A stretch of DNA of 43,690 bases. Source: Trichocoleus desertorum ATA4-8-CV12. Its GTDB lineage: Bacteria > Cyanobacteriota > Cyanobacteriia > FACHB-46. The DNA is taken from assembly GCA_019358975.1 (NCBI GenBank), contig JAHHIL010000051.1, forward strand, positions 1 through 43,690, given 5' to 3'. Numbering within the stretch: position 1 is the first letter of the stretch; every line of letters begins with the position of its first letter. The notes beneath the pieces were generated by a model. It was not told the DNA's origin. It ran no database searches and saw only the letters and a program-made list of their open reading frames with translations. Below are positions 1 to 43,690 of the stretch, one piece after another. Both the position numbers and the translations under genes were made by a program.

Positions 1-42
1 GCTTTAATCGTGTCATTGAACATCGTTGGAGGGTTTCCTTCA

Positions 43-90
43 CTAGCAAGCTTGAGCAAGGGAGGGAACTCCCGGCTCCATTCTTGCTAG
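43..90. terminator. nested inverted repeat downstream of the iron operon
   Basis: An outer inverted repeat CTAGCAAG (43-50) / CTTGCTAG (83-90) encloses a tighter hairpin GGGAG-GGAA-CTCCC (60-73). It lies about 60 nt past the stop of the fecE-like gene, on the side where that operon's transcript would end. No clear T-run follows on the minus strand, so it may be an RNA-stabilising hairpin rather than a terminator. The plus frame starting at base 3 is open to a stop at 91-93 and could be the tail of a gene outside the window; I cannot identify it. Confidence 0.3.
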
Positions 91-153
91 AGTGACTGGT
101 ATCTTATTTATTTGCAAGCCCCTTACAGGTGATACAGTTACAGCTTGTAAAGA

Positions 154-993
154 TTAGGGCTGCTGTCGCACATAGTTGCGTTTCATAGGCATTTTTTGGC
201 TGATCGGGATGCACATAGGTGTGCCTGCGATGGGATCGCGGATAATGCTGCTCTTGACGCCAAACACCTCTTCTACTAGGGATTCAGTCATAACTTCTGG
301 TGGCATACCCTGAGCGTAGATATTTCCCTGCCGCATCACCACTAAATAATCTGCGTAGCGACAAGCTTGGTTTAAATCGTGCAACACCATGACGATTGTA
401 CGTCCTTGGGTTTGGTTCAACTCATATAGCAAATCTAGAACTTCGATTTGATGAGCCAGATCTAGAAATGTAGTAGGTTCGTCCAGCAGTAGGATGTCTG
501 TGTCTTGGGCCAAAGACATGGCAATCCAGGCTCGCTGGCGTTGTCCCCCGGAAAGGCTGTCGAGCGGGCGATCGCTCAGTTCCGTCATGCCCGTGATCGC
601 TAAGGCTTGTTCCGTCAACCGTTCATCTTCTTTCGACCATTGTTGCAACCAACTCTGGTGAGGATAGCGTCCCTGAGCTACAAGTTCACGTACAGTCAAA
701 CCTTCGGGAGCAGATGGGTTTTGGGGTAGCATACCCAAGCGCTTAGCAACTTCTTTGGTGGAGAGTTTGGCGATCGCTACGTTATCCAGATACACCACAC
801 CACTCTGAGGCTTGATTAATCGGGCGAGTCCTTTGAGCAAGGTAGATTTGCCACAACCATTAGGACCCACTAAAGCGGTGATTTGCTGAACTGGAATGTC
901 TACATGCAAATCTCGAATAATAGTAGCCCGATCGTATGCCAGGGTGAGTTGCTGAGCGGTGAGTGCTGGTTCCATTGAGGTGCGTTTATGCAT
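154..993 (-). CDS. fecE: iron-complex ABC transporter ATP-binding protein (FecE-like)
   Basis: ATPase subunit that powers an inner-membrane importer of ferric-siderophore or related iron complexes. All ABC signatures are visible: Walker [11 protein letters not shown]-loop region MLPQNP, signature [10 protein letters not shown], Walker [13 protein letters not shown] and the switch histidine in VLHDLNQA. Length of about 280 residues is normal for FecE/FepC. A longer frame reaches 1032, but the ATG at 993 overlaps the end of the upstream permease gene by 8 nt, a typical translational-coupling arrangement; an ATG at 975 is the alternative. It is the last gene of exbB-exbD-permease-permease-ATPase. 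Substrate cannot be told from sequence; B12 or haem importers are related, but exbBD/tonB linkage favours iron. Confidence 0.9.
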
Positions 994-2041
994 TCCGGTT
1001 TCGATAGAGCAGGTAGAGAAAATAGGGCGCACCCACTACAGCAGTAATCACCCCACAGGGCAGTTCGATCGGGGCAAAGAGCGATCGCCCCAAAAAGTCA
1101 GCGAGAGCCACCGTCAACCCACCTACCAAAGCCGCTGTCGGTAGCAGTCCCTCATGAGCAGGGCCAACCAACTGACGTGCCAAATGGGGTGACATTAGAC
1201 CCACAAACCCGATTGTACCTGCTGTCGCTACACTTGCTCCCGACAAAGCCACACAAGTGATCAGCAATAAGCCGCGCTGCCACTCGATCGGCACACCTAA
1301 ACCACGGGCAACCTCATCTCCTAAGTTAAGCGTGTTTAGATCACGAGCGCACAATAAAGAGAGTGGAATGAACACTCCCAACCAAGGCAATAACGCTTGC
1401 ACATGCTCCCAAGTGCGGCCATAGACGCTACCTGCTAACCAAACCAAAGCTTGACTGACATCCTCAATATTGCCAAAGGTAATTAACAAGCTACTAAGAG
1501 CTGAGGCGATCGCACCCACACCAACCCCCACCAAAATCAGCCTAATTGGGGCGCTACCCCGCTCCCAAGCCAATCCATAAACTAACAGCGCTGCGATGAA
1601 GGCTCCTGCAAAGGCAGCAATGGGCAAAACAAAGGCAGGAAGAGAGGGAAACAGCACAATCAAAGATACTGCGGCTAAACCTGCACCCGCTTGCACGCCC
1701 ACAATTTCTGGAGATGCCAAAGGGTTGCGAGTCAGCCCTTGCAGAATAGTGCCAGCGATCGCTAACCCAGCCCCTACCAAAAACGCCACAATGACGCGGG
1801 GCAAGCGCAAGGTGTTGATTACAAAAGCATCATCAGGGTTAGTAGTCGGCAACCCTAAGATAGTTTTGATCACATCCAATGGTGAAATCGGATACTCCCC
1901 ATAGCCCACGCTCCAGATCATGACCAGCAGCGCAGCAACCGCAAGACCCAGCAGCACCAGCGGAGCCCGGCGGTTAATCTTAAATGAGAGTGGCCAAGCG
2001 GATGAACGAATGACTAGCCAAGGCGGTTCTATTGGTTTCAT
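986..2041 (-). CDS. fecD: FecCD-family ABC transporter permease, second subunit
   Basis: Membrane subunit of the BtuC/FecCD family, forming the importer pore with the permease encoded just upstream. The 351-residue protein has about nine or ten hydrophobic segments after a basic N-terminus. It keeps family hallmarks: [38 protein letters not shown] near residues 75-115 and the [19 protein letters not shown] stretch near residue 280, which contacts the ATPase. It begins 10 nt after the preceding permease stop and its end overlaps the ATPase start. The two permeases share the same motif order, so the pair arose by duplication and probably works as a heterodimer. Which of them corresponds to FecC or FecD is by gene order only. 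Confidence 0.88.
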
Positions 2042-2051
2042 TGCATCCCTC

Positions 2052-3107
2052 TCACCGTTTTACTTGCGATCGCGCCAGGTAGATAAAAAACGGAGCGCCT
2101 ACCAAAGCGGTCATAATGCCAACGGGTAGCTCCTGAGGTTTGATCACTAAGCGGGCAGCGAGATCAGCCAGAGATAGCAAAATTGCCCCCCACACAGCGG
2201 CATGAGGCAACAACCAACGGTAATCGACTCCCACCCAAAAGCGCACGATGTGAGGCACCACCAAACCGATGAAGCCGATCGGCCCTGCTAAAGCCACAGC
2301 GCTACCTGCCAGCAGTACTACTACCAAAGCCGCGATCGCCTTGACCCATCCAGTTTTTAGCCCTAACCCTTTCGCGACATCTTCACCCAACGTTAGCGCT
2401 GTAATTTGTTTACCCATGCTAAAAGCTAGGACTAGCCCAATTAGGAGGTAAGGGAGAACCTGCAAGAGAATATTGAGATCGCGTCCTGCCACTGAGCCTG
2501 CTAACCAAAACCGCACTTCATCTAAGGTGCGCTGGCTCAAGATCAAAGTTCCTGTGGTGAGGGCAGATAACAAATAGCTCAAAACGGCCCCTGCCAAAAT
2601 GAGCTTTAGAGGTGTAATGCCACTGCGTCCCACAGAGCTTAACAAGTAGACACTAACAGCCGCGATCGCCCCTCCAGCAAACGCTACCCAGGCCTGTACT
2701 TGAACCGATACATTCCCCCAGAAAAACGTAGATAGCACCACTGCGAAGGCTGCCCCAGTGCTAATGCCTAAAATTCCCGGATCAGCGAGGGGATTGCGAG
2801 TTAACCCTTGCATCAGGGCACCTGCCACAGCTAACGCCGCCCCCACCAACAGTGCCACTAAGGCTCTCGGCAACCTCACATTGGTAATAATCAGGTGATT
2901 GGTGGAGCCATCAAAAGCCGTTAGAGCTTGCCACACAGTAGCAAGATCAACATCGGCTGCCCCTAACGTAATGCTGAGCATCAGGCAACCGATCAACAGA
3001 AAAATCCCCACAACCAGACCGACAAGCTGGAACTTATAGGGTTGGTTTTTCCCTCTAGTTGAGGAGTTTGAATCGTCTCCCCATTTCCTCATCTCCTCAT
3101 TCACCAT
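2052..3107 (-). CDS. fecC: FecCD-family ABC transporter permease, first subunit
   Basis: First inner-membrane permease of the iron importer, 351 residues and rich in hydrophobic helices. Motifs [39 protein letters not shown] (about residues 80-117) and GPIGFIGLVVPHIVRFWVG (about 275-295) are diagnostic of FecCD/BtuC permeases. The charged N-terminus (MVNEEMRKWGDDS) is cytoplasmic. Its start lies 2 nt after the exbD stop, so it is co-transcribed and probably coupled to exbD. A second ATG six codons in is possible. This fusion of TonB-motor genes with an ABC importer in one transcript ties outer-membrane energisation to inner-membrane transport. Confidence 0.88.
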   Translation of the reverse strand: MVNEEMRKWGDDSNSSTRGKNQPYKFQLVGLVVGIFLLIGCLMLSITLGAADVDLATVWQALTAFDGSTNHLIITNVRLPRALVALLVGAALAVAGALMQGLTRNPLADPGILGISTGAAFAVVLSTFFWGNVSVQVQAWVAFAGGAIAAVSVYLLSSVGRSGITPLKLILAGAVLSYLLSALTTGTLILSQRTLDEVRFWLAGSVAGRDLNILLQVLPYLLIGLVLAFSMGKQITALTLGEDVAKGLGLKTGWVKAIAALVVVLLAGSAVALAGPIGFIGLVVPHIVRFWVGVDYRWLLPHAAVWGAILLSLADLAARLVIKPQELPVGIMTALVGAPFFIYLARSQVKR

Positions 3108-3109
3108 GC

Positions 3110-3511
3110 TTAAGGACGACGAGTTGAGATTCCCATCTTCACGCCTTCTATAGTGCGTAACTGATCCATCACCGTAATTACTTCACCATGAGGAACCTTT
3201 TCATCGGCATTGACTACCACCAACGCCTCCGAGCCATTTGCCATCATAGCTTTGACTTTCGCTGGTAAATCTTGAACTGTGGTTGGTTGGCGATTGAGAA
3301 ACACGTTTCCTTGCGCGTCAACGGTGACTGCAATTTTGCTCTGTTGTTGCGACTGAGCCGTTTGCGCCTTAGGTAAGTTGACGGGTAGTCCCTCGGAGCG
3401 AGTCAAAAACAAAGATGACATGATGAAAAATGTCAAGATGGCAAAGATGACATCAATCATCGGCACGATATTAATTTGAGGAATATCATCTGCCTCTTCG
3501 GGAATGTTCAT
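3110..3511 (-). CDS. exbD: biopolymer transport protein ExbD
   Basis: Proton-channel subunit of the ExbB-ExbD-TonB motor in the inner membrane. The 133-residue protein has a short cytoplasmic N-terminus, one transmembrane helix (INIVPMIDVIFAILTFFIMSSLFL, about residues 15-37) carrying the conserved membrane-embedded Asp of the PMIDV motif, and a periplasmic domain ending in GVKMGIST. Length and layout match the ExbD/TolR family. The stop of exbB lies 6 nt upstream and the next permease starts 2 nt downstream, so the gene is in the middle of the iron operon. TolR is the main alternative, but the ABC importer and nearby tonB argue for ExbD. Confidence 0.9.
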   Translation of the reverse strand: MNIPEEADDIPQINIVPMIDVIFAILTFFIMSSLFLTRSEGLPVNLPKAQTAQSQQQSKIAVTVDAQGNVFLNRQPTTVQDLPAKVKAMMANGSEALVVVNADEKVPHGEVITVMDQLRTIEGVKMGISTRRP

Positions 3512-3517
3512 AACTGC

Positions 3518-4168
3518 TTAACTCATCACTTTTGAGACTGAACTAAAACCTTCATGACGGCTGAGATGCAGAACTTCAAGCTGACTGCCATACTCTTGAA
3601 TTGCCGCAAGCTGCCGTCGATAGAAGCCCCGAAAGAGACTAGTAAAAACTAGCGTAAACAGCGCCACAATCAGACCTGCCGCAGTTGAAACCAGGGCTTC
3701 ACTGATACCCCCCGTCACCTGCACGGCGCTCTCACTGCCAACACTTCCCAAGTTGAGGGAGGCAAATGAGCGAATTAAACCCAGAACAGTTCCTAGCAGC
3801 CCTAGCAAGGGAGATGCCGCAATAATCATGTCAAAGACCGAATTAAACCGTCTAAACATGGGCAACTCTGCCTGTGTCGCTCCTTCTAGCGTTAGCCGAA
3901 AGGCGTGAGGTGGAAAGTGATCGACTTCCAAAGCTTCTAAAAAGATACGAGCGATCGGGAGGTCAGCATTTTGTCTGAGCTTGAGTATTGCGCTATCAAA
4001 ATCATGGGGATAAATGCGAAGTGTATCGCGGATTACTCGCTTTTGCCGCCGATTAACTCGGAACCAAAAGGTCAAACGTTCAATAATCAAGGCGATCGCC
4101 ACAATCGAGAACCCCAACAGGGGAAACATGACGACGCCACCTGCAAGAAACAGTTCAACAATTAGCAT
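3518..4168 (-). CDS. exbB: MotA/TolQ/ExbB proton channel family protein
   Basis: Inner-membrane scaffold of the TonB motor; with ExbD it converts the proton gradient into movement of TonB. Three hydrophobic segments are visible: residues about 3-25, then about 105-130 (IIAASPLLGLLGTVLGLI) and about 150-175 (ISEALVSTAAGLIVALFTLVF), the last two with the small-residue pattern typical of the family. The frame is open to 4255, but the extra 29 residues include a Cys/Pro-rich stretch unlike ExbB, so the ATG at 4168 is chosen. First gene of the minus-strand operon; it diverges from tonB across a region of roughly 360 nt. Confidence 0.87.
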   Translation of the reverse strand: MLIVELFLAGGVVMFPLLGFSIVAIALIIERLTFWFRVNRRQKRVIRDTLRIYPHDFDSAILKLRQNADLPIARIFLEALEVDHFPPHAFRLTLEGATQAELPMFRRFNSVFDMIIAASPLLGLLGTVLGLIRSFASLNLGSVGSESAVQVTGGISEALVSTAAGLIVALFTLVFTSLFRGFYRRQLAAIQEYGSQLEVLHLSRHEGFSSVSKVMS

Positions 4169-4528
4169 TTCTAGCTCACACGGCAATAGAGCTGACCTTG
4201 GGAGCCAGCAAAATAATTTCAGAGAAGCATGATTGAAGAGACTCACTATTGACATCTCTTCTCAAAAGAGATTAGGTCTTGCAGTAATTAATGTCAAGTA
4301 TTCGCATTACAGCAGTTATTATTTTAGAACCCTTTAAAGTGCTTTAACTTCCTGTATCTGAAGGTACCAGTACCTCAAAAGCCTTTGATTCAGTTGTTCT
4401 AGTGTTAGGCGAAGCAGCTAGTTAACAGCAATTAATGGATTGACAGTACAGCCGTTGAATTTTAGGATGGGCAAGTCAACTAGAAATATTTGCAATAACT
4501 ATTCACCGCCCAGCAAACAGTAAAGCAA
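4169..4528. promoter_or_regulatory. divergent promoter region between exbB and tonB
   Basis: About 360 nt without a supported gene, separating divergent exbB and tonB. It must hold promoters for both directions. An A/T-rich imperfect dyad near 4481-4504 (AAATATTTGCAATAACTATT) lies just upstream of tonB and loosely resembles a Fur-type iron box, but the match is weak. A short palindrome GGTACCAGTACC occurs near 4365-4376. Iron repression is expected from the genes, not proved by the site. Confidence 0.3.
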
Positions 4529-6157
4529 ATGACATTCTCAGACACGGTTTTTCAACAACGCGAACAGCAAGAGAAGACCCTCAAGCGGTTTATTGCTTAC
4601 AGTCTTGCGGGATCATTTGCCTTGCACGGAGTTGGACTGTGCCTGAAAGTCAATAATTTCTGGAAGCCAGAGCAGACAAAGGTAGAAGAGATCCTCATCG
4701 TCGCGACTGATACGCCAGAAGAAGAGTTAACCGAGCCAACTCCCGAACCAGAGAACCTCCCAGAAGCAACGGTGGAGACTGAGGTCGCAACTGCTGCTGG
4801 TACAGAGGAAGCGGGTACCACAACTGTACTAGCAGCTGCTCCAGCATCCTTTACCCCTGCTGTTGAAGCGGCTCTCCCAGACCCTATAGTGCCTGAAGAG
4901 CTAACCCCAGAACCCCCACCCGAACCAACCCCCGCTCCAGTCGTTGAAGATCTGCCATCGCCTACGCCTGAAGAGCCAACCCCAGAGCCACCTCCCGAAG
5001 AACCTGTAGCTGAAGATAAACCCCAAGAACCAACTCCCGAACCCCAGGCGGAGACGACTGAAGCAACTCCCTCTCCCGTGGCAGAGCAAAAACCAAAAGA
5101 GGAAGTCGCGAAGGCACCCCCCCCCGCTCCGCGCAACTCGAACAATTTTCTACAAGACCTATGGCGTCCTCGCGAACGAGCTAGCCAACCCACTGCAAAT
5201 CGCAGTAGCTCGAATGCTTCTGCTACAACCTCAAGTCGTGCCACAGGCAGCTCAACTACAGGTAGTTCGACCGGAAATGGTTCTGGACAAGGCACGAGCA
5301 CAGCGGTTGGGCCAAGCCGACCAGGTACTGGTTTAGGCCCAGGCTCGGGTGATGGCAAGAACCCAGGATCACAAACAGGTGCTAGCCAAACTCCTCCGGC
5401 AGAGAAGCCGCCTAAGCGAGGCAACCAATCGCGCGAGATTACATGTCAAGGTTGTGAAAATGCTACGTTTGTACGTCCCAAGGAGGCTAATGGAGCTAAA
5501 GGTGAGCCTGAGCTAATCTTTAGCTTCGGCGAGGGAGGAAAGCCACAGGTTACTCTCTCCAAATCCAGCGGTAACAGTGTGTTGGACGAAGCTGCATTAG
5601 AGCAAGCTCGTGAGCAATTAGAGAAAGAGAGTGACTGGGAAGGAGCCAAAGCTGGCGATAGGGTCCGGATTGTAGTTGAATTCACTGATAAGGATTCAGC
5701 GCGCGATCGCCCACAAGAACGCCGCAGTATCACTGTTTCTGAACCTGCCCCAGAACCCGTTGCATCTGAGATTCCTGAAGTCCCATCTGCTGCCGTAGAT
5801 CAACCAGCAAGCTCAGAGACTACCACAACCACGAATACTCCATCGACTACTGCCAGCCCCTCTGCTATACCGAATCCAGAATCAGCAGATAGCTCGGAAA
5901 CTCCACAGCCCCCAGTGGAATCTAGCTCACCAGCAGATTCTCCAGCACCAGAAGCAGAGCCGATCCCAGAGGCTGCACCAGAACCAGAGTCTATTCCCGA
6001 ACCAGAGCCTATTCCCGAACCCGAACCGATCCCAGAAGCTGCACCAGAACCAGAGCCTATTCCCGAACCCGAACCGATCCCAGAAGCAGAGCCGATCCCA
6101 GAGGCTGCACCAGAACCAGAGCCTATTCCCGAACCCGAACCCGAAGCGATCCCTTAG
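4529..6157 (+). CDS. tonB: TonB-family energy transducer with long Pro/Glu tail
   Basis: Transmits ExbBD-derived force across the periplasm to outer-membrane receptors. Residues 20-45 form the N-terminal signal anchor, with a Ser-Phe-Ala-Leu-His arrangement like the TonB SxxxH motif. A Pro/Glu-rich periplasmic spacer follows (about 60-205), then a Ser/Thr/Gly linker (215-290). A compact TonB C-terminal domain spans about 305-395 ([19 protein letters not shown] to [12 protein letters not shown]). Unusually, a further 150 residues follow, Ser/Pro-rich and then ending in near-perfect PEPEPIPEA-type repeats. At 542 residues it is about twice the E. coli TonB length. The frame stays open for 57 more codons past the TAG stop. 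It diverges from the exbBD/ABC operon, its functional partner. Confidence 0.85.
5950..6150 (+). repeat. in-gene tandem repeat encoding PEPEPIPEA units
   Basis: The 3' end of tonB is made of repeated blocks built on GAACCAGAGCCTATTCCCGA and CCCGAACCCGAACCGATCCC. Larger 48-bp units recur, for example around 6030-6077 and again from about 6105. The units are nearly identical at DNA level, which points to recent slippage or unequal exchange and probable length variation between strains. Confidence 0.75.
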
Positions 6158-6387
6158 TCTCAAGATCACTACTCAAGAAAGTTCGCTGAATATGGCAGCA
6201 AATCCACAGGCAGCGGCGATCGCTACCGTAGCCCATTTGAATGGCGGGTTGCGATCGAGCCAATCCGGGCGTTACTGAATGAGGGTATGAATCAAGCTGG
6301 AACAGGTACATCAGACTTCCTACATGAATAGGAAAGCGTGTGACAGTAGCCGATCGCGGTGAGGTCAAGCACGCTAGATTTGAGTAA

Positions 6388-7080
6388 CTACTCAGGTAGG
6401 AGAACAGGGAAAGTAGGGGTTCCAGCAAACACTTGTTGAAGCGCATCCAGCACATCAATGCCTTGCTTTGTGAGGGTGGAAAGATAGCCTCGAATGCAAC
6501 AAAACATCTGAGCGCCCTTGATGGAACGAAAGCCTCCCGAAATCTTCTGCCGCAATTTCATCAGGCGTAAATCCCGCTCCGCCTGATTATTATCAAACGG
6601 CACTCGAAAGTCATACATAAAAGCGAGCACTGCCGATTGCTAGGCCAGACGATTCAGTAAGTTTCTAGGTGGACTTTGTTTAGGGCGACCTCTTGACTTG
6701 GGTTTTAATCTCAATCAGTAAGCTCATCATCGACTCTGCCCAACATTGCCCGTAGCGTTCCATCACAAACAGCAACTCGCGCAGGGGGTGAGCGTTGCAC
6801 AAGCCATGCTGACATCCATAGTGAGCGCATAGCTTGACCAGCCATCGTGAACGCTTGTGCCTGTAAAGTGGGGTAGAATCCCCATCGCGTCCATCGCCAC
6901 CTGACCTCGTTTCGGGTGGATGAAGTAGTGGGCCAATGCCCCGCTACACGCGACATGTAACCAGATCAATTTAGCGCCAACCCGTATCCCTGTCTCGTCA
7001 AAATGCCCAACGGCATTCCACCCACGACGCCAGAGTCAAACTCAAGCACCTTTATCCTGTCTTTGAAGCGACAGAATCAA
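6388..7080 (-). pseudogene. IS66-family transposase remnant (tnpC)
   Basis: Pieces of one IS66 transposase can be read on the minus strand in several frames. Upstream is GHFDETGIRVGAKLIWLHVA (about 7015-6950), continuing through HPKRGQ and FTGTSVHDGWSSY. After a frameshift comes ERYGQCWAESMMSLL (about 6765-6720), then the C-terminal YDFRVPFDNNQAERDLRLMK and FRSIKGAQMFCCIRGYLSTL (6630-6388). The catalytic DDE domain is broken by at least two frameshifts and deletions, so no active enzyme is made. Neither end of the IS, nor its tnpA/tnpB genes, is visible. It sits between tonB and a small membrane gene. Confidence 0.8.
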
Positions 7081-7149
7081 CCCAGGTTAACGCACATCTT
7101 TAGCCTTGCCAGTCCAGTAGAGGATTTGCAGACCTTTCATAGAAGCAAC

Positions 7150-7186
7150 AAAGCGCTCTCTAACTATAGGTTGTAGAGAGCGCTTT
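7150..7186 (-). terminator. strong hairpin terminator of the small membrane-protein gene
   Basis: A perfect 13-bp inverted repeat AAAGCGCTCTCTA (7150-7162) / TAGAGAGCGCTTT (7174-7186) with an 11-nt loop overlaps the stop codon of the minus-strand gene ending at 7185. It is followed on that strand by the T-rich GTTGCTTCT. This supports a Rho-independent terminator and argues that the small upstream gene is expressed. Confidence 0.65.
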
Positions 7187-7412
7187 AAGAGCGATCGCCC
7201 CGTTGAATACACTGCATACAAACATTGAACAAGACGATCACTGATGTGATTTCAATCAGAATTTGCAGCGGCAGCGGAGCCGTAATCAGCCCAGCCAGGA
7301 TGAAACCTAAACCGACAAAAATAGAGACAATCAGAATCACCTCATCGTCAAATAGCTTCAGACCGACCCATAAGGTGCCAAACCCAAGTGCCCAAAAGAT
7401 GAAATGATTCAT
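7185..7412 (-). CDS. small hypothetical membrane protein
   Basis: 75-residue protein made almost entirely of three hydrophobic segments: residues about 3-17 (IFWALGFGTLWVGL), 25-45 (VILIVSIFVGLGFILAGLI) and 48-65 (PLQILIEITSVIVLFNVCM), ending with a short basic tail. No family is recognised and no catalytic motif is seen. A strong hairpin terminator coincides with its stop, which supports it as a real transcription unit standing alone between IS66 debris and IS4-like debris. The start codon lacks an obvious Shine-Dalgarno sequence, which is common in cyanobacteria. Confidence 0.55.
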   Translation of the reverse strand: MNHFIFWALGFGTLWVGLKLFDDEVILIVSIFVGLGFILAGLITAPLPLQILIEITSVIVLFNVCMQCIQRGDRS

Positions 7413-7605
7413 GGAGTGATGACTCGTGATTTAATGTGCCGATGCCTTACAGCAGTTTCCGCTTGAATAAGCCATACGATTCTCTAGATAAAGCAACTGC
7501 CTAGCACTGCACCTGGGGCTTATCAATCTGAAGATTGCTGTAAGTACCGGACAAAAATCGGAGGACATGCAAGCTAGTACTGTTTAGGATTGCTGGGCCA
7601 CGGAG

Positions 7606-7735
7606 TTAATCATACTTGCGTTTTAGCTGTTTTGGAACTTTGCGCAAGGGGGTGCGTGGCTCTTGCCGTAAGTAGCGGAACCAGTCTTTGCCGATGAACT
7701 CTCGGTCCGCGCTCAAGCAGGCCAGCGATCGCTCT
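7606..7735 (-). pseudogene. IS4-like transposase fragment
   Basis: On the minus strand one frame reads LSADREFIGKDWFRYLRQEP and stops at 7606. ADREF(I/V)G-x-W is the region around the second catalytic Asp in IS4-group transposases. Only about 40 residues remain, beginning at a HIP1 octamer (GCGATCGC at about 7725). The rest of the 7413-7757 interval shows no gene. The fragment abuts the N-terminus of the next hypothetical gene, which it may have truncated. Confidence 0.5.
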
Positions 7736-7757
7736 CCTATTTGGCTATGCAGTTCGT

Positions 7758-7994
7758 TTGCTCAATCCAGACTGGTTTCTCTCCGGTACACTCATCGGGT
7801 ACTGGCTCTCAAATGTGCTGGGAATTCTCATGATGCAGTTTGGAGCAACGGATATGTTTCTGAGCGACGAGAAACGAAATACCAAACGGGATGTGCTGAT
7901 TGGACTGGGCGGCTCAACCCTCTACACCCTCATAGCTGCAGCCTTAGTTTACTTTCATGTGCTGGATATCCCTGATTTTTTGGAAGGCTTCTAA
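7758..7994 (+). CDS. hypothetical membrane protein, probably 5'-truncated
   Basis: 78 residues from a TTG codon; the frame is open upstream to 7698, giving an extra hydrophobic stretch (AIALLFGYAVRLL) with no ATG. Two membrane segments are seen: WFLSGTLIGYWLSNVLGILMM near the start and GGSTLYTLIAAALVYFHVL near the end, with a polar loop SDEKRNTKRD between. No family is recognised. Because the open frame begins inside IS4-like debris, the natural N-terminus has probably been replaced by the insertion and this is the C-terminal part of a longer protein. Confidence 0.4.
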   Translation: MLNPDWFLSGTLIGYWLSNVLGILMMQFGATDMFLSDEKRNTKRDVLIGLGGSTLYTLIAAALVYFHVLDIPDFLEGF

Positions 7995-8181
7995 GGGGGA
8001 TGGGCGGCAAAGCCACCAAGTCATTACAGTTCCAAACCAGAAATGCTTGTGCGATACCCGTGTGATAACTGAAGGAAGGGTTAGCAGCTATGCCAGACGG
8101 ACTCTATCCGAGGGTGGTTTAGTCGGCGGGCTAAATCAAGTAAAAGTAGAATGCTAAATGTTATTACACGGATTGAATTCT

Positions 8182-8613
8182 ATGAAACTGAATTATTTGG
8201 TAAGACAGCTTTCGACTGTAGGCCGTTTGATGACTACGACTTTGCTTTGTGTGTTAGCGATCGCTTTCGCTTGGCAAGGTGCGTTTTTCTCTAACCCCTC
8301 AGCGATCGCTGCTCCTACTACTACCCTGATTGCAACATCAGATGTGGGGGATCAAGTTAAAAAGGAAAACAAAGGTTTTGTTCGAGATGCGGCAGAGAAA
8401 GTGAAGGAAACTGCCAACAAAAATGCAAGTCGCGTTGAGGACTCAACTGACGGCACTGCCAACCCGATTCAGCGCAAAGCTCAGAGAGATGTTGCTCGCA
8501 TTGAAAAGAGAGCCGATGAAGATGCTGCTCGGACTCAGGAAGCAATTGATCACAATGTCAATGCATTTGAGCGTGCGGTTGACAGCATCAAGGATGCCTT
8601 TAGCGGCGAATAA
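8182..8613 (+). CDS. secreted helical hypothetical protein, LEA / low-temperature-induced-like
   Basis: 143 residues from the ATG at 8182; an ATG at 8158 is possible but adds nothing signal-like. Residues 1-45 form a signal peptide or anchor with a hydrophobic core (TTLLCVLAIAFAWQGAFF) and a likely Ala-Ala-containing cleavage region near SAIAAP. The mature part is highly charged, predicted helical and repetitive (KGFVRDAAEKVKETANKNASRVED, QRDVARIEKRADEDAARTQEA). It resembles late-embryogenesis-abundant and cyanobacterial low-temperature-induced proteins that protect membranes in stress; this rests on composition, not on a clear motif. A hairpin terminator follows 50 nt downstream. Confidence 0.6.
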   Translation: MKLNYLVRQLSTVGRLMTTTLLCVLAIAFAWQGAFFSNPSAIAAPTTTLIATSDVGDQVKKENKGFVRDAAEKVKETANKNASRVEDSTDGTANPIQRKAQRDVARIEKRADEDAARTQEAIDHNVNAFERAVDSIKDAFSGE

Positions 8614-8662
8614 ATACTAGCTAGTATTGTGTCAAGCAATTTCTAATTAGCATAACGATTGT

Positions 8663-8690
8663 CAGGGTACCTCTCGTGGGTGCCCTGTTT
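8663..8690 (+). terminator. Rho-independent terminator
   Basis: Inverted repeat CAGGGTACC / GGGTGCCCTG with loop TCTCGT, followed by TTT, lies 50 nt after the LEA-like gene. On the opposite strand it also stands just after the end of the convergent histidine kinase gene, so it may serve in both directions. Confidence 0.55.
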
Positions 8691-8727
8691 GGTGAATGGT
8701 AGGCCCAGACAGGCACAAGACCTGCCC

Positions 8728-11316
8728 TTACTCCGCTAGATCCTGAAACAACACCCAAAAAGTTGTCCAGCCTGCTCTACTTTCTACCTGAAGCTCCCCC
8801 CCTAGCTGCTCTGCTAGCTTCTGCACCAAAGCAAGTCCTAATCCTGTTCCCCCTTGTCTCCAGGGGTCAGCATTGGGAACTCGGTAAAACTTCTCAAAAA
8901 TATGGGAAAGAGCCGTAGCGGGAATTTCGACTTGATTACTCACCTCAAACCGAGTCGTAGGAGTTAGAGTTTGGTTGGGGTGGGATGAATTGAGAGACTG
9001 CTCAATCCGGAGCTGGATGGCGCTGTGGGGCGGAGTGTACTTACAGGCATTGTTCAGAAGCTCACTCAAAAGGCGCTCTAAACTATTGCTATCTGATTGA
9101 ATGGGTAACAGTTCAGAGGGCAAGTCAACGCTGAACTTTTGGTTCCGCTCTTGGATGCGTGATAAGAAGGGTTCAATTACATTAGTAACCCAGTCTCGCA
9201 GATCAATGGTTTCAACAGATAGGGGATAGCGATCTGCCTCTAGTCGCTGCAAATCTAACAAATCATTGATCAGGCTAGCTTCTCGCCCACACTCAGATTG
9301 CAATATGTCTAAATACCGTTGCTGCCGCTCTGGGCTAGGAGACAGTTTTAGCATATGAATTGCTAACTTCATGTTGGAGATAGGTGTGCGGAGTTCGTGA
9401 GAGACAGTACTGAGAAAATCATCCTTTAGCTGATGGAGATTTTGTAGAGTCGTCACTTGAGCTTGGACTGCTTGATATAGTCGAGCTTGACGAATGGCGA
9501 TCGCGCACTGGTTGGTAACTTGTTGGACTAAGCGAATCTCTAGGTCATCGAATACAAAGTTAGGCAGGCGAAACAGCCATAGATCTCCTAAGACTCCCTG
9601 ACTATCAAAAATTGGACAAGCCAAAATAGCTGCTTGAGGTCTGTCAAACTTGGGAACCAACCGACAAAACTGTACCGTTTGACCGTTAAAAAGAGCTTGG
9701 TGAACATCAGCAGATGTTTCTACAGGTAAAGCGGTACTTTGACTAGAAGGCCAACCTGGTCTAGCAGCTTCGTAGTGAATGATGATGATGTTTTGCTCTA
9801 GGTCATACATCGCTGCATTGCAGCATTCAGCCGTGAGAGCTTGGTTTAATTCCTGAACCACTGTTTCTAGAATTTGGGCTTCGTCAAAACTGTCCCGCAC
9901 TTTATCCGTGACTCGCTTCAGCATAGCCTCAAATTCGAGCGATCGCTGGAGTTGTGAGGTTCGTTCCTGAAGTTCCACAGTTCGTTGCTCAACCCGCAAC
10001 TCTAGCTCATTTTTGGCTGCTGCCAGCTCTGTAAAAGATGCTAGTAGTTGAGCGGTCATTTGGTTATGAGCTTGGGCTAAAACTTCGAATTCATGAATGC
10101 CGCCCAAGGGCACACTTTGATCAAATTTACCCGCCGCGACTTCCTCTGAGGCAGCGCATAAGCGCAGGATCGGTTGAGTGACCCAATGAGAAGTCAACAC
10201 GCCTACAACTATTGTCAAGAGCAATGCGCCTAAACAAAGCAAAATGGTGGTTCGCCTATTAGCTGCGATATGCTCCATAAAGTCGGCTTCTGGCACGACC
10301 ACCACAATCACCCAATCCAATCCATAGGGGTCGGTAAAGGGCATGACTTGAGCAAACTGTCGTCTACCTGCAATGGCAAAGTCTAGTTGTTGGCGATGCT
10401 GAATGTTGTCGAAGCTGCCGAAGTGGTTCTGTATCTGTTGAGCAGTCGCGCGGGTGACGAGATTGCTGCTAGCGATCGCACTCAACCGTTGTCGCTCCGT
10501 GGGGATTGCTGACTGACTTGGCACAAAAGGCAGCTCCGCAGTCGAGCTAGCGATTAAGTTGCCTGAATGCTCCATAATAAAGGTCTGGCCAGAACGACCC
10601 ACTTTGAGACGACTGAGAAATTCGCCGATTTCTGAGAGCGACACCGTGGCATTCGTCACTCCTAGCAAAGTACCCCCCTCGCCATAAATCGGTCGCGTGG
10701 CACTGACAGCTAGGCCCAGAGAAGAGAAGTATGGATAAACTTGTGTCCAGGTGGGTTTACCTGCTTGCACCGCTTTCTGGTACCAAGGGCGGGTACGAGG
10801 ATCAAAAGTTGTATTAACTCGAATCAGTTTTTGGCGATCGCCCTGCGGGCCTGCCTTATAAGTGTGGTACTGCCTGTTTGTGGATTGATCGATAGCTCGA
10901 ATAACAAGAGTACCATCTGGCAAGCGATCGACCGCATGAATCTCGCCTTGCTCGCTACCAAAGGCGATCGGACTTAGAGACGGGAACAACTGCATTTGCC
11001 AACTAAAATGGCGCTCTAGACTCTGGGGGTTCTGCAAATCCAACTCGCCCAACTGCACCAAATCTGCATTAATCTGCGTTACGAGTTGCGGAGTTTCTAA
11101 ATAATCAATCAGATGTTGCTGGATACGGCTTGTAAGTTCATCCCTCAACTTAGCAGCCACCTCGTTAATCGCTCTCTGGCCATCCCTCAAGGAAAAATAG
11201 GCGGTGAGTCCTACCGCCGCTGAAATTTGCAGGACAAAGGGCACAATGAGCGCTACCCGAAGCGGCACCCCTAGTACATTTTGACGGAACCGATGCGAGA
11301 GACGTTGCCGTTGCAT
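8728..11316 (-). CDS. membrane sensor histidine kinase (dCache-HAMP-GAF-HisKA-HATPase)
   Basis: 862-residue transmembrane kinase. Segment 1 is near residues 20-42 and segment 2 near 352-375, enclosing a roughly 310-residue extracytoplasmic dCache sensor (TFDPRTRPWYQKAVQAG and GVTNATVSLSEI are characteristic). HAMP and coiled coil (about 375-475) lead to a GAF domain (about 480-625). The HisKA motif FLSTVSHELRTPISN places the phosphoacceptor at His640. The ATPase core has N-box NNACKYTPP, G1 (FEKFYRV) and GGTGLGLALVQKLAEQLGG. No receiver domain or adjacent response regulator is present, so its partner must be encoded elsewhere. It probably senses a small soluble ligand. It diverges from the radical SAM gene. 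Confidence 0.9.
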   Translation of the reverse strand: MQRQRLSHRFRQNVLGVPLRVALIVPFVLQISAAVGLTAYFSLRDGQRAINEVAAKLRDELTSRIQQHLIDYLETPQLVTQINADLVQLGELDLQNPQSLERHFSWQMQLFPSLSPIAFGSEQGEIHAVDRLPDGTLVIRAIDQSTNRQYHTYKAGPQGDRQKLIRVNTTFDPRTRPWYQKAVQAGKPTWTQVYPYFSSLGLAVSATRPIYGEGGTLLGVTNATVSLSEIGEFLSRLKVGRSGQTFIMEHSGNLIASSTAELPFVPSQSAIPTERQRLSAIASSNLVTRATAQQIQNHFGSFDNIQHRQQLDFAIAGRRQFAQVMPFTDPYGLDWVIVVVVPEADFMEHIAANRRTTILLCLGALLLTIVVGVLTSHWVTQPILRLCAASEEVAAGKFDQSVPLGGIHEFEVLAQAHNQMTAQLLASFTELAAAKNELELRVEQRTVELQERTSQLQRSLEFEAMLKRVTDKVRDSFDEAQILETVVQELNQALTAECCNAAMYDLEQNIIIIHYEAARPGWPSSQSTALPVETSADVHQALFNGQTVQFCRLVPKFDRPQAAILACPIFDSQGVLGDLWLFRLPNFVFDDLEIRLVQQVTNQCAIAIRQARLYQAVQAQVTTLQNLHQLKDDFLSTVSHELRTPISNMKLAIHMLKLSPSPERQQRYLDILQSECGREASLINDLLDLQRLEADRYPLSVETIDLRDWVTNVIEPFLSRIQERNQKFSVDLPSELLPIQSDSNSLERLLSELLNNACKYTPPHSAIQLRIEQSLNSSHPNQTLTPTTRFEVSNQVEIPATALSHIFEKFYRVPNADPWRQGGTGLGLALVQKLAEQLGGELQVESRAGWTTFWVLFQDLAE

Positions 11317-11624
11317 TTATCCTGACAAAGAATTGCGGGAAAGTGTACGAGCTGTTGAGTCAACATTCCAGACAAGGCAAAGATCTTAGTCTTTTTCGGG
11401 ATTGATGTCATGTAGCTCAAGATTGAGAGAAGATAAAACGGGTGTGGTGGTACTGCAACGATCCACATAGAAGATTCTTTTGGCACAGTGTTTGGTCCCA
11501 TTACAGAGTTTGCGGTGACCGTACAAACCCTACTTCAAACAGGTTGAAATCCGCTCCTGATTTATGTTTTCGCCTTATTTGAATTCAACCATAATAGATG
11601 TAGTTCCAGTGCGGAGAACCGATT
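11317..11624. promoter_or_regulatory. divergent intergenic region, kinase / radical SAM gene
   Basis: About 310 nt between two divergent genes. It must contain promoters for both. Reading frames inside it have poor composition and I support no gene there. No convincing -35/-10 pair or operator is seen. Confidence 0.3.
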
Positions 11625-12734
11625 TTGTCTTTACCTACAACGGTTGCTAGCTCTACTTCTACTGCCCCTGCAAGGACATCTACCTTTGGAACTGCAAAGC
11701 CCCGCTTATGGATACCCGATCGCGTTCTGTTCACACCAGCAGCTTTAGAGGAGGCTGGGGGACAACGAATTCTAGAGCGGGTGCGATCGCTCAACTTGCC
11801 GATTGAAGAGTTACCCCGCAATCGCTTAACCAATTTACGTGGAGAGACCGAGCGCGAAACCTACGATATTGCCAAGCGAACTTTGGCTGTGGTAACTGCG
11901 CCGCCGAGCCAATTTAAGCTCAGCCCCATTCCACCCTCCGCCGATTGGCAATTTCACTTAGCCGAGGGTTGTCCCGCTCACTGCCAGTACTGCTACTTGG
12001 CGGGCAGCCTTCAGGGGCCTCCAGTGATTCGAGCCTACGCCAACCTACCCCAGATTTTAGATAATTTGGCTGCTTACGAACGAGAAGGCCAAGCAACCAG
12101 TTTTGAGGTGAGTTGCTACACTGACCCGCTCGGCATTGAACATCTCACAGGCAGCTTAGCCGAGTGTATTCGCTACTTCGGCACTCGTGAGGACGGCTAC
12201 CTACGCTGGGTTTCCAAGTTTGATGCGGTAGAGAGCTTGCTAGACTTGCCCCATAATGGCCATACGCGCTGTCGTGCTAGTGTCAATGCTACCCCTGTCT
12301 CTGGTCGCTTTGAGGGAGGTACGGCTTCAGTCGCGGCTCGACTCGCTGCCCTGCGGCAATTAGCTCTGCCACGAGAGCAAGGGGGCGGGGGTTATCCGAT
12401 TGGCTTGGTCATTGCTCCCATCATGCCGATCGAAGATTGGCAGCAGCATTACACCCAGCTATTCGACGACATTAGCGCCGCTTTAGATTTTGACTGTGAC
12501 CTGACGTTTGAGCTGATTTCTCACCGCTTTACTCCCGGTTCTAAAGAAGTGTTGCAGCAGTGGTATCCCCAGAGCAAGCTAGATTTAGATGAGTCTACGC
12601 GCAGCGTCAAACGCAATAAGTTTGGTGGCATTAAGTATGTCTACCACACAGATACGATGAAAGAACTCCGCCAGTTCTTCGAGCGGGAAATTGCTCAGCG
12701 CTTTCCTCAAGCCCAAATTCTCTATTGGACTTAA
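11625..12734 (+). CDS. spore photoproduct lyase family radical SAM protein
   Basis: 369-residue radical SAM enzyme resembling spore photoproduct lyase (SplB), which uses a 4Fe-4S cluster and S-adenosylmethionine to reverse the thymine dimer 5-thyminyl-5,6-dihydrothymine. The cluster motif CPAHCQYC gives Cys116, Cys120 and Cys123. Tyr122 and Tyr124 flank the last Cys as in SplB, and Cys164 (EVSCYTDPLG) sits about 41 residues later, where SplB has its catalytic H-donor Cys (EAACTSD). The C-terminal barrel continues with APIMPIEDW and ELISHRFTPGSKEVL. The frame has no ATG; TTG at 11625 is the likely start. Whether it repairs DNA in a non-sporulating cyanobacterium is unknown. It stands alone, with a kinase on one side and a hypothetical on the other. 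Confidence 0.85.
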   Translation: MSLPTTVASSTSTAPARTSTFGTAKPRLWIPDRVLFTPAALEEAGGQRILERVRSLNLPIEELPRNRLTNLRGETERETYDIAKRTLAVVTAPPSQFKLSPIPPSADWQFHLAEGCPAHCQYCYLAGSLQGPPVIRAYANLPQILDNLAAYEREGQATSFEVSCYTDPLGIEHLTGSLAECIRYFGTREDGYLRWVSKFDAVESLLDLPHNGHTRCRASVNATPVSGRFEGGTASVAARLAALRQLALPREQGGGGYPIGLVIAPIMPIEDWQQHYTQLFDDISAALDFDCDLTFELISHRFTPGSKEVLQQWYPQSKLDLDESTRSVKRNKFGGIKYVYHTDTMKELRQFFEREIAQRFPQAQILYWT

Positions 12735-12785
12735 TTCGATTCTCCTCTGTACTGGAACGCTGTTTCGCCTAGACCCGATCAAAGA

Positions 12786-13208
12786 TTAGTGATAGAAACG
12801 CTCCTCTAACCAAACCCGCACCTCATCCTCAGATTGCAGATAGGTCTTCTGACCTGTCCTAGGATTGGCAACAGACCACCCCTGAGAGCCATCGCGATCG
12901 CTGAATTGCTGAATCTCAGGTTCTTCAGAAGTGATCAATTGATTGCTCAAAGCTTGTCTCACGTTGAGCCAGAGCAAATGGCAAATATTGAAGGGGTTGG
13001 TAGGTTGCCCCTGAGGAGCATCCAATGACCAGCATCGATTTAAGTGTTCCGTTTGTTCTTGATCAGAAAATGCTTTAATCCCAGCATCCACTAACGATCG
13101 CCAAATCTGAGCCAGGCGATCGCTAAACCGTAAATCCTGTGTTTGCCGTTGCGGTTGCAAATTGGCAATTAATTTCCAATCGCGATAATTTTGCCACTGA
13201 TTTTTCAT
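12786..13208 (-). CDS. hypothetical protein
   Basis: 140 residues from the ATG at 13208 (MKNQWQNYRDWKLIANL); the frame extends to 13262 but the extra residues look non-coding. It is soluble, rich in Gln and Trp, with no signal peptide or membrane segment. The C-terminus (WSVANPRTGQKTYLQSEDEVRVWLEERFYH) looks like a small folded module. I do not recognise the family. It converges on the spore-photoproduct-lyase-like gene with 50 nt between them. Confidence 0.6.
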   Translation of the reverse strand: MKNQWQNYRDWKLIANLQPQRQTQDLRFSDRLAQIWRSLVDAGIKAFSDQEQTEHLNRCWSLDAPQGQPTNPFNICHLLWLNVRQALSNQLITSEEPEIQQFSDRDGSQGWSVANPRTGQKTYLQSEDEVRVWLEERFYH

Positions 13209-13539
13209 ATCAACGCTCCATCCAATTGGCCTGACAAAATGAAGCGCGTTCCTTCGGGACAACCCCTACTTCCGTCTCCCGCTTAAAGTTTCACTTAAAT
13301 TTCAGTCAAGCTTACTCAAGGTGGGTGGAGATGAACGATTTTATTTCTGTATTAAGTATGACAAAATTCTCTGCTTGCTAGTAATGATGTTTTATTTCCC
13401 TGACATCTGTAACTAATCCTTTATTCACGCAATTGAACTAATTTGTCTCTCCATTTAGCACCTTGGGAATACTGAGGATTGCAACCGCTTAAGGGGTTCC
13501 CCAATCCCTTAAGGCTGACAGCTCTAAGGATGAAACTGG
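13209..13539. promoter_or_regulatory. divergent intergenic region upstream of MFS gene
   Basis: About 330 nt between the hypothetical gene and the divergent MFS gene. Near 13482-13515 the motif CTTAAGG occurs in two close copies (TTAAGGGGTTCCCCAATCCCTTAAGG), forming an imperfect inverted repeat with the core GGGGTTCCCC (13495-13504). This 44-58 nt upstream position could be an operator for the transporter gene. No other gene is seen. Confidence 0.35.
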
Positions 13540-15012
13540 GTGACGAATTATTTAACTGAAGAAACCATCTTTTCTCTAGGTGAAGTGATTTCGGAATCGA
13601 TCGCCAGGATGGAACCTTCTGTGGCTCCACCCCTGAGCGCGAAAGTTCCTAAATCTGCGATCCGCTCTAGCCTCCGCGCTTCTACCTGGGATGGTGTTTT
13701 CGCCACACTCTTCAGCAATATCACCGGAGGCGTGTTACTCAGTAATTTTCTTGTAGAGCTAGATGCCAGTACTTTGCAGATCGGTATGCTCGCCTCAATC
13801 CCAATGGTGGCCAACTTACTGCAACCTTTAGGCGCTTATTGGGCCGATCGCACCATTAGTCGTCGGTGGTATAGCCTCTGCGTCTATGGCATTTCGCGCT
13901 TGTTGTGGTTGCCATTGGCGATCGCGATTCTCGCCTTTAGTGCCCACCCCACCAGCAACCAAACCCTGATTCTTGCCACGTTGGCTGTGATGTTGGCAAC
14001 CCATCTATTAGGCGCGATCGGCAGTGCTTCTTGGCTGGCTTGGTTAGCGACATTAGTACCTCGGCAGTTACGGGGGCGCTATTTTGGCTTTCGTAATAGT
14101 GCCTTTAGCTTGACGAGTTTGGTAGCAATTCCGTTGTTGGGACTGGCCGTCTCTCGATTTCCCGGCGGTAGCATTCAAGGATTTGGCGTGCTGATGTTGG
14201 TGGGCATCGTAGCAGGACTGATCAGCTTAGGTTGTCAATCTGGGATGACCGATGTCAACCCTCAAGCTCGCTTGGCTGCTCTTCCAACTAAATCAGAGCC
14301 TACGGTGGGTGCTAGTGCTGCTGTTCCTATCTCGGACGCAGCTCACATCAGCATGCTCAAGCATCCTCATTTTTTGATGTATCTGCTCTACTTTGGACTG
14401 TGGGCCTTTGGCGTCAATCTCTGCAATCCTTTCTTCAATCTTTATTTGCTCGATAACTTGTCTGTAGACGTGAGTTGGGTGACGCTCTACAACGGCCTAG
14501 GCGCAGGCGCGACATTACTGATGCTGGTGCTTTGGGGCAAATTAGCCGATCGCATTGGTAATCGCCCCATTCTGGTGCTAGATGGCATCTTGGTGGCAAT
14601 TATTCCCTTACTGTGGTTAGGCACGGGGCATAACTCACTCTCCCTTTGGTTGTGGTTTCCCTTGCTGCACCTACTGGGAGGAGGAGCAGGAGCCGCGATC
14701 GATCTCTGCATTAATAATTTGCAATTAGCGATCGCCCCTGTGCGTCACCATACTACCTACTTTGCTATTACTGCCGCGATCGGTGGCGTGTGTGGAGCAA
14801 TGGGAGCAATGGTGGGAGGTACGTTAGCACAACTAGCAGGCTCTAATGGCATTACAGAATTATTTGTGATCTCTAGTGGGCTGCGATTAGTAGCATTATT
14901 ACCCTTGTTCTGGCTGCAAGAACCGCAAAGCCGCCCCCTCGGACATGTTTGGGAGCAACTGAAGCAACAAGCCAACTATTGGTTTCTGGGTATCAAGCCA
15001 GCAGAGCTATAA
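13540..15012 (+). CDS. MFS transporter
   Basis: 490-residue major facilitator with about 12 transmembrane helices in two halves joined by a hydrophilic loop (about residues 235-270). The loop between helices 2 and 3 carries GAYWADRTISRRWY and the equivalent in the second half is WGKLADRIGNRP, both variants of the MFS motif G-x-x-x-D-R-x-G-R-R. It is probably an exporter or secondary transporter of small molecules; substrate unknown. Translation may start at GTG 13540 or at the ATG 23 codons later (MEPSVAPPLS). An FAD monooxygenase gene follows 61 nt downstream on the same strand, so a linked modification/export role is possible. Confidence 0.85.
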   Translation: MTNYLTEETIFSLGEVISESIARMEPSVAPPLSAKVPKSAIRSSLRASTWDGVFATLFSNITGGVLLSNFLVELDASTLQIGMLASIPMVANLLQPLGAYWADRTISRRWYSLCVYGISRLLWLPLAIAILAFSAHPTSNQTLILATLAVMLATHLLGAIGSASWLAWLATLVPRQLRGRYFGFRNSAFSLTSLVAIPLLGLAVSRFPGGSIQGFGVLMLVGIVAGLISLGCQSGMTDVNPQARLAALPTKSEPTVGASAAVPISDAAHISMLKHPHFLMYLLYFGLWAFGVNLCNPFFNLYLLDNLSVDVSWVTLYNGLGAGATLLMLVLWGKLADRIGNRPILVLDGILVAIIPLLWLGTGHNSLSLWLWFPLLHLLGGGAGAAIDLCINNLQLAIAPVRHHTTYFAITAAIGGVCGAMGAMVGGTLAQLAGSNGITELFVISSGLRLVALLPLFWLQEPQSRPLGHVWEQLKQQANYWFLGIKPAEL

Positions 15013-15073
15013 ATTGGTTAGGTTTCAGACATGAGAAGATGAGACTACAAGGTTCTATCAACGCTTCTCAGTC

Positions 15074-16273
15074 ATGACTCAGGTTGTAATTGTTGGGGCT
15101 GGTCCGGCGGGGGCGGCACTGGCTCTGCTTCTAGGGCAGCGGGGTATCTCCGTGAAGCTCGTAGAAGCTGCTCCCACGTTTCGGCGCACCTTTCGGGGGG
15201 AGGGTTTGATGCCGAGCGGTCTGGATGCCCTAGAGCAAATGGGCTTATCTGCTGTGCTCGATCGCCTTCCTCATCGCGCCTTGGATGCCTGGGAATTTTG
15301 GCTCAACCAGCGACTTCTGTTTCGGGTGGCGGAACCGATCGAATCAGGGGGTAAACCTTGTACCCTAGTGTCGCAAACGGCTTTGCTAGAAGCAATGATT
15401 GAGCAGGCAAAGACTTATCCGAGCTTTGAGTTGGTGCAAGGCACGCCTGTGCAAGACTTGTTGTGGCAGGAACAACGAGTGGCAGGGATTAAGCTGAGCG
15501 ATGGTCGTGAACTCGCAGCGGATTTGGTGATTGGGACAGACGGTCGCAATTCCATTGTGCGTCAGCGATCGCGCTTGACTCTAGAGCAACAGTCTCAGAG
15601 CTTTGACATCCTCTGGTTCAAGCTAGCCGATCATCCCCGCTTTGAATCGGAAAATGTCTTTTACTCGATTTTGCAAGATCGTGATGCCTTAGGTTTGTTT
15701 CGTAGTTCCGAGGGCGAGCTTCAACTGGGTTGGGCTTTGCGTTCATCGGAGTCAAAAGATTGGCAGCAGGTAAATTGGGCTGAGCGACTAGCTGCCACTT
15801 CCCCAGATTGGCTAGCTGAGCATTTCCGCCAAAACGCCGCGACCCTAGAAGGCCCGATTTTACTATCGGTGGTCGTGGGACGCTGCCCCCAATGGTCTGT
15901 ACCAGGGCTGTTGCTCCTGGGGGATGCGGCTCATCCCATGTCTCCAATTCGCGCCCAAGGCATCAATATGGCGTTGCGAGATGTGATTGTGACGGCTAAT
16001 CATCTAGTGCCTCTACTACAGGCAGAAGCAGAACCTATGGCGATCGCGGCTGTATTACCCCAGATTCAAGGCGATCGCGAACCAGAAATTATCCGAGTGC
16101 AGCAACTTCAGCGCCAAGAAGCAGCCCAAGCTGACCTTCTAGAGCATAGTGCCTTCCTGCGTTGGGGAGCGAGCCAGTTTGCGCCCTTGGTTCGTCCTCT
16201 AGTGCGGTACTCCTGGGTGCAACGTCAACATCAATTACGCCAAGGGGTTGCACCTATTCAGTTGATCGTGTGA
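15074..16273 (+). CDS. FAD-dependent monooxygenase / oxidoreductase (UbiH-like)
   Basis: 399-residue flavoprotein of the p-hydroxybenzoate hydroxylase/UbiH class. Residues 3-30 form the Rossmann GAGPAGAALALLLGQRG. The DG motif is in LVIGTDGRNSIVRQRS near residue 155, and the GD motif for FAD ribityl binding is in LLLLGDAAHPMSPIRAQGINMALRD near residue 280. These features indicate NAD(P)H-dependent hydroxylation of an aromatic or polyene substrate. It is not clearly a geranylgeranyl reductase, which shares the fold. It lies 61 nt downstream of the MFS gene on the same strand, so co-transcription is plausible. Confidence 0.82.
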   Translation: MTQVVIVGAGPAGAALALLLGQRGISVKLVEAAPTFRRTFRGEGLMPSGLDALEQMGLSAVLDRLPHRALDAWEFWLNQRLLFRVAEPIESGGKPCTLVSQTALLEAMIEQAKTYPSFELVQGTPVQDLLWQEQRVAGIKLSDGRELAADLVIGTDGRNSIVRQRSRLTLEQQSQSFDILWFKLADHPRFESENVFYSILQDRDALGLFRSSEGELQLGWALRSSESKDWQQVNWAERLAATSPDWLAEHFRQNAATLEGPILLSVVVGRCPQWSVPGLLLLGDAAHPMSPIRAQGINMALRDVIVTANHLVPLLQAEAEPMAIAAVLPQIQGDREPEIIRVQQLQRQEAAQADLLEHSAFLRWGASQFAPLVRPLVRYSWVQRQHQLRQGVAPIQLIV

Positions 16274-16381
16274 CTGGTCAGATCACGCAGTTTGTTGCAT
16301 GAAATGGCTGAGGTTATCTCACTCCAGTGTGAGTACCCTGCAAATAGGCAGGCTAATGTACGAGAGAGTGGCTGATAACCC

Positions 16382-18733
16382 ATGCGAAAGAGCGTCCGAG
16401 GCAAGCATTCTAGCGCCAATTTCTTTGGGGGGTATAACCGGATTATCCTGGCTACCTTTTCGCTAGTCACTGTCGTATCATGTGGGCTGTTTTACCTACA
16501 ATTTCGTTCTCGTTACCAGAATGAAGTAGAGCAACTGCAAACTAAATTTTTAGAAGAAGCCTCCAGCCTCAACTATTTGGTCAAAGGAGCGGCTGACCAT
16601 ATCAGTGCGCTGCACACGGAAGCTGAATCCTATTTGCTGACTCATGCTCCAGGTGAGCCGCCTTCGACGCTGTTCTCTCAACTGAAGAATCTACCGAATC
16701 AAGATTATTTTGCGCTGGACCCTATCCAGCCGCCTTTTACCGAAAAAATGGTAGGAGCTTTGAGTGGTAAAGGTTCTTTAGAGCAACTATCACCTGGCGT
16801 TAAGCGAGAGATTGAGATGGCGATCGCGCTCAATGCTCTGTTTCAGTCATCCAAAAAAAATATCCCGAATCTGGCTTGGGTATATTACATCTCAAAAAGT
16901 AAGTTTGTCACTCTTTATCCTTGGGTGCCCAGCAAAGATTATTTGTTCAAAGAGGGTGACTACAATGAGGATTTTTACAAGTTAGGGTTACCGGAAAATA
17001 ATCCGCAACGCCAACGGTTTTGGACTCGCGCCTATACAGATACAGCGGGTAAAGGTTTGATGGTGACGGTGGCTCAGCCTATCTATGACCAAGATACTTT
17101 TCTAGGCACCGTGGATTTAGATTTCACCCTAGATGTCCTGAATGACTTTATTAAAAACTCGGATGCTCAGCGCGATCGCCAAGCAAATTTATTTGTAATT
17201 AATCAATACGATCAGTTGTTAGCTCATCCTTATTTAGTCAGTTCTACAGATAAGGAAGTTAAATCAGCTCAAGTAGCATTGCCACCCAATCTACAAAGTC
17301 AGTTAAAACAAATCTTACAAACTCCCGCTGACCAAGTTAACTCCATTGATTCCTATTTAGTCTTGCATCACCCCTTAACTAATGCTCCCTGGCAGTTAGT
17401 TCTCTGGGTACCTCAGCAAGCCCTTGCTATAAAGGCTTTGTCTGGGACGAGTTGGCTATTTCTAGCGCTTCTCCCTGGACTGGGTTTGATTCTCGTTGCC
17501 GCCAGTCAACTAACGCGCCGAGAATTTATTGAGCCTGCTCGCAAATTGGTAGAACATATCGAAACTACCAGCCAAGGAGCTGGACAGGAATCTATCTCTG
17601 AAAAGTTGGATATCCCCAGTAGTTGGCAGCCTTGGTTTGAGAGGATTTCTCGTATTTTTGATGAGAACCGGAGATTGTTGCAGACCCTAGAAGCCTACAC
17701 CCAAGAACTAGAAGCCAAGAACGCAGCTCTGCAAGCTACAGAAAACTTACTCGCTGAAAATAACCGTAATTTAGAGATGCAGGTTGAGGAGCGAACAAAC
17801 CAATTGCAACAGGTGATTGCAACCTTGCGTCAGCAGACCCAAGATTTAGAAAGCACTCTTCAAGAACTGCAACAAACTCAGTCGCGGTTGATCCAAAGTG
17901 AGAAGATGTCGAGTCTCGGACAACTAGTGGCAGGCGTAGCGCATGAAATCAATAATCCTGTCAACTTTATCTATGGCAATTTGGCCCCTGCTCATGACTA
18001 CATCCAAGAGCTACTAAACCTAATTAGTTTGTATCAGGAGCATTATCCTCAGCCAGTTGCTGTGATTGAAGCTGAGACAAAAGCGATGGATCTAGAGTTT
18101 CTCAGGGCAGATTTACCCAAGTTGCTGTCTTCCATGCAGATGGGGGCCGAGCGGATTCGGCAAATTGTGCTGTCGCTCCGCAATTTCTCCCGCTTAGATG
18201 AGGCAGAGTTCAAAGCAGTTGACATCCACCAAGGAATTGATAGCACCTTAATTATTTTGGAGAATCGCCTCAAAGCTAAGCCAGAATCCCCTGCGATCGC
18301 CGTGATCAAAGAATATGGCAACTTACCGTTGGTGGAGTGCTATGCAGGACAGCTCAACCAAGTATTCATGAATGTGCTGACCAATGCGATCGATGCTTTG
18401 GAAGAAAACAACAAACAACGCAGTTGGGAAGAACTGATCGCGTCACCCAGCCAAATCCGCATCAGCACTCACCTCAACCTTGACAACCAAGTTGTGATCA
18501 AGATTTCTGACAATGGTCCCGGCATGTCTCCAGCGGTAAAGCAGCATATCTTCAATCCCTTCTTCACCACTAAGCCAGTAGGTAAGGGAACGGGCATGGG
18601 GATGTCAATCAGCTACCAAATCATTACCGAAAACCACGGTGGATCGCTAGACTGTATCTCCATTCCCGGAAAAAGAACCGAATTTATCATTGAGATTCCT
18701 TTACACCAGCAGGTTAAAGCTTGGTCAGATTGA
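16382..18733 (+). CDS. dCache sensor histidine kinase
   Basis: 783-residue membrane kinase. Transmembrane segments lie at about residues 22-40 and 355-375 and enclose a large periplasmic dCache domain (NLAWVYYISKSKFVTLYPW, YTDTAGKGLMVTVAQPIYDQDTFLGTVDLDF). A linker and a long coiled coil (about 430-505) lead to the HisKA motif SLGQLVAGVAHEINNPVNFIYGN, with His521 as phosphoacceptor. The ATPase has NVLTNAIDAL, DNGPGMSP, FNPFFTTKPVGKGTGMGMSI and ENHGGSL. The HEINNP motif marks the cyanobacterial HPK4-type group. No receiver domain follows. Its TGA stop touches the stop of the convergent SLH gene with no spacer. Confidence 0.9.
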   Translation: MRKSVRGKHSSANFFGGYNRIILATFSLVTVVSCGLFYLQFRSRYQNEVEQLQTKFLEEASSLNYLVKGAADHISALHTEAESYLLTHAPGEPPSTLFSQLKNLPNQDYFALDPIQPPFTEKMVGALSGKGSLEQLSPGVKREIEMAIALNALFQSSKKNIPNLAWVYYISKSKFVTLYPWVPSKDYLFKEGDYNEDFYKLGLPENNPQRQRFWTRAYTDTAGKGLMVTVAQPIYDQDTFLGTVDLDFTLDVLNDFIKNSDAQRDRQANLFVINQYDQLLAHPYLVSSTDKEVKSAQVALPPNLQSQLKQILQTPADQVNSIDSYLVLHHPLTNAPWQLVLWVPQQALAIKALSGTSWLFLALLPGLGLILVAASQLTRREFIEPARKLVEHIETTSQGAGQESISEKLDIPSSWQPWFERISRIFDENRRLLQTLEAYTQELEAKNAALQATENLLAENNRNLEMQVEERTNQLQQVIATLRQQTQDLESTLQELQQTQSRLIQSEKMSSLGQLVAGVAHEINNPVNFIYGNLAPAHDYIQELLNLISLYQEHYPQPVAVIEAETKAMDLEFLRADLPKLLSSMQMGAERIRQIVLSLRNFSRLDEAEFKAVDIHQGIDSTLIILENRLKAKPESPAIAVIKEYGNLPLVECYAGQLNQVFMNVLTNAIDALEENNKQRSWEELIASPSQIRISTHLNLDNQVVIKISDNGPGMSPAVKQHIFNPFFTTKPVGKGTGMGMSISYQIITENHGGSLDCISIPGKRTEFIIEIPLHQQVKAWSD

Positions 18734-20470
18734 TTAACGTCTAGGCACACGAATGTACCCCCACTCGCCGTCTGCAAAACTAGTTGTATACGGGCCTTCA
18801 GGACCTAGAGCTTGAGCAGTCCAGCGTCCACCCACATTCACCCGTGCCAACCCCTCGGAGAAAGAGTCTGCATCGGCAAACTGAGCCGCGATCGCAAACT
18901 TTCCAGTTTTATCAATAAAGCCTGCTTTGTCGCCCAGCCGTACCATTGCCAGCCCACCAGAGAACGGTAGAACCACCTCTCCCCCAAAAGGCTCTACGGA
19001 GGCTCCTGTCTCACTTCGAGCTTGGGGGGCATAAAATTGAGCTGGAATGGCGATCGCCCCTTGAGTGTTAATGAACCCCCATTTATTTGCGATTGACACA
19101 GCTGCTAAGCCTTCAGCGAAAGACTGGGCACGATAGAACTGAGGCTGGATCACGAGCTTGCCGCTTTTATCAACATATCCCCAACCCGCCTCTGTTTGCA
19201 CAGCCGCCAGTCCCCCAGCAAAAGACTGAGCATCAACAAATTGAGGTGGAATCACAACCGCACCAGTCCGATCAATAAAGCCAAAACGATTGTCGCGTTC
19301 AATTCTTGCTAAACCTTCGCTAAACGCTTTCACTGAGCCAGAGAATTGCGGAGAAATTACCCACTGCCCTTGAGGATTGATGTAACCCCATTGCTGATTG
19401 AGTTGCGCCGCTGCCAATCCTTCGGTAAACGAGAGCACGCTGTCAAATTGAGGCGTAATCACCAGCTTGCCAGTACGATCAATAAAACCAAATTTATCGC
19501 CGACTCTCACCGCTGCTAGCCCTTCCGAGAAAGGCTCGGCATTAGCAAACTGAGGTTCTATCAGCCATTGCCCTTGCCGATCGATGTAGCCCCAGCGAGT
19601 CCCTGAGGCATCCGGAATCACACCTACAGCTGCAAAGCCATCCGAAAAGGGCAAAGCCACATTGAAACGAGGTGCGATCGCGGTCTTGCCCGTAGTGTCA
19701 ATATAACCATAGCGTCCATCAATGCTAGCGACGGTTAATCCTTGAGAAAATCGCCGGAATCCAGTGGTTGCAGGCGGAATTGCAAACAAGTTTTGAGTCC
19801 CAGGACTGGAATTTCCAGCCACATATTGCCCTAGAATCGTTTCACCTGGAGCTAGCGCCTGACAAAGCAGGGCTGCGACTTCGCCTCTGGTGGCTCCTTG
19901 GTTGGGCCGTAGCTGTTTAACTTGAGGATAGTTCACTACCAAACGGTTGAGGGTAGCCGCTGCGATCGCGCCTTTGGCATAGGTTGGCACCTGAGCCGCA
20001 TCAGTAAAGTTTTGCTGCAAAATCAAATCAGGATTACTAGGCGCTACCTGCTTTAGGGCACTGGTCACTACCGCGATCGCCTGCACTCGTGGAATCGGCT
20101 GAGTTGGCTTAAAAGTGCCATCAGGATAACCAGAGAAAAACTGGCGTTCCGCAGCATCTCGAATCGCTCGGTAAGCCCAATAGGTAGGCGATACATCACG
20201 AAACGTTGGAGCACTGCGCGATCGTGGCAGATCAGGAAAGGCGTTGAGCATAAAGACCGCAAACTCAGCTCGTGTAACGCTGGCATCGGGACGAAAGGTA
20301 CCATTTGGATACCCGTTGACCAATCGGCGCTGGGACAACTGCTCGATACAAGCCCGCCCCCAATAAGCAGAGGTATCAGTAAAACCCCAAGCTACCGACG
20401 AACTCATACTCCATAAGGAAAAAGTAGCGATCGCCACCGTCCCCAATCTTTTGGCACCGGACATGAACAA
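18734..20470 (-). CDS. SLH-domain and WG-repeat surface protein
   Basis: 578-residue exported protein. It opens with a signal peptide (hydrophobic core LGTVAIATFSLWSMSSSVAWG, about residues 8-29). Three S-layer-homology repeats follow: YWGRACIEQLSQRRLVNGYPNGTFRPDASVTRAEFAVFM (about 36-75), YWAYRAIRDAAERQFFSGYPDGTFKPTQPIPRVQA (about 97-132), and a diverged third near 160-205. Residues about 240-575 hold seven or eight WG/KWG repeats with the cores GYIDTTGK, GFIDRTGK, FSEGLA. SLH domains bind peptidoglycan-linked polymers in cyanobacteria, so the WG propeller is probably displayed in the periplasm or on the surface. Ligand unknown. It converges on the dCache kinase. Confidence 0.9.
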   Translation of the reverse strand: MFMSGAKRLGTVAIATFSLWSMSSSVAWGFTDTSAYWGRACIEQLSQRRLVNGYPNGTFRPDASVTRAEFAVFMLNAFPDLPRSRSAPTFRDVSPTYWAYRAIRDAAERQFFSGYPDGTFKPTQPIPRVQAIAVVTSALKQVAPSNPDLILQQNFTDAAQVPTYAKGAIAAATLNRLVVNYPQVKQLRPNQGATRGEVAALLCQALAPGETILGQYVAGNSSPGTQNLFAIPPATTGFRRFSQGLTVASIDGRYGYIDTTGKTAIAPRFNVALPFSDGFAAVGVIPDASGTRWGYIDRQGQWLIEPQFANAEPFSEGLAAVRVGDKFGFIDRTGKLVITPQFDSVLSFTEGLAAAQLNQQWGYINPQGQWVISPQFSGSVKAFSEGLARIERDNRFGFIDRTGAVVIPPQFVDAQSFAGGLAAVQTEAGWGYVDKSGKLVIQPQFYRAQSFAEGLAAVSIANKWGFINTQGAIAIPAQFYAPQARSETGASVEPFGGEVVLPFSGGLAMVRLGDKAGFIDKTGKFAIAAQFADADSFSEGLARVNVGGRWTAQALGPEGPYTTSFADGEWGYIRVPRR

Positions 20471-20568
20471 GTTCTCCCAGAGATTCAGGCTTCATTACCA
20501 GTCTGAGCAATCTAGAGGGCTAACCACTACGCCTGATTGGATGAAGCTTTATAGTCATTTGGGACAAC

Positions 20569-20655
20569 CTAGCTTGAGGTAACACAGTCACGCAACCAAT
20601 TGCGCCATTCAGTTAGCTCCCGATCAGTCAACAGCGCTTGATGGGATTTCTGATA
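20569..20655 (-). pseudogene. C-terminal gene fragment cut by the IS630 element
   Basis: On the minus strand the frame entering from the IS left end reads YQKSHQALLTDRELTEW and ends RNWLRDCVTSS with a TAG at 20569-20571. Its composition is protein-like and it has no start outside the IS, so it is probably the tail of a gene whose remainder was lost. The sequence right of the IS does not continue this frame: a TGA appears at the junction. I do not recognise the family. Confidence 0.35.
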
Positions 20656-20720
20656 CCAATTTAAATTAGGCAGAGGGCAGATAAGCTAGGCTGAGAGGAG
20701 TTGTTTCGTCTGCTCTGCTG

Positions 20721-21236
20721 ATGGCTGGCGTCACCTCAATTGACGTGAAGGAAAGTTTGGATGACCTCGTAGAACAGTTGCGCCAAGCAGCTACGCCAAC
20801 CGCCAAAGAACGCTTGCAAGTGCTCTACTGGCTCAAGCAAGAGCAGGCACCGAGTATCAGCGCGATCGCCCAAGCGGTGGGGAAACATCGCAACACGGTG
20901 CAAACCTGGTTATCGATGGATCGAGAAGGGGGAGTCGAAGCGATGCTGGACGTGAAGAAATCGCCGGGAGGGGTGCAGGTGATTCCGCGATGGGCAGAAG
21001 AGGCCCTAGCCAAGCGCCTAGAAGAACCTAATCATGGAGGATTTCAAAGCTACGGAGCGCTGCAGCAGTGGTTGGCTCAGACGCTGGGGATAGAGGCTCA
21101 ATATCACGCGGTCTATCAGATGACGCGCTATCGACTCCAAGCCAAACTGAAAGTGGCCCGTCCTCAAAATTGCCGACAAGACCCTCAGCAGCGAGAGGCG
21201 TTTAAGCAAACCTTACAGACGACCTCAACCTGCTGA
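20721..21236 (+). CDS. IS630 transposase, N-terminal ORF (helix-turn-helix)
   Basis: 171 residues with the winged-helix/HTH DNA-binding half of an IS630 transposase: LKQEQAPSISAIAQAVGKHRNTVQTWLSMDREGGVEAML, then a second HTH_32-like region (GGFQSYGALQQWLAQTLGIEAQYHAVYQMTRYRLQAKLKVARP). The frame ends at 21236. The catalytic half continues in the -1 frame from about 21221 (DDLNLLSQHATPVRQDNRP), so a programmed -1 frameshift or a recent mutation separates the two. Confidence 0.85.
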   Translation: MAGVTSIDVKESLDDLVEQLRQAATPTAKERLQVLYWLKQEQAPSISAIAQAVGKHRNTVQTWLSMDREGGVEAMLDVKKSPGGVQVIPRWAEEALAKRLEEPNHGGFQSYGALQQWLAQTLGIEAQYHAVYQMTRYRLQAKLKVARPQNCRQDPQQREAFKQTLQTTSTC

Positions 21237-21253
21237 GTCAGCACGCCACTCCA

Positions 21254-21799
21254 GTGCGCCAAGACAACCGCCCGATTCGCTACTTTGCTCAGGATGAGAG
21301 CCGCTTTGGACTGCACACGCTGATCGGACACTTGATTACAGCTTGTGGAGTCAAGCCCATTGGACAGTGGCAGTGGTTGTTCAAAGCCTTCTGGCTCTAT
21401 GGAGCAGTCGAACCAGCAACGGGAGAAGCCTTTTTTCTGCAATTTTCCCCTGTCGATACCGAGTGCTATCAGCGCTTCTTGGATGAGTTCTCTCAGGCTT
21501 ATCCAGATAGTCTCAATATTGTTCAGGTCGATAACAGACGGTTCTACAAGGGTCAGGGTCTAGTGGTGCCAGAGAATATCATTCTGTTGTTTCGACCGCC
21601 TTACTGTCCCGAGTTAAATCCAACGGAGCGATTGTGGGAACATCTCAAGACAGATCTCAAATGGGCCTCGTTCAAGACCTTGGCTCAACTACAAACCAAA
21701 GTCGATCAGCTGCTAGCTGAGTTAACGCCTGAAGTGATTGCTTCTATCACAGGTTATCCCTTTATCTTGGATGCTCTATCTGCCTTGAACGCTGTTTAA
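21254..21799 (+). CDS. IS630 transposase, catalytic DDE ORF
   Basis: Catalytic half of the transposase. The DDE residues are in YFAQDESRFGL (first Asp), NIVQVDNRRFYKGQG (second Asp) and PPYCPELNPTERLWEHLK (Glu), all in typical IS630 contexts. The C-terminus (LTPEVIASITGYPFIL) reaches to the right inverted repeat. The codon shown as start is a GTG within the overlapping region; the real product is probably a fusion made by -1 frameshifting. All three catalytic residues are intact, so the element may still be mobile. Confidence 0.85.
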   Translation: MRQDNRPIRYFAQDESRFGLHTLIGHLITACGVKPIGQWQWLFKAFWLYGAVEPATGEAFFLQFSPVDTECYQRFLDEFSQAYPDSLNIVQVDNRRFYKGQGLVVPENIILLFRPPYCPELNPTERLWEHLKTDLKWASFKTLAQLQTKVDQLLAELTPEVIASITGYPFILDALSALNAV

Positions 21800-21800
21800 A

Positions 21801-22244
21801 TTGGTATCACAACTCGGTTTAGAATCCTTCGATGCGGCCTCGTCTCTGTTCAAGCAGTCTCAGGCCAACCGCTTGTTTGTGTGCCGAGGAGCCAAGTGGC
21901 AAGCGTTAACAGCTCAAGCTCTACGCGATCGCCTCAATCAAGGACTAGTTTGGGGAATCAGAAATGAAGAAGAAGTCTTGCAAAGTGTATTTCTTCAAAG
22001 CCACTTGGAAAGCTCTAATGAGGCACTGTGGGCGGGCTGTGTTGAAGGCAGAGCAGACAGCTTATCGATGCTATTGAGCGAGATGCGTCAATTAGCCCAA
22101 CAGCAAGGCTATGAAGTGGTGAGTGGCTTTTTTCCGAATCGTCAACCAATCTTTAAGGCACTTGAAGAATCTGGCTATCAATCGCCTCCAGGAGAGGAGT
22201 TTTGGATTTACGAGAAACTATTGCGACAAAACGGAGCCAGATGA
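21801..22244 (+). pseudogene. GNAT-like acetyltransferase fragment next to IS630
   Basis: The open frame starts inside the IS right end (TTG at 21801) and gives about 145 residues. Segments such as QGLVWGIRNEEEVLQSVFLQ, WAGCVEGRADSLSMLLSEMRQLAQQQGYEVVSGFFPNRQPIFKALEESGYQ and FWIYEKLL have the order of a GNAT C-terminal half (core strand, helix, then A-x-x-x-G-Y). Removing the IS restores an ATG at 20641, giving MGFLISQLGLESFD in the same frame, so the insertion may have hit the extreme N-terminus. A full GNAT is usually longer, so a deletion may also be present. No acyl-CoA loop (Q/R-x-x-G-x-G/A) is clear. Confidence 0.5.
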
Positions 22245-22384
22245 GTCAATCATGAGTCATCAATTTAACTGTTGTATCGTCTAGTTATTTTCAAAACGCT
22301 AATCCCCTAATCTATGAAAGCTTTGGTTTCAATTTTAGAAATCGTTTCAGAAGTTACAATCACGTTGTCACAATTCAGCTTTTC

Positions 22385-23210
22385 GTGAAAGTAATTGATT
22401 TGCCTCAGGGTCATCAACGCTATCTCTGTCCTGCTTGCCATCAAACTTTTTCCGAATCCTCGATAGTCTCTACTACCGTCGTCATATCAGTGCTGAACAA
22501 ATTCGCCAAGTGCTGCAAGCCCACAGTGAAGGGAGTAGTTTGCGGGGTATCAGTCGCACGACTGGGCTGGCCTACAATACCGTCGTCAGCCTTGTTCGCG
22601 CTGCCAGTCAAAAAGCACAATTAGTACATAACGCCGAAGTTCAAGCAGTACAAACAAAGGAGGTGTGTGCCGATGAAATGTGGTCATTCGTTTCAAAAAA
22701 CAGAAGCAATGTTCCCCTAAGAACGGGAGCAGGGAGATTGCTGGATTGGGCTAAGTCTTGCCCGTTGTAGTGGTTTAATTCTCGCTGCCCGTGTGGGCAA
22801 ACACACTGATGTGTTCATTGAGCAGTTAGGGGTCAGCCCCGAAGGAAAAACAGCGTGCAAGCAGTTGAATCCGGATGACTAGGGAGGGTACGAACGAGTG
22901 TTACCTGGTGAGATTCAGCACCATATTGGCAAAGACACAACCCAGCGATTAGAGCGCCCCAATGGAACGATACGGCAACAAACGGGAAGATGGCTAAGCC
23001 TGCGGCACGCTACGCGAACGACGACAGAATAAGTTTGGCAAGGTGTGGGAACAAACGAGAGTGACAACTCGCCTAGTGGTGAGCTACTTCAACGGGATCT
23101 GGCAACATAGCCGATTCAAAACCACAGCAACACAGCGGGCAGGATTACCCACGCGATCGTGGAGCTGGCACGATATTTCCTCCTATCCCACAATGATTTA
23201 ATGCACTACC
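22385..23210 (+). mobile_element. decayed IS1-like insertion sequence
   Basis: Scattered frames assemble into one IS1-family transposase: GHQRYLCPACHQTF (zinc-binding, 22407-22448), YYRRHISAEQIRQVLQAHSEGSSLRGISRTTGLAYNTVVSLVRAAS (HTH), VCADEMWSFV (first catalytic Asp), CWIGLSLARCSGLILAARVGKHTDVF, then DD-stop-GGYERVLPGEIQHHIGKDTTQRLERPNGTIRQQTGRW, NKFGKVWEQTRVTTRLVVSYFNGIWQHSRFKT and WSWHDI. It carries several frameshifts, an amber codon near 22879 where Trp is expected, and a small repeat inserted near 22993. The right end is probably the GGTAGTGCAT complement at 23201-23210. The left end is not identified. Confidence 0.7.
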
Positions 23211-25124
23211 GAGAATTGCAACTTTTCCCTCGTTTGGTTGCCCAATCCGAAACGCATAAACGTCGTACCAACGGTGTAAAGCTGCGGCACGATTCTCAAA
23301 GCGATTGGATTCACCCGTGAGCGCAATGTTGCCATAGATTTCAAACCAATGCTCTTCATGATCAGGCGCTAACTCACGCATTCGCTTGCCTTGTGCATCA
23401 ATCAGTCCCGTTTGTTGCTCAAAGGCAGGATTGATTTCTAAGAAGCGGTAATCAATCGGCTTACTGTTTTCATCGAACAGCACCTCAATCACACAAAAGC
23501 CTTGATCAATTGACTCAAATAGCGTTCGATAACGGGTTTCAGATTGACGCAAAGCAACTTCTGTTTGTTTGCGATCAGTAATGTCATAGGATACGACCAG
23601 CACTGCTTCTACTTCACTGCGATCGTCGTATAAAGGAACGCCATGCGAGATATAGTGGCGATCGTGGCTATTATGCTCCCAGCTAAAGGGTTCACCGCAC
23701 AACGCCTGACGGTAATGAAGCTCGTAAATTGCTGCGAGACTGGGATCGAGTGCCTCCCAGATAGTTTTGCCCACCAAATCTTGAGATGTAAAGCTTGTTG
23801 CCTCTAGTGCTTTGCCCTCTGCCAGTTGATAGCGCAACTCACGATCTACAATGAAGGCAACCCCATTTGGCAAGTTGGCAGCAACGGTACGGAGACGAGC
23901 TTCACTCTGATGCAATGCTGTCTGAGCATCAATCTCATTCTGAATATCCGTGCAGGTTCCGACCCACTTCGTGATTTGTCCAGCCTCATCTTTGATCGGA
24001 GTACCGCGAACCAACTGCCAGCGCCATTCACTTGTGTGGAAACGGAAGCGATGTTTAATCTCTAACGATTCACCTGTTTGCAGACTGTATCTCCAATCGC
24101 GCAGTGTGTTTGACAAATCCTCTGGGTGAACAACATTCTGCCAGTGCCAGTCATAAAGCTGCTCTGGCGGTAAACCGATGTAGTCTGCCCATTGCTGGCT
24201 CAGGTAGTCTACGGTGCCATCGGGTGTTGTTGTCCAAATGAGTTGGGGAATTGTAGCGGTCAATGTGCGGAACCGCTCCTCACTTTCCCGCAGAGCCATT
24301 TCTGCCTGCTTGCGCTTAGTAATATCAACAGCAGTCCCGTAAATGATCTGTTCGGCTGGGTAAGGCTTAGCATTCCAGAGCAACCAGCGGTAAGAGCCGT
24401 CTTTGTGCTGATAGCGATTTTCAAATGCAAAGATTTCGTTGCCAGAAAATAAGCTGGCAGTTTCCAGTTCGGAGGTGGGAATGTCATCCGGGTGGACAAG
24501 CTCAAGCCAGGGTCGAGAGATCATTTCGGCAGATGTCCAGCCCAGTAGTCGTTCAAAGGTGGGGCTGACCCAATGGAAATATCCATCGTTGCCCGTAATC
24601 ACTTGCAAATCTGAACCAACTACCAGAAATCGGCGGAACTGTTCTTCAGATGCTTGTAAGGCGGCTTCTGTTTGCTGGCGATCTTCTTCGGCACGCTTGC
24701 GTTCGTTTTCAACGCGCTGGTGCTCTGTAATATCACGCGAGATGCACAACAACTGTTCAATGTGCCCCTCTGCTCCTCGCATGGGGCTGACCTTGCTATC
24801 CCACCACTTCGGTTCACCGCTGGTTGTTGGACGGTATCCCTGAAAGGTATACACTTCCCCTACCTTGGCTTTGGCGATCGCCTCAATCGAGACCCGCTAA
24901 TCAGCTCCTTGCCAGAAATCCGCCCAAGCGGTATTGAGGAAAGGCGTTAGATCCTGGATACCCAACAACGCTTGCCCACTCCGGTTCATGAACAGAATTC
25001 GCCCGTCTAAATCCAACACCTGGATGCAGTCATCGCTACTATCGAGGATTTGCAGCGCTAAATCGGGCAGTTGGGGTGAACAACTTGCGACCTCTGTTGT
25101 TGATTGAGCATTCGTTTCGGTCAT
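23211..25124 (-). pseudogene. multi-PAS sensor protein, broken by an amber codon and an IS
   Basis: The coding frame starts at ATG 25124 with a PAS domain (ILDSSDDCIQVLDLDGRILFMNRSGQALLG) and meets TAG at 24899-24897 after residue 75. The same frame then continues for more than 560 residues through the rest of PAS1 and four more PAS/PAC modules (HWVSPTFERLLGWTSAEM; YLSQQWADYIGLPPEQLYDWHWQNVVHPED; RYQLAEGKALEATSF; FCVIEVLFDENSKPIDYRFLEINPAFEQQTG). It ends abruptly at VAIL, where the IS1-like element begins. Related genes continue into HisKA/HATPase domains, so the kinase core is lost. The last PAS is a paralogue of one in the large kinase at 29998. A 5-domain PAS protein could still be made only if the amber were read through. 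Confidence 0.8.
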
Positions 25125-25202
25125 GCGTTGAGGACTGTTTTGAGACGAATTCTTGCCTGAAGAACTAGAGGAATGCAGATTGGGAGAATTAAGCCTCCAC
25201 TC

Positions 25203-25463
25203 TTACTTTGAAAAGTATTGAACCAGCAGATCTTTACCTGTCTCGCCCATTTGATGCAGCAAGTACTCAATCTGTTTCAATGCAACAGGTAAGGGTTTGG
25301 TGCGCCCATTTTCCCAGCGATTCACACTTTGAAAAGAAACTCCCAGTTTTTCAGCAAACTTGGCTTGCGAGAGTTTAAGCCGCTATCGGGTTTCTCTCAC
25401 CAACGCTGCCAGATCTAACTGTTCGATTCCTTCAGCGTTGCGCTTTGTGCTGATTGCAGGCAT
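25203..25463 (-). pseudogene. XRE-type helix-turn-helix regulator with in-frame amber codon
   Basis: Minus-strand frame of 86 codons from ATG 25463: residues 1-26 (ending LVRETR), TAG at codon 27 (25385-25383), then RLKLSQAKFAEKLGVSFQSV, NRWENGRTKPLPVALKQIEYLL to a TAA at 25203. The second part is an HTH_XRE domain (SQAKFAEKLGVSFQSVNRWENG). Gln is the natural residue at the amber position (RETRQRLKLSQ), so a single CAG-to-TAG change explains it. A perfect palindrome lies 34 nt upstream, as expected for an autoregulated repressor. It precedes the broken PAS gene on the same strand, 78 nt apart. Confidence 0.7.
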
Positions 25464-25496
25464 AGAGCGTGACCATACTAAATTGCGTACATTAGT

Positions 25497-25512
25497 TATA
25501 CCGTCTGGTATA
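25497..25512. promoter_or_regulatory. palindromic operator upstream of the XRE gene
   Basis: TATACCGTCTGGTATA has 6-bp arms (TATACC/GGTATA) around GTCT. It is centred about 40 nt upstream of the ATG of the minus-strand XRE regulator, where a -10 element (TATAAC on that strand overlaps it) would lie. Binding by the XRE protein itself is the simplest reading; this is inferred. Confidence 0.5.
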
Positions 25513-25621
25513 GTCTTGTCCTATGCATCGGAAGAGATAGAAACATGAAGAAACTAAGCATCCTTCCGTTGAGCCTTAAACAAATGCATGGCATTGAGTG
25601 TGACGAACAAGGAAGATCCCA

Positions 25622-25664
25622 TATAGCAATCCTTTTTGATTCTTGAATGGGGTGCAGGGGTAAA
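25622..25664 (-). repeat. partial copy of the 102-bp MITE
   Basis: These 43 bases are the exact reverse complement of 35500-35542, the right part of the MITE at 35441. They begin with the same terminal TATAGCAATCCT. The similarity stops at 25665, so the other end is deleted. The repeat lies immediately after the receiver gene stop at 25682. Confidence 0.8.
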
Positions 25665-25681
25665 GGGAGCTTTTCGGAAAC

Positions 25682-26146
25682 CTATTTTTCAACTTTTTCT
25701 GGGTTGAGAAGATCGACGATCGCAGCAATTAATGCCGCTGACTCGATCGGTTTAGCAATGTGTTGCTGAAATCCTGCCGCGATCGCCTGTTGCTGATTGA
25801 TCTCTCCAGCATAAGCAGTCAGGGCGATCGCGGGAATTTGACCGCCGGGTGGAGATAGCTGTCTCACCTGCTGCATTAGCATATAGCCATCCATGTCAGG
25901 CATACCAATATCGCTCAACAAAACATCTAGCTGGAACTGAGCGAATGCGGCGATCGCTTCTGCGGCTGAAGCGGCAGTCACAACCTCTGCCCCTTCCTGT
26001 TCTAAGACAAAGGCGACATACTCGCGCATATCAACCGTATCGTCTACCACTAACACCTTGATTCCCTGGAGACCTGAAGAAGGTTTGGACTCGCGACCCG
26101 TCTGAGGAAGCCTTGATTGTGGCGGCATCAGCGGGAACTTCACCAA
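25682..26146 (-). CDS. receiver domain, separated from its kinase by a frameshift
   Basis: 154 residues containing a complete CheY-like receiver: acidic pair in VLVVDDTVDMREYVAFVLEQEG, phosphoacceptor Asp79 in LLSDIGMPDMDGY, Thr in AIALTAYAG and Lys in HIAKPIE. There is no DNA-binding output domain. Its first codons (MVKFPLMPPQSR) are not a natural start: in the frame of this gene the upstream bases read ELHGGTVHAASPGEGQGATFLVKFPLMPPQ, the exact continuation expected for the kinase ending just before. The receiver was therefore the C-terminal domain of a hybrid kinase. It may still be translated by re-initiation, since the kinase frame overlaps it by a few bases. Confidence 0.85.
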   Translation of the reverse strand: MVKFPLMPPQSRLPQTGRESKPSSGLQGIKVLVVDDTVDMREYVAFVLEQEGAEVVTAASAAEAIAAFAQFQLDVLLSDIGMPDMDGYMLMQQVRQLSPPGGQIPAIALTAYAGEINQQQAIAAGFQQHIAKPIESAALIAAIVDLLNPEKVEK

Positions 26147-28194
26147 AAAGGTAGCTCCCTGCCCTTCACCCGGGCTGGCTGCATGAACAGTGCCACCGTG
26201 TAGCTAACGATTTGACGGACGATCGCTAAGCCTAAGCCCAAGCCCCCAAATTGTCGAGTGGTGGTACTGTCAGCTTGCTGGAAGTACTCAAACACATGGG
26301 GCAAGAAGTGAGGAGCAATCCCTTTCCCGGTGTCGCTAACCGTAATCTGAGCCTGTGCCTCAACCTGCTCTAAGCGAATTTCGATACGTCCTCGTTGGGG
26401 AGTGAACTTAACAGCGTTAGATAACAGGTTCCAGATGACTTGCTGCAATCGACCAGAATCCCCTAAGATTTGCCCAACCTCTGGTTCCAGTACTGTCTGA
26501 ATTTGAATCAACTTTGTAGATGCTGCTACCCGTACGGTTTCCAATGCAGCAGTAATGATTGTTGCTAGATTGACGGGAGTGGCATTGAGGCTAAGTTTGC
26601 CTTGCAGAATTCGAGACACATCGAGTAAATCATCAATCAGTTGCACTTGCAGTTTGGCGTTGCGCTCGATCGTCGCCAGGGCATCGGCGGTTCGCGCTTG
26701 ATCAAACTTGCGGTCTTGCAACAGCTTTGACCAACCTAAGATGGGGTTGAGCGGCGATCGCAACTCATGCGATAGCACGGCTAAAAACTCATCTTTGAGG
26801 CGATTCACTCGTTCGGCTTCTTCTCGTGCCGCTCGTTCTCGTTTCAGAAGCTGCTCTCGCTCTGCTTCAATCTGTCTTTGGATGGTTTTGTCCTGCAAGA
26901 TTTTGATCAATCCCTGTGCGACACCCGTTTCATCCTGTAACGGCATCACCAAGCCACTACCCCAGAAGCGGCTACCATCTTGCCGCACATGCCAACGTTC
27001 ATTTTCTGCCTGCCCTTGCGTCAGAGCAGTTTGTCTTTCCCGCTCAGCAGCTCCCCGTGCAGCGTCTTCTGGCGTGAAAATGATGCGACCGTCTCGACCG
27101 AGAATGCCTGCTTCTGCATATCCCAGCAAGCGTTTGGCACCCGCGTTCCAACTGGTGACAATGCCATTGAAATCGAGGGTAAAAATGGCATATTCTTTCG
27201 CACTTTCAATCATTAACCGCAAGCGCGCTTCACTTTGGCGTAAGGCGATTTCAGTTTGTTTGCGATCGCTGATATCAATGATAAATTCCACGCCCTCTGT
27301 TTCATTGATCCGTTCTGCTGTAAACAAGCCCCACCAGCGTGAGCCATCCTTGCGGATGTATTCTTTTTCGTAGGGAGTTGTGTGCCCGGTAGATTCAAAC
27401 TCCCGGATGGCACACAGAGAAGCGGGCATCCACTCTGGTGGTGTCATTACATCCCACCGCACCCGCCCTTGCTCAACATCTTCCTGGTTGTAGCCGATCA
27501 TTTGTAAGAAAGTGGCGTTGGCATCGGTAATGCTGCCATCGGCTTTGAAGAAAATGACCCCAACCATTTCGATCGCTAACGCTCGTCGCAGCCGTTCTTC
27601 CGATTCGCGCAGAGCAAGATTGGAGCGATCGCGCTCAAGGGCGATGCTGGCGATTTGAGTGTCAAACTCAGCCGAGGTAAACCGCCCATCGCGATCGAAG
27701 GCATAAAACCCATCCCGGATGCTCGACAAAATGGTTTCAACTTGCTGCTTGGCGGCGACTGCCTCCTGCTGAAACTGCGATCGCTGCTGCTGCATCTGCA
27801 CAAACTCGGTCACATCCTCTGATCGGTTAAGGATGTGCGTCAATTCTCCAGTTTCATCAAAGACGGGCGAGTTTACCACCTTCCAGTAGCGTTCTTCAGA
27901 CCTACCCCCTTCAGATTCGGGGCGACGAATGTCATACTTCAGCACGTCCATTGTATGCGGCTGGCGATTCTGCACCACGCTCTCTAGGGATGCTCGTAAA
28001 TTTTGGGCAGCCTTAGCATTTAGATGGTTGAAATTCTCTGGAAAGACATCAAACACATTCCGACCGATAACCGCTTCTCGTTTTGTGTTGGTTGCCTGAA
28101 AGTGAGCATCACTGCCCTCGACGATCACAAAATCGAGGGCTAATACGAGGTACAGATCTGGCACCGCTGCAAACAACCGTTGAAAATCCAGCAT
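26140..28194 (-). CDS. PAS-PAS sensor histidine kinase, C-terminus frameshifted
   Basis: 684 residues, soluble. An N-terminal PAS (LYLVLALDFVIVEGSDAHFQATN) and PAC are followed by a truncated PAS start (SIRDGFYAFDRDGRFT), then PAS (GVIFFKADGSITDANATFLQMIGY) and PAS (YAIFTLDFNGIVTSWNAGAKRLLGY) modules with PAC motifs. HisKA FLAVLSHELRSPLNPILGW carries His476. The ATPase core has NLLSNAVKFTP, DTGKGIAP, FEYFQQAD and GGLGLGLAIVRQIV. After that the reading changes to SYTVALFMQPARV, which is not kinase-like: one base is missing near 26205 (GTTAGCTA where GTTGAGCTA is expected). The last ATPase strands are lost, so activity is doubtful unless frameshifting restores the 837-residue hybrid. Confidence 0.88.
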   Translation of the reverse strand: MLDFQRLFAAVPDLYLVLALDFVIVEGSDAHFQATNTKREAVIGRNVFDVFPENFNHLNAKAAQNLRASLESVVQNRQPHTMDVLKYDIRRPESEGGRSEERYWKVVNSPVFDETGELTHILNRSEDVTEFVQMQQQRSQFQQEAVAAKQQVETILSSIRDGFYAFDRDGRFTSAEFDTQIASIALERDRSNLALRESEERLRRALAIEMVGVIFFKADGSITDANATFLQMIGYNQEDVEQGRVRWDVMTPPEWMPASLCAIREFESTGHTTPYEKEYIRKDGSRWWGLFTAERINETEGVEFIIDISDRKQTEIALRQSEARLRLMIESAKEYAIFTLDFNGIVTSWNAGAKRLLGYAEAGILGRDGRIIFTPEDAARGAAERERQTALTQGQAENERWHVRQDGSRFWGSGLVMPLQDETGVAQGLIKILQDKTIQRQIEAEREQLLKRERAAREEAERVNRLKDEFLAVLSHELRSPLNPILGWSKLLQDRKFDQARTADALATIERNAKLQVQLIDDLLDVSRILQGKLSLNATPVNLATIITAALETVRVAASTKLIQIQTVLEPEVGQILGDSGRLQQVIWNLLSNAVKFTPQRGRIEIRLEQVEAQAQITVSDTGKGIAPHFLPHVFEYFQQADSTTTRQFGGLGLGLAIVRQIVSYTVALFMQPARVKGRELPFW

Positions 28195-28703
28195 CAGTCT
28201 CCCCTCTTCACCCCCGCAAACAAATTCTCAGAAGCAGATTCACCACCTTCGCCCATCACGCACTCTATTCTTCCTGTGAGAAATACTGCGTTAGAACCTG
28301 CTGGCTACCCGATCGCAGCAAGTTTATAGAGATAGCATACATAAGAGATGTTATAATTCACCATCTCTTACATCCATAAAAGTTGCATTCCCTCGTTGGA
28401 AGTAGATATTGCGTTGCGATCGCCCTCCCTGCTTATGCTATAGCTTAAATTCTGACCAACCTGAGCATAATCACTTCTACTGGCTGAAACAGAGCGATTA
28501 ACCGCACTACGACGATATGGCATTCTTGATACACCACCTGAACCTGCCTTCCAGCGCATCACCCTTCCAAATCTCTTGGTTGCTTCTTTATAGGATTCAC
28601 TAGACTAGAGGAATAGCTTTATCTTGCCACTGAAAAGAGTGGAAACTGATGTAACGACTGCAAGATAGAACCAGTTAATAGGCGACATCACTAGGCATGA
28701 TTT
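28195..28703. other. intergenic region between divergent sensor genes
   Basis: About 510 nt. It holds a perfect inverted repeat at 28342-28370 listed separately. A minus-strand frame at 28562-28368 (64 residues, beginning MMRWKAGSGGVSRMPYRRS) is preceded by GGAAGGGTG and might be a small gene, but its Ser/Arg-rich composition and lack of a recognised family leave it at low confidence. Nothing else is supported. Confidence 0.3.
28342..28370. promoter_or_regulatory. perfect 9-bp inverted repeat, candidate operator
   Basis: TAAGAGATG (28342-28350) and CATCTCTTA (28362-28370) form a perfect dyad with an 11-nt spacer. The site lies about 150 nt upstream of the minus-strand kinase start and 330 nt upstream of the plus-strand PAS-receiver gene. 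The 20-nt half-site spacing (two helical turns) suits a dimeric regulator; no T-run supports a terminator. Confidence 0.4.
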
Positions 28704-29744
28704 ATGAGTGACGATCAAGTTAAGCTGCATTTTCAAGTGATTCGGCAGCGAATTGCAGCGTTGCAACGGGAAGATGTAGAAGCTTGGCAGGAAATTGATG
28801 CTGCACTTGAAGATCTGCACGTGATTTATGAGCAGATGCAGACAGATTTGGAGGCGATCGGGCTTATTCAGGACGATTTGCTCCACTATCACAGTTTGTT
28901 TCAGTCCGCTCCGATCGCTTATTTGGTCACCGATGCCAATGGTGTCATTCTGGAAGCGAATAGGGCGATCGCTCAACTCCTCAACGTGCCCGAACGTTAT
29001 CTGGTCGGGCAACCTCTGGTTTTGTATGTGGCAGAAGGCGATTACCCCTCCGGGGAACTGCGAAGCAACCGCTTAGCCTTTCGGACTCAATTGAGCCAGC
29101 TTTCCCAACATCATGGGACACAAGTTTGGCAGATGAATGTACGCCCACGAAACGGGCAACCGTTTGCTTCTGAGTGGCATGTTGCGCCCGCTCGTAATCT
29201 GGATGGGCTAATTGAAAGCCTGCGGATTGGGGTGTACAACTTGAGCCAATCTCAGCAGGTGGTTTCGCCTACAGAGTTGCCCAAAGCGATCGCTCCCCTG
29301 GCTGGGCAACAACCCCTGAAAGCCACCTCAACAGAAGGAAGAACTCCCCTGTCACAATTACCTCAAGCTCTAGATGGCTTACGGGTGCTGGTGGTCGATG
29401 ACGAAGCAGATATCCGCGAATTTATCACCACTGTTTTGGAATCCTATGGCATTGGTGTCAGGGCAGTTGCCAGCGCAGCGGCAGCGTTAGAGGAGCTAGA
29501 GCAATTTCATCCTGATGTGTTGATGAGTGATATTCGGATGCCTAATGGAGATGGCTACAGCCTGATTCGGCAAATTCGTGCTTTGGAAGCTGGGCAGGGG
29601 GGGCATATTCCTGCCGTCGCGATCACCGCTTATCTGGATGAGGATCGAGAGAAGGCGCTGAAGGCTGGCTATGAGGCGCGTTTACACAAATTAGCTCATC
29701 CCACCGAATGGATTGAGATGGTGGCTCAATTGGCTGGGTATTGA
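28704..29744 (+). CDS. PAS domain-receiver protein
   Basis: 346 residues. An N-terminal helical region (about 1-65) leads to a PAS domain (APIAYLVTDANGVILEANRAIAQLLNVPERYLVGQPLVLYV, about 70-110), then a linker and a receiver domain (about 225-345). Receiver residues: VLVVDDEADIREFI, Asp276 in LMSDIRMPNGDGY, Thr in VAITAY and a Lys in RLHKLAHP. There is no kinase core or DNA-binding domain, so it may be a phosphorelay intermediate or a sensor-coupled receiver that partners a neighbouring kinase. It stands upstream of a stray HisKA fragment and the large double kinase, all on the plus strand. Confidence 0.85.
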   Translation: MSDDQVKLHFQVIRQRIAALQREDVEAWQEIDAALEDLHVIYEQMQTDLEAIGLIQDDLLHYHSLFQSAPIAYLVTDANGVILEANRAIAQLLNVPERYLVGQPLVLYVAEGDYPSGELRSNRLAFRTQLSQLSQHHGTQVWQMNVRPRNGQPFASEWHVAPARNLDGLIESLRIGVYNLSQSQQVVSPTELPKAIAPLAGQQPLKATSTEGRTPLSQLPQALDGLRVLVVDDEADIREFITTVLESYGIGVRAVASAAAALEELEQFHPDVLMSDIRMPNGDGYSLIRQIRALEAGQGGHIPAVAITAYLDEDREKALKAGYEARLHKLAHPTEWIEMVAQLAGY

Positions 29745-29794
29745 GGAAAGTGCTGAGTTTTCAGGGCTGAGTAAAGGGTTGAACTACAATTCAA

Positions 29795-29992
29795 AATTCA
29801 ACCCCACTGGCAGCAATTCTCGGTTGGGCACGCTTATTACAAACCCGATCGTTTGACCCAGAGACAACAGCACGGGCGCTGGAAACGCTCGAACGCAATG
29901 CCACGAGTGAAGCAAAATTAGTAAAGGGCTTGCTGGATGTTTCCAGCATTCTCTTAATGAATTCTGCTGATCCTCTAGGAGAAGAGGGATAA
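29795..29992 (+). pseudogene. HisKA fragment of a lost histidine kinase
   Basis: The plus frame reads NSTPLAAILGWARLLQTRSF, then DPETTARALETLERNATSEAKLVKGLLDVSSIL, and stops at 29990. This is the dimerisation/phosphotransfer helix pair of a HisKA domain starting at the TPL of the H-E-L-R-T-P-L box. The upstream H-box and the whole ATPase domain are missing. It closely resembles the second HisKA of the next gene and shares its order, so it is probably debris from a duplicated kinase. Its last bases (GGAGAAGAGGGA) supply the ribosome-binding region for the gene at 29998. Confidence 0.75.
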
Positions 29993-29997
29993 GTGCT

Positions 29998-32900
29998 ATG
30001 CAACGACAAACATCTGAAATCGTCACCTTAAACGATATTTTGATTACCGAAGAGCTATCCCAACGCCCTTCCCGTTCTCCTAACTGGCAGGCAGAAAATC
30101 GGGCAATGCGAACTCTGGCTCAAGAGATGACACATAATTCAGCAAGCTTGCAGCAAACCCTGGTCGAAATCGCGCTAGAGCTATGTCAGGCAGGAACGGC
30201 AGGGGTGAGCTTGCTAGAAACGACAGCGACAGGGGAAGAAGTCTTTCGCTGGACTGCATTAGCCGGAACCTTGGCGAAATCGGTCGGTGACACTACCCCC
30301 CGCGACTTTAGCCCCTGTGGGGTCTGTTTAGACCGGGGAACTCCTCAGCTTTTTGGGTATCCCGAACGCTATTTCACCTACCTCCAGGACGCGAACACAC
30401 CGTTTAGCGCAGAGCGCAACTCCGAAGGAATTGTGGAAGGGCTAGTGTTGCCTTTGATTGCTGATGGTCATGCCCTCGGTACGATCTGGATTGTGTCGCA
30501 CGATGAGCAGCGGCATTTTGACTTAGAAGATGTGCGGGTGATGAGCAGTCTGGCTGACTTTGCAGCTACCGCCCTCCTGCTAAACCAGCGGCAGGCTCAA
30601 GGATCGCGGTTGGCGAACAGCAACCTAACCCCACTGGAAGATCGGTATCGGTTGGCGCTAGAAGCAGCGGAATTGGCGGCGTGGGATTGGAATATTATCA
30701 CCAACCGCGTGGTCTGGAACGATCAGCACTATCACTTGTTAGGGCTAGAACCCGACCATCGAGAGCAGTCGGCTGAAATGTTTATACAGTACGTTTATCC
30801 CGCCGATCGCCAGCAGATGAGCGAACGACTGGAACAAGCGATCGCCACCAACGGCACTTACCAGGCAGACTTTCGCATTGTGCGGGCTGACACGGGAGAA
30901 ATTCGCTGGATGAGCGGCTACGGGCGGGTGATGGAAACCCACCACGGCAAGGCGACTCGTATGTCGGGGGTGATGAGCGACTCGACTGAGCGGCAACAAG
31001 CCGAAACGAATTTGCACGAATCGGAAGAAAAATATCGATCGCTGTTCAACTCTATTGATGAAGGCTATTTGCTCATTGATGTGATTTTTGATGAAGCCGA
31101 TCAGCCCGTTGACCTCTTATATGTGGAGGCAAATCAAGCGGCGATCGCAATGGTTGGGCAAGATTTCACCGGACGGCGGCTCAGCAAAATTAACCCAGAA
31201 TATGAACCCTTTTGGTATGAAATTTTTGGTCGTGTTGCCCGTACAGGTGAAAGCGAACGATTGGAACGATATGCCCAGCCAGATCAAAAATGGTATGACT
31301 TCTACGTGGTTAAAGTCGGTGATGACCGCGATCGCCGTGTTGCAGTCGTCTTCCAAGACATTACCGATCGCAAGCAGAACGAGGAAGCCCTGCGCGAAAG
31401 CAAAGCTCAAATTGCGGCTGACCTGGCGGGGATACGCCGACTTTACGAGCTACAGTCGAAGCTGGCAAACCAAAACGATGTCAGGGCGGCACTCCAGGAC
31501 GTGCTCGCAGTAGCCTGTGAGTTTACCAGCACTGATCGGGGCTGCGTGCAGCTTCTTAGCTCAGACGGTAAGCGGCTGGAGATGGCTGTCTGGCAGGGGT
31601 ATGCGGATGACGGCCCCTTTATCTCCTTCTTTCGCTACGAAGGTCTGGAAACGGGGTGTGAGGTGGCGCGCGTCCATCGGCAACGCCTGATTATCGAAGA
31701 CACGGTGGGTTTCCCAGGTTTGGAAGGCACCGATGCTGGCGCTGCCTCCCACGCCGACGGAATTCGCGCCGCGCAGTCCACCCCGATGGCAAGTCGATCG
31801 GGAGAGACCATCGGCGTGATCAGCACTCAGTTCCGTCAGCCGCATCGTCCCAGCGACCACGAGCTGCGGCTGATGGACATGCTTGCTTGGACTGCCGGGG
31901 AATTTCTTGAGCGTCACCGGGCGGATGCGGCGCTGCGTCAATCGGAGGAAAAATATCGATCGCTGTTCGAGTCAATTAATGATGGCTTTTGTCTGATCGA
32001 AATGATTTTTGACGAGAACGAGCAGCCTGTTGACTATCGCTTTTTGGAAATCAGTCCATCTTTTGAGCAACAGACGGGGATGGCAAACGCGCTGGGTAAA
32101 CGGATGCGCGAACTCGCTCCAGACCACGAAGAATTTTGGTTTGAAACTTACGGCAACGTTGCTTTGACAGGTCAAGCTGTGTGCTTTGAGAGCCGTGCTG
32201 AACAGTTGCACCGTTGGTTTGACATTTATGCCTTTCCTGTTGGCGAACCCGAAAACCAACAGGTTGCCATTGTTTTCAACGACATTACCGATCGCAAACA
32301 AGCAGAAGCCGATCAAATTCAACGGATTCAAGAACAAGCTGCCTACGAAGAAGAACGCCAACGCGCGGAGACATTGGCAGAACTCGATCGCGCCAAAACC
32401 ATCTTCTTCAGCAACGTTTCTCACGAGTTCCGCACTCCGCTAACCTTGATGCTGGCTCCCCTACAAGATGCGTTGAACGAGGGGCTACGCCCGACCGAAG
32501 GTCAACGCACCCACCCCCTCAACTCTGTTAATCGAGAACGGATAGAACTAGCGCACCGCAATGCTCTACGCCTGCTGAAACTGGTCAATACCCTGCTCGA
32601 CTTCTCCCGCATCGAAGCTGGACGGATGGAAGCCGTTTATGAACCAACAGATTTATCTCAATTTACGACTGAATTAGCGAGTGTGTTTCGATCGGCGATC
32701 GAGCAGGCAGGTCTGCGGCTGATTGTCGATTGCTCACCGTTACCGGAAGCGGTGTATGTCGATCGCGAGATGTGGGAAAAAATTATCCTCAACCTACTCT
32801 CCAACGCCTTTAAGTTCACCTTTGAGGGGGAAATTACCCTATCCATACGAGCAGAATCTGATGTTGTTCTAGAAGTGTGGGATACGGGCGTTGGGATTGC

Positions 32901-34509
32901 ACCCGATGAACTGCCTCATCTGTTTGAGCGGTTTTATCAGGTGCGGGGCACACAAGCCCGAACCCATGAAGGATCAGGAATTGGTCTAGCCCTGGTGAAT
33001 GAACTCGTTCGACTACATGGCGGCACAATTGAAGTGAGTAGCACTCTAGGACAGGGAACCTGCTTTGCGATCGCCCTACCCTTTGGCACAGACCACTTAC
33101 CCAGCGATCGCCTTCGACCTGAAGGCGATCGTATTCAGCCTACCCGTACTCTAGCATCAACCGCGATCGATGCAGCCCTCTATGTCGAAACGGTAGAGCG
33201 GTGGCTCCCTGGGAAGGATGAAAGCGGAAGGATGAGGGATGAAACAGAAGCCGCACTTCATCCTACTGCTCCGCAGAAACAAGCTATATCTCTCATCCCT
33301 CATTCCTCATCCCACCCTTCGGGAACGCCAAAGGCGTACATCCCTCATCCTTCAAAATCCCGCGTTCTCCTGGTGGATGATAACGCCGACATGCGAGAGT
33401 ATTTGACACGCATTCTGAACGAACATGTTCAGGTAGAAGCAGTGGCAAATGGAGAAGCCGCACTGACAGCCGCTCAAGCGCACGTCCCTGATTTGATCTT
33501 GAGCGATGTGATGATGCCAGGGCTAGATGGCTTTGGCTTGCTTCAGGCATTACGGGCAGACCCCCGCACCAGAGAAGTCCCCATCATCTTGCTCTCGGCT
33601 CGGGCTGGAGAAGAAGCGATCGTGGAAGGACTGGAAGCAGGAGCAGACGACTACCTGATCAAACCCTTCTCAGCCCAAGAACTGGTGTCTCGCGTCAATG
33701 CCCATCTTCAGATGGCGCAACTGCGAGGGGAAGCGCTGCATCAGGCTAGAACCACCATCCGCAGAAGAGATGAACTGCTGTCAACGGTTTCCCATGAACT
33801 GAACACACCTCTAGTCTCGATTTTGGGTTGGACGCGCTTGCTGCGAACCAGTCCCTCCAGTCCATTGATGTTGACCAAAGCCCTAGACACCATTGAGCGC
33901 AACGCAACGCTGCAAGCCAAACTGGTGCAAGACTTGCTGGATATTTCTCGGATCACCACAGGCAAGCTGCGTTTGCATCTTCAACCCGTCGAACTAGCAA
34001 CTGTGATCGAGACAGCGATCGCCACTGTTTATCATCTTGCTGAAGCCAAAGGGATTGACTTGGTGTGGTGGGGCATCACTGATCCAGTCAAAGATCCAGT
34101 CAAAATGGCTGAGGTGATGGTGATGGGTGACAGCGATCGCCTCCAGCAAGTCATCTGCAATCTCCTGACCAACGCGATTAAGTTCACGCCAGAAAGTGGA
34201 CAGGTAGACGTTCAACTGATTACTCATGCAACTTCGCAGCCCGCAGATTACGCCGAAATTCGGGTCACCGATACAGGCATTGGGATTGCGGCTGATTTTC
34301 TACCGCATGTCTTCGATCGCTTCCGTCAAGCCAGAGATTCGGATTCAGAGAATGGGTTGGGATTGGGGCTGGCGATCGCCCACCATTTAGCCGAACTCCA
34401 CAACGGTACAATCCATGCCGAAAGTGCAGGAGAAGGAAAGGGCACAACCCTGATTGTCCGCTTGCCACTTCTAACATCGATGACCCATGAGCCATCATCC
34501 ATGCCCTAA
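29998..34509 (+). CDS. GAF/PAS hybrid sensor with two histidine-kinase cores and a receiver
   Basis: 1503-residue soluble signalling protein. Order: GAF (about 50-200), PAS (215-335), PAS (345-460), GAF (480-640), PAS (650-770), HisKA with His809 (FFSNVSHEFRTPLTL), HATPase (about 870-1030; ESDVVLEVWDTGVGIAP, GSGIGLALVNELVRLHGG), receiver with Asp1170 (LILSDVMMPGLDGF, Lys in DYLIKPFS), second HisKA with His1266 (LLSTVSHELNTPLVS) and second HATPase (VTDTGIGIAADFLPHVFDRF, NGLGLGLAIAHHLAE). This order suggests an internal phosphorelay. ATG follows a good GGAGAAGAGG site. The linker before the receiver holds inverted and palindromic DNA repeats (33225-33360). Input ligands are not deducible. Confidence 0.92.
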   Translation: MQRQTSEIVTLNDILITEELSQRPSRSPNWQAENRAMRTLAQEMTHNSASLQQTLVEIALELCQAGTAGVSLLETTATGEEVFRWTALAGTLAKSVGDTTPRDFSPCGVCLDRGTPQLFGYPERYFTYLQDANTPFSAERNSEGIVEGLVLPLIADGHALGTIWIVSHDEQRHFDLEDVRVMSSLADFAATALLLNQRQAQGSRLANSNLTPLEDRYRLALEAAELAAWDWNIITNRVVWNDQHYHLLGLEPDHREQSAEMFIQYVYPADRQQMSERLEQAIATNGTYQADFRIVRADTGEIRWMSGYGRVMETHHGKATRMSGVMSDSTERQQAETNLHESEEKYRSLFNSIDEGYLLIDVIFDEADQPVDLLYVEANQAAIAMVGQDFTGRRLSKINPEYEPFWYEIFGRVARTGESERLERYAQPDQKWYDFYVVKVGDDRDRRVAVVFQDITDRKQNEEALRESKAQIAADLAGIRRLYELQSKLANQNDVRAALQDVLAVACEFTSTDRGCVQLLSSDGKRLEMAVWQGYADDGPFISFFRYEGLETGCEVARVHRQRLIIEDTVGFPGLEGTDAGAASHADGIRAAQSTPMASRSGETIGVISTQFRQPHRPSDHELRLMDMLAWTAGEFLERHRADAALRQSEEKYRSLFESINDGFCLIEMIFDENEQPVDYRFLEISPSFEQQTGMANALGKRMRELAPDHEEFWFETYGNVALTGQAVCFESRAEQLHRWFDIYAFPVGEPENQQVAIVFNDITDRKQAEADQIQRIQEQAAYEEERQRAETLAELDRAKTIFFSNVSHEFRTPLTLMLAPLQDALNEGLRPTEGQRTHPLNSVNRERIELAHRNALRLLKLVNTLLDFSRIEAGRMEAVYEPTDLSQFTTELASVFRSAIEQAGLRLIVDCSPLPEAVYVDREMWEKIILNLLSNAFKFTFEGEITLSIRAESDVVLEVWDTGVGIAPDELPHLFERFYQVRGTQARTHEGSGIGLALVNELVRLHGGTIEVSSTLGQGTCFAIALPFGTDHLPSDRLRPEGDRIQPTRTLASTAIDAALYVETVERWLPGKDESGRMRDETEAALHPTAPQKQAISLIPHSSSHPSGTPKAYIPHPSKSRVLLVDDNADMREYLTRILNEHVQVEAVANGEAALTAAQAHVPDLILSDVMMPGLDGFGLLQALRADPRTREVPIILLSARAGEEAIVEGLEAGADDYLIKPFSAQELVSRVNAHLQMAQLRGEALHQARTTIRRRDELLSTVSHELNTPLVSILGWTRLLRTSPSSPLMLTKALDTIERNATLQAKLVQDLLDISRITTGKLRLHLQPVELATVIETAIATVYHLAEAKGIDLVWWGITDPVKDPVKMAEVMVMGDSDRLQQVICNLLTNAIKFTPESGQVDVQLITHATSQPADYAEIRVTDTGIGIAADFLPHVFDRFRQARDSDSENGLGLGLAIAHHLAELHNGTIHAESAGEGKGTTLIVRLPLLTSMTHEPSSMP
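33225..33360 (+). repeat. repeat-rich linker inside the large kinase gene
   Basis: Between the first kinase core and the receiver, GGATGAGGGATGA (33230-33242) pairs with TCATCCCTCAT (from about 33294). CATCCCTCAT recurs at about 33340. A small palindrome-type repeat (CCTTCGGGAACGCC-AAAGGCGTAC) sits between. Translated, it gives LIPHSSSHPSGTPKAYIPHP, a low-complexity linker. The small repeat keeps the reading frame. Confidence 0.6.
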
Positions 34510-35068
34510 TCCCCAACTTCTAAGGAGATTTCCAGAAAATACCAACTCGCGGTGCGTTACGCTTCGCTAACAGCACTCTACAACAGGTATATTGTTTCAT
34601 AGAAATCTTCCAGGCACTCCGCACTCAAAAACACGGGCTTTGATACAGGGGGATAGTTCTCGTCGCCACTGGTAGCCATTCGTTGTGAACTCAAAATACC
34701 GCGATCGCCTGCACGAGACGAGTGAGACAATCTACGACATCTCCTTGCCTCTGGATTGCGTTCTTTCGATTACGCTTACCATGAGTGATGGCACAACTGC
34801 TGAAACAGAAATAGTCGAGAGGCGTAAAATGATTGGTTCCTCTTCTATTTTCGCTAATCCTTGTTGGGTTCCCCCAACCGTTAGATGCGCCCAGTTGTGG
34901 TTAATGTTATGGCTAATACAGATGAAATGTGGAGCGGTTATGTTGCAAAAAATTTTCTTGAAGCTACACCCAAAATTGTAATTTTTATACTACAACTCTG
35001 TAGATAGTGCTTCTCAAATTTTTTGCAACACAACAGTTTCCTTACTTCGATTGTCAGCTCACAAGCAG
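34510..35068. other. intergenic region with gene scraps
   Basis: About 560 nt with no convincing full gene. A palindrome-type repeat (TGCGTTACGCTTCGCTAACA, 34552-34571) of the kind scattered in cyanobacterial genomes is present. A 40-codon plus frame 34885-35007 (MRPVVVNVMANTDEMWSGYV, then AKNFLEATPKIV) has protein-like composition but is not recognised. A frame at 34685-34981 reads MNSKYRDRLHETSETIYDIS and could be the start of a truncated gene. All low confidence. Confidence 0.3.
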
Positions 35069-35278
35069 CTACATTCCTGGGATACCACCACCGCCGGTGA
35101 ATCGTGTGAGTAAATCTGGTAAGTTGATGCCGAACTTCTGTAGTAGTTGTTGATGCTGCTGATTATCGGTGTCTACCTGCTGGGGTAGCTCCTGCTCAGC
35201 TTGTCCAGAGTGGTCTTGATTCCCCGACTGCCCCTGAGAGCGAATCATACTTATAATCTGCTGCTTGTCAATTTGCAT
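35069..35278 (-). CDS. small conserved-looking hypothetical protein
   Basis: 69 residues: an N-terminal helix (QIDKQQIISMIRSQGQ), a Gln/Asp-rich middle (EQELPQQVDTDNQQHQQLL) and an amphipathic end KFGINLPDLLTRFTGGGG. The ATG is preceded by AGGAGAATAATA, a clear ribosome-binding site. The arrangement is like a family of short cyanobacterial hypotheticals with an N-terminal D-K-Q-x-I-I-x-x-(I/L)-R and a C-terminal G-I-N-x-x-D-L-L; no function is known to me. Monocistronic. Confidence 0.6.
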   Translation of the reverse strand: MQIDKQQIISMIRSQGQSGNQDHSGQAEQELPQQVDTDNQQHQQLLQKFGINLPDLLTRFTGGGGIPGM

Positions 35279-35440
35279 TATTATTCTCCTGTGGATGTTC
35301 CTTTCCCTAGTTGTTACTGGGAAAGTGTAAATGTTGCTAAGCGTGGATAAATCGGTACCCTACCTTTGCCATTTACTTTTAATCCGCCTTATCACGCTTA
35401 AGCGTCAATCATTAGATAGATTCCAACAAGACAGGCTAAC

Positions 35441-35542
35441 TATAGCAATCCTAAATGGATTGGAAACAGGGGGTGGGGGCGCAGCCCCCACGCAAGGGTT
35501 TTACCCCTGCACCCCATTCAAGAATCAAAAAGGATTGCTATA
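35441..35542. mobile_element. 102-bp MITE with TA target duplication
   Basis: Ends are TATAGCAATCCT (35441-35452) and AGGATTGCTATA (35531-35542), a perfect 12-bp inverted repeat whose outer TA would be the duplicated target. The interior has a strong hairpin GGGGGCGCAGCCCCC and no coding capacity. A TA duplication with TAGCAATCC-type ends indicates mobilisation by an IS630/Tc1-mariner transposase. A second, inverted partial copy is at 25622-25664. It sits at the broken end of a dehalogenase remnant. Confidence 0.8.
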
Positions 35543-35711
35543 TCACATCCCAAGCATGGGCGGCAACCAGCCAAACCTCACCATCACACTCCTGTTTGGC
35601 CAAAGCATAAACGTCTGGATAAGGCTTTGTTTTTGCACGGCATCACAAAAGAGAATGCGATCGCAAAACGGTAGAACATTGGCTGGTGTTGTGCTGACCA
35701 AATTGCAATAG
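35543..35711 (-). pseudogene. haloacid-dehalogenase-type hydrolase remnant, cut by the MITE
   Basis: The minus strand reads TTPANVLPFCDRILFCDAVQ in one frame, and after a one-base shift near 35640 TKPYPDVYALAKQECDGEVWL, then VAAHAWDV. These are the K-P-x-P-x-V-Y and (V)AAHAWD motifs of type II 2-haloacid dehalogenases (HAD superfamily). The frame stops where the MITE begins (WDV then TATAGC). Sequence left of the MITE does not continue the enzyme, and the N-terminal half with the nucleophilic Asp is absent, so this is dead. Confidence 0.65.
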
Positions 35712-35975
35712 AACGAGATTCCTCAGTGTTAGGCAATGATCCAACCCAGATGTGGATTTTGAGAATGGGGGAGTGCCGTTAGGCGATTGTCAGGAAAACT
35801 ATAGTTGAGCAACTTTCATTACCTACAAACATTACAAAAACTCCTTCAAAAGACTTAAGCGCGTCATTAGCCAACATGCCTCAAGAGTTGGAGGAAAAGA
35901 GAGGTTTAGCCCCTTAGTCTGGTGCCATAAGCGATCGCCCTGAAGGGGAATTGCTCCGCAATACAGCTATTTCTA

Positions 35976-36218
35976 ATGACTTCATCTCAACTTTCATCAA
36001 CAAATGGCGATCGCAAAATCCGATATGCAATTGTCGCACTGGGCTGGTTTGTTCAAGAAGCAGCTTTGCCAGCCTTTGCTCAAGCTGAAAATTCAGAATT
36101 AGTAGCACTGGTTTCGGATGATTCAGTCAAACTCAAGGAACTGAGTCAAAAATATGGCGTGCAGCACACCTATTCCTATGAAGAGTATGAGGATTGCTTA
36201 ACCAGTGGTGAAGTTTAG
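35976..36218 (+). pseudogene. Gfo/Idh/MocA oxidoreductase, N-terminal fragment
   Basis: 80 residues matching the start of a Gfo/Idh/MocA NAD(P)-dependent sugar oxidoreductase: beta-alpha-beta IRYAIVALGWFVQEAALPAFAQAENSELVALVSDDSVKLKEL, then YGVQHTYSYEEYEDCLTSGEV. Family members are about 350-400 residues; here the frame stops right after SGEV, where homologues continue into DAVFIALPN. The catalytic E-K-P motif and C-terminal domain are missing. The initial ATG looks genuine, so the 3' part was lost by deletion or insertion at about 36217. Confidence 0.75.
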
Positions 36219-36246
36219 AGTTCGGCACAGCAAGATAGAAACAGCA

Positions 36247-36435
36247 ATGGAAGAACGTGAACGGCTTCAAGCGTTAATTGCGGAACAACACAGACTGCTA
36301 AATCACATCAAAGCCCTGCTACAGCGAATCAAAGAACTAGTGAGTTTTACTGAAAAGCCCCCTGAGCCACAGTCGATGTGTATGAGTTCGAGTTGCTGCC
36401 GTAACCTTGATGATACAAACTCACATCGTCCCTAA
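36247..36435 (+). CDS. small coiled-coil hypothetical ORF
   Basis: 62 residues from ATG 36247 (a GTG at 36205 is in frame): a charged helical stretch MEERERLQALIAEQHRLLNH and IKALLQRIKELVSF, then a Pro-rich and Cys-containing tail (PPEPQSMCMSSSCC). It begins just after the truncated oxidoreductase and may be the tail of an unrelated gene joined there. No family recognised; the end runs into the MITE target duplication. Confidence 0.25.
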   Translation: MEERERLQALIAEQHRLLNHIKALLQRIKELVSFTEKPPEPQSMCMSSSCCRNLDDTNSHRP

Positions 36436-36441
36436 AGATGG

Positions 36442-36629
36442 CAGGGCTGTTTCATACAACGAAAGCGTTCCGAACCAGGCCCCCCTAGCCCCCCAAATTT
36501 GGGGGGAACAAGACTCAAAGTCCCCCAGAATAAAGCCCTATCGGGCATCCCAGAAAGGGGGATTTAGGGGGCAGTGCAGGGAGTTGAACCACATTTCAAT
36601 TTTTCCTCTTGTAACATGAAACAACCCTG
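36442..36629. mobile_element. 188-bp MITE with 11-bp target duplication
   Basis: Terminal inverted repeats CAGGGCTGTTTCAT (36442-36455) and ATGAAACAACCCTG (36616-36629) match at 13 of 14 positions. The element is flanked by an identical 11-bp direct repeat CCTAAAGATGG at 36431-36441 and 36630-36640, a target-site duplication. The interior has the cyanobacterial G/C-run palindromes (CCCCCTAGCCCCCC, GGGGGATTTAGGGGG) and no gene. An 11-bp duplication is in the range of IS4-family transposases. Confidence 0.85.
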
Positions 36630-36897
36630 CCTAAAGATGGGAATCTTGCCAAAACCAAACAACTTTAAAGGATTTGATAACGGAGTTGAATTATGACTGA
36701 GAAGAAGCTGGCAATGGTGGATTAATGCAAAACATGGGTCAAGGTGCCTGCGATAAGGATTCTCTCAGACGATACAGCAAATTACATGACAGTATTCCGT
36801 ATAAGCCTTAACACATCGCCTTTTCAGCCTTTAGACAGAACAGTGGCAAGCTAAGGTTCGATACCTTGACTGTGTATGCCGTTTTTGGATAAAAGTA

Positions 36898-37389
36898 ATG
36901 ACTTCAACTAGCGAATCCGTCAAAACAACTGAGTTTGAACAATCGATCACGGTTGCTGCACCTGCCGATCGCCTCTTTGATTTTCTGGCAGATGTGAAAA
37001 ATGTGCCGCAGTATCTACCAACGGTGAAAAGTGCTCAACCCCAAGCAGGCGATCGCATTCGCACTCAAGGACAATCGGGAGAGCGTTCCTATGACGCGGA
37101 TGGTCATTTTCGAGTAGACCAAGCAGCACATCGCCTTGAATGGGGTTCCGATGGTGAGAATGACTATGGTGGATGGATGAAAGTGGAAAGCAATGGAGAT
37201 TCACAATCTCAGGTAACGGTGCATATTCACTTTTCGCCTAGACCTGAAATGGCACAAAAGATGGCAGAGCGATCACCAGGACACAGCTTTGAAGCTGCCA
37301 TGCATGAGGGCATTACTAAAACCCTAGAATCTATCAAACGGATTTGTGAAGGGCAGGGTGGTAAAGAAGAGATCGAAGCCAACAAGTAA
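36898..37389 (+). CDS. SRPBCC-family protein
   Basis: 163-residue protein of the START/SRPBCC (polyketide cyclase-like) helix-grip fold. Indicators are FEQSITVAAPADRLFDFLADVKNVPQYLPTVKSAQ at residues 13-47, a central ERSYDADGHFRVDQAAHRLEWGSDGENDYGGWMKVE and a long C-terminal helix (FEAAMHEGITKTLESIKRIC). This fold binds hydrophobic ligands; the ligand here is unknown. It has no signal peptide. TTGACT at 36867 and TAAAAG just before the ATG might form a promoter but spacing would make the transcript leaderless. Stands alone, after gene debris. Confidence 0.75.
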   Translation: MTSTSESVKTTEFEQSITVAAPADRLFDFLADVKNVPQYLPTVKSAQPQAGDRIRTQGQSGERSYDADGHFRVDQAAHRLEWGSDGENDYGGWMKVESNGDSQSQVTVHIHFSPRPEMAQKMAERSPGHSFEAAMHEGITKTLESIKRICEGQGGKEEIEANK

Positions 37390-37510
37390 TGTTTTCAGGC
37401 AATTTCTTTCTGCGAGTCAGGCATTAGTGCGATTCGAACTCATGCCTATTGCGATCGCTGCCATTGGATACAGCACTTACTATCTGTTCTTTGGCAACTT
37501 AGGAAAGTAA

Positions 37511-37732
37511 TTAGAGTGCTTCTGGATCAAGCTCTGGCGGCAGACCCATTGGTTCTGGGTCAGGCTCATCAGCAACAGGTTCTGGATCAGGTTGGGGAGT
37601 AGGTTCTAGATCAGGCTCCGGAGCAGATTCTGGATAAGTCATTGGCTCTGGAGTTTGTTCTGGAGGAACCTGAATTTCAGTCGTAGTGATTTCTAAAGTA
37701 GATATCATGATGTGTGCGTGTGGTAGGGTCAT
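37511..37732 (-). CDS. small Pro/Glu-repeat hypothetical protein
   Basis: 73 residues (or 65 from the ATG at 37708, MISTLEITTTEIQVP). Most of the protein is PEP-type repeat: PEQTPEPMTYPESAPEPDLEP, PQPDPEPVADEPDPEPMG. There is no signal peptide or membrane anchor. It resembles the repeat tail of the TonB in this window in composition but has no folded domain. It may be a natural spacer-like peptide or a gene scrap; codon use is regular and there is a proper stop. Confidence 0.4.
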   Translation of the reverse strand: MTLPHAHIMISTLEITTTEIQVPPEQTPEPMTYPESAPEPDLEPTPQPDPEPVADEPDPEPMGLPPELDPEAL

Positions 37733-37816
37733 ACTGCTGAACTAAAGCAACCATGTAAGCCCTAGGGAATGTGGTGCTTGAGGGGTAGGCGGGCGATCGC
37801 GTTCCACAGCACGAAG

Positions 37817-39025
37817 CTACCGAGTTGCCGGGGGAAGTTGCTCTGGTTGGATTGTCAATGCCACAGTTCGTTCATTGCGTTGCAATGTGACGGGTAGCTT
37901 ACCCCCGACTCCCGCTTCTTCGATGAGTTGCTGCATTTTATTCGCTTGGGTGACAGGTTGATCGTCAACCCTTTGAATCACATCGCCGACTCGCACTCCT
38001 GCTTTAGCCGCCGGGGAGTTGCGTTGAACCTGAACCACCAAAATTCCCTGGTCTGCCTCAACCTGCATGCCGCTATCGGGAGATGTATTGATAAACTGCT
38101 TCACTTGCGGGTTGAGCGCAGCCATCTGCACCCCGATATAGGGATGTTGAACCTCTCCGGTTGCAATGAGCTGTTGGGCAATGGTTTGGGCGGTGTTAAT
38201 CGGAATGGCAAAGCCAAGTCCTTGCGCTCCCTGGAGAATGGCAGTGTTGATGCCAATCACATCTCCTGCCGCATTCAGGAGCGGTCCCCCTGAGTTACCT
38301 GGGTTAATTGCCGCATCCGTTTGAATGAAGCCAACCCGCTTATCTGGAATGCCGATCGCCGCACTAGACCGCTCAGTGCCGCTAATCACACCTACCGTTA
38401 CAGTTTCCTGCAAACCAAGTGGATTACCAATAGCGATCGCCCACTGCCCTTGCTTCACTGCATCGGAATCCCCAATTGTGACAGTCGGCAAGTCCTCAGC
38501 TTGTACTTGAATCACGGCTACGTCTGTGACTGGGTCTTTACCCAGTACTTGCCCATCCAAGATGCGACCGTCTTGAAACGATACGGTTACGGTATCGGCT
38601 TCATTCACCACATGGGCATTGGTGAGAAGCAGTCCATCCGAATCAATCACAAAGCCAGAACCAATGCCTCGCAACACAGGAGCATTCGATGGTACTGGCT
38701 GTCCTCCGCCCAAAAAGGGTCTTAGGGAACTCGGTACATCTCTTGTTCCTGCTAAAGTACGAGACACATTCACCTGAACCACTGCTGCTTCTGCTTTATT
38801 CACGGCTGTGGTAACAAAGTTATCCTCCGAGCTATTTTGCTGAAGTGGTAAAGCCTGAGCAGAACTGTTGTTCAAAAATCCAATACCAAGGCTAACACAC
38901 CCAATCAACAGATAAGTTGCTAGTCTCTGTACCCAACGTTGATAAAGGGTTGCTCGCCGCTCAGTTTTACGAGTTGAGCAGGAAGAATTAAAGTCAAGAT
39001 TGATAAGGTTGCGATCGCTGTACAT
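37817..39025 (-). CDS. HtrA/Deg-family serine protease (HhoA-like)
   Basis: 402-residue trypsin-like protease for envelope protein quality control. An N-terminal anchor or signal (about 33-53) puts it in the periplasm or thylakoid lumen. The catalytic triad is complete: His138 (LLTNAHVV), Asp168 (VTDVAVIQV) and Ser245 (NPGNSGGPLLN). A single PDZ domain covers about 290-395 (IGVQMAALNP, GILVVQVQRNSPAAKAGVRVGDVIQRVDDQPV). One PDZ and the length match the cyanobacterial HhoA/HhoB/HtrA group; which of the three is not resolved. It is transcribed alone, probably under stress control. Confidence 0.92.
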   Translation of the reverse strand: MYSDRNLINLDFNSSCSTRKTERRATLYQRWVQRLATYLLIGCVSLGIGFLNNSSAQALPLQQNSSEDNFVTTAVNKAEAAVVQVNVSRTLAGTRDVPSSLRPFLGGGQPVPSNAPVLRGIGSGFVIDSDGLLLTNAHVVNEADTVTVSFQDGRILDGQVLGKDPVTDVAVIQVQAEDLPTVTIGDSDAVKQGQWAIAIGNPLGLQETVTVGVISGTERSSAAIGIPDKRVGFIQTDAAINPGNSGGPLLNAAGDVIGINTAILQGAQGLGFAIPINTAQTIAQQLIATGEVQHPYIGVQMAALNPQVKQFINTSPDSGMQVEADQGILVVQVQRNSPAAKAGVRVGDVIQRVDDQPVTQANKMQQLIEEAGVGGKLPVTLQRNERTVALTIQPEQLPPATR

Positions 39026-39097
39026 ATTTTCTAATTCTGTTCTAAGTGATTTCTGTTATGGGTTATTGTGGATGACTAATTGCTGATCAATTAATTC

Positions 39098-39400
39098 TCA
39101 GTGCGCTGGATTCTTGGTGTGTGGCTTCTTACCAAGTTCATGCCAGTTCTGCTCTTCAATATGAACCCCATAATGCTCAGCCGCTTTTTGGATATTGGCA
39201 AAGGCTAAATTTCGGTCTTCGTCAGATACATCGTGGACTTGATCGAAACGAGCCAGGGCGTTCTGAACATGGGAGGCGTCAGTTAATGGTTCTTTTCGCT
39301 GTTTGGGAAACGCAAATACATTATCTGGTAATTCTTTGCGGTCTTTGGTACTCAGTTTGCCATGTTCAGTATGGGGTTTCCATGTAGGTTTAGCTGTCAT
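39098..39400 (-). CDS. DUF6582-like small protein
   Basis: 100 residues. Motifs LSTKDRKELPDNVFAFPKQRKEPLTDASHVQNALARFDQVHDVSDEDRNLAFANIQKAAEHYGVHIEEQNWHELG resemble the DUF6582 family (L-P-x-x-x-F-A-F-P-x-x-R-K-x-P-L-x-D-x-x-H-V-x-x-A), found often in phage-like and mobile contexts but also alone. Function is unknown. It is soluble and has an AGGAGAATC ribosome-binding site 6-7 nt before the start. It is monocistronic, downstream of htrA's start on the same strand by 70 nt in the reverse direction. Confidence 0.75.
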   Translation of the reverse strand: MTAKPTWKPHTEHGKLSTKDRKELPDNVFAFPKQRKEPLTDASHVQNALARFDQVHDVSDEDRNLAFANIQKAAEHYGVHIEEQNWHELGKKPHTKNPAH

Positions 39401-39488
39401 GAATTTGATTCTCCTGTCGCGATCGTGCCAAATTGCTCAGTAAGCTTAGTAAGCTGACCAATAGCTATCTTGATTCCAATTCTTCTGC

Positions 39489-39620
39489 TTACACAGATTC
39501 GTTCAACTCATTTAGTTCATCCAATAGTTCTTCCGCTTCTGTGTCGCCTGCATCTGCTTGACGCAACAAGTAGTTGAGAACTTTATTAACCAATCCATTG
39601 GGAATATCCATAGCTGTCAT
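39489..39620 (-). CDS. 43-residue ORF overlapping the broken SDR
   Basis: ATG at 39620 overlaps the stop of the SDR remnant by the ATGA arrangement typical of coupled genes. The product MTAMDIPNGLVNKVLNYLLR continues QADAGDTEAEELLDELNELN and ends ESV with TAA. It is acidic, helical and Leu-rich, with a regular coding composition. I do not recognise it. Since its upstream partner is dead, coupling is probably lost, but the frame remains clean. Confidence 0.45.
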   Translation of the reverse strand: MTAMDIPNGLVNKVLNYLLRQADAGDTEAEELLDELNELNESV

Positions 39621-39909
39621 TTTCTGAAATACGGCTCAATCAAACTAACCACTGGGGTTCTCGGTAAAAATCGTGATAGATTCGCCAAGACTTGGTTGCT
39701 AACACCACCAGGAACCCTATTAGATTCCTCCTTCTCTAAAGCTGCAAGGAAGTGTGAATCCTATACTGTTCTTGCAACTGCTGTGCAAGTTGTTGCAATT
39801 TAGTTTCAGAACGAGCCACTAGAACCAAATTGGTTTTACGAGCAGCGAGTTCCTGAGCAAAGACAGTACCGATACCAGCAGACGCTCCGGTGATGAGAGC
39901 TGTTGTCAT
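39617..39909 (-). pseudogene. short-chain dehydrogenase with internal deletion
   Basis: The minus strand starts at 39909 with a normal SDR N-terminus, TALITGASAGIGTVFAQELA (TGxxxGIG cofactor motif), then ARKTNLVLVARSETKLQQL and EQYRIHTSLQL before a stop. One frame over, the same DNA continues as ALEKEESNRVPGGVSNQVLANLSRFLPRTP ending VVSLIEPYFRK, a C-terminal SDR end. About 170 residues, including the Ser-Tyr-Lys active site, are missing, so it is a deletion derivative plus a frameshift. The end couples to the 43-residue ORF. Confidence 0.75.
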
Positions 39910-40265
39910 ACGGATTCTAAAAAACAGAGCATTTACACGTTACGAAGCTTAAGCTGGCTTTTCCTCAGCCCAAATAGTGAATCAGCGATCGCTCTAACGG
40001 TTCTACAGCACGTATAAGTCGTTGGGCGATCGCTAACCTCAATTCACTGGATATGGGTAGAACCACACTCAGGACATTGCATCAAGAGTAACCTCAATTC
40101 ATACTTCTATTCTGCAATGCCCTTTTATTCATCGTTGACTTTACCTGTCATCGCTTTAATCTGCGATCGCTTGGTTCTACTCTCCAGCCGCCTTCTTTGC
40201 GAACTCCGGGTTGGCTTGCTAACCTTACGAGGTTTTGGCACCGCGATCGCACTTTTGATCAATGC
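39910..40265. other. gene-poor interval with IS1 zinc-finger scrap
   Basis: About 355 nt with no full gene. It contains three HIP1 sites, the 13-bp direct repeat TAACCTCAATTCA at 40034-40046 and 40089-40101, and between the repeats a 12-residue minus-strand frame MQCPECGSTHIQ (40082-40044). The latter matches the N-terminal zinc-ribbon of IS1 InsA (C-P-x-C-G-S). Remaining sequence shows nothing. Confidence 0.45.
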
Positions 40266-40922
40266 TTACAGCCGTTGTGATGCCTCTTCCTGGTTCTCCT
40301 CTTGGCTGCGGTGCTCCTGCGCTTTGATGATAACGACCCCTTCTTTGGTAATCCGTTGGTCATGCAACTGCAATAGCCGCTTTTCGGGTGCAGTCTGCTC
40401 TTTATTTCTGACCAAAATTTCTCCTAGAGCCGCCGGACGAAACAGACCAGACTCCACGCAACCTACTTTTTGGGCCGAGAACTTGGTGCAGAGGTCATTC
40501 CAGGCTATGAAGATCGTCTCTGGCGGCAGGGATTGCACAAACTGTTGGGAGCCAATGGTGCCAGGGGTGAACCAGGTAATCCGCACTGCTTCACCGCGAT
40601 CGACTAAGCGATCAAGGGTGGCAGTTTGCTGAGAAGTTAAGGCACCTTGCTTCGCTAGCGCCACAGGCGATCGCATCCCTTTTTTCAGCACATAGACAAT
40701 GGTTCCAGGATTGTTGGCCCGCAGAGGAGTAGAAATGGCACAGCCGTTTTCAAAGGGGATGGGCAAAGTCTGAATTGGGCTTTCAGGAAAGTTCGTGACG
40801 GTTTGGCACTGAGCAGTTTGTGGAGATGCTGACTGCTTCAACTTGGGTGCCTCTAAGCCAATGGCTACAGAGCTAGCGGTTAGTAGGCCAACGATAAGCG
40901 CGATCGCGGGAAGTTTTACCAT
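40266..40922 (-). CDS. secreted hypothetical protein
   Basis: 218 residues from the ATG at 40922, preceded by GAGGAGAATAATCAAA. Residues 1-22 (MVKLPAIALIVGLLTASSVA) are a signal peptide; the longer frame to 40973 is unlikely. Mature protein has two Cys in the front half (QCQTVTNFP, FENGCAISTPL) and two later (WNDLCTKFSAQKVGCVESG), which could form disulphides, plus repeated (V/I)TWF and LDRLVDRGEAVRI. No family recognised. The C-terminus (EHRSQEENQEEASQRL) is charged and probably disordered. Confidence 0.6.
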   Translation of the reverse strand: MVKLPAIALIVGLLTASSVAIGLEAPKLKQSASPQTAQCQTVTNFPESPIQTLPIPFENGCAISTPLRANNPGTIVYVLKKGMRSPVALAKQGALTSQQTATLDRLVDRGEAVRITWFTPGTIGSQQFVQSLPPETIFIAWNDLCTKFSAQKVGCVESGLFRPAALGEILVRNKEQTAPEKRLLQLHDQRITKEGVVIIKAQEHRSQEENQEEASQRL

Positions 40923-41103
40923 TTTGATTATTCTCCTCAAGCCGAGAGCATCACGTTTCTCTAACCTAAGCAACCTTAAAGCTGTGGTTAGAGCGGTTAC
41001 CGATTTCGAAACTAGGTTGTCTGTTTACTAACGCCTCTGATAGAGGTGGGTTTATCGCTCAAACATTACGATGCCCTTAAACTGACGGATGGTAAGCGTC
41101 ACG

Positions 41104-41712
41104 ATGGCACGAAGCATTGCCTATACCTGGGGGTCAACACTCGAAGAGAGGGGCATGCCGTTCCCGTGCGATCGCTACATCGGCAATAGTGATGACGCTT
41201 ATTTCCGAGCCATTGATGTGGATGCACCCGCAGAAGTTCTATTCCGGTGGTTGTGTCAACTGAAGCTCGGGTCTTATAGCTATGACTGGCTGGATCGCTT
41301 GGAACGGATGTTGTTTGATGTGCGGGAGTTGATCCCCGATCGCCCTAGCCCCAAACAGCTGTTACCTGGAGTGGAAAACTTAGCGCTGGGTCAAAGTGTG
41401 ATGGGAGTTTTTAGGCTGGTTGAGTTTGACCTGAATCGACATTTGACGATCGTCCTGGCGGATCAGCGGGCGATCGCAATTTTTGGGGAGATTGCTGCGA
41501 GTTATGTGGTGGTGCCGAGAGCTGCAAACACCTGTCGGCTGATTCTCAAGGGACATGTACGCTATCCCAGAAACCTGTTAGGAGCGGGGATGCGGACGGT
41601 TTTACCTTGGGGAGATTTGGTGATGATGCGCCAACAGTTTTTGCGGCTGAAGCATCTAGCAGAGAGCCAAGTGAACGGTCATCCTGAGGAAAAGAGGCCA
41701 GTCGTGATATGA
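41104..41712 (+). CDS. SRPBCC-like hypothetical protein
   Basis: 202 residues from ATG 41104 (MARSIAYTWG); an upstream ATG at 41089 adds five residues. Features include FRAIDVDAPAEVLFRWLCQLKLGSYSYDWLD (about 45-75) and a C-terminal LPWGDLVMMRQQFLRLKHLAE helix, consistent with a SRPBCC helix-grip fold. There are no membrane segments. Its TGA overlaps the ATG of the following DoxX-like gene (ATGA), so the two were an operon. Family call is by resemblance of the dAPaexvfxw motif. Confidence 0.6.
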   Translation: MARSIAYTWGSTLEERGMPFPCDRYIGNSDDAYFRAIDVDAPAEVLFRWLCQLKLGSYSYDWLDRLERMLFDVRELIPDRPSPKQLLPGVENLALGQSVMGVFRLVEFDLNRHLTIVLADQRAIAIFGEIAASYVVVPRAANTCRLILKGHVRYPRNLLGAGMRTVLPWGDLVMMRQQFLRLKHLAESQVNGHPEEKRPVVI

Positions 41713-42019
41713 AGTGGTATAAAAGCGGTCTTCAAATTCTGCTGGCGATCGGGATGATTGTGGCTGGGGTGAAGCATTTCACCGATCCAGAGCCGTTTGA
41801 AAGAATTGTGCCAGATTTTTTGCCGTTCCATTGGTCGCTGGTATTCGGCAGCGGATTTCTGGAGGTGTTGGCTGGAGTGGGTTTACTGATTCCTCGATTC
41901 AGGCGGGCTGCGGCTTGGACTCTGGTAGTGCGGTGCTCAGCGATCGCTGAGGTCTAGGAATACCAACGTTGCCAAATGCAAATATGATCCAGTGGTTTCT
42001 CGGTGGGATGGCAACCTAA
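41709..42019 (+). pseudogene. DoxX-family membrane protein with internal deletion
   Basis: Starts intact: MKWYKSGLQILLAIGMIVAG, then VKHFTDPEPFERIVPDFLPFH, GSGFLEVLAGVGLLIPRFRRAAAWTLV, the first two membrane helices of a DoxX/DoxD-like protein. After residue 77 it reads VRCSAIAEV and stops at 41957. In another frame immediately downstream GIPTLPNANMIQWFLGGMAT (41959-42019) matches the expected later part (G-I-P-x-L-P...W-F). Roughly 20-30 residues and the frame are lost, and a HIP1 octamer lies at the joint (41940-41947). It overlaps the SRPBCC stop by ATGA. Confidence 0.7.
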
Positions 42020-42187
42020 CTTTAAAGCTTTAGTAAAGTCTAAGCAAAAACACTATGAATCTCTGAGTAAATGGGTGAGGATAGCCCCGGGCACGCTGCT
42101 AGTTTATGAATAGGAGTGGTGTTTCCCAAACTGGGGTGGACGCTCCTTGTCATGCGGTGTCTCTCTGCTGTTTATACGCTTAGAGCC

Positions 42188-43246
42188 ATGATCAAAGCTA
42201 TTCAGATGCAGTCCTCGATTGCAGTGATCGGATCGGCTTGTCTTGGGTTGGGGATGGGACTTCCCGCGGTTGCGTTTAGTCCTGAGCCAGTATTCAATCG
42301 CGTCGATCGCTTCAACGCTACGATTCCCAGTGCTACAGGTGTAGATGAAGCTGACATCTACTATCCTGTTTCATCACCCAATGCTCCTATTGATTCGCTG
42401 CCTGTTGTTCTACTCCTGCAAGGCGCGCTAGTTGATAAAGCAGATTACACAAACTTTGCGAGTCACGTAGCTCAATATGGCTTTGCAGTGATTGTGCCAA
42501 ATCATATCAGAACTGCGATCGATCCAGTGACGGGACAAGCTTTCACCGGATTTTTTCCAGAGCAGCAACAGGTCAACGATGTCCTGGCCTATGCCACTGC
42601 CGCCAACACAAATTCAGCTTCTCCACTCGCCAACCTGCTGAACCCTAACAAATTCGGGTTGATTGGGCATTCTCTCGGCGGAGCCGTTGGGCTGAGTGCC
42701 ATTCAGGATATCTGTTTTCCTTTTCTTTGCACGGGTACGTTCTCACGACCACAAGAACTGATGGCAGGGGTTTTTTACGGCTCAACCTTTAGAGATCCTC
42801 GCTTTGGCGACATGATTCCCCCAATTGAGAATGACGGGATTCCTGTGGCTTTAATCGCTGGCGATCGCGATGGGGTTGTAGGCAATTTTGCTGCGGTTGA
42901 AGAGACTTATGAGCAGATTCAAGATCCGCCCAAAGTATTGATCACTGTACAAGGTGCCAATCACTATGGGATTACCAACCAAGACAGCCTGCGTGACCCA
43001 GTTCGACCGACGTTAGACCAGGACGTTGCTACAGAAACGATCGCTCGTTGGAGTGGGCTGATCTTACGAGCCTCTCTGCTCAATGACGTTGAGGCGCTGG
43101 ATTATGTCTATAACCGAGGAGACGTGCTAGATGAAAACGTCAGTGTCACCAGTGAGGTAGCAACTGTTTCAGAGCCCGCCTCGTTTGTCGGCATCTTAGC
43201 CTTTGGGTTGCTCGGAACTGCTTGGAAGCTGAAGCGTGGTAAATAA
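42188..43246 (+). CDS. secreted alpha/beta hydrolase with PEP-CTERM sorting signal
   Basis: 352 residues from ATG 42188 (MIKAIQMQSSIAVIGSACLG, a signal peptide); a GTG at 42116 would add 24 residues. It has an alpha/beta hydrolase fold, chlorophyllase/dienelactone-hydrolase-like: LPVVLLLQGALVDKADYTNFASHVAQYGFAVIVPNH, the nucleophile elbow GLIGHSLGGAVGL, an Asp in VALIAGDRDGVVG and a His in VQGANHYGI. The C-terminus SEPASFVGILAFGLLGTAWKLKRGK is a PEP-CTERM tripartite tag (PEP-like motif, hydrophobic segment, basic end) for processing by exosortase, suggesting export with exopolysaccharide. Substrate unknown. Confidence 0.85.
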   Translation: MIKAIQMQSSIAVIGSACLGLGMGLPAVAFSPEPVFNRVDRFNATIPSATGVDEADIYYPVSSPNAPIDSLPVVLLLQGALVDKADYTNFASHVAQYGFAVIVPNHIRTAIDPVTGQAFTGFFPEQQQVNDVLAYATAANTNSASPLANLLNPNKFGLIGHSLGGAVGLSAIQDICFPFLCTGTFSRPQELMAGVFYGSTFRDPRFGDMIPPIENDGIPVALIAGDRDGVVGNFAAVEETYEQIQDPPKVLITVQGANHYGITNQDSLRDPVRPTLDQDVATETIARWSGLILRASLLNDVEALDYVYNRGDVLDENVSVTSEVATVSEPASFVGILAFGLLGTAWKLKRGK

Positions 43247-43451
43247 CAGCATCAGCTCAAGTGTGCTCAGCAAAGCCAGTTCCGGCAAGCTCTCCGCAGC
43301 TCTAGAGCAGAAATTTCTCCAGTTAGTCTTGCCGCCCTAGAAAAAAATAGCGGCAGTTGATGTCTCAACAGAAAGCTCCTGGTATCAGTGCCAAAGGCTT
43401 CTCATAGGTGCCAGTTAAGGGCGACGGGAAATTTCTCAGTGTGCCAGTTGA
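43247..43451. other. intergenic region downstream of the hydrolase
   Basis: Contains an imperfect hairpin TGCCGCCCTAGAAAAAAATA-GCGGCA near 43330-43357 that may terminate the hydrolase transcript. Nothing else is seen before the transposase fragment. Confidence 0.3.
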
Positions 43452-43690
43452 GGCCTGAGAGTCAGCGATCGCCGTCCTCATCTGCAAGTGATTGTTGATC
43501 TGACGACCCTGGAGAAACGAGGTAAGTTCAAAGCTTTTGAGCACTTAGTCTCTGTCTTTCACGGCAAACGGGGAGTGCATCTGGTGGTGCTGTATCTGGT
43601 GGTTGGACCTTGGCGCATCCCCTGGAGCTTTCGAGTCTACCGAGGCAAGGGCAGTGCTTCCCCGGCTCACTTGGGTTTGCAATTGGTGCG
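43452..43690 (+). pseudogene. IS701/IS4-type transposase fragment, running off the window
   Basis: The frame reads VIVDLTTLEKRGKFKAFEHL, VSVFHGKRGVHLVVLYLVVG, PWRIPWSFRVYRGKGSASPA and continues beyond 43690. (I/V)VDLT-x-LEK-x-GKF with HGKRG-(L/V)-HLVVLYL and W-x-PW-x-F-R-(V/I)-(Y/W)-RGKG is the start of the catalytic domain (first Asp) in IS701-like transposases. The frame is closed by a stop just before 43452, so an N-terminal part is missing or frameshifted. It may be whole beyond the window. Confidence 0.6.

Follow-up and report, generated by a model that had tools for sequence, protein, structure and literature searches.

TonB is usually treated as a three-part protein that ends in its receptor-binding domain, and domain III is given as the final 100 residues in the section of a 2025 survey of force transducers that defines it (PMC12204202). 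The canonical TonBs of E. coli, P. aeruginosa and Neisseria have a membrane helix with an SxxxH motif, whose meaning is described in part of the same survey, followed by a Pro-rich linker and a TonB_C fold at which the chain ends, and they work with ExbBD partners. For TonB2, TonB3 and TonB4 of Anabaena sp. PCC 7120, an extension C-terminal to the region that binds the TonB box has been drawn, as given in the Fig. 1 legend of a 2021 paper, which in its relevant passage also estimates the linker of TonB3 (All5036) at 32 nm, a length described as matching the inter-membrane distance (PMC8597729). Uptake of schizokinen and cobalamin needs TonB3, going by the parts of the literature consulted, and tailed TonBs must work, since this protein is drawn with the extension. 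As far as that legend goes, the extension is therefore already known from one species. What appears to be new here is the spread of the tail, its absence from some groups, and its constant length with changing chemistry.

The DNA analysed here, referred to as the window, is a stretch of 43,690 nucleotides from Trichocoleus desertorum ATA4-8-CV12 (contig JAHHIL010000051.1). Its tonB (4529..6157, + strand) encodes 542 aa, C-terminal tail included, with the membrane helix, Pro-rich linker, TonB_C fold and ExbBD partners of a canonical TonB, but with a chain that continues for ~150 residues past the fold. A long extension past the fold is likewise drawn for Anabaena TonB2, TonB3 and TonB4, a likeness that was judged from the figure legend; compared with TonB3, the tail in the window is Pro/Glu-rich with tandem repeats. 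SjdR (Anabaena TonB1) shares the TonB-like annotation and has a Pro/Thr/Ser-rich periplasmic part, but in the published description covered it carries a ~65-aa cytosolic N-terminal extension, whereas only ~20 residues precede the helix of the window protein.

The predicted N-terminal membrane helix (4589..4651, +), assigned by eye from the sequence, contains the SxxxH motif (S29 and H33, as S29-FAL-H33), which a pattern search recovered in 111 of the 124 proteins gathered from the class. It is followed by a linker (residues 42-302; 4652..5434, +) that is first Pro/Glu-rich and then Ser/Gly-rich and that precedes the domain. A CxxC motif (CQGC, residues 306-309; 5444..5455, +) stands immediately N-terminal of the fold and is invariant in all 30 rows of the homologue alignment. 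In that position, CxxC was found in 92/124 class proteins and in 0/13 from outside the class, and tail-less proteins of family f17 have it too; it is a possible disulfide or redox site. The TonB C-terminal domain (residues 318-386; 5480..5686, +) was delimited by profiles, AlphaFold2 and Foldseek. The tail comprises residues 391-542 (5699..6154, +) as read from the sequence, its modelled part being predicted structureless, and contains a 10-residue post-domain motif with an [ED]RxxVxV-like pattern (5717..5746, +) and a tandem repeat near its end.

Profile scores for the window protein itself were low: TIGR01352 matched residues 320-385 of the whole protein at 17.4 bits (cut-off 27.1), and PF03544 matched the excised domain at 17.9 bits (cut-off 24.6). 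Among its homologues, PF03544 was matched at E<=0.01 in 30/30 alignment rows, the window included. Foldseek ranked TonB domains first, weakly for the window model (best E 0.0098) and strongly for the model of homologue L022 (E 1.6e-7). Together with the adjoining exbB-exbD genes, these results bear out the proposal of an earlier note, made from the sequence, that the frame is a TonB, and we regard this identity as nearly certain. The weak matches to PF06519, examined as a TolA-related check, were confined to 7/30 alignment rows (best E 0.00073). A Tyr-Pro pair at the start of the fold is at least 90% conserved at each position in homologue alignment A3; the window protein and that of the same-genus relative G001 have an insertion and FVRP instead, a sequence difference that is not treated as defining.

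A structure prediction, of the kind that the earlier note had suggested, gave for the window domain, with AlphaFold2, a strand-strand-helix-strand order with the final strand at residues 378-382. The E. coli TonB chains (PDB 2grx, 1u07) stop ~4 residues past profile position 84, equivalent to window residue ~386-390, and the tail therefore starts near residue 390. The fold end thus lies at ~382-390, within ~10 residues of the position near 395 given before, and leaves a tail of ~147-156 aa. That canonical TonBs end at the fold, as had also been stated, agrees with these E. coli chains and with a small control of seven annotated proteobacterial plasmid TonBs, of which 7/7 end within ~15 residues of the match, or ~10 allowing for an unaligned domain end (a correction made on one of the two matches that stop early); a Burkholderia arboris match without an annotated gene at that place was left out of the seven.

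The neighbourhood of tonB is that of iron-siderophore uptake. Divergent from it lie exbB (3518..4255, -; PF01618, E 3e-29) and exbD (3110..3511, -; PF02472, E 4e-30), followed by a FecCD iron-siderophore permease gene (2052..3107, -; PF01032, E 2e-99), a second FecCD-type permease gene (986..2041, -), and the gene of a siderophore-transporter ABC ATPase (154..1032, -); the last two were recognized by eye, the ATPase from its Walker motif, and both are syntenic with G001. Because divergent exbB-exbD and iron-siderophore permease genes adjoin it, the window tonB is of the working type. The genes exbB and exbD were found beside tonB in 17/20 loci examined, which had been chosen from strong matches, several of them for a nearby receptor. 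The listed start of the window exbB lies 29 codons upstream of a Met that aligns with the start of G001 ExbB, and by this alignment the inner Met is the likelier start.

In G001 the same block continues across tonB with acylase-like, MFS and ferredoxin-like genes, a binding protein and a receptor, all named by eye except the receptor. Unlike in G001, the receptor-side block of the window genome sits on contig C40 (G000:C40:40658-48397). It holds the one Plug receptor of this genome (G000:C40:41323), whose block adjoins tonB in G001. A C-terminal remnant of an IS66 transposase (6388..6630, -; PF03050, 39.3 bits against a cut-off of 23.1, with NF033517 below its own cut-off) lies 230 bp past the tonB stop. 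The placement of the second block on C40 and this remnant after tonB indicate that the siderophore island is split in the window genome. IS66 insertion was rejected as the source of the tail, as the remnant follows the stop and G001 has a similar tail with no transposase listed beside it. Two more TonB_C-like frames occur in the window's own genome, and both end without such a tail.

The tail itself is only partly repetitive. The earlier note had described ~150 repetitive residues; the length is real, but the repeats are confined to the final ~65 residues and are preceded by an initial ~80 that are Ser/Thr/Pro/Glu-rich and non-repetitive. A DNA repeat encoding PEPEPIPEA-type units is present as it had reported, although the 48-bp blocks given there correspond to a secondary period (score 138), and by tandem-repeat scoring the best period is 66 bp (5948..6141, +; 2.9 copies, 88% match, score 297). 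Among 200 codon shuffles of the tail the top score was 96, compared with the real 297; 200 synonymous-codon shuffles that kept the protein reached at most 272. As none of the latter attained 297, the DNA repeats slightly more than the protein demands. The repeat units differ between the congeners (66 bp in the window, 18/36/54 bp in G001), while their tails are nearly equal in length (147 and 143 aa); the differing arrangement, as read from the two sequences, fits repeat turnover. In the models of the window protein and L022, pLDDT was mostly below 50-60 across the modelled tail beyond the first helix. Order-promoting residues made up 8.6% of tails vs 14.7% of linkers.

The tail is shared by the nearest relative compared, G001, so that the case named in the earlier note as decisive against it, close relatives whose TonB ends at the fold, is not what was found there. 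An assembly artefact or frame fusion was rejected on account of this congener and the many tailed homologues. In a further member of the genus (G002), a search for a tailed TonB found none, the best profile match being at E 0.002 in a 407-aa frame. Of the 124 class proteins, 123 have an uncut 3' end; the part past the fold measures at least 40 residues in 111 of these, at most 10 in 8, and 12-34 in 4 (L062, L075, L079 and L081, which are counted here but left out of the tree described below; L062 has an in-frame stop). The value 111/123 is not a class frequency, because the sample consists of best matches to the window domain or to a profile built from tailed proteins (60 class and 20 outside-class places were fetched by choice besides the automatic loci), and because a second fetch of 20 places chosen as short-looking, families f14, f33 and f5 among them, gave 19/20 with 0-6 residues past the fold, the other running off its contig. 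At least 40 residues of tail were present in 78/82 proteins with a profile score of at least 90, with an interquartile range of 143-165 aa. Outside the class, 11/13 proteins have at most 10 residues after the match; the two with at least 40 have low scores and are perhaps not TonBs. In named cyanobacterial genomes, 15 of 16 loci reach a stop with long tails and one is cut by a contig end.

In the sampled sequences, the tail thus presents itself as a common cyanobacterial trait across many families, of which the Pro/Glu units of the window would be a local version. The TonBs of the sister classes and of several cyanobacterial families, which we take to be probably early-branching lineages, end directly after the fold. 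Plug receptors are also present in families without the tail (e.g. f5, f14, f17 and f33), so that not every cyanobacterium requires the tail for its TonB to function. Among 194 relatives, a TonB of the family (E<=1e-9) was found in 116 and a Plug receptor in 123, with both in 113, a receptor only in 10, a TonB only in 3 and neither in 68, a co-occurrence that speaks for the identity as TonB; these counts are uncorrected for relatedness and include tail-less TonB members. A rule that takes the final 100 residues as the domain would mistake the tail for it in tailed cyanobacterial TonBs.

In a rapidly built tree of 134 domains, the presence of the tail needs 4 changes, compared with a mean of 26.5 in shuffles; the tree rests on 77 columns, has many open forks and no inferred root, and its starred branches force 2 changes. 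The tail-less rows cluster with the sister classes and families f14, f33, f5, f29, f21, f17 and f34, and two isolated losses are seen in f32. The simplest reading of this tree is that the tail was gained after the earliest cyanobacterial branches.

Three chemistries were distinguished: 51 tails are Pro-rich (median 156 aa), 36 basic (155 aa) and 24 mixed (116.5 aa). The constant length may partly reflect shared descent, and f32 supplies most basic tails. The [ED]RxxVxV-like pattern occurs in 36/51 Pro-rich tails, 2/24 mixed and 0/36 basic ones. An LRxSLRRxR-like stretch ends many basic f32 tails (L044, L055, L078 and other loci). The earlier note had put forward an anchor to the cell wall or outer membrane as one possibility; a charge-specific anchor cannot be general, because tails of similar length are Lys/Arg-rich or Gln/Glu/Arg-rich in other lineages, and this turnover of charge, as it appears in the sequences, argues against a single electrostatic anchor. 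Net charges of linker and tail are correlated across species that are not independent (rho 0.72, n=99), as if one envelope environment met both. Their lengths, with the same dependence among species, are uncorrelated (rho -0.07), and a simple periplasm-width rule is for this reason not favoured.

Our best explanation overall, held tentatively and at a little short of an even chance, is an iron-siderophore TonB with a disordered tail of ~150 residues that is selected for length and tolerant in sequence. ExbB-ExbD would drive the window TonB within an iron-siderophore uptake system, and its C-terminal domain would grip the TonB box of the outer-membrane receptor. The tail of ~150 residues, predicted to be disordered, leaves that domain at its C-terminal end, on the outer-membrane side, and would be kept for being long, hydrophilic and disordered, not for its sequence. 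Cyanobacterial peptidoglycan is thick, and the tail, as a leash or brush, could keep the domain facing the receptor, beyond this layer, and prevent its retreat through the mesh from one pull to the next. A polyproline helix measures 0.31 nm per residue, so that 147 residues would by arithmetic extend over ~46 nm when fully stretched; reach, which the earlier note supposed the tail might tune, depends in its usual meaning on the linker that precedes the binding domain and not on a tail that follows it. Such a physical role is conceivable but on balance somewhat doubtful. The wider proposal, that in crown cyanobacteria TonB has a fourth part, a disordered, length-conserved and chemistry-free tail that acts by its polymer properties, as an entropic leash or brush running through the peptidoglycan, is rather unlikely as it stands. 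The literature searched, mostly outside subscription journals, describes no such mode of action for TonB or TolA, and no function of the tail or experiment on it was found there. If the tail matters, it raises the question of how force transducers can operate where the cell wall is thick, and it bears on cyanobacterial iron uptake.

The tail might instead bind a specific ligand by means of short lineage-specific motifs (e.g. LRxSLRRxR in f32), the partner being peptidoglycan, lipopolysaccharide or an outer-membrane protein. A basic C-terminal end common to many f32 tails and the [ED]RxxVxV motif right after the fold in Pro-rich tails would suit this. However, no Pfam domain was found at E<=0.01 in 4/5 tails searched, and the window tail gave only a sub-threshold low-complexity match. 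The net charge of the distal tail also differs, being negative in 38/40 Pro-rich tails and in only 5/39 others, and we consider a specific ligand unlikely.

Less probable again is an electrostatic clamp, in which an Arg-rich helix after the last strand grips the acidic residues located behind the TonB box in siderophore-type receptors, with the remaining tail being passive. AlphaFold2 placed a helix at 90-102 (the RRNRDARRRGDRQ region) in L022, receptors of the window and related genomes read IRIVATDDEEEG, IQIVATGEQEED and IQVVATGDQEDD, and Lys/Arg make up on average 28% of the first 20 tail residues in Pro-rich tails and 37% in others. The window protein, however, has a shorter version (13 residues) whose model is without such a long helix, TGTRTPR follows the box in other receptors of tailed genomes, and just 25/40 Pro-rich tails carry a net positive charge over their first 20 residues. 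Whether the tail tends to occur together with acidic TonB boxes was also looked at, but this comparison is confounded by receptor type and was not counted. Cyanobacterial receptors (L237-L276, L182-L207) have two types of TonB box, followed by an acidic run (TGEQDEGY) or by TGTRTPR.

That the tail is a neutral appendage, grown by repeats and harmless, would be consistent with its fast sequence turnover, its tandem repeats and the two isolated losses in f32, but its length is tightly spread and losses are few. A simulated neutral tail, moreover, stayed stop-free in only 0.8% of 20,000 runs at the congener fourfold-site divergence (d=0.64, from 436 fourfold sites in exbD and two permeases of one congener pair; substitutions only, indels ignored). 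Neutral retention is accordingly improbable, slightly more so than the clamp, and the tail is very probably under selection. That the post-domain motif, which by eye resembles the receptor TonB box IRIVATDDE, docks as a self-inhibitor on the last strand of its own domain is highly improbable and was set aside, being disfavoured by both structure models (window and L022), which do not show the motif as a strand and give it pLDDT<50, and by the absence of the pattern from all basic tails.

Among named genomes, the plasmid TonBs of Leptolyngbya sp. BL0902 and Pseudanabaena sp. ABRG5-3 resemble the window protein in running ~134 and ~120 residues past the match with exbB-exbD adjoining, and differ from it in tail sequence. 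The BL0902 copy (L207) also differs in lying among zinc-uptake (ABC transporter) genes and hemB, next to a TonB-dependent receptor. A second Pro/Glu/Asp-rich repeat, of PEPDPEP type, occurs elsewhere in the window, in a 73-aa frame at 37511-37732 (-) with a 24-bp array at 37551-37635.
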